Positions 1 to 38,668 of a stretch of DNA of 38,668 nucleotides are shown here, piece by piece. The notes beneath the pieces were generated by a model. That model saw only the letters and a program-made list of their open reading frames with translations, had not been told where the DNA came from and ran no database searches. This DNA comes from Synergistaceae bacterium OttesenSCG-928-D05 (GTDB lineage: Bacteria; Synergistota; Synergistia; Synergistales; Synergistaceae), in assembly GCA_030266985.1 (NCBI GenBank), contig JAJDJB010000014.1:1-38668 (forward strand). The letters run 5' to 3'. The translations under genes and the position numbers were made by a program. Numbering within the stretch: the stretch's first letter is position 1; every line of letters begins with the position of its first letter.

Positions 1-604
1 TACAACGCGCAATTTTGCGCCCGCGAAATATTTGCTGCTTATGATTACTTTCACCGGCTTTTTCGCGTTTCCAAGCATCGTCCTGATGCCCGCGATGGCG
101 CGCGGCGTGCTCGGCGGCACTTCGCGAACGCTCGGCCTTTTGCTCATGGGCGTCGCGATAGGTGCGCTCATCGCGTCTTTGCTTATGGCTTCGCGTAAGA
201 CGCCGCAGGGTTTGGCGAAAATCTGCTCCGCAACATGTATTGCTTTCGGCATCGCACAGGCCGTTTTTTCTCTGTCTCCGTCCATTAATATCGCAATCGC
301 GCTCGCAGCGCCAATCGGCTTCACAATGGTCTCCTGTACGATCGCGTGCAACTCGCTGCTGCAATTGATGGCTCCGCCCGAGAGCCGCAGCCGCGTGATG
401 TCGCTTTACACGCTGGCGATCATGGGAATTCCGACTTTTGGAAGCCTGTCGGCTGGCAAGCTGGGCGATTTGCTCGGCACAAACTGGGCCTTGTTTATCT
501 TTGGCGTGTTCTGCGCCGCGTTCGCCTATTACTTCAAACGGAAGCTGGACCATCTTGAGTTCACGATAACAAAAACTTTGATTATACGGGGCGTACTTGA
601 GTGA
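1..604 (+). CDS. MFS transporter, C-terminal part (cut by window edge)
   Basis: The reading frame is open from the window edge (frame of base 2) to the TGA at 602-604, so this is the 3' part of a longer gene; the TTG at 32 is probably not its start. The visible ~200 residues hold about five hydrophobic helices, with a small-residue-rich helix (GVAIGALIASLLMASR), a conserved MSLYTLAIMGIPTFGSLSAGKLGD segment, and a short basic cytoplasmic tail. This resembles the C-terminal half of major facilitator exporters of the MFS_3/EntS kind. These are inner-membrane secondary transporters, and the substrate cannot be read from this fragment. Its stop overlaps the GTG start of the next transporter by 4 bases, so the two are probably co-translated. 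The family call is fairly safe; the subfamily is a guess. Confidence 0.75.
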   Translation, partial: TTRNFAPAKYLLLMITFTGFFAFPSIVLMPAMARGVLGGTSRTLGLLLMGVAIGALIASLLMASRKTPQGLAKICSATCIAFGIAQAVFSLSPSINIAIALAAPIGFTMVSCTIACNSLLQLMAPPESRSRVMSLYTLAIMGIPTFGSLSAGKLGDLLGTNWALFIFGVFCAAFAYYFKRKLDHLEFTITKTLIIRGVLE

Positions 605-1506
605 GCGAGCAGGTCAAAGCAAACGATCATTCAACAAAAGATATATTGGTCGCGGACCTGAAGCTTGTTCTGGTTGCGTTTATCTGGGGCGCGGGCATCC
701 CCATGAGCGCGGTCCTTACGCGCGCGATCACGCCGCTGTGGGCGGTCGCCTGCAGAATGCTCCTGAGTTCTCTTTTCCTGCTTATTATTTTCCGTAAAAA
801 GATTTTCACTGCGTCGCGGCGGGACTGGGCCATTTCCGCGATGCTGGCGCTCGTCCTCACCTGCGTATTCACTTCGCTGACTTTTGGCCTGTACTACAGC
901 ACTGCCAGCAAGCAGGCGCTGATCGGCGGGCTTAACGTAATTATAGTGCCGCTTTTCGTGTGGGCGTTTTACCGGAAAAGACCGAGCAACTGGGTTTTCG
1001 CAGGCGCGGCGATTACGACGGCCGGCTTGATGATTATGGGCTTCACGCCCGGCATGGAGTTTAATTTCGGCGACTTTCTTTCATTTATCATGGCGATTTT
1101 CTATGCGCTCCAGGTCATGGCGTCCGGCTATGGCGCAAAACGCGTCGATCCGGGGCGTTTGGTCGCGCTGCATATTATCGTTCTTGCCGGGATCATGACC
1201 GTACTTGCGTTGATCTTCGAACCGATGCCCAGCGCGGCGCTTTTCACGCCGAAAGTCATGATGACGCTGCTTGCGGTTTCACTCGGAAACACCATTCTCT
1301 GCTTCTTCATCCAGTTTAAGGCGCTCGAGGTCACGCCGGAAACGCACGCCGCCATTATCCTTTCGCTGGAAGCGCTGTTCGGCTACCTGATCGCCGTCGT
1401 CAGCGGGCAGGACCCGTTCGTCCTGCAGGGCGCGTTCGGCGGGCTGCTTATGATCGCTGGAATTATCGTGACGGAGGCGGAAGGGTTCGTAAAGAAGGCC
1501 CAATAA
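601..1506 (+). CDS. EamA/DMT-family transporter
   Basis: This 301-residue protein is almost entirely membrane helices (about ten). It has the two-fold EamA layout: a first half with LVLVAFIWGAGIPMS and a related second half with LLAVSLGNTILCFFIQFKALEVTPETHAAIILSLEALFGYLIAVV. The second stretch, with its alanine-rich helix and SLEALFG, is typical of drug/metabolite transporter family permeases. These inner-membrane proteins usually export amino acids, nucleosides or similar small metabolites; no substrate can be assigned here. The GTG start at 601 overlaps the upstream transporter stop (GTGA), indicating translational coupling. The gene ends 27 bases before a convergent aminotransferase gene, with no clear terminator in the gap. 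Confidence 0.85.
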   Translation: MSEQVKANDHSTKDILVADLKLVLVAFIWGAGIPMSAVLTRAITPLWAVACRMLLSSLFLLIIFRKKIFTASRRDWAISAMLALVLTCVFTSLTFGLYYSTASKQALIGGLNVIIVPLFVWAFYRKRPSNWVFAGAAITTAGLMIMGFTPGMEFNFGDFLSFIMAIFYALQVMASGYGAKRVDPGRLVALHIIVLAGIMTVLALIFEPMPSAALFTPKVMMTLLAVSLGNTILCFFIQFKALEVTPETHAAIILSLEALFGYLIAVVSGQDPFVLQGAFGGLLMIAGIIVTEAEGFVKKAQ

Positions 1507-1533
1507 GCCGGCGTGCCGCGCACGCGCGCAGCA

Positions 1534-2751
1534 TTACACCGACCGATAGGCTTTGATTGCCTCCGCCAGTCTTTTGCAACCCTCTTTTGCCGCTTCCGGC
1601 GTTACTTTCGAAAAAGAAAAACGACAGGTGTTTTTACCCGATACGCCGTCCGCGATGAAAGAACTCCCCGGGATGACCGCAACGCCATTGTGCTCGATCG
1701 CGTATTTCGCAAAGTCCATCATGTCGTGGATACCGTCCGCAGTTCCCCAGATGAAAAAACCGCCCTTCGGCCTGCTGACGTGCACGCCGAGCGGCTTCAA
1801 CCAGGAATCGATTTCTGCGAGCAAATCATCGCGCCGTTTGCCGTACTCGCGGCAAAGAAAGCTGATACGCGTCCTGAAATCATTTTTCCGCAGATAGTGA
1901 TAGACCGCTTTGTGCGTGAACGGCTGCTGGATCAGGCCGTTGCAGATTTGAAACGTGCTGAAACGCTCCGTTAGTGCGGGCGGTATGGCGAGCCATCCCA
2001 TGCGCACGCCGGGCGCAATGACTTTCGAAAAACTGCTGCAATAGATCACATTCCCGCCGTCGCCCGCCAGCGCCAGATAACTCGCGGGCACATCGCCGTC
2101 GTAGCTCAGGTAACGATACGGGTCGTCTTCCAAAATGAGGACGTTGTATTTGCGGCAAACTTCGAGCACCGCTTTGCGCCGTTCAAGCGTCGCGGTTCTG
2201 CCGGTCGGATTGGAAAAATTGGGGATGGTGTAAAGCATTTTGATTTTATTTTTTCTGCACGCTTCTTCGAGCGCTTCGGGCACAATACCGTCTTCGTCCA
2301 TTTTCACGCCCAGGCAAAACGCGCCCTGTTTCCGGAAATTGATCAGCGCCTCGACGTACGTCGCCTCTTCAACCGCAACGATGTCCCCCGCGTCCAGAAG
2401 GAGCTCCGTTACGTCGTTGATCGCTTCCGCCGCTCCGTGCGTAAGCAGGATATGCTCCGCGGTCACCCACGCAGGCGCGATCCCGTCTTCGTGCATCAAG
2501 GCGGCAAGCCACTCGCGCAGCGGCGCATAGCCCATGTCGCTGTCATAGTAATCGAGGATGCCGGGCTCCTCCAGCGCTTCGACAAAGGCTTCCTGCAGCT
2601 CTTTTATAGGGTAGAGTTCCGACGCCGGCTCCCCCGATGAAAAAGAAACGCCGGGGTGTTTTGCCAAAAGCGCGCAGATGACGGAAATATCCGATACCTC
2701 CAGCCTTTCGGCGCCGAGCACGCTTAGTTTTTTCTTTGCGTCAAACAACAT
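1534..2751 (-). CDS. PLP-dependent aminotransferase, fold type I (class I/II)
   Basis: This is a 405-residue cytoplasmic aminotransferase of the 2-aminoadipate/MocR-like branch. Visible motifs are YYDSDMGYAPLREWLA (about 68-83), the NPTG turn at 181-184, the cofactor-ring aspartate in EDDPYRYL (D210), the SSFSK motif with Schiff-base lysine K243, and R250 in GVRMGW. The N-terminus begins directly with the enzyme domain, so it lacks the GntR helix-turn-helix of MocR regulators and should be a plain enzyme. It probably transfers amino groups from aromatic, branched-chain or aminoadipate-type substrates to 2-oxo acids; the exact substrate is unknown. It lies 22 bases downstream of the DUF1622 gene on the same strand, probably in one transcript. 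A weak AAGG precedes the ATG. Confidence 0.85.
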   Translation of the reverse strand: MLFDAKKKLSVLGAERLEVSDISVICALLAKHPGVSFSSGEPASELYPIKELQEAFVEALEEPGILDYYDSDMGYAPLREWLAALMHEDGIAPAWVTAEHILLTHGAAEAINDVTELLLDAGDIVAVEEATYVEALINFRKQGAFCLGVKMDEDGIVPEALEEACRKNKIKMLYTIPNFSNPTGRTATLERRKAVLEVCRKYNVLILEDDPYRYLSYDGDVPASYLALAGDGGNVIYCSSFSKVIAPGVRMGWLAIPPALTERFSTFQICNGLIQQPFTHKAVYHYLRKNDFRTRISFLCREYGKRRDDLLAEIDSWLKPLGVHVSRPKGGFFIWGTADGIHDMMDFAKYAIEHNGVAVIPGSSFIADGVSGKNTCRFSFSKVTPEAAKEGCKRLAEAIKAYRSV

Positions 2752-2773
2752 GCCGCCACAACCTTCCCGCGCG

Positions 2774-3199
2774 TTACGCGCCCGCCTCGCAACTTTTGTT
2801 CGCGTCGCCCGCCGCTTGCATTTCGCGCATTTTTGCGTCGTGCAGTTGGTTTTCCCGTTCCAGTTTATTCATTTCGGCGACTTCCCGACCCAGCGCGACA
2901 CTCAGCACGATTCGCAAAATTACGATGACGGAGAGGATGATGACGCCCTGCAAATCCGGGTTGCTTATGGAACGAATGATGTCGGCCGCCATCAGGAACT
3001 GGAGGCCTAAAAGCAGCGTGCTTTCGAAAGAAAGGCGCATGTGGATCATGGTTTCCCGGTCCGTGTTGCAATGGCGAATATAGCAGTTATAGCCCATCTT
3101 CACCATACGCGATCCGGCCATGACGACACCCCAGATAATAATCAGAACGCTTATGAATTCTATGATTTGACTCGCGTGATATGCAAAATCATGAAGCAT
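2774..3199 (-). CDS. DUF1622 family membrane protein
   Basis: This 141-residue protein has three hydrophobic segments, around residues 9-28 (IIEFISVLIIIWGVVMAG), 58-75 and 84-103 (GVIILSVIVILRIVLSVALG). A conserved MRLSFESTLLLGLQFLMAADIIRSI block and the LRIVLSVALGREV ending match the DUF1622 family of small inner-membrane proteins of unknown function. The cytoplasmic tail is charged and probably coiled. A strong AAAGGAGGG precedes the ATG at 3197-3199. It is first in a minus-strand pair with the aminotransferase and is divergent from the VWA gene, sharing a 166-base intergenic region with four TGAC(A) boxes. Confidence 0.8.
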   Translation of the reverse strand: MLHDFAYHASQIIEFISVLIIIWGVVMAGSRMVKMGYNCYIRHCNTDRETMIHMRLSFESTLLLGLQFLMAADIIRSISNPDLQGVIILSVIVILRIVLSVALGREVAEMNKLERENQLHDAKMREMQAAGDANKSCEAGA

Positions 3200-3282
3200 G
3201 AAATTTTCCCTCCTTTTGGTAGGTATTTTTATTTTACATGATAATGCCTTCGAAAACGCATCCCGCTTGTTCCGCGATGTTT

Positions 3283-3320
3283 TGACATTTTCGTGACAAT
3301 TCGCTGACCTCTCTCTGACA
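3283..3320. promoter_or_regulatory. Four TGAC(A) direct repeats with exact 11-bp period (PhoB/OmpR-like operator)
   Basis: TGACA, TGACA, TGAC and TGACA begin at 3283, 3294, 3305 and 3316, exactly 11 bp apart; on the minus strand they read as TGTCA/GTCA. PhoB-type winged-helix regulators bind tandem direct repeats with this spacing, and the E. coli pho box contains CTGTCA units. The site lies between the divergent DUF1622 and VWA genes, and an OmpR/PhoB-family regulator is encoded at 6767-7471. Seen: the repeats and spacing. Inferred: that this regulator binds here. Confidence 0.5.
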
Positions 3321-3365
3321 CATTGCGTCGCATATTTTCATATGATCTTCGCGGAGGTGATCATA

Positions 3366-4724
3366 ATGTCACACAAACACAATTCGTTCCTTATGGTGGC
3401 ATTGCTTGCAGCAATCAGTTTTTTTGGAGTAACGGCCGAGGCCGCTACGGGAAATGTTATTTTCACGGTCGATACGGACAGCGCAGTCCTCGCGCCCGGA
3501 GAAGAAGCCAGTGTCATCGTCCGTGCGCTTGTAAAGCCGGGAGAACGGATCGACAGAAAGCGCGTGCCGCTCGCGGTCGCCCTCGTGATCGATAAATCCG
3601 GATCGATGGCGTCCGACCGCAAGATGGAAAACGCGAAGCTTGGCGCGATCGAAGCGCTCCACGTACTCGGCAAGGAGGATATCGCGACGGTGGTCGTTTA
3701 CGACTCCGGCGCTTCGGTTCTGGTAAAGGCGCGCTCAACAAGCTCCGTCGGCGCATTTGAAAAAGCGATCTCTCCGCTTCGGCCCAGCGGCACAACGGCG
3801 CTTTATGACGGCGTGCAGCTTGCGGCGAAAGAACTTCGCCCCTATGTAAAAAAAGGTTACGCCCCGCGCATTATTCTGCTTTCGGACGGACAGGCGAACG
3901 TGGGCCCCTCTTCCGCGCGTGAACTGGCGCGCTTTGGCCGACAGCTTTCCGGCGAAGAGATGACGATTACAACCATCGGGCTGGGGCTCGACTATAACGA
4001 AGATCTTATGACGGCGCTCGCGGCCGAAAGCGGCGGGAATTCCTACTTCGCGAAAGACGCCGAAATGCTCCCGGAAATTTTTGTGCGCGATATGGACGAC
4101 GCGGTCACGCTGACCGCCCGGCGCGTCCGCATCACACTTGAGTGCGACGGCGTCGTATCCCCCGTGCGAATACTCGGCAGGGACGGCGACGTTTCGGGTC
4201 GCAAAGCGAGCGCCATGATCGACAACCTGTACGGTTCCGAGAAGTACGCGCTCTTTGAGGTCAAGGTACCGGCGCAGAAAAATACAGGCGCGCTTTCGGC
4301 TGGCGTCGTAAAACTTGAATATGTCGACCCGGATTCAGGCAGGACGCTCGTTGAGAAATTGCCGCTAAAGCTGACGCTCTCCAGAAACGAAAAAGAGATC
4401 GCGCGCGGAAAAAACAGCTCGGTGCTGACACAGGCCGAAATTGCGAAGAACGCTGAAATCCGCGAAGAAGTCATCCGCCTGGCCGATCAGGGACGGACGG
4501 CGGAAGCCTCGCAGGTGTTGAGAGAACGCAAGATTGAACTGCAAAGCATAGCGCCTTCGGTCGGAGCCGCGGCGCCTGTGATGGAAGCGGAGGCGGTCTA
4601 CTTCGATTCCCTTGCGGACTCGATCGAAACCAGCGGCACAATGTCCAACGAAGCGCGCAAGGAAAGCATGAACAAGGCATATATCCAGAAAACGCAGCAA
4701 AACGAATCGAAGGATCAGGACTGA
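3366..4724 (+). CDS. Secreted von Willebrand factor A domain protein
   Basis: This 452-residue protein has an N-terminal signal peptide (hydrophobic core about 8-22, probable cleavage after AEA around residue 26). The VWA domain runs from about 70 to 240 and carries a complete metal-ion-dependent adhesion site: DKSGS (D76, S78, S80), a threonine in SGTTALYD (about 143-144) and the aspartate in LLSDGQANVG (about 174). The C-terminal half is probably beta-rich with a helical end. The start was placed at the ATG at 3366 because GGAGG at 3353-3357 sits 8 bases upstream; an in-frame ATG at 3342 lies before this ribosome site and is rejected. Secreted or periplasmic VWA proteins bind partner proteins through a divalent metal. 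It leads a plus-strand group with a histidine kinase and response regulator, suggesting an envelope-sensing role. Confidence 0.88.
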   Translation: MSHKHNSFLMVALLAAISFFGVTAEAATGNVIFTVDTDSAVLAPGEEASVIVRALVKPGERIDRKRVPLAVALVIDKSGSMASDRKMENAKLGAIEALHVLGKEDIATVVVYDSGASVLVKARSTSSVGAFEKAISPLRPSGTTALYDGVQLAAKELRPYVKKGYAPRIILLSDGQANVGPSSARELARFGRQLSGEEMTITTIGLGLDYNEDLMTALAAESGGNSYFAKDAEMLPEIFVRDMDDAVTLTARRVRITLECDGVVSPVRILGRDGDVSGRKASAMIDNLYGSEKYALFEVKVPAQKNTGALSAGVVKLEYVDPDSGRTLVEKLPLKLTLSRNEKEIARGKNSSVLTQAEIAKNAEIREEVIRLADQGRTAEASQVLRERKIELQSIAPSVGAAAPVMEAEAVYFDSLADSIETSGTMSNEARKESMNKAYIQKTQQNESKDQD

Positions 4725-4746
4725 TTCCGCACGGACAGTGAAAATA

Positions 4747-4773
4747 CGGCCGGTGCCGCAAAAGCACCGGCCG
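4747..4773 (+). terminator. GC-rich hairpin between VWA and kinase genes
   Basis: Perfect 10-bp arms (CGGCCGGTGC at 4747-4756 and its complement at 4764-4773) enclose a 7-base loop. No T run follows on the plus strand, so it is more likely a pause, attenuator or mRNA-stabilising structure than a full intrinsic terminator. Confidence 0.4.
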
Positions 4774-4869
4774 CAAAGCGAACGACAGAAACACAAGCAG
4801 TTTCGAAAACCGTTCCGACACGACACACTATAGTAAAATAGGGACAATACGAGGCATAAGGACGGCAGA

Positions 4870-6777
4870 GTGCGCATGAAAGTAAAATTGGGCAGGAATA
4901 AATCAATATCGCTCCTCCTGATCCTGTTTTTTGCAGTGATCGTGCCTTGCATGGCTTTGAGCCTTCTCGCGCTGCGCGCTGCGGACCGCGAATCCGTCTA
5001 TCTGGAAAAAAGACTCGAGAACACCCTGCTTGCGGAAGTCGATTTGGCGACGCGCGCGGTAAACGACCTTCTTTCCGCGCTCACATCGGAGCTTCTTGAA
5101 AGCTCAAGCGGCGTATCCGGAATTTTCGACCTCAGACCCTGGCATCAGGATGAAATTTTGTCCGACGTTCCCTTCTTACTGAAAAACGGAAAACTGACCC
5201 TGGTCGGCGTAAACCCGCGCCGGGAAGAGGTCTTCTTGGAAAGTTTCGGAGCATTCTTAGAAAACGGCGCGACGCTCCCCGTATATGACAGCGTCGCGCA
5301 GGTATACAAAAAAGAGCTCTACGACATGCCGGACGAAAAGGCCGGCTACGCGTCGAGCGCAGGTATAAGCGCGGTTCTGGCTCCCGCTCCGTCCGCGGAA
5401 GAAGACGCGGTTAAAATGAAAAAACCTTCCTCCGCCGCGCAGAAACAGCTCGCGGAGAGCAAACTCGCAATAGACCCGAGAGTCCGTGAAGAGGCGTTCT
5501 CTGCGCTTTCCGAACAGGGCTTCGAAGTCTCGCAGCGCAATGTCATCCCGCAGGCGGCGCAGGCCGAAAAAGAAGCGCCCACAGAAGACCTCTCCGTCAC
5601 CGTATCAAAAAACTACTCTTTCCGCGATTTGCGCGCGCGGGACAATCACGGCCTTCTGCCGCGCCTCACCGACCGGGGACTTTCCCTTCTCTTCTGGCGC
5701 ACCACGGAAAGCGGCGACGTCATCGGCACCTCGATCGACATGAACGTTTTAAAGGACCGCCTAATCGGAAGATTGCCCGCACTATACTCAGACGCGCGCG
5801 TTTTAACGATTCTGGACAACGCGGGCAATCCGATCATCGCACCCGAAACGGAGCGTGCGATCGATTGGCGCAGGCCTTTCGTCTCACGCGAAATATCGCC
5901 GCTCTTACCGCGCTGGGAAATTGCGGCATGGCTCACCGACCCGGACCTGCTCTCCTCGCAGGCGCAATTCACGAAACGGATCGTCTGGGTATCCGTCGCG
6001 GCGCTGTTTTTGGTAATCGCGGCCGGTTCCTATCTCGTATCGCGCATGATCTCCTACGAAATGAGAATCGCGGGACAAAAGACGACCTTCGTGGCAACCG
6101 TTTCGCACGAACTTAAAACGCCGCTTACTTCGATTCGGCTTTTCGCCGAAATGCTGCTCTCGGGCAAACAAAGAGACGAAGAAAAACAGAAAGAATATCT
6201 GAAAACCATGATGTCCGAAGCGGAACGCCTTTCCGGCCTCGTCGATAACGTACTCGCCTTCTCGAAAGGCGACGGCGTCGAATATCAAAAACAGGAACTC
6301 GATATCGGAGAGCTCGCGCACGACGTACTCGAACAATTGCGCCCGCATCTTGAAAAGCAGGGCTTCGCCCTTTCATTTGAAAAGGAACAGAACTTGTTCG
6401 TGCTCGGCAACAGAGAAGCGCTGAAACAGGTCTTCATGAATATTATCTCGAACGCGGAAAAATATTCCGACAAATCGCGGGAGATATCGGTCGCGTGTTT
6501 AAAAAACGGTGCTTTTGCGCAAATCAGGATCGCGGACAGGGGAATCGGCATCGCCCCCGCGCAGGCGCAAAAGATTTTCGACGAATTCTACCGCGTAGAC
6601 GAATCGCTTGCCGCACTGCGCAGCGGCACGGGCCTCGGCCTTTCGATCGCGAGAAATATCGCGCGAAAACACGGCGGCAACGTTCGCCACGAGCCGCGCC
6701 CGGGCGGCGGCAGCGCGTTTATACTCGACATACCGCTCTATCACGGCGACGGGGAGGCAAAACGACATGACACATAA
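4870..6777 (+). CDS. Membrane sensor histidine kinase
   Basis: This 635-residue kinase has a first membrane helix at about 14-36, a long extracytoplasmic region of roughly 330 residues, and a second helix at about 370-391. The HisKA domain follows with phospho-acceptor H413 in VSHELKTPLTS. The HATPase domain has its N box at NIISNAEKYS (N528), G1 at DRGIGI (about 557-561) and G2 at SGTGLGLSIARNIARKHGG (about 586-603). There is no clear HAMP domain between TM2 and HisKA. The sensor region includes an Ala/Glu/Lys-rich low-complexity part (about 170-240). The GTG at 4870 follows AAGGA by 7 bases; an ATG at 4876 is an alternative start. The gene overlaps the response regulator by 11 bases, so the two form a coupled two-component pair whose signal may involve the upstream VWA protein. 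Confidence 0.93.
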   Translation: MRMKVKLGRNKSISLLLILFFAVIVPCMALSLLALRAADRESVYLEKRLENTLLAEVDLATRAVNDLLSALTSELLESSSGVSGIFDLRPWHQDEILSDVPFLLKNGKLTLVGVNPRREEVFLESFGAFLENGATLPVYDSVAQVYKKELYDMPDEKAGYASSAGISAVLAPAPSAEEDAVKMKKPSSAAQKQLAESKLAIDPRVREEAFSALSEQGFEVSQRNVIPQAAQAEKEAPTEDLSVTVSKNYSFRDLRARDNHGLLPRLTDRGLSLLFWRTTESGDVIGTSIDMNVLKDRLIGRLPALYSDARVLTILDNAGNPIIAPETERAIDWRRPFVSREISPLLPRWEIAAWLTDPDLLSSQAQFTKRIVWVSVAALFLVIAAGSYLVSRMISYEMRIAGQKTTFVATVSHELKTPLTSIRLFAEMLLSGKQRDEEKQKEYLKTMMSEAERLSGLVDNVLAFSKGDGVEYQKQELDIGELAHDVLEQLRPHLEKQGFALSFEKEQNLFVLGNREALKQVFMNIISNAEKYSDKSREISVACLKNGAFAQIRIADRGIGIAPAQAQKIFDEFYRVDESLAALRSGTGLGLSIARNIARKHGGNVRHEPRPGGGSAFILDIPLYHGDGEAKRHDT

Positions 6778-7471
6778 AATTTTGATCGCGGAGGACGATC
6801 CCTCTATCCTGACCGCAGTTTCAGATCTTCTTTCAATAGAAGGCTACACCGTTGCGACCGCATCGGACGGAGACGCCGCACTGGAAGCGTACCGGAAGAT
6901 TGCGCCCGATCTGCTTCTGCTCGACGTCATGATGCCGAAAAAAAACGGCTACGATGTTTGCCGCGAAATCAGACGCACGGACGCGGCGACGCCGATCCTG
7001 ATGCTCACTGCTAAAGGCGAGGAAATCGATAAAGTGCTCGGACTTGAGCTCGGCGCCGACGATTACATCGTCAAGCCGTTCGGCATGGCGGAGCTGCTGG
7101 CGCGCGTGCGTGCCGCGCTGCGCAAAAGCGCCCTCATCGCAGCACCCGCCATAGACCACGCCCCAAAAACAATAATTTTTGACGATGTGACCGTCGATTT
7201 TGAAAGCATGAGCGGAACAAACGGAAAAGAGACCTTCAACCTCACGCCGAAAGAAACCGAAATGCTCCGCCTGCTCGTCGCAAACGAAGGCAAAGTCGTA
7301 TCCCGGGAAACGCTTCTCGAACGCGTATGGGGCATCGACTGCGAAATCACGACGCGCTCCGTCGACCAGCATATGCTGCGCCTGCGCCAGAAAATCGAAC
7401 GCGACCCCGCAAACCCGAAATTCCTGCACACCGCACACGGCGCCGGATATAAATTCGAACGAAAACCTTAG
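6767..7471 (+). CDS. OmpR/PhoB-family response regulator
   Basis: This 234-residue cytoplasmic regulator has a receiver domain at 1-118: acidic pocket E9-D10-D11, phospho-acceptor D53 in LLLDVMMP, T81 in LTAKG and K103 in DDYIVKPFG. A winged-helix DNA-binding domain covers about 130-234 (FNLTPKETEMLRLLVANEGKVVSRE, then TTRSVDQHMLRLRQKIE and HTAHGAGYKF). The ATG at 6767 was chosen because GGGGAGG lies about 10 bases upstream inside the kinase gene and the receiver fold begins immediately. It overlaps the kinase by 11 bases and is its evident partner. The TGAC(A) repeats at 3283-3320, ahead of the same gene group, have spacing that suits this regulator class. Confidence 0.95.
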   Translation: MTHKILIAEDDPSILTAVSDLLSIEGYTVATASDGDAALEAYRKIAPDLLLLDVMMPKKNGYDVCREIRRTDAATPILMLTAKGEEIDKVLGLELGADDYIVKPFGMAELLARVRAALRKSALIAAPAIDHAPKTIIFDDVTVDFESMSGTNGKETFNLTPKETEMLRLLVANEGKVVSRETLLERVWGIDCEITTRSVDQHMLRLRQKIERDPANPKFLHTAHGAGYKFERKP

Positions 7472-7482
7472 GCTCTAATCAG

Positions 7483-7743
7483 TTACGCAGATTTCCCATT
7501 CCTTATGCGTAAGTTTGGAAAGTATTCATAGGCTAGCCCCAAATCAAATAAATATTTGGGAAAGGAAATGCGCCACCCTCCGTTTACGGAACGCAGGATG
7601 TGATGCCCGCCGCTGACTCCTTCATATTCGCACTGCACCTCTGCCATGGGATACACTCTTACAACATAGTTCCATCCGACTTTCAGCTCTATAGCCGGTG
7701 TAAAACCGTCTGCCGCTCTTTCATAAACTGTCTTCGCAATCAT
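7483..7743 (-). CDS. Small hypothetical protein, last gene of the accessory island
   Basis: I do not recognise this 86-residue protein. It has no signal peptide or membrane helix and alternates short hydrophobic and polar stretches (AIELKVGWNYVVRVYPMAEVQCEYEG, then GWRISFPKYLFDLGLAYEYFP), suggesting a compact beta-rich domain. The ATG at 7741-7743 was chosen because GGAGGT (complement at 7751-7756) lies 7 bases upstream; an in-frame ATG at 7770 precedes that site. It is convergent with the response regulator, with 11 bases between stops. It lies 135 bases downstream of the HTH gene on the same strand and could belong to that group. Confidence 0.6.
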   Translation of the reverse strand: MIAKTVYERAADGFTPAIELKVGWNYVVRVYPMAEVQCEYEGVSGGHHILRSVNGGWRISFPKYLFDLGLAYEYFPNLRIRNGKSA

Positions 7744-7878
7744 CTCTTGGACCTCCGGACTCATTTGCATCCATTGTAGAAAAGGTGCGCGACAGCAGTA
7801 TGGAGTAGAGACGCAGAGGAAAATATGTTGCCGTAATTACCGCATGGCAGAATGAGTACAGAGAGAAGATGTTTTACT

Positions 7879-8499
7879 CTATATTTCCCCCAGAAGCAGT
7901 GATTTTCCTTCCGCACCCAAGACCCAGCCCATCTTCTGGCGGTCAAATTCGATATATTCTCCCGCGACTCGCAGCGAGTTAATGTAGCGTTGGACCGTAC
8001 GTGCGGAGACTTCCAGTTCGCCGCTGATTTGCTTCGTCGAGATACCAGGTCTGTTGCGAATCATAATGAGTGTTTTAAGAAACAGAATGTACTGACGACT
8101 GTGCGCTTCCTGCTTTTGTTTTGACTTTTCAACGTCCAACAGACAATATTTCGCGCTCTGCAGAAAATCGTCCGGCGAGAAAACCTTAACCCGCCGTGCA
8201 AGACCACTTGGCAAATCAACCGCTCCAAGCAGAACAATATCCTGGCCGCCCCCAACCTCGACCCAGAGATCTAAGAGTGTTTGCAGTTCATCCTGCGAAA
8301 GGCATGTCGTGTTTACCACATATAGATTTGCGTACTCAGCAATCACGTCAATATAGTTTTCTGTCAGCCGCAGTTCATTTTGTTTTAACATGCAGCTTTT
8401 TTTAATGAGTTCTACATGCTCCGGCGAAAGTCCCAAAGCGACTACTCGGGGATATGTGATTTCTTTTCCAGTCATTGGATTTATCACTGATTTAATCAT
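7879..8499 (-). CDS. HTH-domain protein with unknown N-terminal domain
   Basis: In this 206-residue protein, residues 139-195 form a DeoR/HTH_11-like winged helix (LFLKTLIMIRNRPGISTKQISGELEVSARTVQRYINSLRVAGEYIEF) of the type found at the N-terminus of WYL and other regulators; here it is C-terminal. Residues 1-125 alternate strands and helices (RVVALGLSP..., ANLYVVNTTC, QDIVLLGAVDLP, RVKVFSPDDF), suggesting a receiver-like or Rossmann-like sensing domain, but no phospho-acceptor pattern is evident. The gene follows the AAA+ and metallo-beta-lactamase genes on the same strand after 142 bases that contain a TATAAT-like box (complement at 8535-8540), so it may also have its own promoter. It is a plausible dedicated regulator of the module; the target is unknown. 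Confidence 0.7.
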   Translation of the reverse strand: MIKSVINPMTGKEITYPRVVALGLSPEHVELIKKSCMLKQNELRLTENYIDVIAEYANLYVVNTTCLSQDELQTLLDLWVEVGGGQDIVLLGAVDLPSGLARRVKVFSPDDFLQSAKYCLLDVEKSKQKQEAHSRQYILFLKTLIMIRNRPGISTKQISGELEVSARTVQRYINSLRVAGEYIEFDRQKMGWVLGAEGKSLLLGEI

Positions 8500-8534
8500 T
8501 GCCGCTACCCGCCTTTAAATTTTTTGTTTCAATT

Positions 8535-8540
8535 ATTATA
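8535..8540 (-). promoter_or_regulatory. Candidate -10 box for the HTH gene
   Basis: The minus strand reads TATAAT, 35 bases upstream of the HTH-protein start. No good -35 hexamer is seen at normal spacing, so this is only a candidate. Confidence 0.3.
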
Positions 8541-8641
8541 CAGAACCGCTGCGCCAGCCGTATAGGGTTGGGGAATATACCGGCAAATATGTTTATGAAA
8601 GGGCTGGAGCCTTTATTTTGCTTTCCGCGCTCCGTCATTTT

Positions 8642-9820
8642 CTACGTGATTTTAAATCGTACTCCATCTTCCGGCAACACTACTTCAGCGTCAGGACACA
8701 GCGTTTGGATATTCTCCGGCATCTCAGTATGAATTGGGAGCACATATTTTGCAGACGTCAATTCACAGATACTGCGTATTGCTTCCGGCGTCGCGTGGCC
8801 GGACGTGTGCATGATCTTCATCTTGCCCGCATCATGATACAACTGGACAAAATCCCGCATAGAGGAATCCTCTTTATCCTCGAGATAGCCATCCCACATG
8901 GAATAAATAAGGATCGTTTTTTCGTCATCGACATATCGACCCATAATACTTTTGAAAAAACTTCCCTGACGCACCGGCATCACGAAGCCTCGTTCTTTGA
9001 GCGCAAGATTTTCTCCGTAGATCAGGGCTTTTTTGAACAGATAACTGTTCGATTTCGTCTCTTCCGCAACAATGCTCATGATCTCTTTTTGATAACCGTC
9101 GCAAACAAAATAACGTCCGACGGGCGTCACGTTATGCAGCAGGGCAAGACGATCGATATTCGTTGAGGCGCACAGAACAAAAACATATTTATACTCACTG
9201 ACGACTTTTCTGATATCTTTCTGCAGTGCGATTTCCTTCTGCACGAAGACATCCTCCCGCGATAGCGTCGTCCCTTCGGTGATGAGCATATCCACGGCGC
9301 CGACATACTTTTTGAATATTTTTTTCGTGCCCTTGCTGCGAAATCCATGCAGACGAAAGTCTCCGGTATGCAGCACTTTTTTTCCGTCTGCCTCAAGCAG
9401 GAACATACAGGCATCATAAGCGGAATGATCCGCCGGAATTGGCGTAATTTTAATATCGCCAATCACAAACGGTCGCAGCGGAATGAACGTGTCGACTTTC
9501 TCAAGACATGAGAGATGCGCTGCTTTTGTGCGGCGCAGCACAGTTCGCATAATTTGTTTCGACACTTCACTCATATACGTAGGAACGTCTGGATGGATCT
9601 GATCCAACATCCCGATGTGGTCGCCATGATAGTGCGTAAAGAGAACAGCGTCACAAACGCGGCCTGCGCTGTTGACACCCTCCACCTCGATAACCCGCGG
9701 CGTCTCTCCGCCGTTTGGCAGTTCCGCGCCGAAATCAATCATCAACCGAGTCTTCTGCGTCGCAATCTCCGTCACACAACCGCCAATTTGTCTTGTTCCT
9801 CTATGTATTGTTACATCCAT
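8642..9820 (-). CDS. Beta-CASP metallo-beta-lactamase fold nuclease (RNase J-like)
   Basis: This 392-residue protein carries the zinc-binding motifs of the metallo-beta-lactamase fold: the HYHGDH motif (H63, H65, D67, H68), H132 in PADHSAYD and D154 in HTGDFRLHG. It also has beta-CASP signatures: an acidic residue in LITEGTTLSRE (E182), H342 in HTSGHATPE, and H364 in LPIHTE. Beta-CASP enzymes such as RNase J cut or trim RNA, and some act on DNA. This one is shorter than RNase J (about 550 residues) because it lacks the C-terminal domain. The ATG at 9820 was chosen because GAGGAG lies 9 bases upstream. It begins 13 bases after the AAA+ gene, so the two are almost certainly co-transcribed. The fold is secure; the substrate is inferred. 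Confidence 0.85.
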   Translation of the reverse strand: MDVTIHRGTRQIGGCVTEIATQKTRLMIDFGAELPNGGETPRVIEVEGVNSAGRVCDAVLFTHYHGDHIGMLDQIHPDVPTYMSEVSKQIMRTVLRRTKAAHLSCLEKVDTFIPLRPFVIGDIKITPIPADHSAYDACMFLLEADGKKVLHTGDFRLHGFRSKGTKKIFKKYVGAVDMLITEGTTLSREDVFVQKEIALQKDIRKVVSEYKYVFVLCASTNIDRLALLHNVTPVGRYFVCDGYQKEIMSIVAEETKSNSYLFKKALIYGENLALKERGFVMPVRQGSFFKSIMGRYVDDEKTILIYSMWDGYLEDKEDSSMRDFVQLYHDAGKMKIMHTSGHATPEAIRSICELTSAKYVLPIHTEMPENIQTLCPDAEVVLPEDGVRFKIT

Positions 9821-9833
9821 AGCAATTTTCTCC

Positions 9834-11765
9834 TCAAGCCGCAAAACCGACAGACCGTGTTTTGCGCGGCGCAATTATCCTTGCCAGGTCGCCTTCGGCA
9901 AAAACCTGCTCAATATCTGCGGCCTCTATCGCCATATCTTCCGTGCGCATTGCCTGCTGTACCTGCACCCGTTCAAAAATTTTACGGACAAGCCGGGCGT
10001 TCGCGAAATTAGTGTCCTTATTTGCCACGATTTTCTCCATATATTTAGTAATCATTTGCTCCGCTTCCAGCGACAGCAAATAGCCTTGCGCCGTACAGAT
10101 GTTCCTGAAAATTTGCACAAGCTCTTCCTGCGCGTAATCCGGAAAGTCGATATAGAACTGGATTCTGTCTCGCAAGCCTGGATTGACCTTCAGCATCTTG
10201 TCCATCTCTTCTGTGTATCCCGCCATAATGCAAACAAATTCCTTTCGCCAATCCTCCATGCGCTTGACCAACGTTGCAATAGCCTCGGCACCGAAGTCCC
10301 GTTCTGAACCATATATACCAAGCGAATAGGCCTCGTCGATAAAAAGCACGCCTCCTTGCGCTTCGCGTATCCGCGCAGCCGTTTTCATCGCTGTGTGTCC
10401 CACGTATAGGGCGATTAGGCCCTCCCGGTCCGTTTCAACAAATATTTCTCGATTTTTCGTCACGCCGATATCGGCGAAAATTTTTCCCAAAAGCCGTGCG
10501 ACTGTAGTTTTTCCTGTTCCCGGATTGCCGCGGAACACCATGTGCAGGCAAGGCAGCGAATCTTTTCCACGTCGCTCAAGAAATGCTTTTATCTCACGCA
10601 CCTTCTGCTTCACTTCTCCGAGGCCGACCAAGGATTCCAGTTCCTGCAATGGATCGTTTTCTTTATCGGAAGCCGCATCGTCTAAATCGACATCTCCCCT
10701 CGAAGTACATGGCAGTTCGAAATCAACACAATGAAGTTCCAATAAAAGTTCTTCATTATTGCTCAACTTGCGATAGATGCATTGCGCCAACATCTGTTTA
10801 AGAACCGGCATGGAAAGATCCAATAAATCGCTCCCCGTAAACTCCTCCGCCACAATCTGAAAACCACTGGAAGCGGCCTCTTGTATCAGAAAATTCAGCT
10901 TTTCTGCCGGAGATAGCTCGTTGAGCTCTATCACATGCGGGAAAAACGTGACAAAATCTTTATCCCGACGCATTTCTTCATATTCCTGATGACTCATATT
11001 TGCTAAATAAATTGGATTTTTCTTCCGGATTTTTTTTAGCGCACCTGTGGGTGATCTGTGCATAAATCGAAATCCAGATTCCGTTGCCCAGTCATCAAAA
11101 ATACAATATAAAAAAGGTGTGTTACGACTCGTATTAGCCGCATCCCATAACTCACCCTCCGCAATATAATAGTCACGGATAACCCCTGCGTTGGCAAGAA
11201 CGTCAAAAATATAATTGCAAAAAGGTTCCGTTTCCACCTCACAATGGTTGACTAGAACAACATTGTACAAACCTTTTGCGCCGGTTTGCCGGATATGTTT
11301 ACAGTAGCGCTGCAATTTTCGAAGCCCTTCCTTGAAATCCGTAAAACCATTCATTTGAGATAAGCTTTCTTCAATCTGCTCTGTGTTTTGTGTCTTCCAC
11401 CTGCATCGTTTCTCTCCATCGATTGATGATGCCGCCCTTGCTCTTCTGGCAACTTTGAGTTGCTGTTTTTCATCCAACGACAGCACTTCCATGTCCACAG
11501 GAGATATCAACACATCTGTTTCAAAAAGTTCAGTGAGCCGCTCCGTCATTTCCATCAATGAGCTCTTTGCGTTACGGACAAACAAGATATAACGCAAACG
11601 CCCATCGTTCATCACTTTGTCAAAAAATAGAAAACCATTTCTATTGTTGAACTTCTCCAATCCCTCAAGAATGTCCTCCTGCTCAATTTCTTCCCCGAGC
11701 TCCACGTAAACATAATATTGCGTACGCCCATCCAGCATATTTTCCTCGCTCTTCTTTGTCACCAT
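9834..11765 (-). CDS. AAA+ ATPase, CbbX/SpoVK-like, with degenerate N-terminal ATPase-like half
   Basis: In this 643-residue protein the C-terminal AAA+ module (about 375-635) is complete: Walker A GNPGTGKTT (413-421), a pore-like LYVGHTAMKT (453-462) close to CbbX, Walker B VLFIDEA (473-479), and arginine-finger region NPGLRDRI (528-535). Residues about 160-335 look like a second, degenerate AAA domain, with a beta strand VVLVNHCE where Walker A would be and a Walker-B-like LYCIFDDW (219-226), but no phosphate-binding lysine. Residues 1-110 are unfamiliar. The ATG at 11765 has GGAG 8 bases upstream; a GTG at 11774 is possible. CbbX-type ATPases remodel protein complexes. Coupling to the beta-CASP nuclease suggests it loads, activates or disassembles that enzyme's complex. 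Confidence 0.85.
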   Translation of the reverse strand: MVTKKSEENMLDGRTQYYVYVELGEEIEQEDILEGLEKFNNRNGFLFFDKVMNDGRLRYILFVRNAKSSLMEMTERLTELFETDVLISPVDMEVLSLDEKQQLKVARRARAASSIDGEKRCRWKTQNTEQIEESLSQMNGFTDFKEGLRKLQRYCKHIRQTGAKGLYNVVLVNHCEVETEPFCNYIFDVLANAGVIRDYYIAEGELWDAANTSRNTPFLYCIFDDWATESGFRFMHRSPTGALKKIRKKNPIYLANMSHQEYEEMRRDKDFVTFFPHVIELNELSPAEKLNFLIQEAASSGFQIVAEEFTGSDLLDLSMPVLKQMLAQCIYRKLSNNEELLLELHCVDFELPCTSRGDVDLDDAASDKENDPLQELESLVGLGEVKQKVREIKAFLERRGKDSLPCLHMVFRGNPGTGKTTVARLLGKIFADIGVTKNREIFVETDREGLIALYVGHTAMKTAARIREAQGGVLFIDEAYSLGIYGSERDFGAEAIATLVKRMEDWRKEFVCIMAGYTEEMDKMLKVNPGLRDRIQFYIDFPDYAQEELVQIFRNICTAQGYLLSLEAEQMITKYMEKIVANKDTNFANARLVRKIFERVQVQQAMRTEDMAIEAADIEQVFAEGDLARIIAPRKTRSVGFAA

Positions 11766-11818
11766 CGTCATCACTCCATTCCCGTTTTCGACATTCAGGA
11801 TAACACAGTGGATGGTGC

Positions 11819-11858
11819 ATTATATGGACAGCTTGGCATTTGTTGGATTTTCAAATCC
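11819..11858 (-). promoter_or_regulatory. Candidate promoter/operator of the AAA+ and nuclease genes
   Basis: The minus strand reads TATAAT at 11819-11824. A perfect inverted repeat, GGATTT-N2-AAATCC, lies at 11845-11858, roughly where the -35 region would be. No good -35 hexamer exists at 17-bp spacing, as expected for a promoter needing or blocked by a bound regulator. Confidence 0.4.
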
Positions 11859-11879
11859 TCTATAAAATCGCGTACACAA

Positions 11880-11902
11880 AAAGCGACCATGATGGTCGCT
11901 TT
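11880..11902 (-). terminator. Intrinsic terminator of the PD-(D/E)XK gene
   Basis: On the minus strand AAAGCGACC pairs with GGTCGCTTT around a 5-base loop and is followed by further T residues. It lies 34 bases after the stop at 11937, separating the nuclease gene from the AAA+ group. Confidence 0.75.
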
Positions 11903-11936
11903 AAACGATAGCTACCTATATTTGAGTTGCAATAGA

Positions 11937-12956
11937 TTACTTGTTCTTTTGCTCCAATTCTTCAATGAACTCTTCTAATGAGCAAATGTTGTCGTCATAC
12001 AAACCATACCCCATGCCAGAAGGTTTTGCTACCTTTATGTTAATGCCATTGCCGAGTAATGCTTTATATTCTGAACAGCCCTTAATCTCCAGCAAGACTT
12101 CTTTCAATTTTTCGCTTGCTGGCGGAATATTTATAAAAATAAAAAGAATTTCTATTTCAAGCTCAGAATGGTTGCATACGCTTGGAGCTGTGCCTTTTGA
12201 ACCCCTTAAAAGCGTGCCCAATTCATACTGATCTTCATATAAATCTCTTGTTTGTTCGATGAGATCCTGCTTGTGTGATTTTTCTATCAAATATTTGCAT
12301 ATATCCTTAACATGTTCCTTAAGCCCAGATTCTCCCGAAAGGGCGGCTTCCCCGTACTTGATTTCCACCAGAGACACTATTGCAGGATTTTCTGAATCAT
12401 TTGGCTGCCGGAGCGCCAACATATCGAAGCGCCCGCCTTTTTCTTTTTGGCTGTCTTTCGCCGTATATTCGACATCAACAAAATAATAGTTAAATTTCGT
12501 TTTTTTAAATTTATCATTTTTTCTGTTATTCTCCCGCCAAATTAGTTGCTGAAACTCTCTTTCTGGCTTTGGAGATACAGCTAGCCAACCATCCATGACG
12601 GCTTTTATTTTAGGAATATTTTCACACCAGTCCCGAACCCACTTCGACACATCTTCCCTAGTAGTTGGGTCGGCTTTAGGAAGCCCTTGTCCTAAAATAC
12701 CTAGCGTGTTGAGCAATTTATTCTTATTGGCATAACCTTCTGCATTAAACGATATACTATACGTTTTTTGGTTTACTGGGCCCTTTGTGAAGATTTTCAT
12801 CAAACTGCCGCCACGATAATAGATATTGATATAATTATTGCGAATCGCAAGGCACAACGTGTCATCATTTTGCACAAACTCCAAAATCGGGTGGAGTACG
12901 CCTTCCTTCTTTAAGTCTTTCATAAACGTATCTGATAAACTTCTCCGACTTCCCAT
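11937..12956 (-). CDS. PD-(D/E)XK nuclease-like protein, uncharacterised
   Basis: This 339-residue cytoplasmic protein shows the PD-(D/E)XK layout: an acidic helix KPEREFQQLIW (E132, E134), D178 in GRFDMLAL after a beta strand, then IVSLVEIKYGEAAL with E198 and K200. This pattern occurs in restriction endonucleases and DUF-type nucleases of defence islands. Residues 20-70 contain short strands (DDTLCLAIRNNYINIYYRGGSLMKI). The ATG at 12956 was chosen because GGAGGTG lies 8 bases upstream; ATG codons further upstream are rejected. It lies 137 bases downstream of a WYL regulator gene on the same strand. No methyltransferase is present, so it is not a classical restriction-modification pair. DNA cleavage is inferred from motifs only. 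Confidence 0.7.
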   Translation of the reverse strand: MGSRRSLSDTFMKDLKKEGVLHPILEFVQNDDTLCLAIRNNYINIYYRGGSLMKIFTKGPVNQKTYSISFNAEGYANKNKLLNTLGILGQGLPKADPTTREDVSKWVRDWCENIPKIKAVMDGWLAVSPKPEREFQQLIWRENNRKNDKFKKTKFNYYFVDVEYTAKDSQKEKGGRFDMLALRQPNDSENPAIVSLVEIKYGEAALSGESGLKEHVKDICKYLIEKSHKQDLIEQTRDLYEDQYELGTLLRGSKGTAPSVCNHSELEIEILFIFINIPPASEKLKEVLLEIKGCSEYKALLGNGINIKVAKPSGMGYGLYDDNICSLEEFIEELEQKNK

Positions 12957-13008
12957 CTTCTGCACCTCCATCGATATTTTTAAATCTGTGTTTACGTACC
13001 TTATAGAA

Positions 13009-13034
13009 AGTATAACTGACTGACTAACTGGCTG
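13009..13034 (-). repeat. Imperfect ACTG tetranucleotide tract at candidate promoter
   Basis: Bases 13015-13034 read as five imperfect ACTG units (ACTG, ACTG, ACTA, ACTG, GCTG). On the minus strand they sit directly upstream of TATACT (complement at 13009-13014), a possible -10 box for the PD-(D/E)XK gene. Confidence 0.4.
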
Positions 13035-13093
13035 GCCACGATTGTATGCCAACTTTACTTATTTTTCTGCACTAGACAGAAATACCATTATCA

Positions 13094-14092
13094 TTATTTA
13101 CGTTCGTAATTTTTCAGTATATCTCCCAGATACGCAAGATAGTGTTCGACCACTGTATCGGGTGAGAGGACTTTAACGGATTCGCCATAGTGGGCGAGCC
13201 ACTGGTATAGACCACGGTTGTCAACGACTCGGAGCGTTACGGAGAAACCGCCGTCCCTATCTTCGCTGAAATGCGCTTCTTTGCCAAAGCGGGCACGGAT
13301 GTGCGGACGCATGAAATCTTTGCAGTGCAACCGAATAGAAACCGTCTCACCTGTCCACATATTCACGGCGCTCCTCATGTAAGACGCCAGGTCGAACGCT
13401 TCGCCGTGTTCCGGCAATTCTCTTGGGTTACGTATGATTGTTTTCAGTTCATCTAAATTTGTGATTCTCTCCAAACGGAAATGTGTCAGGTGATCGTGCG
13501 TATCCGGGTTCGCAATCAGGTAATATTCGTACTGAAACATGACCAGGTAATAGGGGCTGACCGTGTAAACCTTACCGTCGCGATGCAGTTTTTTACCGGC
13601 GTCTTTCCCAACTGCGTGGTACTGAAAAGAAATTTTTCGCTTGTATTTGATCGCGCGCGTGAGTATGTCCAGTTTCATTTTGTTGCGGACGTTTTCGGTT
13701 TTGATGCCGGGGTCACAAAGGGAGGTCGCCTTGATGATCTCTTCGCCCTCTACCGTAGCAAGTGAGTGGATTTTTTTGACCAGATCCCGCGTGTCTTTCA
13801 CTGTCAGAAAAGGAGAGGCGTTTACCGCATCCGCAAGCAATTTCAGTTCGTAGTCCTCAAAAAGCTGGTCTGTCATGTAATAACCGCGATTGTGATCTTC
13901 GCAGAGCTTGATCGAATAACCCGCGTCGTCCAGACATGCAAGGTCACGAGCAATTGATTTGCGCTCGGCAGTGACGCCATATTTTGAACGCAGTTTTTTT
14001 GCGATTTCCGTTGTGTTGAGCGGATGCAGCCAGTCCGTTTTTTTCATGATTTCGAGAATATAGAGCAGTTTGAGCTTGCTGCTTTCAGCCAT
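13094..14092 (-). CDS. WYL-domain transcriptional regulator
   Basis: This 332-residue protein has an N-terminal winged helix (about 8-75; LNTTEIAKKLRSKYGVTAERKSIARDLACLDDAGYSI) and a central WYL-type ligand domain (about 140-215; ISFQYHAVGKD..., YTVSPYYLVMFQYEYYLIA), in which YYL stands for the WYL triad, followed by a WCX-like C-terminal domain. WYL regulators often control phage-defence genes and sense nucleic-acid ligands. The ATG at 14092 follows AAAGGA by 9 bases. A TATAAT box (complement at 14113-14118) lies just upstream. It is first in the minus-strand island and precedes the PD-(D/E)XK gene, so it may regulate that gene or the whole island. Confidence 0.85.
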   Translation of the reverse strand: MAESSKLKLLYILEIMKKTDWLHPLNTTEIAKKLRSKYGVTAERKSIARDLACLDDAGYSIKLCEDHNRGYYMTDQLFEDYELKLLADAVNASPFLTVKDTRDLVKKIHSLATVEGEEIIKATSLCDPGIKTENVRNKMKLDILTRAIKYKRKISFQYHAVGKDAGKKLHRDGKVYTVSPYYLVMFQYEYYLIANPDTHDHLTHFRLERITNLDELKTIIRNPRELPEHGEAFDLASYMRSAVNMWTGETVSIRLHCKDFMRPHIRARFGKEAHFSEDRDGGFSVTLRVVDNRGLYQWLAHYGESVKVLSPDTVVEHYLAYLGDILKNYERK

Positions 14093-14239
14093 AATCTCAC
14101 ATCCTTTCTGCAATTATAACAAACAAAGCTATACCAAAAACGTCCCGGCGTTTGTCCGGTCGCCTCAAAAAGGGGTAGACGGTATTCAAAGCAAAGACAG
14201 CTCGTTTTTTATTGACGCCCCGTGACCGAAACATTTTTT

Positions 14240-14258
14240 CGTGTAACTTTGTGTGGAA
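14240..14258 (+). repeat. Interspersed 19-bp repeat, outlying copy
   Basis: CGTGTAACTTTGTGTGGAA differs from the consensus CGTGTAACATTGTGTGGAA at one base. It lies about 12.6 kb from the main cluster at 26836-28022, in the region upstream of the WYL gene. Confidence 0.75.
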
Positions 14259-14372
14259 AAATCTTTCGAAGGAGAAAAACCGAAAAATTCAAACGAACGT
14301 GTGAATTGCATTCAAAGAAACCTCAAGAAGAGGTAAAGCGCAGCGAAGGCATGTCATAACGATGCACATGAA

Positions 14373-14435
14373 GAACGAGACCCCGGATGCGTATTTTCTA
14401 CGCTTTCGGGGTCTCGTTCAATTGTCGTGAAGTTA
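14373..14435 (-). terminator. Structured 3' element, copy 1 (after autotransporter)
   Basis: On the minus strand, TAACTTCACGACAATTGA leads into a hairpin with 12-bp arms (GAACGAGACCCC at 14373-14384 paired with 14408-14419) and an inner GCGTA/TACGC stem. It starts about 20 bases after the autotransporter stop. No T run follows, so termination strength is uncertain. Confidence 0.6.
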
Positions 14436-14456
14436 GCGGTGTGTCAGCGCCGCGTT

Positions 14457-17369
14457 TTAAAAACTAATGCGCCAACCTGCGTTCAAACGCCACTTGTTCT
14501 CGAAGTCGCCGCCTCTCGACGTTTCAAGGTCAAGATAAAGCGCGTTCCGCGGGTTCAGCATGTGCGTAACGCCAATGCCGTATACCCACCAGTCGTCGTC
14601 GAGCGTCTCGTAGATGATTACGTCGTTCGCGTTCACATTCATATCTCCGTCGAATTCCTTCAGATAGAATGCTTTCACATAGACGTTCGTCTTCGCGCTT
14701 TCATATCCCACGAGTGCCCCAATACGGCCGATCAGGGAATTGAAGTCATCGACGCCGATCCGGAGTCCGTTGTCGGCGTGGAAGGTACCGCCGCTGAAAT
14801 GCTGCCAGGATAGCTGTACCTGCGGTTCCAGATACCAATTGCCACTGTCTTCTTTCGGCCTGGTGCCCGCATCGTTGAATCTGAGGCGTCTTCCCATTTC
14901 AAGTGAGAGGCCTACGCCGCCCGTGTTGATTTTGCCGCCCTGTACCATCGTGCCGGCTGAATCATGTACGTTGAATTCATTTTTGCTCCATACGTATTTG
15001 GCGATCGCATCGAAGTAGTAACCGGTATCGTGGATGTAGGTCCAGTACATACCCATCGTGTGCTGTTCCAGATCGCCGGTTCCGTTGCCAAGTTGGTCGA
15101 AGTCCATGTCGCCCTTGCTCATGCCGACGAAGCCGCCGACGTAGGTGTCGCCGTTTTTAAACCAGCTCGTCTCACGTTCGAGCAGGTTATCGTAGCCCAT
15201 CTGTACGCCCCAGTAGTCCATGTCGAATCCGCGTACGTAGCTTCTGCTGTCCGATTCCATCTTGCCGCCGAATCCGCGGAACCACGCGCCGTGTGTACTG
15301 TGCTGCAGATCGCTTCTAAGGTCGCCGAGCCGCTTGATGAGCGTGTCGGTTTCCGCGTATGTGAGGAAGTAGGTACCAATGAAGGTGTTGACGCCGGAGG
15401 AAGCGGGATTGCTTGCGCCGTCCGCATACAGCTCCCAATATTGTCCGCCGGTTGCATCGTATCGCCCTCTGCCATCGTCGTTGTTGCGCAGTTTATAGAG
15501 CCATGCGCCTGCATCTACCCCGCCGCCCACGAGCGTGAAGTCTCCGCCTTTGTCCGCCGTTTCGATGAGCGTCGTACGTTCTTTGCCTGTCGTTGCGGCG
15601 CTGCCGCTATTGGCTACCACAACAAGGTGGTCGCCTTCCGTTTTTGCTTCGACAATCAGCCTGTCAGCCGTTTCGGCGGAAATATCAGTCTTCATGACGA
15701 ACGTGCCGTTTCCCTTCAGGCTGTTTACTGTCGCCTTCGTGCCGAGCGCGCCAAGACGGTAGTCAACAACGCTGGTACTGTCCACGTCCAGAACACCGTT
15801 GGTGAGCGAATCGGCGGTGATAAGCCACTGACTGTTCCGCAGGATCGCGTCAATCCCGCCGCGCTCGTATTTACTGTAGAGTGGACCTTTGTCGCCCGAC
15901 AGGTTAATCGATCCTTCCAGCGTCGAGTCCGTCAGGTTGATCGTCAATGTGCCGTCGTCATCCGGGTGGCGCGGGAGTATATCCAAGGCCTCGGCAAAGG
16001 CAGGGACAAAGTTATTCGGACGAGGCGGTACAGGTCGTTCACGCTCTTCAATACTGTGCAGGACATCCCCGCGCAGGTAACTGCCGTCTGACACATTCAT
16101 CGTATTGAAGTTGCGGCTCCAGAGAAGGTTGCGGTTGTCGGTCTTCAATCCCACGTTTACATTCTCGAGGTTGACTGTCGTGCCGTCCCACAAAATAAAA
16201 TGACTCGATTGTGTGCCATCGGCAAAGATGTCGATATCGCCGTTTGCCATATTAAAGGTGCCGAAATAGTTTCCTGCTGTGAGATTTGAAGCGACTGCAA
16301 CTGCGTTCGTACCTTTTACAACGACTGAGGATCGCGCGGACGGGTCAGATATGTTCACCGTTGACCCAGCCCCGCTTAAGTGCACGCCAAAGAGTCGTGT
16401 GTTATCGCTTTCCGCGCCCTCGGCATAAAGCGACCACGCGCTGATAACACTGTTGTTGGTTGCAGAAATTCCATACGACAGGACAGAGGAGCCCGTCGTG
16501 TTGAATAGATTTACGTTCCCGTTCACATCGATATACGCTGTTTTCGCGTCGGTAGTATCACCATAGGCAACTATGCCATTCTTTATATTCTTTCCAATGA
16601 GATTGACATCGCCGTCGACGGTCACATTTGCCTCCGCATATACATCAATAGCTACGCTCTCGTCCCCGCTTACAGTGATACTGCCAACTGTCGCGTTGCC
16701 TCCAAGCCAAGCCGACACGCCATATGCGTTATTCCCGTACACTTCGATCGCTCCCGTTTGAGCGGAGGCGCCACTGCCTTCTACCAGCAATGCAGCTCCA
16801 TAATCCCCGTACAACGCAATGACTCCGTCTACAGTGACATTAGAAACACTATCCACTGCGTATGGTGCGCGTACCCCAAACGACCCGTCGCCGGAAACAA
16901 TAACGTTGCCGCCAACGTGCAAATCTGCGCTATGGACCAAAGCACCGAGCACACTAATGCCTGTGGCTTCGATGTTCCCGTCAATCTGGACGTCTGCTCC
17001 GTAGAACGATTGGACGCCGAATGTGAGTCCGCCAGCATCGGTCTTAGTCAGGTAGACATTCCCGTCTACCTGGACGAGCGCGTCGTTCGTCGCGTAAATT
17101 GCCTGTACTTGCTTCTCGCCTGTGACGCTTATGTCCTTACTGACGTTCAATACGCCCCCGTCTACTTGCGCGCCGATCGCGTTAAGACCGGTGACTATGA
17201 TATTGCCCGTAACGTTCATCTCTTCGCCGGACAACAAATTGACACCCTTAGTGTTATCAGCACTTGCTACGACGTCACCGTCTATTGTCGCCGCGTAGGA
17301 AGCACCATGAATACAGAAAAGAAGTAAAAGAAAAGATAGAATAGCCGAATTTTTTATACGCTCACCCAA
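14457..17369 (-). CDS. Autotransporter with outer-membrane beta-barrel
   Basis: This 970-residue protein has a signal peptide (SAILSFLLLLFCIHGASYA, residues 8-26), a long passenger, and a C-terminal autotransporter barrel from about residue 690 to the terminal aromatic WRISF. The passenger (about 27-680) contains many short degenerate repeats of the form DGNVxLxG, typical of a right-handed beta-helix as in pertactin-type passengers. The barrel begins near HGAWFRGFGGKMESDSRSY and shows alternating aromatic strands. Such proteins export their own passenger to the cell surface; adhesion or surface-structure roles are common, but none can be assigned. The start is TTG at 17367-17369, 5 bases after GGGGGAG. 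Large AT-rich upstream DNA with two ACTTTATAC boxes may hold its control region. Confidence 0.9.
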   Translation of the reverse strand: MGERIKNSAILSFLLLLFCIHGASYAATIDGDVVASADNTKGVNLLSGEEMNVTGNIIVTGLNAIGAQVDGGVLNVSKDISVTGEKQVQAIYATNDALVQVDGNVYLTKTDAGGLTFGVQSFYGADVQIDGNIEATGISVLGALVHSADLHVGGNVIVSGDGSFGVRAPYAVDSVSNVTVDGVIALYGDYGAALLVEGSGASAQTGAIEVYGNNAYGVSAWLGGNATVGSITVSGDESVAIDVYAEANVTVDGDVNLIGKNIKNGIVAYGDTTDAKTAYIDVNGNVNLFNTTGSSVLSYGISATNNSVISAWSLYAEGAESDNTRLFGVHLSGAGSTVNISDPSARSSVVVKGTNAVAVASNLTAGNYFGTFNMANGDIDIFADGTQSSHFILWDGTTVNLENVNVGLKTDNRNLLWSRNFNTMNVSDGSYLRGDVLHSIEERERPVPPRPNNFVPAFAEALDILPRHPDDDGTLTINLTDSTLEGSINLSGDKGPLYSKYERGGIDAILRNSQWLITADSLTNGVLDVDSTSVVDYRLGALGTKATVNSLKGNGTFVMKTDISAETADRLIVEAKTEGDHLVVVANSGSAATTGKERTTLIETADKGGDFTLVGGGVDAGAWLYKLRNNDDGRGRYDATGGQYWELYADGASNPASSGVNTFIGTYFLTYAETDTLIKRLGDLRSDLQHSTHGAWFRGFGGKMESDSRSYVRGFDMDYWGVQMGYDNLLERETSWFKNGDTYVGGFVGMSKGDMDFDQLGNGTGDLEQHTMGMYWTYIHDTGYYFDAIAKYVWSKNEFNVHDSAGTMVQGGKINTGGVGLSLEMGRRLRFNDAGTRPKEDSGNWYLEPQVQLSWQHFSGGTFHADNGLRIGVDDFNSLIGRIGALVGYESAKTNVYVKAFYLKEFDGDMNVNANDVIIYETLDDDWWVYGIGVTHMLNPRNALYLDLETSRGGDFENKWRLNAGWRISF

Positions 17370-17567
17370 AATGACTCCCCCTTGGAATCAACACTGCCGC
17401 ACCTGATCTCCGCAAAAGCACGGCGCACCTAAACAACACAAGACCTGCGCTATGGTTTCTAATATTTCGTTTTTCTGATTCCCCCCGCTATATTAGCTCT
17501 TTTCAAAACAGATATGTCGTCTTAACAAAACACGACCGATATACGTAATTAATGTCGGGTTTCACAT

Positions 17568-17617
17568 ACTTTATACCTATTCATAGGCACTTTATACTAA
17601 TTTTATTAAAATGTCTA
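17568..17617 (-). promoter_or_regulatory. Candidate autotransporter promoter with paired boxes
   Basis: ACTTTATAC occurs at 17568-17576 and 17589-17597, 21 bp apart, flanking the inverted repeat CCTAT-N2-ATAGG (17576-17587). On the minus strand TAGACA (complement at 17612-17617) and TAAAGT (17589-17594) are separated by 17 bp, an acceptable -35/-10 pair. Regulation by a protein binding the boxes is inference. Confidence 0.35.
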
Positions 17618-17840
17618 TACTTAATTTACTTTTAGTTTTTTAAATTTCCCTATAATTTTTTCTGGCAAAGGATATAAATTACCTTTTGGCACCCATAATA
17701 TCTTCGTCGTATCGTTCGCCACGCAATTAGAGACTCGAGTCGCAGGGGATTCTTTCAAAAGGAGCCATAGCAGGGTAAAACGCGGCGATATTTATGCAAG
17801 CTAAGCACGCGATTATAACGTGCGATGAACGGAAGAGCAC

Positions 17841-17906
17841 AAAAAGAGCGGCTCCGGGGCGTATTTTCATACGCCGCTGGAGCCGCTCTCAATTGTTGAA
17901 AAGTTG
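17841..17906 (-). terminator. Structured 3' element, copy 2 (after carboxyltransferase gene)
   Basis: On the minus strand AACTTTTCAACAATTGA leads into a hairpin whose 10-bp arms GAGCGGCTCC (17879-17888 with 17846-17855) enclose an inner GGCGTA/TACGCC stem, then a TTTTT run. It has the form of an intrinsic terminator. A second small hairpin, CGCGTT-N2-AACGCG, lies just before it at 17910-17923. Confidence 0.75.
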
Positions 17907-17930
17907 GTTACGCGTTAGAACGCGCCTTTT

Positions 17931-19487
17931 TTAAACAGGGTAGGCGTCCGGATCAACCTGTTCCTGCAGTCCGATATCCACCATGTTCTCCCGCGCGAAT
18001 TTCTTCGGGAGGAAGTCTTTCGCAACTTGCGGGAAGAGCACGTAGCTCAGCACGTCTTCAGGCTGTGTCGCCCATACGCCGATTTCCTTGCGCGCCGCTG
18101 CAAGTTCGGGCTCGATCTTCTCACCGGGCCGTACTGTGATTTGCGGCTCGTCGCCCAGAATTTTTTTCTGGATCTCCGGGTCGACGGGCGCCGGGGTCTT
18201 GCCGTAGTAACCACGGAAGTATTGATAAACTTCCTTCGGGACGAACTTGTAGCGCTCGCCCGAGATGATGTTCATCGCGGCCTGCGTGCCGACGATCTGG
18301 CTGGTCGGCGTTACGAGCGGCGGATATCCCATCTCTTTGCGGACGCGCGGAACTTCTTCCATGACGTCTCTGAACTTATCGAGCATGCCCGCTTCTTTGA
18401 GCTGGCTCTGCAGGTTCGAGTACATGCCGCCGGGGATCTGGTAGAGCAGGATGTTGATGTTGACGCCGCTGATGCCCATGATCAGATCTTTGTATTTGTC
18501 CGTCAGCTTCATGTAGTATTCCGCGACCGGAAGGAGCTTTTCGAGGTCGAGCCCCGTGTCGAGCGGGCCGCCTTTGAGCGCCGCGACCATCGTTTCGGTC
18601 GCGGGCTGGCTCGTTCCCATCGCAAACGGGGAAATCGCGCAGTCTACGATGTCCGCGCCCGCTTCAACCGCCGCGAGGTAGGACATTGCGGCCATTCCGC
18701 TCGTGTAGTGGCTGTGTATCTGGAGCGGCAGATCGACCTTCTTTTTGATCGCGCGAACGAGCGCGTCGGCTTCGACGGGGGAAAGAAGCCCCGCCATGTC
18801 TTTGATCGCGATGGAGTCCGCCCCCATGTCCGCCATGTCGCGCGCCTGTTTTACAAACAGATCGAGCGTGTGGACCGGCGAGATCGTGTAGGAAATCGCC
18901 ATCTGGAGATGGGCGCCTTCTTTTTTGACCTGCTCCGCCGCGATGGACATGTTGCGCAGGTCGTTCAGCGCGTCGAAGATACGGACGATGTCGATGCCGT
19001 TGCCGACGGCGCGTTTGACGAACTCGCGAACGGTTTCATCCGCATAGTGCTTGTAGCCAACGAGGTTCTGCCCGCGCAGGAGCATTTGCGTCTTCGTTTT
19101 TTTCAGACGTTTTCTGAGCTGGCGCAGCCTGTCCCAGGGGTCTTCGCCCAGGAAGCGCATCGCCGAGTCGAACGTTGCCCCGCCCCACATCTCTACAGAG
19201 TGGTAACCGACCTCGTCCACCGCTTCTGCGATGGGGATCATATCCTCCGTGCTGAGGCGCGTCGCCATGATCGACTGATGCGCGTCGCGGAACCCTGTCT
19301 CCATGATTCCGACTTTGCGTTTCGGCAGAGCGGTTTCATTCGCAGGCTTCTGTTTTTCCACGACCGTTACACGGGTCTCCTCGATTATTTCGGTCACTTT
19401 GACTTCGGGTTTTTTCTCAGTCACTTTTGTAGCCACCTTCCGTCCGTTGCTGTCTGTGATGTGCTGCTTGACTTCGTTCCGGTCCAA
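17931..19487 (-). CDS. Biotin-dependent carboxyltransferase subunit (pyruvate carboxylase B / oxaloacetate decarboxylase alpha type)
   Basis: In this 518-residue protein the carboxyltransferase domain is clear from about residue 57: RDAHQS (R67, D68, H70, Q71), the carboxylated lysine K229 in SIAIKDMAG, and metal ligands H258 and H260 in LQIHSHYTSG. It moves CO2 between biotin and pyruvate/oxaloacetate. The C-terminus stops after the conserved DVLSYVLFPQVAKDFL region and has no biotinyl domain with an AMKM-type motif, so a separate biotin carrier is needed. The first ~55 residues are a charged extension (VTEKKPEVKVTEIIEETR) not usual in the family. The start is TTG at 19485-19487, 7 bases after GGAGG located in the end of nifJ, two bases after the nifJ stop. 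The coupling puts it at the pyruvate node. Confidence 0.88.
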   Translation of the reverse strand: MDRNEVKQHITDSNGRKVATKVTEKKPEVKVTEIIEETRVTVVEKQKPANETALPKRKVGIMETGFRDAHQSIMATRLSTEDMIPIAEAVDEVGYHSVEMWGGATFDSAMRFLGEDPWDRLRQLRKRLKKTKTQMLLRGQNLVGYKHYADETVREFVKRAVGNGIDIVRIFDALNDLRNMSIAAEQVKKEGAHLQMAISYTISPVHTLDLFVKQARDMADMGADSIAIKDMAGLLSPVEADALVRAIKKKVDLPLQIHSHYTSGMAAMSYLAAVEAGADIVDCAISPFAMGTSQPATETMVAALKGGPLDTGLDLEKLLPVAEYYMKLTDKYKDLIMGISGVNINILLYQIPGGMYSNLQSQLKEAGMLDKFRDVMEEVPRVRKEMGYPPLVTPTSQIVGTQAAMNIISGERYKFVPKEVYQYFRGYYGKTPAPVDPEIQKKILGDEPQITVRPGEKIEPELAAARKEIGVWATQPEDVLSYVLFPQVAKDFLPKKFARENMVDIGLQEQVDPDAYPV

Positions 19488-19489
19488 AC

Positions 19490-22400
19490 TTAGTCCTCCA
19501 TTTTCATTGCCGCCATGTGCGTGTAGTACCGCCAGCGCGCTTTAATATCTTTTTCTTCTTCTTTCAGAAGCAGTTCCGCTTCTTTGGGTGCGACGGTAAA
19601 GAGGCTCTTGTAACGCGTCTCGTTCATGATGTAGTCTTTGAGCGGGATCGACGGCGCTTTACTGTCGATGATGAGCGGGTTTTTGCCCTCTTTCGCAAGG
19701 TCCGGGTTATAGCGCATGAGAATCCAGTGGCCGGATTCGACCGCTCTCTTCTGCTGGTCAAGGCCCGTGACCATGTCGATGCCGTGCGCGATGCAGTGGC
19801 TGTACGCGATGATGATCGAAGGTCCGTTGTACGCTTCCGCTTCCTGGAACACTTTGACCGTATGCGCGTCGTTTGCGCCGAGCGCCACGCGTCCGACGTA
19901 GACCGAACCGTAGCTCATCGCCATCAGCGCCAGGTCTTTTTTGCCGTTGCGTTTGCCGCCTGCCGCGAACTTCGCGATCGCGCCGCGCGGCGTCGCTTTC
20001 GACATCTGTCCGCCCGTGTTCGAGTAGACTTCCGTGTCGAGCACGAGGATGTTCACGTTTTTGCCGGACGCAAGCACGTGGTCGAGTCCGCCGTAGCCGA
20101 TGTCATAGGCCCAGCCGTCTCCGCCGACGCACCAGACGCTCTTTTTGACGAGCGCGTCCGCGACCGAAGCGAGTTCTTCCGCCTCTTCCGTGCCCATGTA
20201 TTCGAGCTGAATCTTGAGCGCTTCTACGCTTTCGAGGACTTCGCGAATTTCCGCGTCCGTGTTCTGCGGCGCGTCAAGGATCGAGCGCACCATGTCAGAA
20301 CCAAGTTCGGGCTCCATTTTCTGGAGCAGTTCTTCCGCATACTGCGCGTGTTTGTCGATCGCGAGCCGGAAGCCCATGCCGAACTCCGCCGCGTCTTCGA
20401 AGAGCGAGTTGCTCCATGCGGGACCGCGTCCCTCTTCGTTGACCGCCCACGGCGTCGTGGGCAGGTTGCCGCCGTAAATCGAGCTGCAGCCCGTCGCGTT
20501 CGCGATCATGGCTCTGTCGCCGTAGAGCGAGGAGAGCAGTTTCAGATAGGGCGTTTCGCCGCAGCCGCCGCAGGCGCCGGAGAACTCAAAGAGCGGGCGC
20601 ATGAGCTGCACGTCTTTGACCAGCGTCGTGTTGAGTTCTTTGCGGTCCACATCGGGGATCGCAAGGAAGAAGTCCCAGTTCTCGCGCTCTTTTTCGCGAA
20701 CGGACATCTGGTTCACCATGACGAGCGGCTTCTCCGCCGGCTTGTCTTTCTTCACCGGGCAGTTGTATGCGCAGAGACCGCAGCCGGTGCAGTCTTCCGT
20801 CGAAATCTGGATCGTGAATTTCTTGCCTTCGAACTGCTTCCATTTCGCTTCGGTCGATTTGAACGTGTCGGGCGCGTCCTTCAGGAGGTTCGCGTCGTAG
20901 ACTTTGGAGCGAATGACCGCGTGCGGGCATACCAGAGCGCACTTGCCGCACTGGATACAGGTCGCCGGATCCCACTGCGGGACGTCGATCGCGATGTTTC
21001 TCTTTTCATACTGCGTCGTTGCGCTCGGGAACGTTCCGTCCTCGGGCAGCGCGGAAACGGGCAGAGAGTCGCCTTCGCCGACCATCATCGGGCCGAGCAC
21101 GTTTTTCACGAACTCCGGCGCGTCGTCCGCAACCGGCGGCAGAATGTCGAACTGGCTGGTCGCCTTTTTCGGCACTTTGACTTCATAGAGGTTGGCAAGC
21201 GTCGCGTCGACAGCGGCGATATTCTTTTCGACTACGTCTTTGCCCTTCTTGCCGTAGGTATCCTGAATCGATTTTTTGATCGACTTGATCGCCGCGTCTT
21301 TCTTGAGCACGCCGCTGATCGCGAAGAAGCAGGTCTGCATGATCGTGTTGGTGCGTCCGCCCATGCCCGTCTCTTTCGCGATTTTGACCGCGTCGATGAC
21401 GTAGAATTTCAGTTTTCTGTCGATGATGCGCTGCTGCGTTGTAAGCGGCAGATGATCCCAGACTTCTTCAGGGCCGAACGGGCTGTTCAGAAGGAAAGTG
21501 CCGCCGACCGCCGCGTTCTTCAGGATGTCCAGTTTCTCGAGGAACGAGAAGACGTGGCATGCGATGAAGTTCGCGTTGCAGATGAAGTAGCTCGCAAGAA
21601 TCGGGTTCGGGCCGAAACGCAGGTGGCTGATGGTGATGCCGCCGGACTTCTTGGAGTCGTAGCTGTAATACCCCTGCGCATAGAGGTCCGTGTCGTTGCC
21701 GATGATTTTGATCGAGTTCTTGTTCGCGCCGACGGTGCCGTCCGAGCCAAGTCCGTAGAACATGCAGCGCACGGTCTGCGGATCTTCCATGTCGCAGGCG
21801 GGGTCGTAGTCGAGGCTCGACCAGCTGACGTCGTCGTCGATGCCGACCGTGAAGCTGTCTTTCGGCGCAACTTTTTTCAGCTCGTTGAAGACCGCCATAA
21901 CCATTGCGGGCGTGAAATCTTTAGAGGAGAGGCCGTAGCGTCCGCCAACGACCATAATATCCGTATCGGAAAGCGCTTCGCGCACGTCCATGCAAAGCGG
22001 TTCGCAAATCGCCGTCGGGTCCTTCGAACGGTCGAGTACCGCGATGGACTGTACCGTCGCCGGAAGCGCGTTCAGGAAACGTCCGATGTCGAACGGACGG
22101 AAGAGACGCACGACAAGCACGCCGACCTTTTCGCCGTCTGCCGTCATCTTGCGGACCGTCTCACGCGCAACGGCGGCGCCGGAGCCCATGATCACGATCA
22201 CGCGCTCTGCGTCTTCCGAGCCGTAATAGTCGAACAGGTGGTATTTGCGGCCGATCTGCTTCGCGAAGTTGTCCATCGCGCGCTGCGTAACGTCGGGCAC
22301 CGCTTCAAAATAAGGCGTGCACGCTTCGCGCGACTGGAAGAACACGTCGGGGTTCTGCGCCGTGCCGCGAATGAAGGGCGCCTCTGGCGAAAGCCTGTTG

Positions 22401-23014
22401 TACCTGTGCGCGCGCACGAGATCGTCGTCGATGAGCGCTCTCATATCGTCGTAATCGATCTCTTCGATCTTCATTTCTTCGTGGCTCGTGCGGAATCCGT
22501 CAAAGAAGTGGAGCACAGGGATGCGGCTTTCGAGCGTCGCCATCTGCGCGATGAGCGCCATGTCCATGACTTCCTGCACCGTTGAGGAGCAGAGCATCGA
22601 CCAGCCGGTCGTACGCGCGGCCATGACGTCCGAATGGTCGCCAAAGATTGAAAGGCTGTTCGTCGCGACCGTCCTTGCCGTAACGTGCATGACAGTGCTC
22701 GTGAGCTCTCCCGCGATTTTATACATGTTCGGGATCATGAGGAGCAATCCCTGGGATGCGGTAAAGGTCGTGCCCAGCGCGCCGGCCTGAATGGCGCCGT
22801 GATATGCCCCGGAGGCTCCCGCCTCGCTCTGCAGTTCTTCCACAACCGGCACGGTCCCCCAAATATTCGGGCGGCGTTCCGCGGACCACTGATCCGACCA
22901 CTCGCCCATCGGCGAAGAGGGCGTGATCGGGTAGATCGCGATAACCTCGTTTGTTGCGTGCGCTACGTGCGCAGCTGCTTCGTTTCCATCCAGCGTAACC
23001 ATTTTGCGTGTCAT
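19490..23014 (-). CDS. nifJ: Pyruvate:ferredoxin (flavodoxin) oxidoreductase, single-chain
   Basis: This 1174-residue fused enzyme oxidises pyruvate with coenzyme A to acetyl-CoA and CO2 and reduces ferredoxin or flavodoxin. Domains run in the usual order: the N-terminal pyrimidine-binding part (DGNEAAAHVAHATNEVIAIYPITPSSPMGEW), then the CoA-binding and linker parts. A two-cluster ferredoxin domain follows, with CIQCGKCALVCPH (C686, C689, C692, C696) and CTGCGLCAYNCPV (C742, C745, C748). The C-terminal thiamine-pyrophosphate domain has CGGCGETPYLK, GDGWAYDIGYGGLDH and NTGGQMSKATPRG. Length is normal. AAGGAGG precedes the ATG by 7 bases. It is first in an operon with the carboxyltransferase gene. 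In amino-acid fermenters it takes pyruvate from Ala/Ser/Cys breakdown to acetyl-CoA and ATP. Confidence 0.97.
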   Translation of the reverse strand: MTRKMVTLDGNEAAAHVAHATNEVIAIYPITPSSPMGEWSDQWSAERRPNIWGTVPVVEELQSEAGASGAYHGAIQAGALGTTFTASQGLLLMIPNMYKIAGELTSTVMHVTARTVATNSLSIFGDHSDVMAARTTGWSMLCSSTVQEVMDMALIAQMATLESRIPVLHFFDGFRTSHEEMKIEEIDYDDMRALIDDDLVRAHRYNRLSPEAPFIRGTAQNPDVFFQSREACTPYFEAVPDVTQRAMDNFAKQIGRKYHLFDYYGSEDAERVIVIMGSGAAVARETVRKMTADGEKVGVLVVRLFRPFDIGRFLNALPATVQSIAVLDRSKDPTAICEPLCMDVREALSDTDIMVVGGRYGLSSKDFTPAMVMAVFNELKKVAPKDSFTVGIDDDVSWSSLDYDPACDMEDPQTVRCMFYGLGSDGTVGANKNSIKIIGNDTDLYAQGYYSYDSKKSGGITISHLRFGPNPILASYFICNANFIACHVFSFLEKLDILKNAAVGGTFLLNSPFGPEEVWDHLPLTTQQRIIDRKLKFYVIDAVKIAKETGMGGRTNTIMQTCFFAISGVLKKDAAIKSIKKSIQDTYGKKGKDVVEKNIAAVDATLANLYEVKVPKKATSQFDILPPVADDAPEFVKNVLGPMMVGEGDSLPVSALPEDGTFPSATTQYEKRNIAIDVPQWDPATCIQCGKCALVCPHAVIRSKVYDANLLKDAPDTFKSTEAKWKQFEGKKFTIQISTEDCTGCGLCAYNCPVKKDKPAEKPLVMVNQMSVREKERENWDFFLAIPDVDRKELNTTLVKDVQLMRPLFEFSGACGGCGETPYLKLLSSLYGDRAMIANATGCSSIYGGNLPTTPWAVNEEGRGPAWSNSLFEDAAEFGMGFRLAIDKHAQYAEELLQKMEPELGSDMVRSILDAPQNTDAEIREVLESVEALKIQLEYMGTEEAEELASVADALVKKSVWCVGGDGWAYDIGYGGLDHVLASGKNVNILVLDTEVYSNTGGQMSKATPRGAIAKFAAGGKRNGKKDLALMAMSYGSVYVGRVALGANDAHTVKVFQEAEAYNGPSIIIAYSHCIAHGIDMVTGLDQQKRAVESGHWILMRYNPDLAKEGKNPLIIDSKAPSIPLKDYIMNETRYKSLFTVAPKEAELLLKEEEKDIKARWRYYTHMAAMKMED

Positions 23015-23152
23015 TCTGTAACCTCCTTCTATAGTGTTCCAACAACCGTTATTTATTTTGTAAGCGCCTGACTTCCATTTTTACATTGTTACACAAAGAA
23101 CCAGCAATGGCAACGCCGAAATGCGATACCATTAGAACGGCAGTATATCATA

Positions 23153-23177
23153 ACCGCCGCGCTTTGTGCACGGCGGT
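23153..23177 (-). promoter_or_regulatory. Hairpin and possible promoter upstream of nifJ
   Basis: Seven-base arms ACCGCCG (23153-23159) and CGGCGGT (23171-23177) form a hairpin between the cyclodeaminase and nifJ genes. On the minus strand a TATACT box follows shortly after it, 17 bp from a poor TGCACA -35. A 12-base match to the interspersed repeat core (GTGTAACAATGT, minus, 23083-23094) also lies in this leader. All are weak signals. Confidence 0.3.
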
Positions 23178-23234
23178 CATTGTAAAAAAAAGAATTCTTT
23201 TCTGTGACAGAATCAGGTTTATCTCACATCAATA

Positions 23235-24224
23235 TTAAAGATCCAGGTCCTGTCCGATGCCTTTTTCCTTCGCTTTTTCATAGATGAGCTTCGCGGTCAT
23301 CACGTCGTGGCTCGCGATCCCCATGAAAACGCAGCATCTGCGCCCCTGCCGCAGCGCCTGCTTCTTGCCCGCGACGATCTCGCCCATATCCGCGTAGATT
23401 TCACTTTCCACCGGGTATCCGCTCTGGAAATAAACGCCGTGTCCCTGCGTCCACAGATATTGTCCCTTGTCGTCGCAGACGAAGATATTCCCCTTGTTCA
23501 CCACGTCCGCATCGAACGTCGCGTCGTAGTCGCTTGAAATACAGCAGACGTTCGCCTTGAGCATCGCCGGCGTGATGGTGCGATTCGGGATTTCCAGAAT
23601 CGGCGCGCAGGTCGTCACAACGTCGGCGTCCGCGCAAAGGGCTTTCACGTCGCCGCAGATGACGAACTCAAGCTGCGGGAATAATTCTTTCATCTGCGCG
23701 ACATATTTTTCCGCCTGCTGCGGCAGCGGATCGAACACCTTGACCGTCTTCAGCTTCGGCAGCACCGTTTCGAACGCGCGCAGCGTGATTTTTCCGATGG
23801 TGCCGAGCCCTGCGACCGCGGCAACCGTCGCGTTCGGGTCCGCGAGATATTTCGCGCCGATGCCGGCCGCCGCGCCCGTGCGCCACGTCGTCATCCAGTT
23901 CGCGTCCATGATCGCCTTCACGACGCCCGTATCCGTATCGTTCAGAATAAATACGCCGTTATTATAAGGAAGGTTTCTGGACAAATTCGAAGGATAACCG
24001 GCGACCCACTTCAGCCCGGCCGTGTCGACCTCGCCGCCGACCCAGCACGGCATCGCGTGGATATAGCAGTCCTTGCGCGGATGAACGCCGGGTTTCGCGG
24101 GCAGCTCGACCTTCCCCTCGCCCTTCATCTTCCAGCCAAGCTCCACCTGCTCGATCATTTCAGGCATCGTGATTCCCATCGATTTAACGTCCGCCTCGGA
24201 AATAAAACGCACTACATAGGGCAT
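23235..24224 (-). CDS. Ornithine cyclodeaminase / mu-crystallin family protein
   Basis: This 329-residue cytoplasmic NAD(P)-dependent enzyme has the family's substrate-side lysine in GLKWVAGYP (K72), the conserved WRTGAAAGIGAKYLA block (R115) and a Rossmann motif GLGTIGKITLRAF (139-151). Ornithine cyclodeaminase converts L-ornithine to L-proline and ammonia. Other members are alanine dehydrogenases, ketimine/pyrroline-2-carboxylate reductases or cystathionine-type enzymes, so sequence alone does not fix the substrate. The neighbouring proline racemase family genes, divergent across a 286-base gap, favour ornithine, proline or hydroxyproline metabolism. GAGGAGG lies just before the ATG at 24224. 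It is not in the nifJ operon by spacing (220 bases). Confidence 0.85.
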   Translation of the reverse strand: MPYVVRFISEADVKSMGITMPEMIEQVELGWKMKGEGKVELPAKPGVHPRKDCYIHAMPCWVGGEVDTAGLKWVAGYPSNLSRNLPYNNGVFILNDTDTGVVKAIMDANWMTTWRTGAAAGIGAKYLADPNATVAAVAGLGTIGKITLRAFETVLPKLKTVKVFDPLPQQAEKYVAQMKELFPQLEFVICGDVKALCADADVVTTCAPILEIPNRTITPAMLKANVCCISSDYDATFDADVVNKGNIFVCDDKGQYLWTQGHGVYFQSGYPVESEIYADMGEIVAGKKQALRQGRRCCVFMGIASHDVMTAKLIYEKAKEKGIGQDLDL

Positions 24225-24287
24225 TGCTGAACCTCCTCACACCAGAAATTTAAAACAAAGAAGCGCGCGCACCGTAAATACGCAATG

Positions 24288-24306
24288 TATGTATATTAAA
24301 TACATA
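24288..24306. promoter_or_regulatory. Perfect inverted repeat between divergent amino-acid genes
   Basis: TATGTAT-N5-ATACATA forms a perfect 7-5-7 dyad in the AT-rich gap between the cyclodeaminase and racemase genes. This is a typical size for a dimeric repressor site; the protein that binds it is not identified. Confidence 0.4.
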
Positions 24307-24510
24307 TATTTTAGATTTATGTTTGCCTCTATTACTTTATTATGATAACATTTACGCATCATAAAAGAAAGAAGATTCTGATAATTTATCTGCAACGGCA
24401 ACGCAACGCACACTGCCAGACAAGGAAATATACCCGTACTGTTTTATAAAAAATTTACGCAATGATATCCTAGCAACATAGACAATCTATTTTTAGGCGG
24501 AGGTTTTGAA

Positions 24511-25557
24511 ATGTCGAAAAGGATGTTCCAGGTAGTTGATTCGCATTGCGGTATTCCGGCGCGCGTTGTTGTGGGCGGCATTCCGCATATTCCGGGCAAT
24601 TCTGTCTATGAGCAGTGTTTGTGGCTGCAGAAAGACGGCGATGAGATTCGCAAACTGATGCTGCGCGAACCGCGCGGATACCCTTCCCTCTGCTGTAATA
24701 TCATTGTTCCGCCCAAGGATCCGCGCGCGCAGGCCGGATACATCATTATCGAGCAGACGGAATATCCGATGATGTCGGGCAGCAATACGATTTCGGTCGT
24801 TACGACGCTGCTGGAAACGGGCATGATCCGGATGACGGAACCCTACACCGATCTGGTGCTTGAGGCGCCGGCTGGTTTGATTTACGTGCGGGCGAAGTGC
24901 GAGGCGGGTCTTGTGACAGAGGTGACGTTCAAAAACGTCCCCGCCTTCGCGGAGCTGCTTGACGCGGTGATCGAAGTTCCGACGCTCGGCAAGGTAACGG
25001 TGGATGTGGCATGGGGCGGCATGTACTACGTCATGGCGGACGTGCGGCAGTTCAAGGGACTGGAGATCAAGCCCGAACACGGCGGAGAGCTGGCAAGGGT
25101 TGCCGCGCTGCTGGTCGGCGCGGCGAACGAGCAGCTCAAGGTCGCTCATCCCGATTATCCGGGCGTGGGCATCACGATCGCGCAAATTTCAGGGCCGACG
25201 ACGGACCCCAACGCCGACTGGAAAAACGCGGTCACTGTTTTGGGAGGAACCGTCGATTTGAATAATCCGACAACATGGACCGGCGCGCTGGACAGAAGTC
25301 CGTGCGGTACGGGAACCAGCGCGAAAATGGCCGTTCTGCACGCAAAAGGAGAATTGCCCCTGCATCAGAAGTTCCGTCATCAGGGCGTTTTGGGAACGGT
25401 TTTCACCGGCGAGCTGCTGGAAGAGACCGAGCTGCACGGGCGCAAGGCCGTCGTTCCCTCCATCAGCGGCAGGGCATGGATTTACGGACACGGCACGATC
25501 ATTCTCGACTCGAGCGATCCGTTCCAGGAGGGCTTCAAAGTCGGCGACATCTGGTAA
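24511..25557 (+). CDS. Proline racemase family protein, Ser/Cys variant
   Basis: This 348-residue member of the proline racemase / hydroxyproline epimerase / trans-3-hydroxyproline dehydratase family has the second catalytic Cys in DRSPCGTGTSAK (C265). The first catalytic position, normally MCGHG, reads MSGSN here, with Ser89 in place of Cys and Ser91 in place of His. Racemisation of proline normally uses two thiols, so activity toward proline may be lost or altered; epimerisation or dehydration of another cyclic amino acid is possible. The N-terminal DSHCGIPARVVVGG motif and EPRGYPSLCCNIIVPP are family features. GGCGGAGG lies 7 bases before the ATG. It is followed 62 bases later by a Cys/Cys paralogue, probably in the same transcript. 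Confidence 0.88.
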   Translation: MSKRMFQVVDSHCGIPARVVVGGIPHIPGNSVYEQCLWLQKDGDEIRKLMLREPRGYPSLCCNIIVPPKDPRAQAGYIIIEQTEYPMMSGSNTISVVTTLLETGMIRMTEPYTDLVLEAPAGLIYVRAKCEAGLVTEVTFKNVPAFAELLDAVIEVPTLGKVTVDVAWGGMYYVMADVRQFKGLEIKPEHGGELARVAALLVGAANEQLKVAHPDYPGVGITIAQISGPTTDPNADWKNAVTVLGGTVDLNNPTTWTGALDRSPCGTGTSAKMAVLHAKGELPLHQKFRHQGVLGTVFTGELLEETELHGRKAVVPSISGRAWIYGHGTIILDSSDPFQEGFKVGDIW

Positions 25558-25619
25558 TAAAAAGAACGCGTAATATAAATCGATAATTTTAAACATAGAA
25601 AAATAAGAGAGGTGGAAAT

Positions 25620-26624
25620 ATGAAGATCAGCAAGCTTGTGGCGACGATCGATTCGCATACGTGCGGGGAACCGACCCGGATCGTGCTTGGAGGCGCGCCG
25701 ACGTTCAAAGGCAACACGATGGCGGAGCGCTGGAAAGACTTCTGCGACAATCACAACGAGTTTCGGCGTTTCATTATGGAAGAACCGCGCGGACACGCCG
25801 ATATGTTCGGCGCGATTATGGTGCCGCCCGTCGATCCGAACGCGCACACAGGCGTGATCTTCTGCGATTCCGGCGGAAGCGTTTCGATGTGCGGGCACGG
25901 CTCAATCGGGCTTTCTTCCGCGATGGTCAACCTCGGCATGGTGCCCGTCACGGAGCCTGTGACGGAAGTCCGCCTCGATACGCCCGCGGGATCGGTCAAG
26001 CTCGACGTGGAAGTAAAAGACGGGGAGGCCGTCGGCGCGACGCTCAAAAACGTCCCGGCTTTCGTCTATGCGCGCGACCTCGACCTCTATCTGCCTTCGC
26101 TTGACCGGACGGTCAAATTCGACATTTCGTTCGGCGGCAGTTTTTTCGCGATTTTAAACGCGGAAGATTTCGGTTTCGAAATCGACGCGGCTGAAGCGCC
26201 GCAAATTATGTCGCTCGGAATCGAAGTCATGCGCGAGGCAAATAAGCAGCACAAAGTTCAGCACCCTCTGATTCCGCAGAATAACAAAATCCTGCTCGCG
26301 GAATTCGGCATCCACGGACACGGAAAAACCGCGCGCAACTGCGTCATATTCGGAAGTAAAAACGTCGACCGCTCCCCCTGCGGAACGGGAACTTGCGCAA
26401 TGATGGCGCTGCTGGCGGCAAAGGGCGAACTGGCCCCCGGCGAGCCGTTCCCCTACAAGAGCATCTTGGGGACGGTTTTTGAGGGACGTTACGAGCACGC
26501 GGGAAAGGTCGGCCCGTTCGACGCGATCCAGCCTTATGTGAAGGGTTCGGCGAATATTGTCGGGTTTAATTGGCTGATTAAACAGGATTCGGATCCGCTT
26601 TATCCGGGTTTTCTCCTCGGATAA
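25620..26624 (+). CDS. Proline racemase family protein, Cys/Cys type
   Basis: This 334-residue protein has both catalytic cysteines: C91 in SVSMCGHGSIG and C254 in DRSPCGTGTCAMM. The DSHTCGEPTRIVLGG N-terminus and EEPRGHADMFGAIMVPP block are standard. Such enzymes interconvert L- and D-proline (or epimerise 4-hydroxyproline) by a two-base mechanism without cofactor. D-proline can serve as electron acceptor for reductive amino-acid fermentation, but no D-proline reductase genes are in this window. GAGAGGTGG precedes the ATG. It is the second of a tandem pair with the Ser/Cys protein, and the cyclodeaminase gene is nearby. The transcript ends in structured 3' element copy 3. Confidence 0.9.
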   Translation: MKISKLVATIDSHTCGEPTRIVLGGAPTFKGNTMAERWKDFCDNHNEFRRFIMEEPRGHADMFGAIMVPPVDPNAHTGVIFCDSGGSVSMCGHGSIGLSSAMVNLGMVPVTEPVTEVRLDTPAGSVKLDVEVKDGEAVGATLKNVPAFVYARDLDLYLPSLDRTVKFDISFGGSFFAILNAEDFGFEIDAAEAPQIMSLGIEVMREANKQHKVQHPLIPQNNKILLAEFGIHGHGKTARNCVIFGSKNVDRSPCGTGTCAMMALLAAKGELAPGEPFPYKSILGTVFEGRYEHAGKVGPFDAIQPYVKGSANIVGFNWLIKQDSDPLYPGFLLG

Positions 26625-26644
26625 GAACGCCGTCCTTGCACGTC

Positions 26645-26712
26645 ACAAACTTCGCAACATTTGAGAGCGGGTTCATCGACGTATGACCAATACGCCTTCG
26701 AATCCGCTCTCT
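26645..26712 (+). terminator. Structured 3' element, copy 3 (after proline racemase)
   Basis: AAACTTCGCAACATTTGA leads into arms GAGCGGGTTC (26665-26674) and GAATCCGCTC (26700-26709), paired with one G-U, enclosing an inner CGTA/TACG stem. It lies on the plus strand 20 bases after the stop. No T run follows. Confidence 0.6.
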
Positions 26713-26835
26713 GCATGTTGCATCGTTTCTAACGCGCCATGACGGCGTTCTATAAGTTAAGTGTTGCTGATCGCAGCGTTCTATATAGTGGGCACGAAAA
26801 AATTTGGAGAGGAAATTTTTTCCATCACTAAAGCG

Positions 26836-26850
26836 CACAATGTTACACGC
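26836..26850 (-). repeat. Interspersed repeat, inverted partial copy
   Basis: The minus strand reads GCGTGTAACATTGTG. With the next copy at 26864 it forms a 15-bp perfect inverted repeat around a 13-base loop. Confidence 0.75.
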
Positions 26851-26863
26851 TCAAAAATTACGG

Positions 26864-26883
26864 GCGTGTAACATTGTGTGGAA
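26864..26883 (+). repeat. Interspersed repeat, full copy
   Basis: CGTGTAACATTGTGTGGAA, preceded by G, matches the consensus exactly. It is the right arm of the inverted pair with 26836-26850. Confidence 0.85.
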
Positions 26884-26929
26884 GTCTGGCGCGGGAAAAA
26901 ATCGCCGAAACTTTTTTCCTCCCGTTCCG

Positions 26930-27220
26930 CTACTCCGGCTTTTCGAGCAGATTCAGATTACCAAATATTTCTTTCAACGCAGCATTTTTGGGATCTTCCA
27001 AGTCGATTACTTCGCCGTCTTCATCTTCGTCATCCGGTTCATCTTCCACTATATTCTGGTACGGATAAAAATCGAACGGAATTTTTCCGAGCAAAATGGA
27101 TTGATGAAAAAAGATCGACACCGCTTCCGCAGGAGAGAGTCCGAAGTTTGCGAAAAGAACATCCGCAGCTTCCTTCGTCTCTTGATAGACCCGTATATTC
27201 AAAAAAGTTGTTTTTGCCAA
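26930..27220 (-). CDS. RelB/DinJ-like antitoxin-type protein, no toxin partner seen
   Basis: In this 96-residue protein, residues 1-50 (AKTTFLNIRVYQETKEAADVLFANFGLSPAEAVSIFFHQSILLGKIPF) have the strand-helix-helix pattern and wording of RelB/DinJ ribbon-helix-helix antitoxins, which bind DNA as dimers and neutralise RelE/YafQ-type RNases. The C-terminal part is very acidic (EDEPDDEDEDGEVIDLED), as in toxin-binding tails. No toxin-like gene lies next to it: downstream is gene-free and upstream is a paralogous antitoxin-like gene. The TTG at 27218-27220 was chosen because GAGGTGG lies 5 bases upstream; a GTG at 27229 overlaps that ribosome site. Copies of the 19-bp repeat lie on both sides and may be its operators (inference). 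Confidence 0.75.
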   Translation of the reverse strand: MAKTTFLNIRVYQETKEAADVLFANFGLSPAEAVSIFFHQSILLGKIPFDFYPYQNIVEDEPDDEDEDGEVIDLEDPKNAALKEIFGNLNLLEKPE

Positions 27221-27255
27221 AACGACCACCTCGCAGAAAAACTAAAGAACCATTT

Positions 27256-27271
27256 CGTGTAACATTGTGTG
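27256..27271 (+). repeat. Interspersed repeat, 16-base copy
   Basis: CGTGTAACATTGTGTG matches the first 16 bases of the consensus, then diverges. It lies 36 bases upstream of the antitoxin-like start at 27220. Confidence 0.8.
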
Positions 27272-27331
27272 CATTTTCAAGAAAACGCGGCGAAGTCGCA
27301 GAAAAAACGAAAAATTTCCCGCGCGGGTATC

Positions 27332-27350
27332 CGTGTAACAATGTGTGGAA
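27332..27350 (+). repeat. Interspersed repeat, one mismatch
   Basis: CGTGTAACAATGTGTGGAA differs from the consensus at one base. It lies between the two antitoxin-like genes. Confidence 0.85.
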
Positions 27351-27367
27351 ATTTCCGTTCCGCCGTC

Positions 27368-27386
27368 CGTGTAACATTGTGTGGAA
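27368..27386 (+). repeat. Interspersed repeat, exact copy
   Basis: This is an exact consensus copy, 36 bp after the start of the previous one and 15 bases past the stop of the SEC-C gene. Confidence 0.85.
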
Positions 27387-27401
27387 ACGCGCGCGCCAAA
27401 A

Positions 27402-27761
27402 TCAGCGCCCGCAGCAGCGCTTATACTTCTGCCCGCTTCCACAGTTGCAGAGTTCATTTCTGCCCTGCTTTTTTCTATTCGAGAGCATTTCGCTTGAGGG
27501 CTGCGCCTCTTTCGAAGGCTCCCCCGGCGGGTCGATCCCGCAAACTTCCCGTTTAACGATTGCCTCTTGCTCCTCGTACAATTCCTCGGCGCTGCCCCCC
27601 GGCACCGTAAGCGCGAAAGGGAAACCACCTTCATGAAGCGACGCAATTAAAAACATCAACGCTGCCTCCGAGATAGAAATGCCGTCCTTCGCAAAAACGG
27701 CTTCCGCTTTCGCTTTGACATCCGGATCGATTCGCATACCCAAATAAGCGTTTTTTGCCAT
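27402..27761 (-). CDS. RelB/DinJ-like protein fused to a SEC-C zinc motif
   Basis: In this 119-residue protein, residues 1-50 (AKNAYLGMRIDPDVKAKAEAVFAKDGISISEAALMFLIASLHEGGFPF) are clearly paralogous to the N-terminus of the neighbouring RelB/DinJ-like protein. The C-terminus is a SEC-C motif, GRNELCNCGSGQKYKRCCGR, with zinc ligands C105, C107, C116 and C117 (C-x-C...C-C), as at the end of SecA and in various accessory proteins. A polar linker (about 58-98) joins them. The ATG at 27761 has GAGGTGA 5 bases upstream. No toxin gene is adjacent. The fusion suggests a DNA-binding regulator or antitoxin with an added zinc-dependent interaction module; the role is unknown. Confidence 0.75.
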   Translation of the reverse strand: MAKNAYLGMRIDPDVKAKAEAVFAKDGISISEAALMFLIASLHEGGFPFALTVPGGSAEELYEEQEAIVKREVCGIDPPGEPSKEAQPSSEMLSNRKKQGRNELCNCGSGQKYKRCCGR

Positions 27762-27807
27762 TCCGATCACCTCACAAAAAATTTCGCCGCTTCCAACCTA
27801 GCACGAT

Positions 27808-27826
27808 CGTGTAACATTTGCGTGAA
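27808..27826 (+). repeat. Interspersed repeat, degenerate copy
   Basis: CGTGTAACATTTGCGTGAA keeps the first half of the consensus and a shifted GTG half. It lies 46 bases upstream of the SEC-C gene start. Confidence 0.6.
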
Positions 27827-27944
27827 GATAAAATAAATTCTTTCCGGCCCGCGCTCAGGCAATGCGCGCAAACATCTTACATCTGCCCGGATCGCTTATT
27901 TTTCGCGCCCCAATATAATATTTCCATTGCGCTTCCACTGGATT

Positions 27945-27963
27945 TTCCACACAATGTTACACG
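27945..27963 (-). repeat. Interspersed repeat, exact inverted copy
   Basis: The minus strand is an exact consensus copy, facing the copy at 28004 across 40 bases. Confidence 0.85.
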
Positions 27964-28003
27964 CTCTTGTATATGCACATGCGAAACCCCGGGTGAGCGT
28001 AAC

Positions 28004-28022
28004 CGTGTAACATTGTGTGGAA
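28004..28022 (+). repeat. Interspersed repeat, exact copy
   Basis: This exact consensus copy lies 135 bases upstream of the MscS-type channel gene. Confidence 0.85.
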
Positions 28023-28157
28023 CTCCGGATTTTTTCTTCCAGCTCGGTTTTCGCGGAGGAGCCTTCAAAAAACTCGTGCGGTATCCGCAGCAACATTTTT
28101 CCTGTAGAATAAGGCTGTTCTCATCATCACGACTCTTTTGTTTACGGAGGCTTTTTT

Positions 28158-30338
28158 ATGATGCGGCGTTCCTTTCGTTTTTTGATTTTTCTTTTTGGGA
28201 TTTTAATTCTGTCGGCGGCAAATTCTGCGTATGCGGCCTCGCTGAATGAACTGCGAGAGCAGTTCACGGAATATCAGAAGGCGCCGCTTGAACGTGTGGC
28301 GGAATTGCGGGAGAAAGTCGAAGATCTGCGCAAAATGGAAGAGGGAATCGCGCGCCAGTTCGATATCCCGACCACGCAGGTGCTCATTTTTGAAAACCAG
28401 ATGGAAGAACTGATGAACTTCTATCAGGTGCTGCATTATCAGCAGAAGCACATCGCGAAAAATAATTTTTTCACCGCGGACGATATGCGTTTGCATGAGC
28501 TGATTGAAACGAAGCCCCCTTATTCGTATCTTTTTTATATCAGTTTCATCGAAGAACTCCAGAACCACCGGGACGAGCTCGCGGAAGTCAGGGCGCGCCG
28601 GGACGAATTGCGCCAGATTCTTGTGGAGAACGCCGACGATAAGCTGGAGGCGGAGCGTGCGTTCCGTCTTTATAATGAAAAACTCTCCGGCAATCCGCCG
28701 AACAGGCTGACCGTTGCCTGGAAACTGATGGAAGCGGAGGTCATGCTCGAGCAGGTCACCGTCCGTCAGACTGGTTATTCTACGGAGATCAGGATATGCG
28801 ACGCGCGCATCGAGACGCTCGAGCAGAAGCTCAGCCTGATGGAGCCGATGATAGCTTCAATTCGCAGCAATATGAATTTTGAGAATTACGATTTTATTTA
28901 TCTGGATACGCGCGTTTATAACAAAACGGATGAACTGGAGAAGAAGCTCGATCTGCTGGACAAGCAGTTCGACTATCTTGAATCCCTGCAAAACGCGAGC
29001 ACACGTCCTTCCGACGTCGTCAAATATATCGTCGGGCTCGAATCCGGATTCCTGCATCAGGAAGTGGAGCTCGTGCTGAACATGATCGAGTCCTGGTACT
29101 CGATGCGTATGGTGTGGCGCGCGTTCGTCGACCTGATAGAGGGAAACATCGACATGCAGGGCGAACAGGATCTGCTGGCAAACACGCAGATGTACACGGA
29201 TTTTGCGCAGACTTATACGAAAACGTGCAATACGATTCTGCAGCGGACGCGGGAGCTCGAGGCCGAAACAAAGCGCCGTTTCGACAACCCGCTGCTGCTC
29301 ACGGAGAACGATATCGCGCTGCTCGCCCGTTTCCATGAGGATCTGGAGGCACGGCGCACGCGTTACCTTGCCTACATTATGGACCTCGGCACAATCGATT
29401 CGCGTTTCCACGACCTGCAGGAGGAGATCAAGAGCATTCTGCAGAGCACCGACGCGGAAATAAAATGGACGACCAAATGGCGTCACGCACTTGGGGGCTT
29501 TATGAACCGCGAGCTCTGGTACTTCGACGATTACCCGATTACGGTGCGGAAAATCCTGGACGCGCTTTTCCTTTTCTTCATCGGGCTGCTGATCACGCAC
29601 TATATGACCTACCTAATCGGCAAACGTCTCGTGAAAAAAGCCTCGCTCACGGAACACAACCGCCTTTTGATCGTTAAGGTGTTCTACTATCTCGGCATCG
29701 TCTTCTCGTTCATCATCGCGCTGTGGAGCCTGCATATTCCGATGACCGCCTTCGCGTTCTTCGGCGGCGCGCTTGCGATCGCGCTCGGCTTCGGCACGCA
29801 GCGCATCATGGGGGACATGTTCAGCGGGATCATCCTGCTGTTCCAGAAAAAGCTGCGCATCGGCGACGCGGTGGTGATCGACGACGAGCTTGGCGTGGTG
29901 AAGGAAATCACGCTGCAAAATACCGTCATCCGCTCAAAGGAAACGCTGGACCACATCATTCCGAACAGCAAAATACTGGACAGCCACATCATAAACCTGA
30001 CGCTGAGCACGTCGATCATGCGCGTGGAGATTGACGTCACAATTGACGCGAGCGCGTCGATCGGCGAGGCAACGAATATTTTGAACGACATATTAAAAGA
30101 AGAAGGAAAGGTGCTCACGCGGCCGCCGCACAAGATCCTTTTCTCCGCGTTCGCGGACAACGGCAACACGCTGACCGCGATTTTCTTCGTGGACATGGCC
30201 GGCACGCGCAGAAGAGAGGTCGCAAGCAGGCTGCGCTGCCGCATTCTGGAGGAATTCACCAAAGCCGGAATCGGCATCCCCTGTCCGCAAACGGAAGTTA
30301 CGATCAAAAAGGCATCGGACATCGCACAGGATTTTTAG
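28158..30338 (+). CDS. MscS-type mechanosensitive channel with long coiled-coil N-terminus
   Basis: This 726-residue protein has a signal peptide (about 1-24), then about 420 residues of heptad-rich helix with many Glu/Arg/Leu (for example REKVEDLRKMEEGIARQF), probably a periplasmic coiled-coil region. Membrane helices follow at about 465-487, 501-525 and the pore helix region 532-562 (AFFGGALAIALGFGTQRIMGDMFSGIILLF), a typical MscS TM3. The beta domain (KLRIGDAVVIDDELGVVKEITLQNTVIRSKETLDHIIPNSKIL) and the C-terminal alpha/beta domain are complete. It opens on membrane tension during osmotic downshock. The layout resembles MscK/MscM-like large homologues. ACGGAGG lies 7 bases before the ATG. 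It has its own terminator and appears monocistronic. Confidence 0.9.
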   Translation: MMRRSFRFLIFLFGILILSAANSAYAASLNELREQFTEYQKAPLERVAELREKVEDLRKMEEGIARQFDIPTTQVLIFENQMEELMNFYQVLHYQQKHIAKNNFFTADDMRLHELIETKPPYSYLFYISFIEELQNHRDELAEVRARRDELRQILVENADDKLEAERAFRLYNEKLSGNPPNRLTVAWKLMEAEVMLEQVTVRQTGYSTEIRICDARIETLEQKLSLMEPMIASIRSNMNFENYDFIYLDTRVYNKTDELEKKLDLLDKQFDYLESLQNASTRPSDVVKYIVGLESGFLHQEVELVLNMIESWYSMRMVWRAFVDLIEGNIDMQGEQDLLANTQMYTDFAQTYTKTCNTILQRTRELEAETKRRFDNPLLLTENDIALLARFHEDLEARRTRYLAYIMDLGTIDSRFHDLQEEIKSILQSTDAEIKWTTKWRHALGGFMNRELWYFDDYPITVRKILDALFLFFIGLLITHYMTYLIGKRLVKKASLTEHNRLLIVKVFYYLGIVFSFIIALWSLHIPMTAFAFFGGALAIALGFGTQRIMGDMFSGIILLFQKKLRIGDAVVIDDELGVVKEITLQNTVIRSKETLDHIIPNSKILDSHIINLTLSTSIMRVEIDVTIDASASIGEATNILNDILKEEGKVLTRPPHKILFSAFADNGNTLTAIFFVDMAGTRRREVASRLRCRILEEFTKAGIGIPCPQTEVTIKKASDIAQDF

Positions 30339-30368
30339 ATACCTTTCGCGAAAAACAAAAACCCAACG

Positions 30369-30393
30369 CCCCCGCTGTCATGCGGGGGTTTTT
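30369..30393 (+). terminator. Intrinsic terminator of the MscS gene
   Basis: CCCCCGC (30369-30375) pairs with GCGGGGG (30382-30388) around a 6-base loop and is followed by five T residues. Confidence 0.9.
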
Positions 30394-30423
30394 CTTTATT
30401 TAATTAAAATTATTTTAAACATC

Positions 30424-30453
30424 TTGCCAAATTAGGGTAACTTGTGATATACT
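30424..30453 (+). promoter_or_regulatory. Candidate sigma-70-type promoter of the LRR protein gene
   Basis: TTGCCA (30424-30429) and TATACT (30448-30453) are separated by 18 bp. The expected start is about 60 bases before the ATG at 30522. Confidence 0.6.
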
Positions 30454-30521
30454 TCCTTCTTGGATTCGAAAAGTAAAGTTCGAAGGTTAAATAAATTCTT
30501 GAATGAATGAGAGGAACTCGG

Positions 30522-32291
30522 ATGTTGAAGGGACAAAGAAGAAATTTTGTGTTAGGTGTGCTGATGTTAATCGCGGTAATGTTTGCGTTCGCCGGGGCGG
30601 CGCGCGCAGCGGAAGTGGAAGCAACGAAAACAACAGGGGCGCCGCTCGCAGTCGGCGCATACGCAAACGGCGACACGCTCGTCGTGACGGGTGACGCTTT
30701 GGAACTGGGAGAAGAGGAGGACGATATGGGAGACTGGGGTATTCTGGCTGCGCTTCCCAACTCCTTTAAGCTGCGTTTTGAAAACGGACAGACCGTGATT
30801 CCGGAAGTCGCGCTCATGGACGCGCGGCTTCTAGAAATAGAGGGGCGCGACGTCACGGAGATCGGCGGATGGGCGTTTGCCTACACGCCGCTCACCAAAG
30901 CGGTCTTTCCCGCGGTTGAGAATATCGAAGAAAATCCTTTCGTCGTCATAAGCTCGCTGAACGCGGACGGCCTGCAACTGAACGAAGACGCGTTTTCGGT
31001 GGACGCCGATAACGGCATTCTCTACAGCAAAGACGGCTCGCGCATCGTGAGCTATCTGTTCACGAACAACGCGACCGCGTTTACCGCGCCGAAGGGCGTA
31101 ACCGAAATCGCGGATTCCGCATTCGCGGCGGCAATGAAGCTCGAAAGCGTTTCACTGCCGAACGTCCGCCTCATCGGAGACAGCGCTTTCGTAAGCAGCG
31201 GCAAAATAAAGACGCTTTCGGCGCCAAACGTCGTGCGCGTGGGCTCGCTTGCGTTCTTGCAGTGCACAGGCCTTACGACGCTCTATTTGCCGAAGGCGGA
31301 AATTTTAGACTACCAGGCGTTCGCCGCGTGTCAGAACCTTACGGGCGCGTCGCTGCCGAACGTGAAGTCGATCGGCGAAGGCGCTTTCTTTAACAACTCA
31401 AAGCTCGCGAGCATCTCGATCCCGAAGGCGGAATTCATCGGAGAACACGCTTTCGCTTCGATGCACGGCCTGACCGTTTTGGAACTTGGCGCGGAAGTAC
31501 CGGTAGTAAGCGGCGATGCGTTTACAAACAACCAAAAGAAGATGCTTCTGCTGACGCCCGCTCCGGAAAACTTCGCGGCGGCGCTTGCGGATTTCCAGTC
31601 CGTCGAAGCCATTTTGCGCGCGGAGATCACGCAGAGCCCCGTAACTTTGCTGGAGGGCGACAAACTGACGCTCTCCGCGGTAATCGAAAACACGGAGGCG
31701 CCCTATCAGTGGAGCCTGAACGGAACCGCGCTTCCCGCGGCGACCGAAACGCTTTACGAAAAAGAGGCCGCTGCGGCAGGTGACTTGGGACTCTACGCGA
31801 TGCAGTTCGGCTACAACGGAAAGACGTACAGCACCGCACCGATCGGCGTAGCGTTCGCCGTTCCGGAACTTTCTCTGACGCCCGCCGCGGAGACCGTAGC
31901 GCAGGGCGCGCAAGCCGACCGGATCTTCACGCTGCGCGCGCACTTCGGCGACAAGGACTTTACGATCGCGGAGTTTAACCTGGCGGGGGACATCGACGAC
32001 GCGGGACTTATGTTTGAAAAAACGGGCGCGGCAACTTTCCGCGTGCACGGCGTGCCCACGAAACCTGGCAGCTATTCGCTGCGCGTGACCGCGAAAGTAT
32101 CCGGTTATGCGGACGATTTCACGACGGGCGCGGTGATCACCGTCACGGAAGGCAACGGCGGAACGCCCGAAACACCCGGCCCCGGCACACCCTGCTACAC
32201 AAGCGGGTCGAGCGGATGCTCCGCGGTCTCGCTTGCGGGACTTTCACTGCTCCTTATTCCGCTTGCGCTGATGCGGGGCAAAAAGAAATAA
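30522..32291 (+). CDS. BspA-like leucine-rich repeat protein with Synerg-CTERM end
   Basis: This 589-residue secreted protein has a signal peptide (hydrophobic core about 8-24, cleavage near ARA/AEV). Residues about 80-340 hold repeated LRR_5/BspA-type units such as VTEIGGWAFAYTPLTKAVFPAVENI and SIGEGAFFNNSKLASISIPKAEFI. Two Ig-like segments follow (about 360-530), then a Pro/Thr/Gly linker. The C-terminus, SGCSAVSLAGLSLLLIPLALMRGKKK, has Gly-Cys-Ser, a hydrophobic helix and a basic tail: the Synerg-CTERM layout. The ATG at 30522 was chosen over 30507 because GAGAGG lies 7 bases before it. It is probably surface-attached after C-terminal processing, with a binding role; the ligand is unknown. 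Confidence 0.88.
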   Translation: MLKGQRRNFVLGVLMLIAVMFAFAGAARAAEVEATKTTGAPLAVGAYANGDTLVVTGDALELGEEEDDMGDWGILAALPNSFKLRFENGQTVIPEVALMDARLLEIEGRDVTEIGGWAFAYTPLTKAVFPAVENIEENPFVVISSLNADGLQLNEDAFSVDADNGILYSKDGSRIVSYLFTNNATAFTAPKGVTEIADSAFAAAMKLESVSLPNVRLIGDSAFVSSGKIKTLSAPNVVRVGSLAFLQCTGLTTLYLPKAEILDYQAFAACQNLTGASLPNVKSIGEGAFFNNSKLASISIPKAEFIGEHAFASMHGLTVLELGAEVPVVSGDAFTNNQKKMLLLTPAPENFAAALADFQSVEAILRAEITQSPVTLLEGDKLTLSAVIENTEAPYQWSLNGTALPAATETLYEKEAAAAGDLGLYAMQFGYNGKTYSTAPIGVAFAVPELSLTPAAETVAQGAQADRIFTLRAHFGDKDFTIAEFNLAGDIDDAGLMFEKTGAATFRVHGVPTKPGSYSLRVTAKVSGYADDFTTGAVITVTEGNGGTPETPGPGTPCYTSGSSGCSAVSLAGLSLLLIPLALMRGKKK

Positions 32292-32310
32292 AAATTCCAT
32301 TTACAAAAGA

Positions 32311-32343
32311 AAAAATTTCCGCTTTCGGGCGGAAATTTTTTTT
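32311..32343 (+). terminator. Intrinsic terminator of the LRR protein gene
   Basis: AAAAATTTCCGC (32311-32322) pairs perfectly with GCGGAAATTTTT (32329-32340), followed by TTT. The stem is symmetric enough to work in both directions. Confidence 0.88.
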
Positions 32344-32462
32344 GCCTTGCATCGAAAATCCAAAACCAAAAATGCGCGTAATTATATTCGCGCCGGCAAA
32401 AGGTGTAAAATAGTCGCTGCAAATTGATTTCGTAAGCAGACGCAGCAGGAAGGAAAGCAAAA

Positions 32463-34727
32463 ATGCCCGAACGTACCGACGACAGAATCGCGATTATCAA
32501 CGCAAACGAAAATAATCTGAAGAACGTTTCTCTTAAAATCCCAAAAAAGAGAATCACCGTTTTTACAGGCGTCTCGGGCTCCGGCAAATCCTCGCTTTGC
32601 CTGGACACGATCGCTGCCGCGTCGCGCCGCGAACTAAACGAAACGTTCCCAAGTTTCGTCCAGCAGTTTCTGCCGAAATACGGAAGACCGGACGTCGAGC
32701 GCATCGAAAACCTGCCCGTCACGATCGTAATCGACCAGAAAAAGCCGGCCGCAAACACGCGCTCCACCGTCGGGACCTACACAGACATCTACGCGCTGCT
32801 GCGCCTCCTTTTTTCGCGCGTCGGCGCGCCGTTCGTCGGCTATTCGGACTCGTTTTCCTTCAACCATCCGGCGGGTAAGTGCCCGCGCTGCGACGGACTC
32901 GGCGAGGTGACGGAGCTCGACATCCACAAGCTCGTCGACTTCGACAAATGTCTGAACGACGAAGACGTGATCCACTTCCCCACGTTCACGACGGGGATGT
33001 GGCGCTGGAAGCGCTACGCCTATAGCGGCCTTTTCGACCTGGATAAAAAAATCAAAGATTATTCGAAAGAGGAACTCGACCTGTTCCTCTACTCGCCGCA
33101 AATACGGCTCAAGAACCCGCCCGCAAACTGGCCGAAGTCGGCAAAGTTCGAAGGGATGTTCCCGCGCATGTACCGCAGCATCATCCGCACGAAGGAAGGG
33201 CAGCGCCAGAAAAAAGTGCTCGACAAAATGATCACGACGTTCCTCTGCCCGGACTGCGGCGGCTCGCGCGTCAACGAAAAAATCAGAAGCTGCATGATAA
33301 ACGGAAAAAATATCGCGGACGTGACGGCGATGGCGATTCCGGAGGCGATCGACTTCGTGAAATTCATCGACGCGCCGCTCGCGGTCGACCTGAAACGCGA
33401 ACTGATCCGCCGCCTTTCCGCGCTTGAGCGAATCGGGCTCGGCTACCTTTCGCTGAGCCGCGGCACCGGCACGCTCTCCGGCGGCGAAGCGCAGCGCATC
33501 AAAATCGCAAAATACATCAACTCCGCGCTCACGGACATGGCCTACGTACTCGACGAACCGAGCGTCGGTCTTCACCCGCACGACATCGACCTGCTCCGCG
33601 ATTCGCTGATCGGACTCCGGGAGCACGGCAACACGATCCTCATCGTCGAACACCACCGGGAGATCATAAAACTCGCGGACCACATCGTCGACCTCGGCCC
33701 CAAAGCGGGCAGCGGCGGCGGGGAAATCATGTTCGAAGGCACCTACGACGAACTGCTTCGCGCCGATAACCTGACCGGCAGGACGCTCCAGAAAAAAACG
33801 CCGCTCAAAACGAACCTGCGCGCGCCCGAAAGCTGGTTCGAAATCAAAAACGCGACGCTGCACAACCTGCAAAATGTTTCTCTGGGCCTGCCGCTCGGCG
33901 TTCTGACGGTCATCGCGGGAGTCGCGGGCTCCGGGAAAAGTTCGCTCATGGAATTTTTCAAAGACGCGTATCCCGAAGAGATCATCTCCATCCGTCAGAA
34001 AGACATCGGGATCAATCTGCGTTCGACTCCGGCCACATACCTAGACATTGCGGACGACATCCGCGCGCTCTTTGCGAAAACCAACCGCATCGCGCAGGCA
34101 AACTTCAGCTACAACTCGAAAGGCGGCTGCCCGGCCTGCGGCGGCAAAGGCGTAATCGTATCGGAAATGGCCTTCATGGACGCGATCGAAACGCAATGCG
34201 ATCTGTGCCGCGGCAAACGCTTTTCGCAGGACGTGCTCGTCTACAAATACCGCGGCAAAAACATTGCCGAAGTACTCGACATGACCGTCGACGATGCGCT
34301 CTTGTTTTTCGCGGGCGAACCGTTCTGCGCCAAACTGACCTCGCTTGCGCGCGTCGGACTCGGATACCTGCACCTGAACCAGTCGATGACCACCCTCTCG
34401 GGCGGCGAACTGCAGCGCGTGAAACTCGCGAGCCAGCTGAACCGCAAAGGCGCGGTCTTCATCCTCGACGAACCGACGGACGGCCTTCACCTGGACGACG
34501 TAAAGAAATTAACGGACCTGTTCAGCGAACTCGTCGACGCGGGGAATTCGCTTTTTGTCGTAACGCACAGCATCGAAGTCATGAAAGAGGCGGACTGGAT
34601 CGTAGAAATGGGACCGGGCGGCGGCATGTCCGGCGGCAGAGTCCTGTTCACCGGCACGCCGGAAGAAATGCTGCGCGCGGAGCAATCCATCACACAGCCC
34701 TATTTAAAAGAAAGCATGCCGAAATAG
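32463..34727 (+). CDS. Compact UvrA-like ABC ATPase
   Basis: This 754-residue protein has two ABC ATPase cassettes in the UvrA arrangement: Walker A GVSGSGKSS (36-44) with signature LSGGEAQR, and GVAGSGKSS with LSGGELQR. Walker B segments are VLDEPSVGLHPHD and ILDEPTDGLHLDD. Zinc-finger cysteines are CPRCDG, CPDCGG, CPACGG and CDLC. It is about 190 residues shorter than housekeeping UvrA (~940). The segment between the first Walker A and the first CxxC is short, which fits loss of the UvrB-binding domain, as in UvrA2 and in drug self-resistance homologues. It probably binds damaged or drug-modified DNA without handing it to UvrB. AAGGAAAG precedes the ATG. It sits between two secreted-protein genes, with its own terminator. 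Confidence 0.88.
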   Translation: MPERTDDRIAIINANENNLKNVSLKIPKKRITVFTGVSGSGKSSLCLDTIAAASRRELNETFPSFVQQFLPKYGRPDVERIENLPVTIVIDQKKPAANTRSTVGTYTDIYALLRLLFSRVGAPFVGYSDSFSFNHPAGKCPRCDGLGEVTELDIHKLVDFDKCLNDEDVIHFPTFTTGMWRWKRYAYSGLFDLDKKIKDYSKEELDLFLYSPQIRLKNPPANWPKSAKFEGMFPRMYRSIIRTKEGQRQKKVLDKMITTFLCPDCGGSRVNEKIRSCMINGKNIADVTAMAIPEAIDFVKFIDAPLAVDLKRELIRRLSALERIGLGYLSLSRGTGTLSGGEAQRIKIAKYINSALTDMAYVLDEPSVGLHPHDIDLLRDSLIGLREHGNTILIVEHHREIIKLADHIVDLGPKAGSGGGEIMFEGTYDELLRADNLTGRTLQKKTPLKTNLRAPESWFEIKNATLHNLQNVSLGLPLGVLTVIAGVAGSGKSSLMEFFKDAYPEEIISIRQKDIGINLRSTPATYLDIADDIRALFAKTNRIAQANFSYNSKGGCPACGGKGVIVSEMAFMDAIETQCDLCRGKRFSQDVLVYKYRGKNIAEVLDMTVDDALLFFAGEPFCAKLTSLARVGLGYLHLNQSMTTLSGGELQRVKLASQLNRKGAVFILDEPTDGLHLDDVKKLTDLFSELVDAGNSLFVVTHSIEVMKEADWIVEMGPGGGMSGGRVLFTGTPEEMLRAEQSITQPYLKESMPK

Positions 34728-34739
34728 AGCAAGAAAAAA

Positions 34740-34758
34740 GGCCGGGAATTTCCCGGCC
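34740..34758. terminator. Bidirectional terminator between convergent genes
   Basis: GGCCGGGA (34740-34747) pairs with TCCCGGCC (34751-34758). On the minus strand it is followed by TTTTTTCTT, and on the plus strand by GATTTATTT. It lies between the UvrA-like stop (34727) and the convergent small-protein stop (34762). Confidence 0.85.
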
Positions 34759-34761
34759 GAT

Positions 34762-35229
34762 TTATTTCCTTCTTATTATATATGCTGCAAAAACGGGGAG
34801 CAGAAACGCAAGCCACCCTGCCTGGGCGGCGCTGCATCCGCCGCCGCCGATATAAATTCCGCCCCAGCCCCAGTCGTCGTACACACGGACCTTCAGTTGC
34901 TGGCTAACAGTCGTGCCGTCGTAGTTAACGATCCGCACGACGATCCACGTATCGCCCTCTCTATGTCCATAAACCCTGCCCGTCTGCGATACGCTGGCGA
35001 CCCAAGAGTCTTCCGAGAAATATTCCGTCCGCTCCCACTCGGCATTCGCCGGAAAAACGGTGAAATGGATCTGGTACGACTCGTCATCGTATATTTTTAT
35101 ATACGTATCGCGGAGCGCGAACGACTCCACCTTCGGCGCGGCATGTGAGGGCGCGACGCAAAAAAGAAGCAAAAGCGCGCCAATCAAAAATAATCCTAAA
35201 TATTTTTTCTTTCGTACGTTCATCCGCAT
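34762..35229 (-). CDS. Small secreted Ig-like protein with Synerg-CTERM end
   Basis: This 155-residue protein has a signal peptide (KKKYLGLFLIGALLLLFCVAPSHA, about 7-30). A single beta-rich domain follows (about 35-122), resembling bacterial Ig-like group 2: IHFTVFPANAEWERTEYFSEDSWVASVSQTGRVYGHREGDTWIVVRI. The C-terminus, GGGGCSAAQAGWLAFLLPVFAAYIIRRK, is the Synerg-CTERM layout. The ATG at 35229 was chosen, with AGGA 9 bases upstream; an upstream in-frame start at 35298 would overlap the HAD gene and lengthen the N-terminus before the signal peptide. It follows the HAD hydrolase gene by 16 bases. It is probably a small cell-surface protein. Confidence 0.8.
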   Translation of the reverse strand: MRMNVRKKKYLGLFLIGALLLLFCVAPSHAAPKVESFALRDTYIKIYDDESYQIHFTVFPANAEWERTEYFSEDSWVASVSQTGRVYGHREGDTWIVVRIVNYDGTTVSQQLKVRVYDDWGWGGIYIGGGGCSAAQAGWLAFLLPVFAAYIIRRK

Positions 35230-35245
35230 CACCGCATTTCCTGCT

Positions 35246-36124
35246 TTACTCGGGCGTATTGCGCTTCTCAAGCGGCGTCTGCATCTTGTACATTTCATAC
35301 GCGGCCGCGATTTTATCGAGCGCCAGTTTTACATATGTGTGGATTTCAGATCCGTCGCGATAATCGGCGGGGGCGACGAAGTTGACGCGTCCGTCGTGCA
35401 GCAAACGCAGTGCCGCCGCCTTGTTGCCGCGCGTTTTCGCGTTGTAAACCGCAATCGACTGGCCGCCCTGATTTTTGACAAGCTTCATGCAAGGGATGTC
35501 CGTGCTCCCGTCGCCAAGATAGATCATACGGGAGAACGGAACGCGGCGCTCCTGCTCCGGTACAAACTCGTTGACGGATTCGTTGTCGGAGATGTCTTCT
35601 ATCCCCTTGTTGATGCGAAACAGATACTGCGTCTTTGTCGTGTAGTTCACCACGTTCGCGGGCCACGTCGCAACGCCGTGCTTGTCGTATAGGTACGAAC
35701 AGGCGTAAATTTCCTTAAACACTTTCTTTTTATGCAGAATCGTGCCTTCGATCATCTCTTTGATTCCAGAAGAGATAATATAATGTTCAATCTGCAGCCC
35801 CTTTTCTTTGCCGTACCCGCCCACCAGGTCGAACCACTCCGGTACGCCGTCAAAAAGTTCCACGGAGGCGCCCTGCGCGGTAAAAGACTCGCGCGTAATA
35901 CAGATATCCGTTCCTATCGTCTTGTCCAGCATCAGCTTCATATAGGAAAGGATCGGATCCGCGCCGTTCTTTTTCGCAAGATCCTTCGCGTCCTCCCAGA
36001 ATTTTTGCGGCGGGATGCTCAGACTCGGGATAAAATTATATTCCTGCATGTTCTTCGGAGAAAGCGTTCCGTCAAAGTCGTAACAAATCGCGACAACCGG
36101 CTTGTGTGTATTTTTTGCGGACAT
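35246..36124 (-). CDS. HAD-superfamily phosphatase-like hydrolase
   Basis: This 292-residue cytoplasmic protein has HAD motif I in YDFDGTLS (D16 nucleophile, D18), a threonine/serine motif II in the HYIISSGIKEMIEG region, and motif IV in YLGDGSTDIPCMKLV. Between them is an alpha-helical cap. The layout resembles phosphoserine phosphatase-like members; the substrate is unknown. The ATG at 36124 follows GGTGAGG by 2-3 bases and the longer GGCGGTGAGG track; an in-frame start at 36193 lies within the preceding terminator hairpin region and is rejected. It is first in a pair with the small Synerg-CTERM protein gene (16-base gap). Confidence 0.85.
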   Translation of the reverse strand: MSAKNTHKPVVAICYDFDGTLSPKNMQEYNFIPSLSIPPQKFWEDAKDLAKKNGADPILSYMKLMLDKTIGTDICITRESFTAQGASVELFDGVPEWFDLVGGYGKEKGLQIEHYIISSGIKEMIEGTILHKKKVFKEIYACSYLYDKHGVATWPANVVNYTTKTQYLFRINKGIEDISDNESVNEFVPEQERRVPFSRMIYLGDGSTDIPCMKLVKNQGGQSIAVYNAKTRGNKAAALRLLHDGRVNFVAPADYRDGSEIHTYVKLALDKIAAAYEMYKMQTPLEKRNTPE

Positions 36125-36192
36125 ATCCTCACCGCCTTGTTTTTCTGTCGCTTTATTATAGCAGTCCGCGCGCGGGAATGCCTCATACGACA

Positions 36193-36222
36193 AAAAAACC
36201 GGCGCTCTCGCGCCGGTTTTTT
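36193..36222 (-). terminator. Intrinsic terminator of the 770-residue secreted protein gene
   Basis: AAAAAACCGGCGC (36193-36205) pairs with GCGCCGGTTTTTT (36210-36222) around a 4-base loop, 25 bases after the minus-strand stop at 36247. The T run is present in both directions. Confidence 0.9.
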
Positions 36223-36246
36223 ATTACGTTTGCCGGATATCTTTAT

Positions 36247-38559
36247 TTATTTTCTATTCTTACGCAGGAAAGGCAACAACGCAAACGCAAGCAACGCGAC
36301 CGATGCCGCGCCCGTGCTGCATCCGCCGCCGCCACCGCCGCCGCCGTTGCTGGAAGTATCTTCATCGGGTTTCACTCCGGTATCAGGAGAAACAACGTCA
36401 TCCGAAATAACCGGATCTACGATGGGCGCCTTTTTGCGTGTTCCGGTGTAACGATGCGTGATCAGCTTCCCAAACGAAACTTCGTCGTCCGCGGTCACGA
36501 CAATTTCTTCCTCAGGAGCAGGAGCTTCAGGTGCAGGGGCTTCCAGATAAGAAAGATAGAGCGTGATCCGGTCAACCGAAGCCTGATGAATTTCAATCAC
36601 CGCATCGCGCGAAAGCACTTCTGCCGCGGAGCTGTCTTCAATCGTGACCTGGAAAGTTCCCATCGGGAACCTGTAGTCTGCGCTGGGTATTTCGCCAAGC
36701 GTTTCCCACAGAAGAAGCAAGGCCGCATTGCCATCCGCCGAAAGCGCCGTACCCTCCATCTTAACCCCAAGGAGCAGCTCCTTACCGGACGCAAGTTCCG
36801 AACGCAGCGTCATGAGACCGGAACCATTGGCGATTTGAATGTCAGGCTTCTCGTCCCAGGGCTCTTCAAGCACTTCCGCCGAGAGTGCGCCAAACGCCGT
36901 CAATGCATCTTCGTCCATCTCACCAAGCGCACGCAACGTATCGGGGTATGACATCAGCGCAACGAGCAGGTCCTCAATCTCTTCGGTGTTCTTCCAGAAA
37001 TATTGGAACGTGTTGTAATCTCTGAAATGATCAAGAACCACATCCCGCTGGGCTTTCTCAAGACCAAGAAGATCGAGCAATCCTGAGACAATGTTTTTCA
37101 CCCCATATGTTTTGCCGCTAACCTTAAATCCCGTCCAAACGGTATCCCAATTTTTCTCATCAAGAGAGAGGCCTATGAGTTTTCCATATTTCTCTATAGT
37201 TTTAAACACAGACTGAATTCCATTTATCGCGTCTCCAACCCAGCCGATAATTGTGTTCGTCATCTGGCCCTCACCGGTATCGGCAAGCTGGTTCGCGATT
37301 GCTTTTCGGTCGTCCGAGCTTAGTTTTTCGGCAATCGAACTGAATATCGTTTTACGTAGGTCCGCGTCAATTGCAGCAAGCGAGCCTAAAAGATCACCGC
37401 GCTGTCCCGCTGTCAGCATAGATACTACGCTGAGCGCTTCAGGCGGCAGTTCTTTTTCGGACAGAACCGCTTCCACGTTCCATTCTCCGTCTAGTTTACG
37501 CTCCGTTACGACCGCTTCGCTGGAACCATCGCGTACAGCCGTATAGATTTCTGTTTTAAATTTTGCGCCGGCTTCTGGCGCCTCAACAGACGTGAGGACG
37601 ACCAGCTTAAACGAATCGGATCCAGTCTGATGCAGGCGCATCTGGACGTCACCGTCGTCAATATCGCGCCGCGCAACGCTTGCCCAATAAGGCACGTCGC
37701 TATAGACCGGGTCTTTGATACCGCTCACGCCTCCAACTTCTTCAGAAGAAACCGTCCAGCGGCAAATTTCCTGCGCGTCCGCGCCAAGCGCGTAAACGAC
37801 AGATATTTTCTCAATCCGTTCTGGAGATGCGTCTACGATCTTTGCAGAGATTGCTGCGGTACCCTCTCCTTGCCCAAGCGAAGTACCGAGATAACTTTTA
37901 AGGGTTGCAAGGTTGCCGCAAAGTTTTCCCTGGCTCATTGCAAAAATATCTGGCAAAGAATCGGGATTCGCAAAGACAAAGCGCAGGAAGCGCTCAAAGT
38001 CGTTCGTATATTTCGTATTGGAATATGTTTTCAAAAGCGGGCTAACAAAAAGCATCGCAAGAGCATCGATCTTCTCGTATTCCGAACGCAGCTTGTCGAC
38101 AAGCGCGCCTGCTTCTTCCTCGTTTCCCGAATAAGAAGCCAGCAGCGCGGAAAGCTCTTTCCATTTATCATACCGAACGTAGTCAACGATTAGCGGCGTG
38201 TTTTCGGCAAGTGCTTCCTGATAATAAAACGAAAGCTCATTCTTTATATAATCAGCAGCGTCTTCCAGTTTCTCATTATCCAACAGCGTGCCCAAAAGAG
38301 AATGTCCGAGCAATTCCGTACGGATATCGTCGTTCTCAAAGCTCGTCATGATATCCAAAAACTCCGCGCGCAATGCAATATCCATCCCTGCATCGCCAAA
38401 CAACCCATCCGTGTAAGGCATTTCCGTCACGGAGACCGTAATGTTCCAATCCCCGCCAAGCAAATAAGTTGTCAAATCCGGCCTGGGCGCCGCGTACGCG
38501 TTGCCCGAAGCAGGAAACAAAGCACAAACAATTAAGAGCAACATTAATATTTTTTTCAT
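36247..38559 (-). CDS. Large secreted protein of unknown function with Synerg-CTERM end
   Basis: This 770-residue protein has a signal peptide (KKILMLLLIVCALFPASGNAYA, about 2-23). I do not recognise the body. It is largely helical and acidic to about residue 510 (for example TAISAKIVDASPERIEKISVVYALG), with short segments resembling lipocalin-like or THAP-type repeats starting GDWNITVSV (about 35) and DGEWNVEAVLSEKELP (about 360). A beta-rich part with an APAPEAPAPEEE linker follows. The C-terminus, a run of eight Gly then CSTGAASVALLAFALLPFLRKNRK, is a Synerg-CTERM signal. The ATG at 38559 has AAGGA 6 bases upstream. It is probably anchored or released at the cell surface. The two GxWN(I/V) segments hint at an internal duplication. 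Confidence 0.78.
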   Translation of the reverse strand: MKKILMLLLIVCALFPASGNAYAAPRPDLTTYLLGGDWNITVSVTEMPYTDGLFGDAGMDIALRAEFLDIMTSFENDDIRTELLGHSLLGTLLDNEKLEDAADYIKNELSFYYQEALAENTPLIVDYVRYDKWKELSALLASYSGNEEEAGALVDKLRSEYEKIDALAMLFVSPLLKTYSNTKYTNDFERFLRFVFANPDSLPDIFAMSQGKLCGNLATLKSYLGTSLGQGEGTAAISAKIVDASPERIEKISVVYALGADAQEICRWTVSSEEVGGVSGIKDPVYSDVPYWASVARRDIDDGDVQMRLHQTGSDSFKLVVLTSVEAPEAGAKFKTEIYTAVRDGSSEAVVTERKLDGEWNVEAVLSEKELPPEALSVVSMLTAGQRGDLLGSLAAIDADLRKTIFSSIAEKLSSDDRKAIANQLADTGEGQMTNTIIGWVGDAINGIQSVFKTIEKYGKLIGLSLDEKNWDTVWTGFKVSGKTYGVKNIVSGLLDLLGLEKAQRDVVLDHFRDYNTFQYFWKNTEEIEDLLVALMSYPDTLRALGEMDEDALTAFGALSAEVLEEPWDEKPDIQIANGSGLMTLRSELASGKELLLGVKMEGTALSADGNAALLLLWETLGEIPSADYRFPMGTFQVTIEDSSAAEVLSRDAVIEIHQASVDRITLYLSYLEAPAPEAPAPEEEIVVTADDEVSFGKLITHRYTGTRKKAPIVDPVISDDVVSPDTGVKPDEDTSSNGGGGGGGGCSTGAASVALLAFALLPFLRKNRK

Positions 38560-38601
38560 TTGGCGTCCTTGCCTTTCTTTCATTAAAAAAGTAATTGTAA
38601 A

Positions 38602-38640
38602 AGCTGGCGGCCCTACGGCCGCCAGCTCTATATTGTTGCG
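38602..38640 (-). terminator. Terminator of an upstream gene; possible copy 4 of the structured 3' element
   Basis: AGCTGGCGGCC (38602-38612) pairs with 38617-38627 around a 4-base loop; the minus strand continues with T-rich sequence. It is led by CAACAATATAGAG, similar to the CAACAATTGAGAG lead of copies 2 and 3. The inner CGTA/TACG stem is absent. It presumably serves a minus-strand gene ending beyond the window. Confidence 0.6.
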
Positions 38641-38668
38641 TATTAGATTTTACGATGCATTACTTCCT

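Follow-up and report, generated by a model that had tools for sequence, protein, structure and literature searches.

The stretch of DNA analyzed here (the window) spans 38,668 nucleotides of Synergistaceae bacterium OttesenSCG-928-D05, and we found that it holds a cassette of five minus-strand genes, which encode, in order, a WYL regulator, a PD-(D/E)XK-type protein, a CbbX-like AAA+ ATPase, a beta-CASP metallo-beta-lactamase (MBL) and a helix-turn-helix (HTH) protein (Table 1). A sequence-only reading had placed the last three genes on the minus strand as a trio, and their coordinates bear this out; the PD-(D/E)XK-type and WYL genes, upstream on the same strand, were both missing from it. In steps of 1500 bases, GC content is 42-49% across the island versus mostly 54-59% in the flanks, and the flanking genes scanned beside the island are ordinary. 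Judging by composition, the cassette island was apparently acquired horizontally. An autotransporter gene with a pertactin-type stretch (window 14457-17369) adjoins the island.

Table 1. Features of the five-gene cassette and its island, in window coordinates
Feature	Position	Strand	Remarks
HTH-WYL-WCX transcriptional regulator	13094..14113	-	339 aa from TTG; ATG near 14092 possible
PD-(D/E)XK-type protein	11937..12956	-	~340 aa; reading frame extends to 13052; homologues suggest a start at 12956
Intrinsic-terminator-like hairpin stretch	11870..11930	-	Between PD-(D/E)XK-type and AAA+ genes
CbbX-like AAA+	9834..11774	-	ATG at 11765 possible; family models and alignment
Beta-CASP metallo-beta-lactamase (MBL), RNase J/CPSF73-like	8642..9820	-	392 aa; models, motifs, fold
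HTH_11 protein, candidate regulator, uncharacterized N-terminal domain	7879..8499	-	HTH_11 match; homologues beside MBL
Low-GC stretch, taken as acquired island	7501..15000	.	Limits set by 1500-base steps

The best start of the MBL gene is the ATG at 9820, which lies downstream of a purine-rich, ribosome-site-like sequence (GAGGAGAAA) and fits the MBL homologues; therefore, the gap between the AAA+ and MBL genes is exactly 13 bases, as had been counted from the sequence. In the hairpin (z = -2.57), a run of U comes after a stem of 10 bp. Since this terminator-like element parts the PD-(D/E)XK-type gene from the AAA+ gene and since 142 bases separate MBL from HTH, tight co-transcription is apparent for AAA+ and MBL only.

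For the MBL, we found H67-x-H69-x-D71-H72, H136, E186 (motif A), H346 (motif B) and H368 (motif C), numbered by row 1 of the alignment and invariant across diverse homologues. Hence, the full HxHxDH and beta-CASP residues previously ascribed to this protein are present, and with the motif A acid, the motif B His, the motif C His/Val position and an MBL fold with a beta-CASP cap, it is a beta-CASP MBL. A family scan returned Lactamase_B_2, and the MBL profile matched chains of RNase J, CPSF73, INTS11 and Cas14, the nearest being 2AZ4 (EF2904). The AF2 model (pLDDT 91.5) had a TM of 0.80 to 2AZ4 and ~0.76 to RNase J and also matched CPSF73; against the RNase J model NCBIfam TIGR00649, the score was 53.3 bits, far under the family cut-off of 400. 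A His at motif C is a feature of the RNA-acting beta-CASP group, so the His found here makes RNA cleavage likely. We read the MBL as an RNase J-type enzyme with predicted RNA cleavage. It shares with RNase J/CPSF73 and EF2904 the fold, HxHxDH and motifs A to C, the last with His; however, its ~392 aa leave no room for the C-terminal domain of RNase J, and unlike all of these it sits in a cassette with a PD-(D/E)XK partner.

The PD-(D/E)XK-type protein had no match in Pfam or NCBIfam. Among 22 homologues, R41, Y48, E134, Q138, D163, E165, D180, E200 and K202 are invariant, and D180, E200 and K202 form the D...(E/Q)xK motif of the PD-(D/E)XK phosphodiesterase superfamily. Using an alignment that left out one plasmid sequence, we obtained an AF2 model (pLDDT 83.1) that Foldseek matched weakly to BstEII (first), BsmI, EndoMS, Avs3 and UL24; even the best match is weak (E 8e-3, probability 0.60, TM ~0.2). 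Hence, the motif and the weak fold matches together suggest the PD-(D/E)XK assignment, and nuclease activity is predicted. The protein is likely the DNA-cutting or target-recognizing part of the cassette.

The C-terminal half of the AAA+ protein matches the AAA, AAA_lid_6, SpoVK and CbbX models, in agreement with its earlier description as CbbX/SpoVK-like, with scores under the equivalog cut-offs of SpoVK (261 of 423 bits) and CbbX (215 of 459 bits) and also below that of EccA. Its layout is a variable N-terminus, a degenerate D1 without a Walker A motif, an intact D2 with its active-site residues kept, and a C-terminal VGF (IGF-type) tail; the weak alignment of D1 with D2 spans 221 columns (probability 63.5, P 6.8e-5). 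Compared with the CbbX/SpoVK/EccA family, the protein is alike in D2 and AAA_lid_6 but differs by its extra degenerate D1, its IGF tail and its sub-cut-off equivalog scores. It may work in the CbbX-type manner through its D2 domain.

Conserved without exception in 11/11 sequences, the C-terminal [IV]GF also occurs in 22/23 members of the subfamily in another set that shares some of its sequences with the first; several paralogues of SpoVK-like or multi-domain type do not have it. ClpX docks on ClpP through an IGF/LGF loop, and the housekeeping ClpX proteins in the examined genomes carry an IGF/LGF-type tripeptide. At two loci (L051:6623-9317 and L050:1434-4010), an IGF-tailed CbbX-like AAA+ gene lies beside clpP and a methylase/HsdS-like gene, and McrBC-like genes come next in L051. 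The clpP beside the AAA+ gene in G006 is a second copy, the other being in the tig-clpP-clpX locus. By analogy with ClpX, the AAA+ tail resembles a ClpP-docking motif and would allow docking on ClpP.

The WYL regulator matches Pfam WYL (5.8e-12) and WCX (2.5e-11). In the third protein of the sequence-only reading, HTH_11 spans residues 144-192, in agreement with the C-terminal winged helix read there. Full-length homologues of the HTH protein lie beside MBL in two other loci, L061 (36%) and L121 (31%), whose genomes (G107 and G108) have no close AAA+ homologue. Both WYL and HTH proteins would control the cassette.

The usual partner of the MBL is an adjacent PD-(D/E)XK-type protein. Scanning genomes with a three-sequence MBL alignment yielded 80 MBL relatives. 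Bacillota and Bacteroidota supply most of these; a few come from other phyla, among them one from Synergistaceae. After gene calling and clustering of the neighbor genes, we counted D...ExK by a regular expression that misses some members and makes a few matches by chance, and found it in 48/73 same-strand upstream neighbors (66%) and 13/57 same-strand downstream neighbors, relative to 15/505 distant genes (3%). In many of the PD-(D/E)XK-MBL pairs, the two genes share 4 bases. By sequence, the partners belong to several families, of which c1 and c7, and c6 and c16, are related by profile comparison; relatedness of c1 and c6 was not detectable in this comparison.

WYL genes occur in 20/80 MBL loci, and WYL, PD-(D/E)XK, AAA+ and MBL recur together, with their order shuffled, in distant genomes. 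Four-gene sets are found in the window, in L151 and L152 (PD-MBL-WYL-AAA), in L077/L153 (WYL-AAA-x-PD-MBL), in L091 and in L081. The MBL also occurs on plasmids, and in one such copy, from Butyrivibrio, it is accompanied by WYL and a PD-(D/E)XK-like gene.

Other genes accompany these loci. A calcineurin-like phosphoesterase gene immediately follows the MBL gene in L093, L110, L118, L127 and L031; since this metallophosphatase (c10) follows MBL in some loci only, mainly in Bacteroidales, we rejected it as a defining member and treat it as accessory. Family c79 adjoins the c1 nuclease-type gene in L077 (3602-4549), where it sits between AAA+ and c1, and in L071 (5546-6547).

The AAA+ protein is an optional partner, as most MBL loci are without it: CbbX-like AAA+ relatives occur in 10/80 MBL loci, with a WYL gene in 8 of those 10. 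Among 336 genomes drawn from one Clostridia order, the close AAA+ family was found in 38, MBL in 41 and both in 24, relative to 4.6 expected when phylogeny is ignored; the E cut-offs (1e-119 and 1e-60) were picked after the lists had been seen. The two genes lie within ~6 kb on one contig in 6/24 genomes, relative to 0.3 expected for random positions (4/22 after dropping the two genomes in which the link had first been noticed), and in one more at 15 kb. Because these tests take independence and random position, ignoring phylogeny and island clustering, and because contigs of metagenome-assembled genomes are fragmented, the statistics indicate association, not mechanism.

The AAA+/WYL association is enriched, with WYL near 16/20 of the Clostridia AAA+ genes examined. 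DUF2779-like, DnaB-like and DnaE-like genes, labels that we presume from sequence reading, are also common in these clusters (L135-L154), and Pfam matches to DnaB_C and DNA_pol3_alpha occur near MBL genes. The Clostridia AAA+ clusters look as if they were a variable island. In the window's own family, an AAA+ relative is with WYL alone in L049, and AAA+ relatives lie between a methylase-like gene and clpP in L050 and L051. MBL has a single clear relative there, in L054, and it is without AAA+.

These neighborhoods support in part the proposal that the ATPase and nuclease are coupled under the HTH protein. AAA+ and MBL do co-occur and co-locate beyond expectation, but the exact AAA+/MBL/HTH trio is present in 0/80 other MBL loci, and the window's own family has AAA+ without MBL and MBL without AAA+. 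Hence, we rejected the trio as a natural unit. The suggested company of defense genes was found to a limited degree: pAgo, type III methylase, AbiEii, DRT reverse transcriptase and DUF262-type genes neighbor MBL, yet PADLOC matches are only mildly commoner near MBL than 5.5 kb away, since distant genes give such matches too.

We compared the cassette with known systems and, as the sequence-only reading had supposed for its trio, matched no named PADLOC, Pfam or NCBIfam system. Scanning PADLOC-DB 2.0.0 gave no system-specific match; LmuA (0.0028), DolB (3e-5) and IetA (5e-5) were weak, and the only strong match was generic WYL. No system with the cassette's gene set was found in the open-access literature, a search that most subscription journals lie outside, and among open papers linking beta-CASP, CbbX, WYL or MBL with defense, CoCoNuTs and type VII CRISPR alone were relevant. 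Cas14 of type VII CRISPR-Cas, to which the MBL profile matched, is likewise a beta-CASP nuclease used in defense (PMC10910872); however, the five cassette proteins include no Cas5 or Cas7 and window positions 5000-20000 hold no CRISPR-like repeats, so this reading was rejected. Type III-A CoCoNuTs similarly carry a tandem SpoVK-family AAA+ as an add-on to a predicted defense operon, but have McrBC-type GTPases and VWA genes, neither of which is among the five cassette genes (PMC11090510). WYL also stands beside nuclease-type genes in WYL-regulated defense loci (Makarova et al. 2014, as cited in PMC11090510), but we found no named system with the cassette's gene set.

The reading we prefer, whose chances we judge to be about evenly balanced, is that the cassette is an acquired, WYL-controlled and probably defensive unit with a core nuclease pair of PD-(D/E)XK and RNase J-type beta-CASP proteins and an optional AAA+. 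In its favor are the D...ExK counts beside MBL, the 4-base overlaps, the several partner families, the shuffled four-gene sets, the excess of AAA+ with MBL, the defense genes among the neighbors, the low GC of the island and the retained active-site residues of MBL, PD-(D/E)XK and D2. Against it count the mild PADLOC enrichment, the weak fold matches of the PD-(D/E)XK-type protein, the many MBL loci without AAA+, a co-occurrence figure uncorrected for phylogeny and the hairpin that parts the nuclease-type gene from AAA+-MBL in the window. A somewhat unlikely alternative is that one island holds two independent modules, the PD-(D/E)XK-MBL pair and WYL-AAA+, made neighbors by defense-gene clustering and sharing no mechanism. 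This would account for the loci where AAA+ has WYL but no MBL (L049 and the majority of the 20 from Clostridia), for the company of clpP and a methylase-like gene that AAA+ keeps in L050/L051, and for MBL-PD pairs that are mostly without AAA+, although it fits poorly with the operon-like 13-base junction in the window and with the 6/24 linkage, whose null is random position and not island clustering.

We consider it improbable that the MBL, as a specialized paralogue of RNase J equipped with an ATPase, turns over RNA under stress or in quality control: its RNase J/CPSF73 fold and RNA-type motif C His agree with such a role, but its patchy distribution (41/336 Clostridia genomes), plasmid copies, low-GC island and diverse nuclease-type partners argue against it. 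Similarly low is the probability of a toxin-antitoxin-like pair in which the toxicity of one nuclease-fold protein is kept in check by the other; complete catalytic residues in both proteins, each larger than usual antitoxins, oppose this idea, despite the tight two-gene pairing with 4-base overlaps and the plasmid copies.

If the cassette is a WYL-controlled nuclease unit, infection or another trigger would relieve the WYL (and HTH) regulator, and both nucleases would then attack nucleic acid of the invader or the cell. The AAA+ ring would unfold or remodel a protein target. This could be the nuclease complex, or else a protein of the invader or an inhibitor, which the ring would hand to ClpP through the IGF-like tail. 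More tentatively, and in our view rather unlikely in its entirety, the cassette may represent an undescribed modular defense that has a constant RNase J-type beta-CASP protein, an interchangeable PD-(D/E)XK protein, WYL control and an optional tandem CbbX-like AAA+ whose C-terminal IGF tail recruits ClpP, coupling proteolysis to nucleic-acid attack. If true, a beta-CASP and PD-(D/E)XK nuclease pair would join bacterial defense outside CRISPR, and the cassette would point to a family of unfoldases, CbbX-like in type, whose C-terminus engages ClpP.
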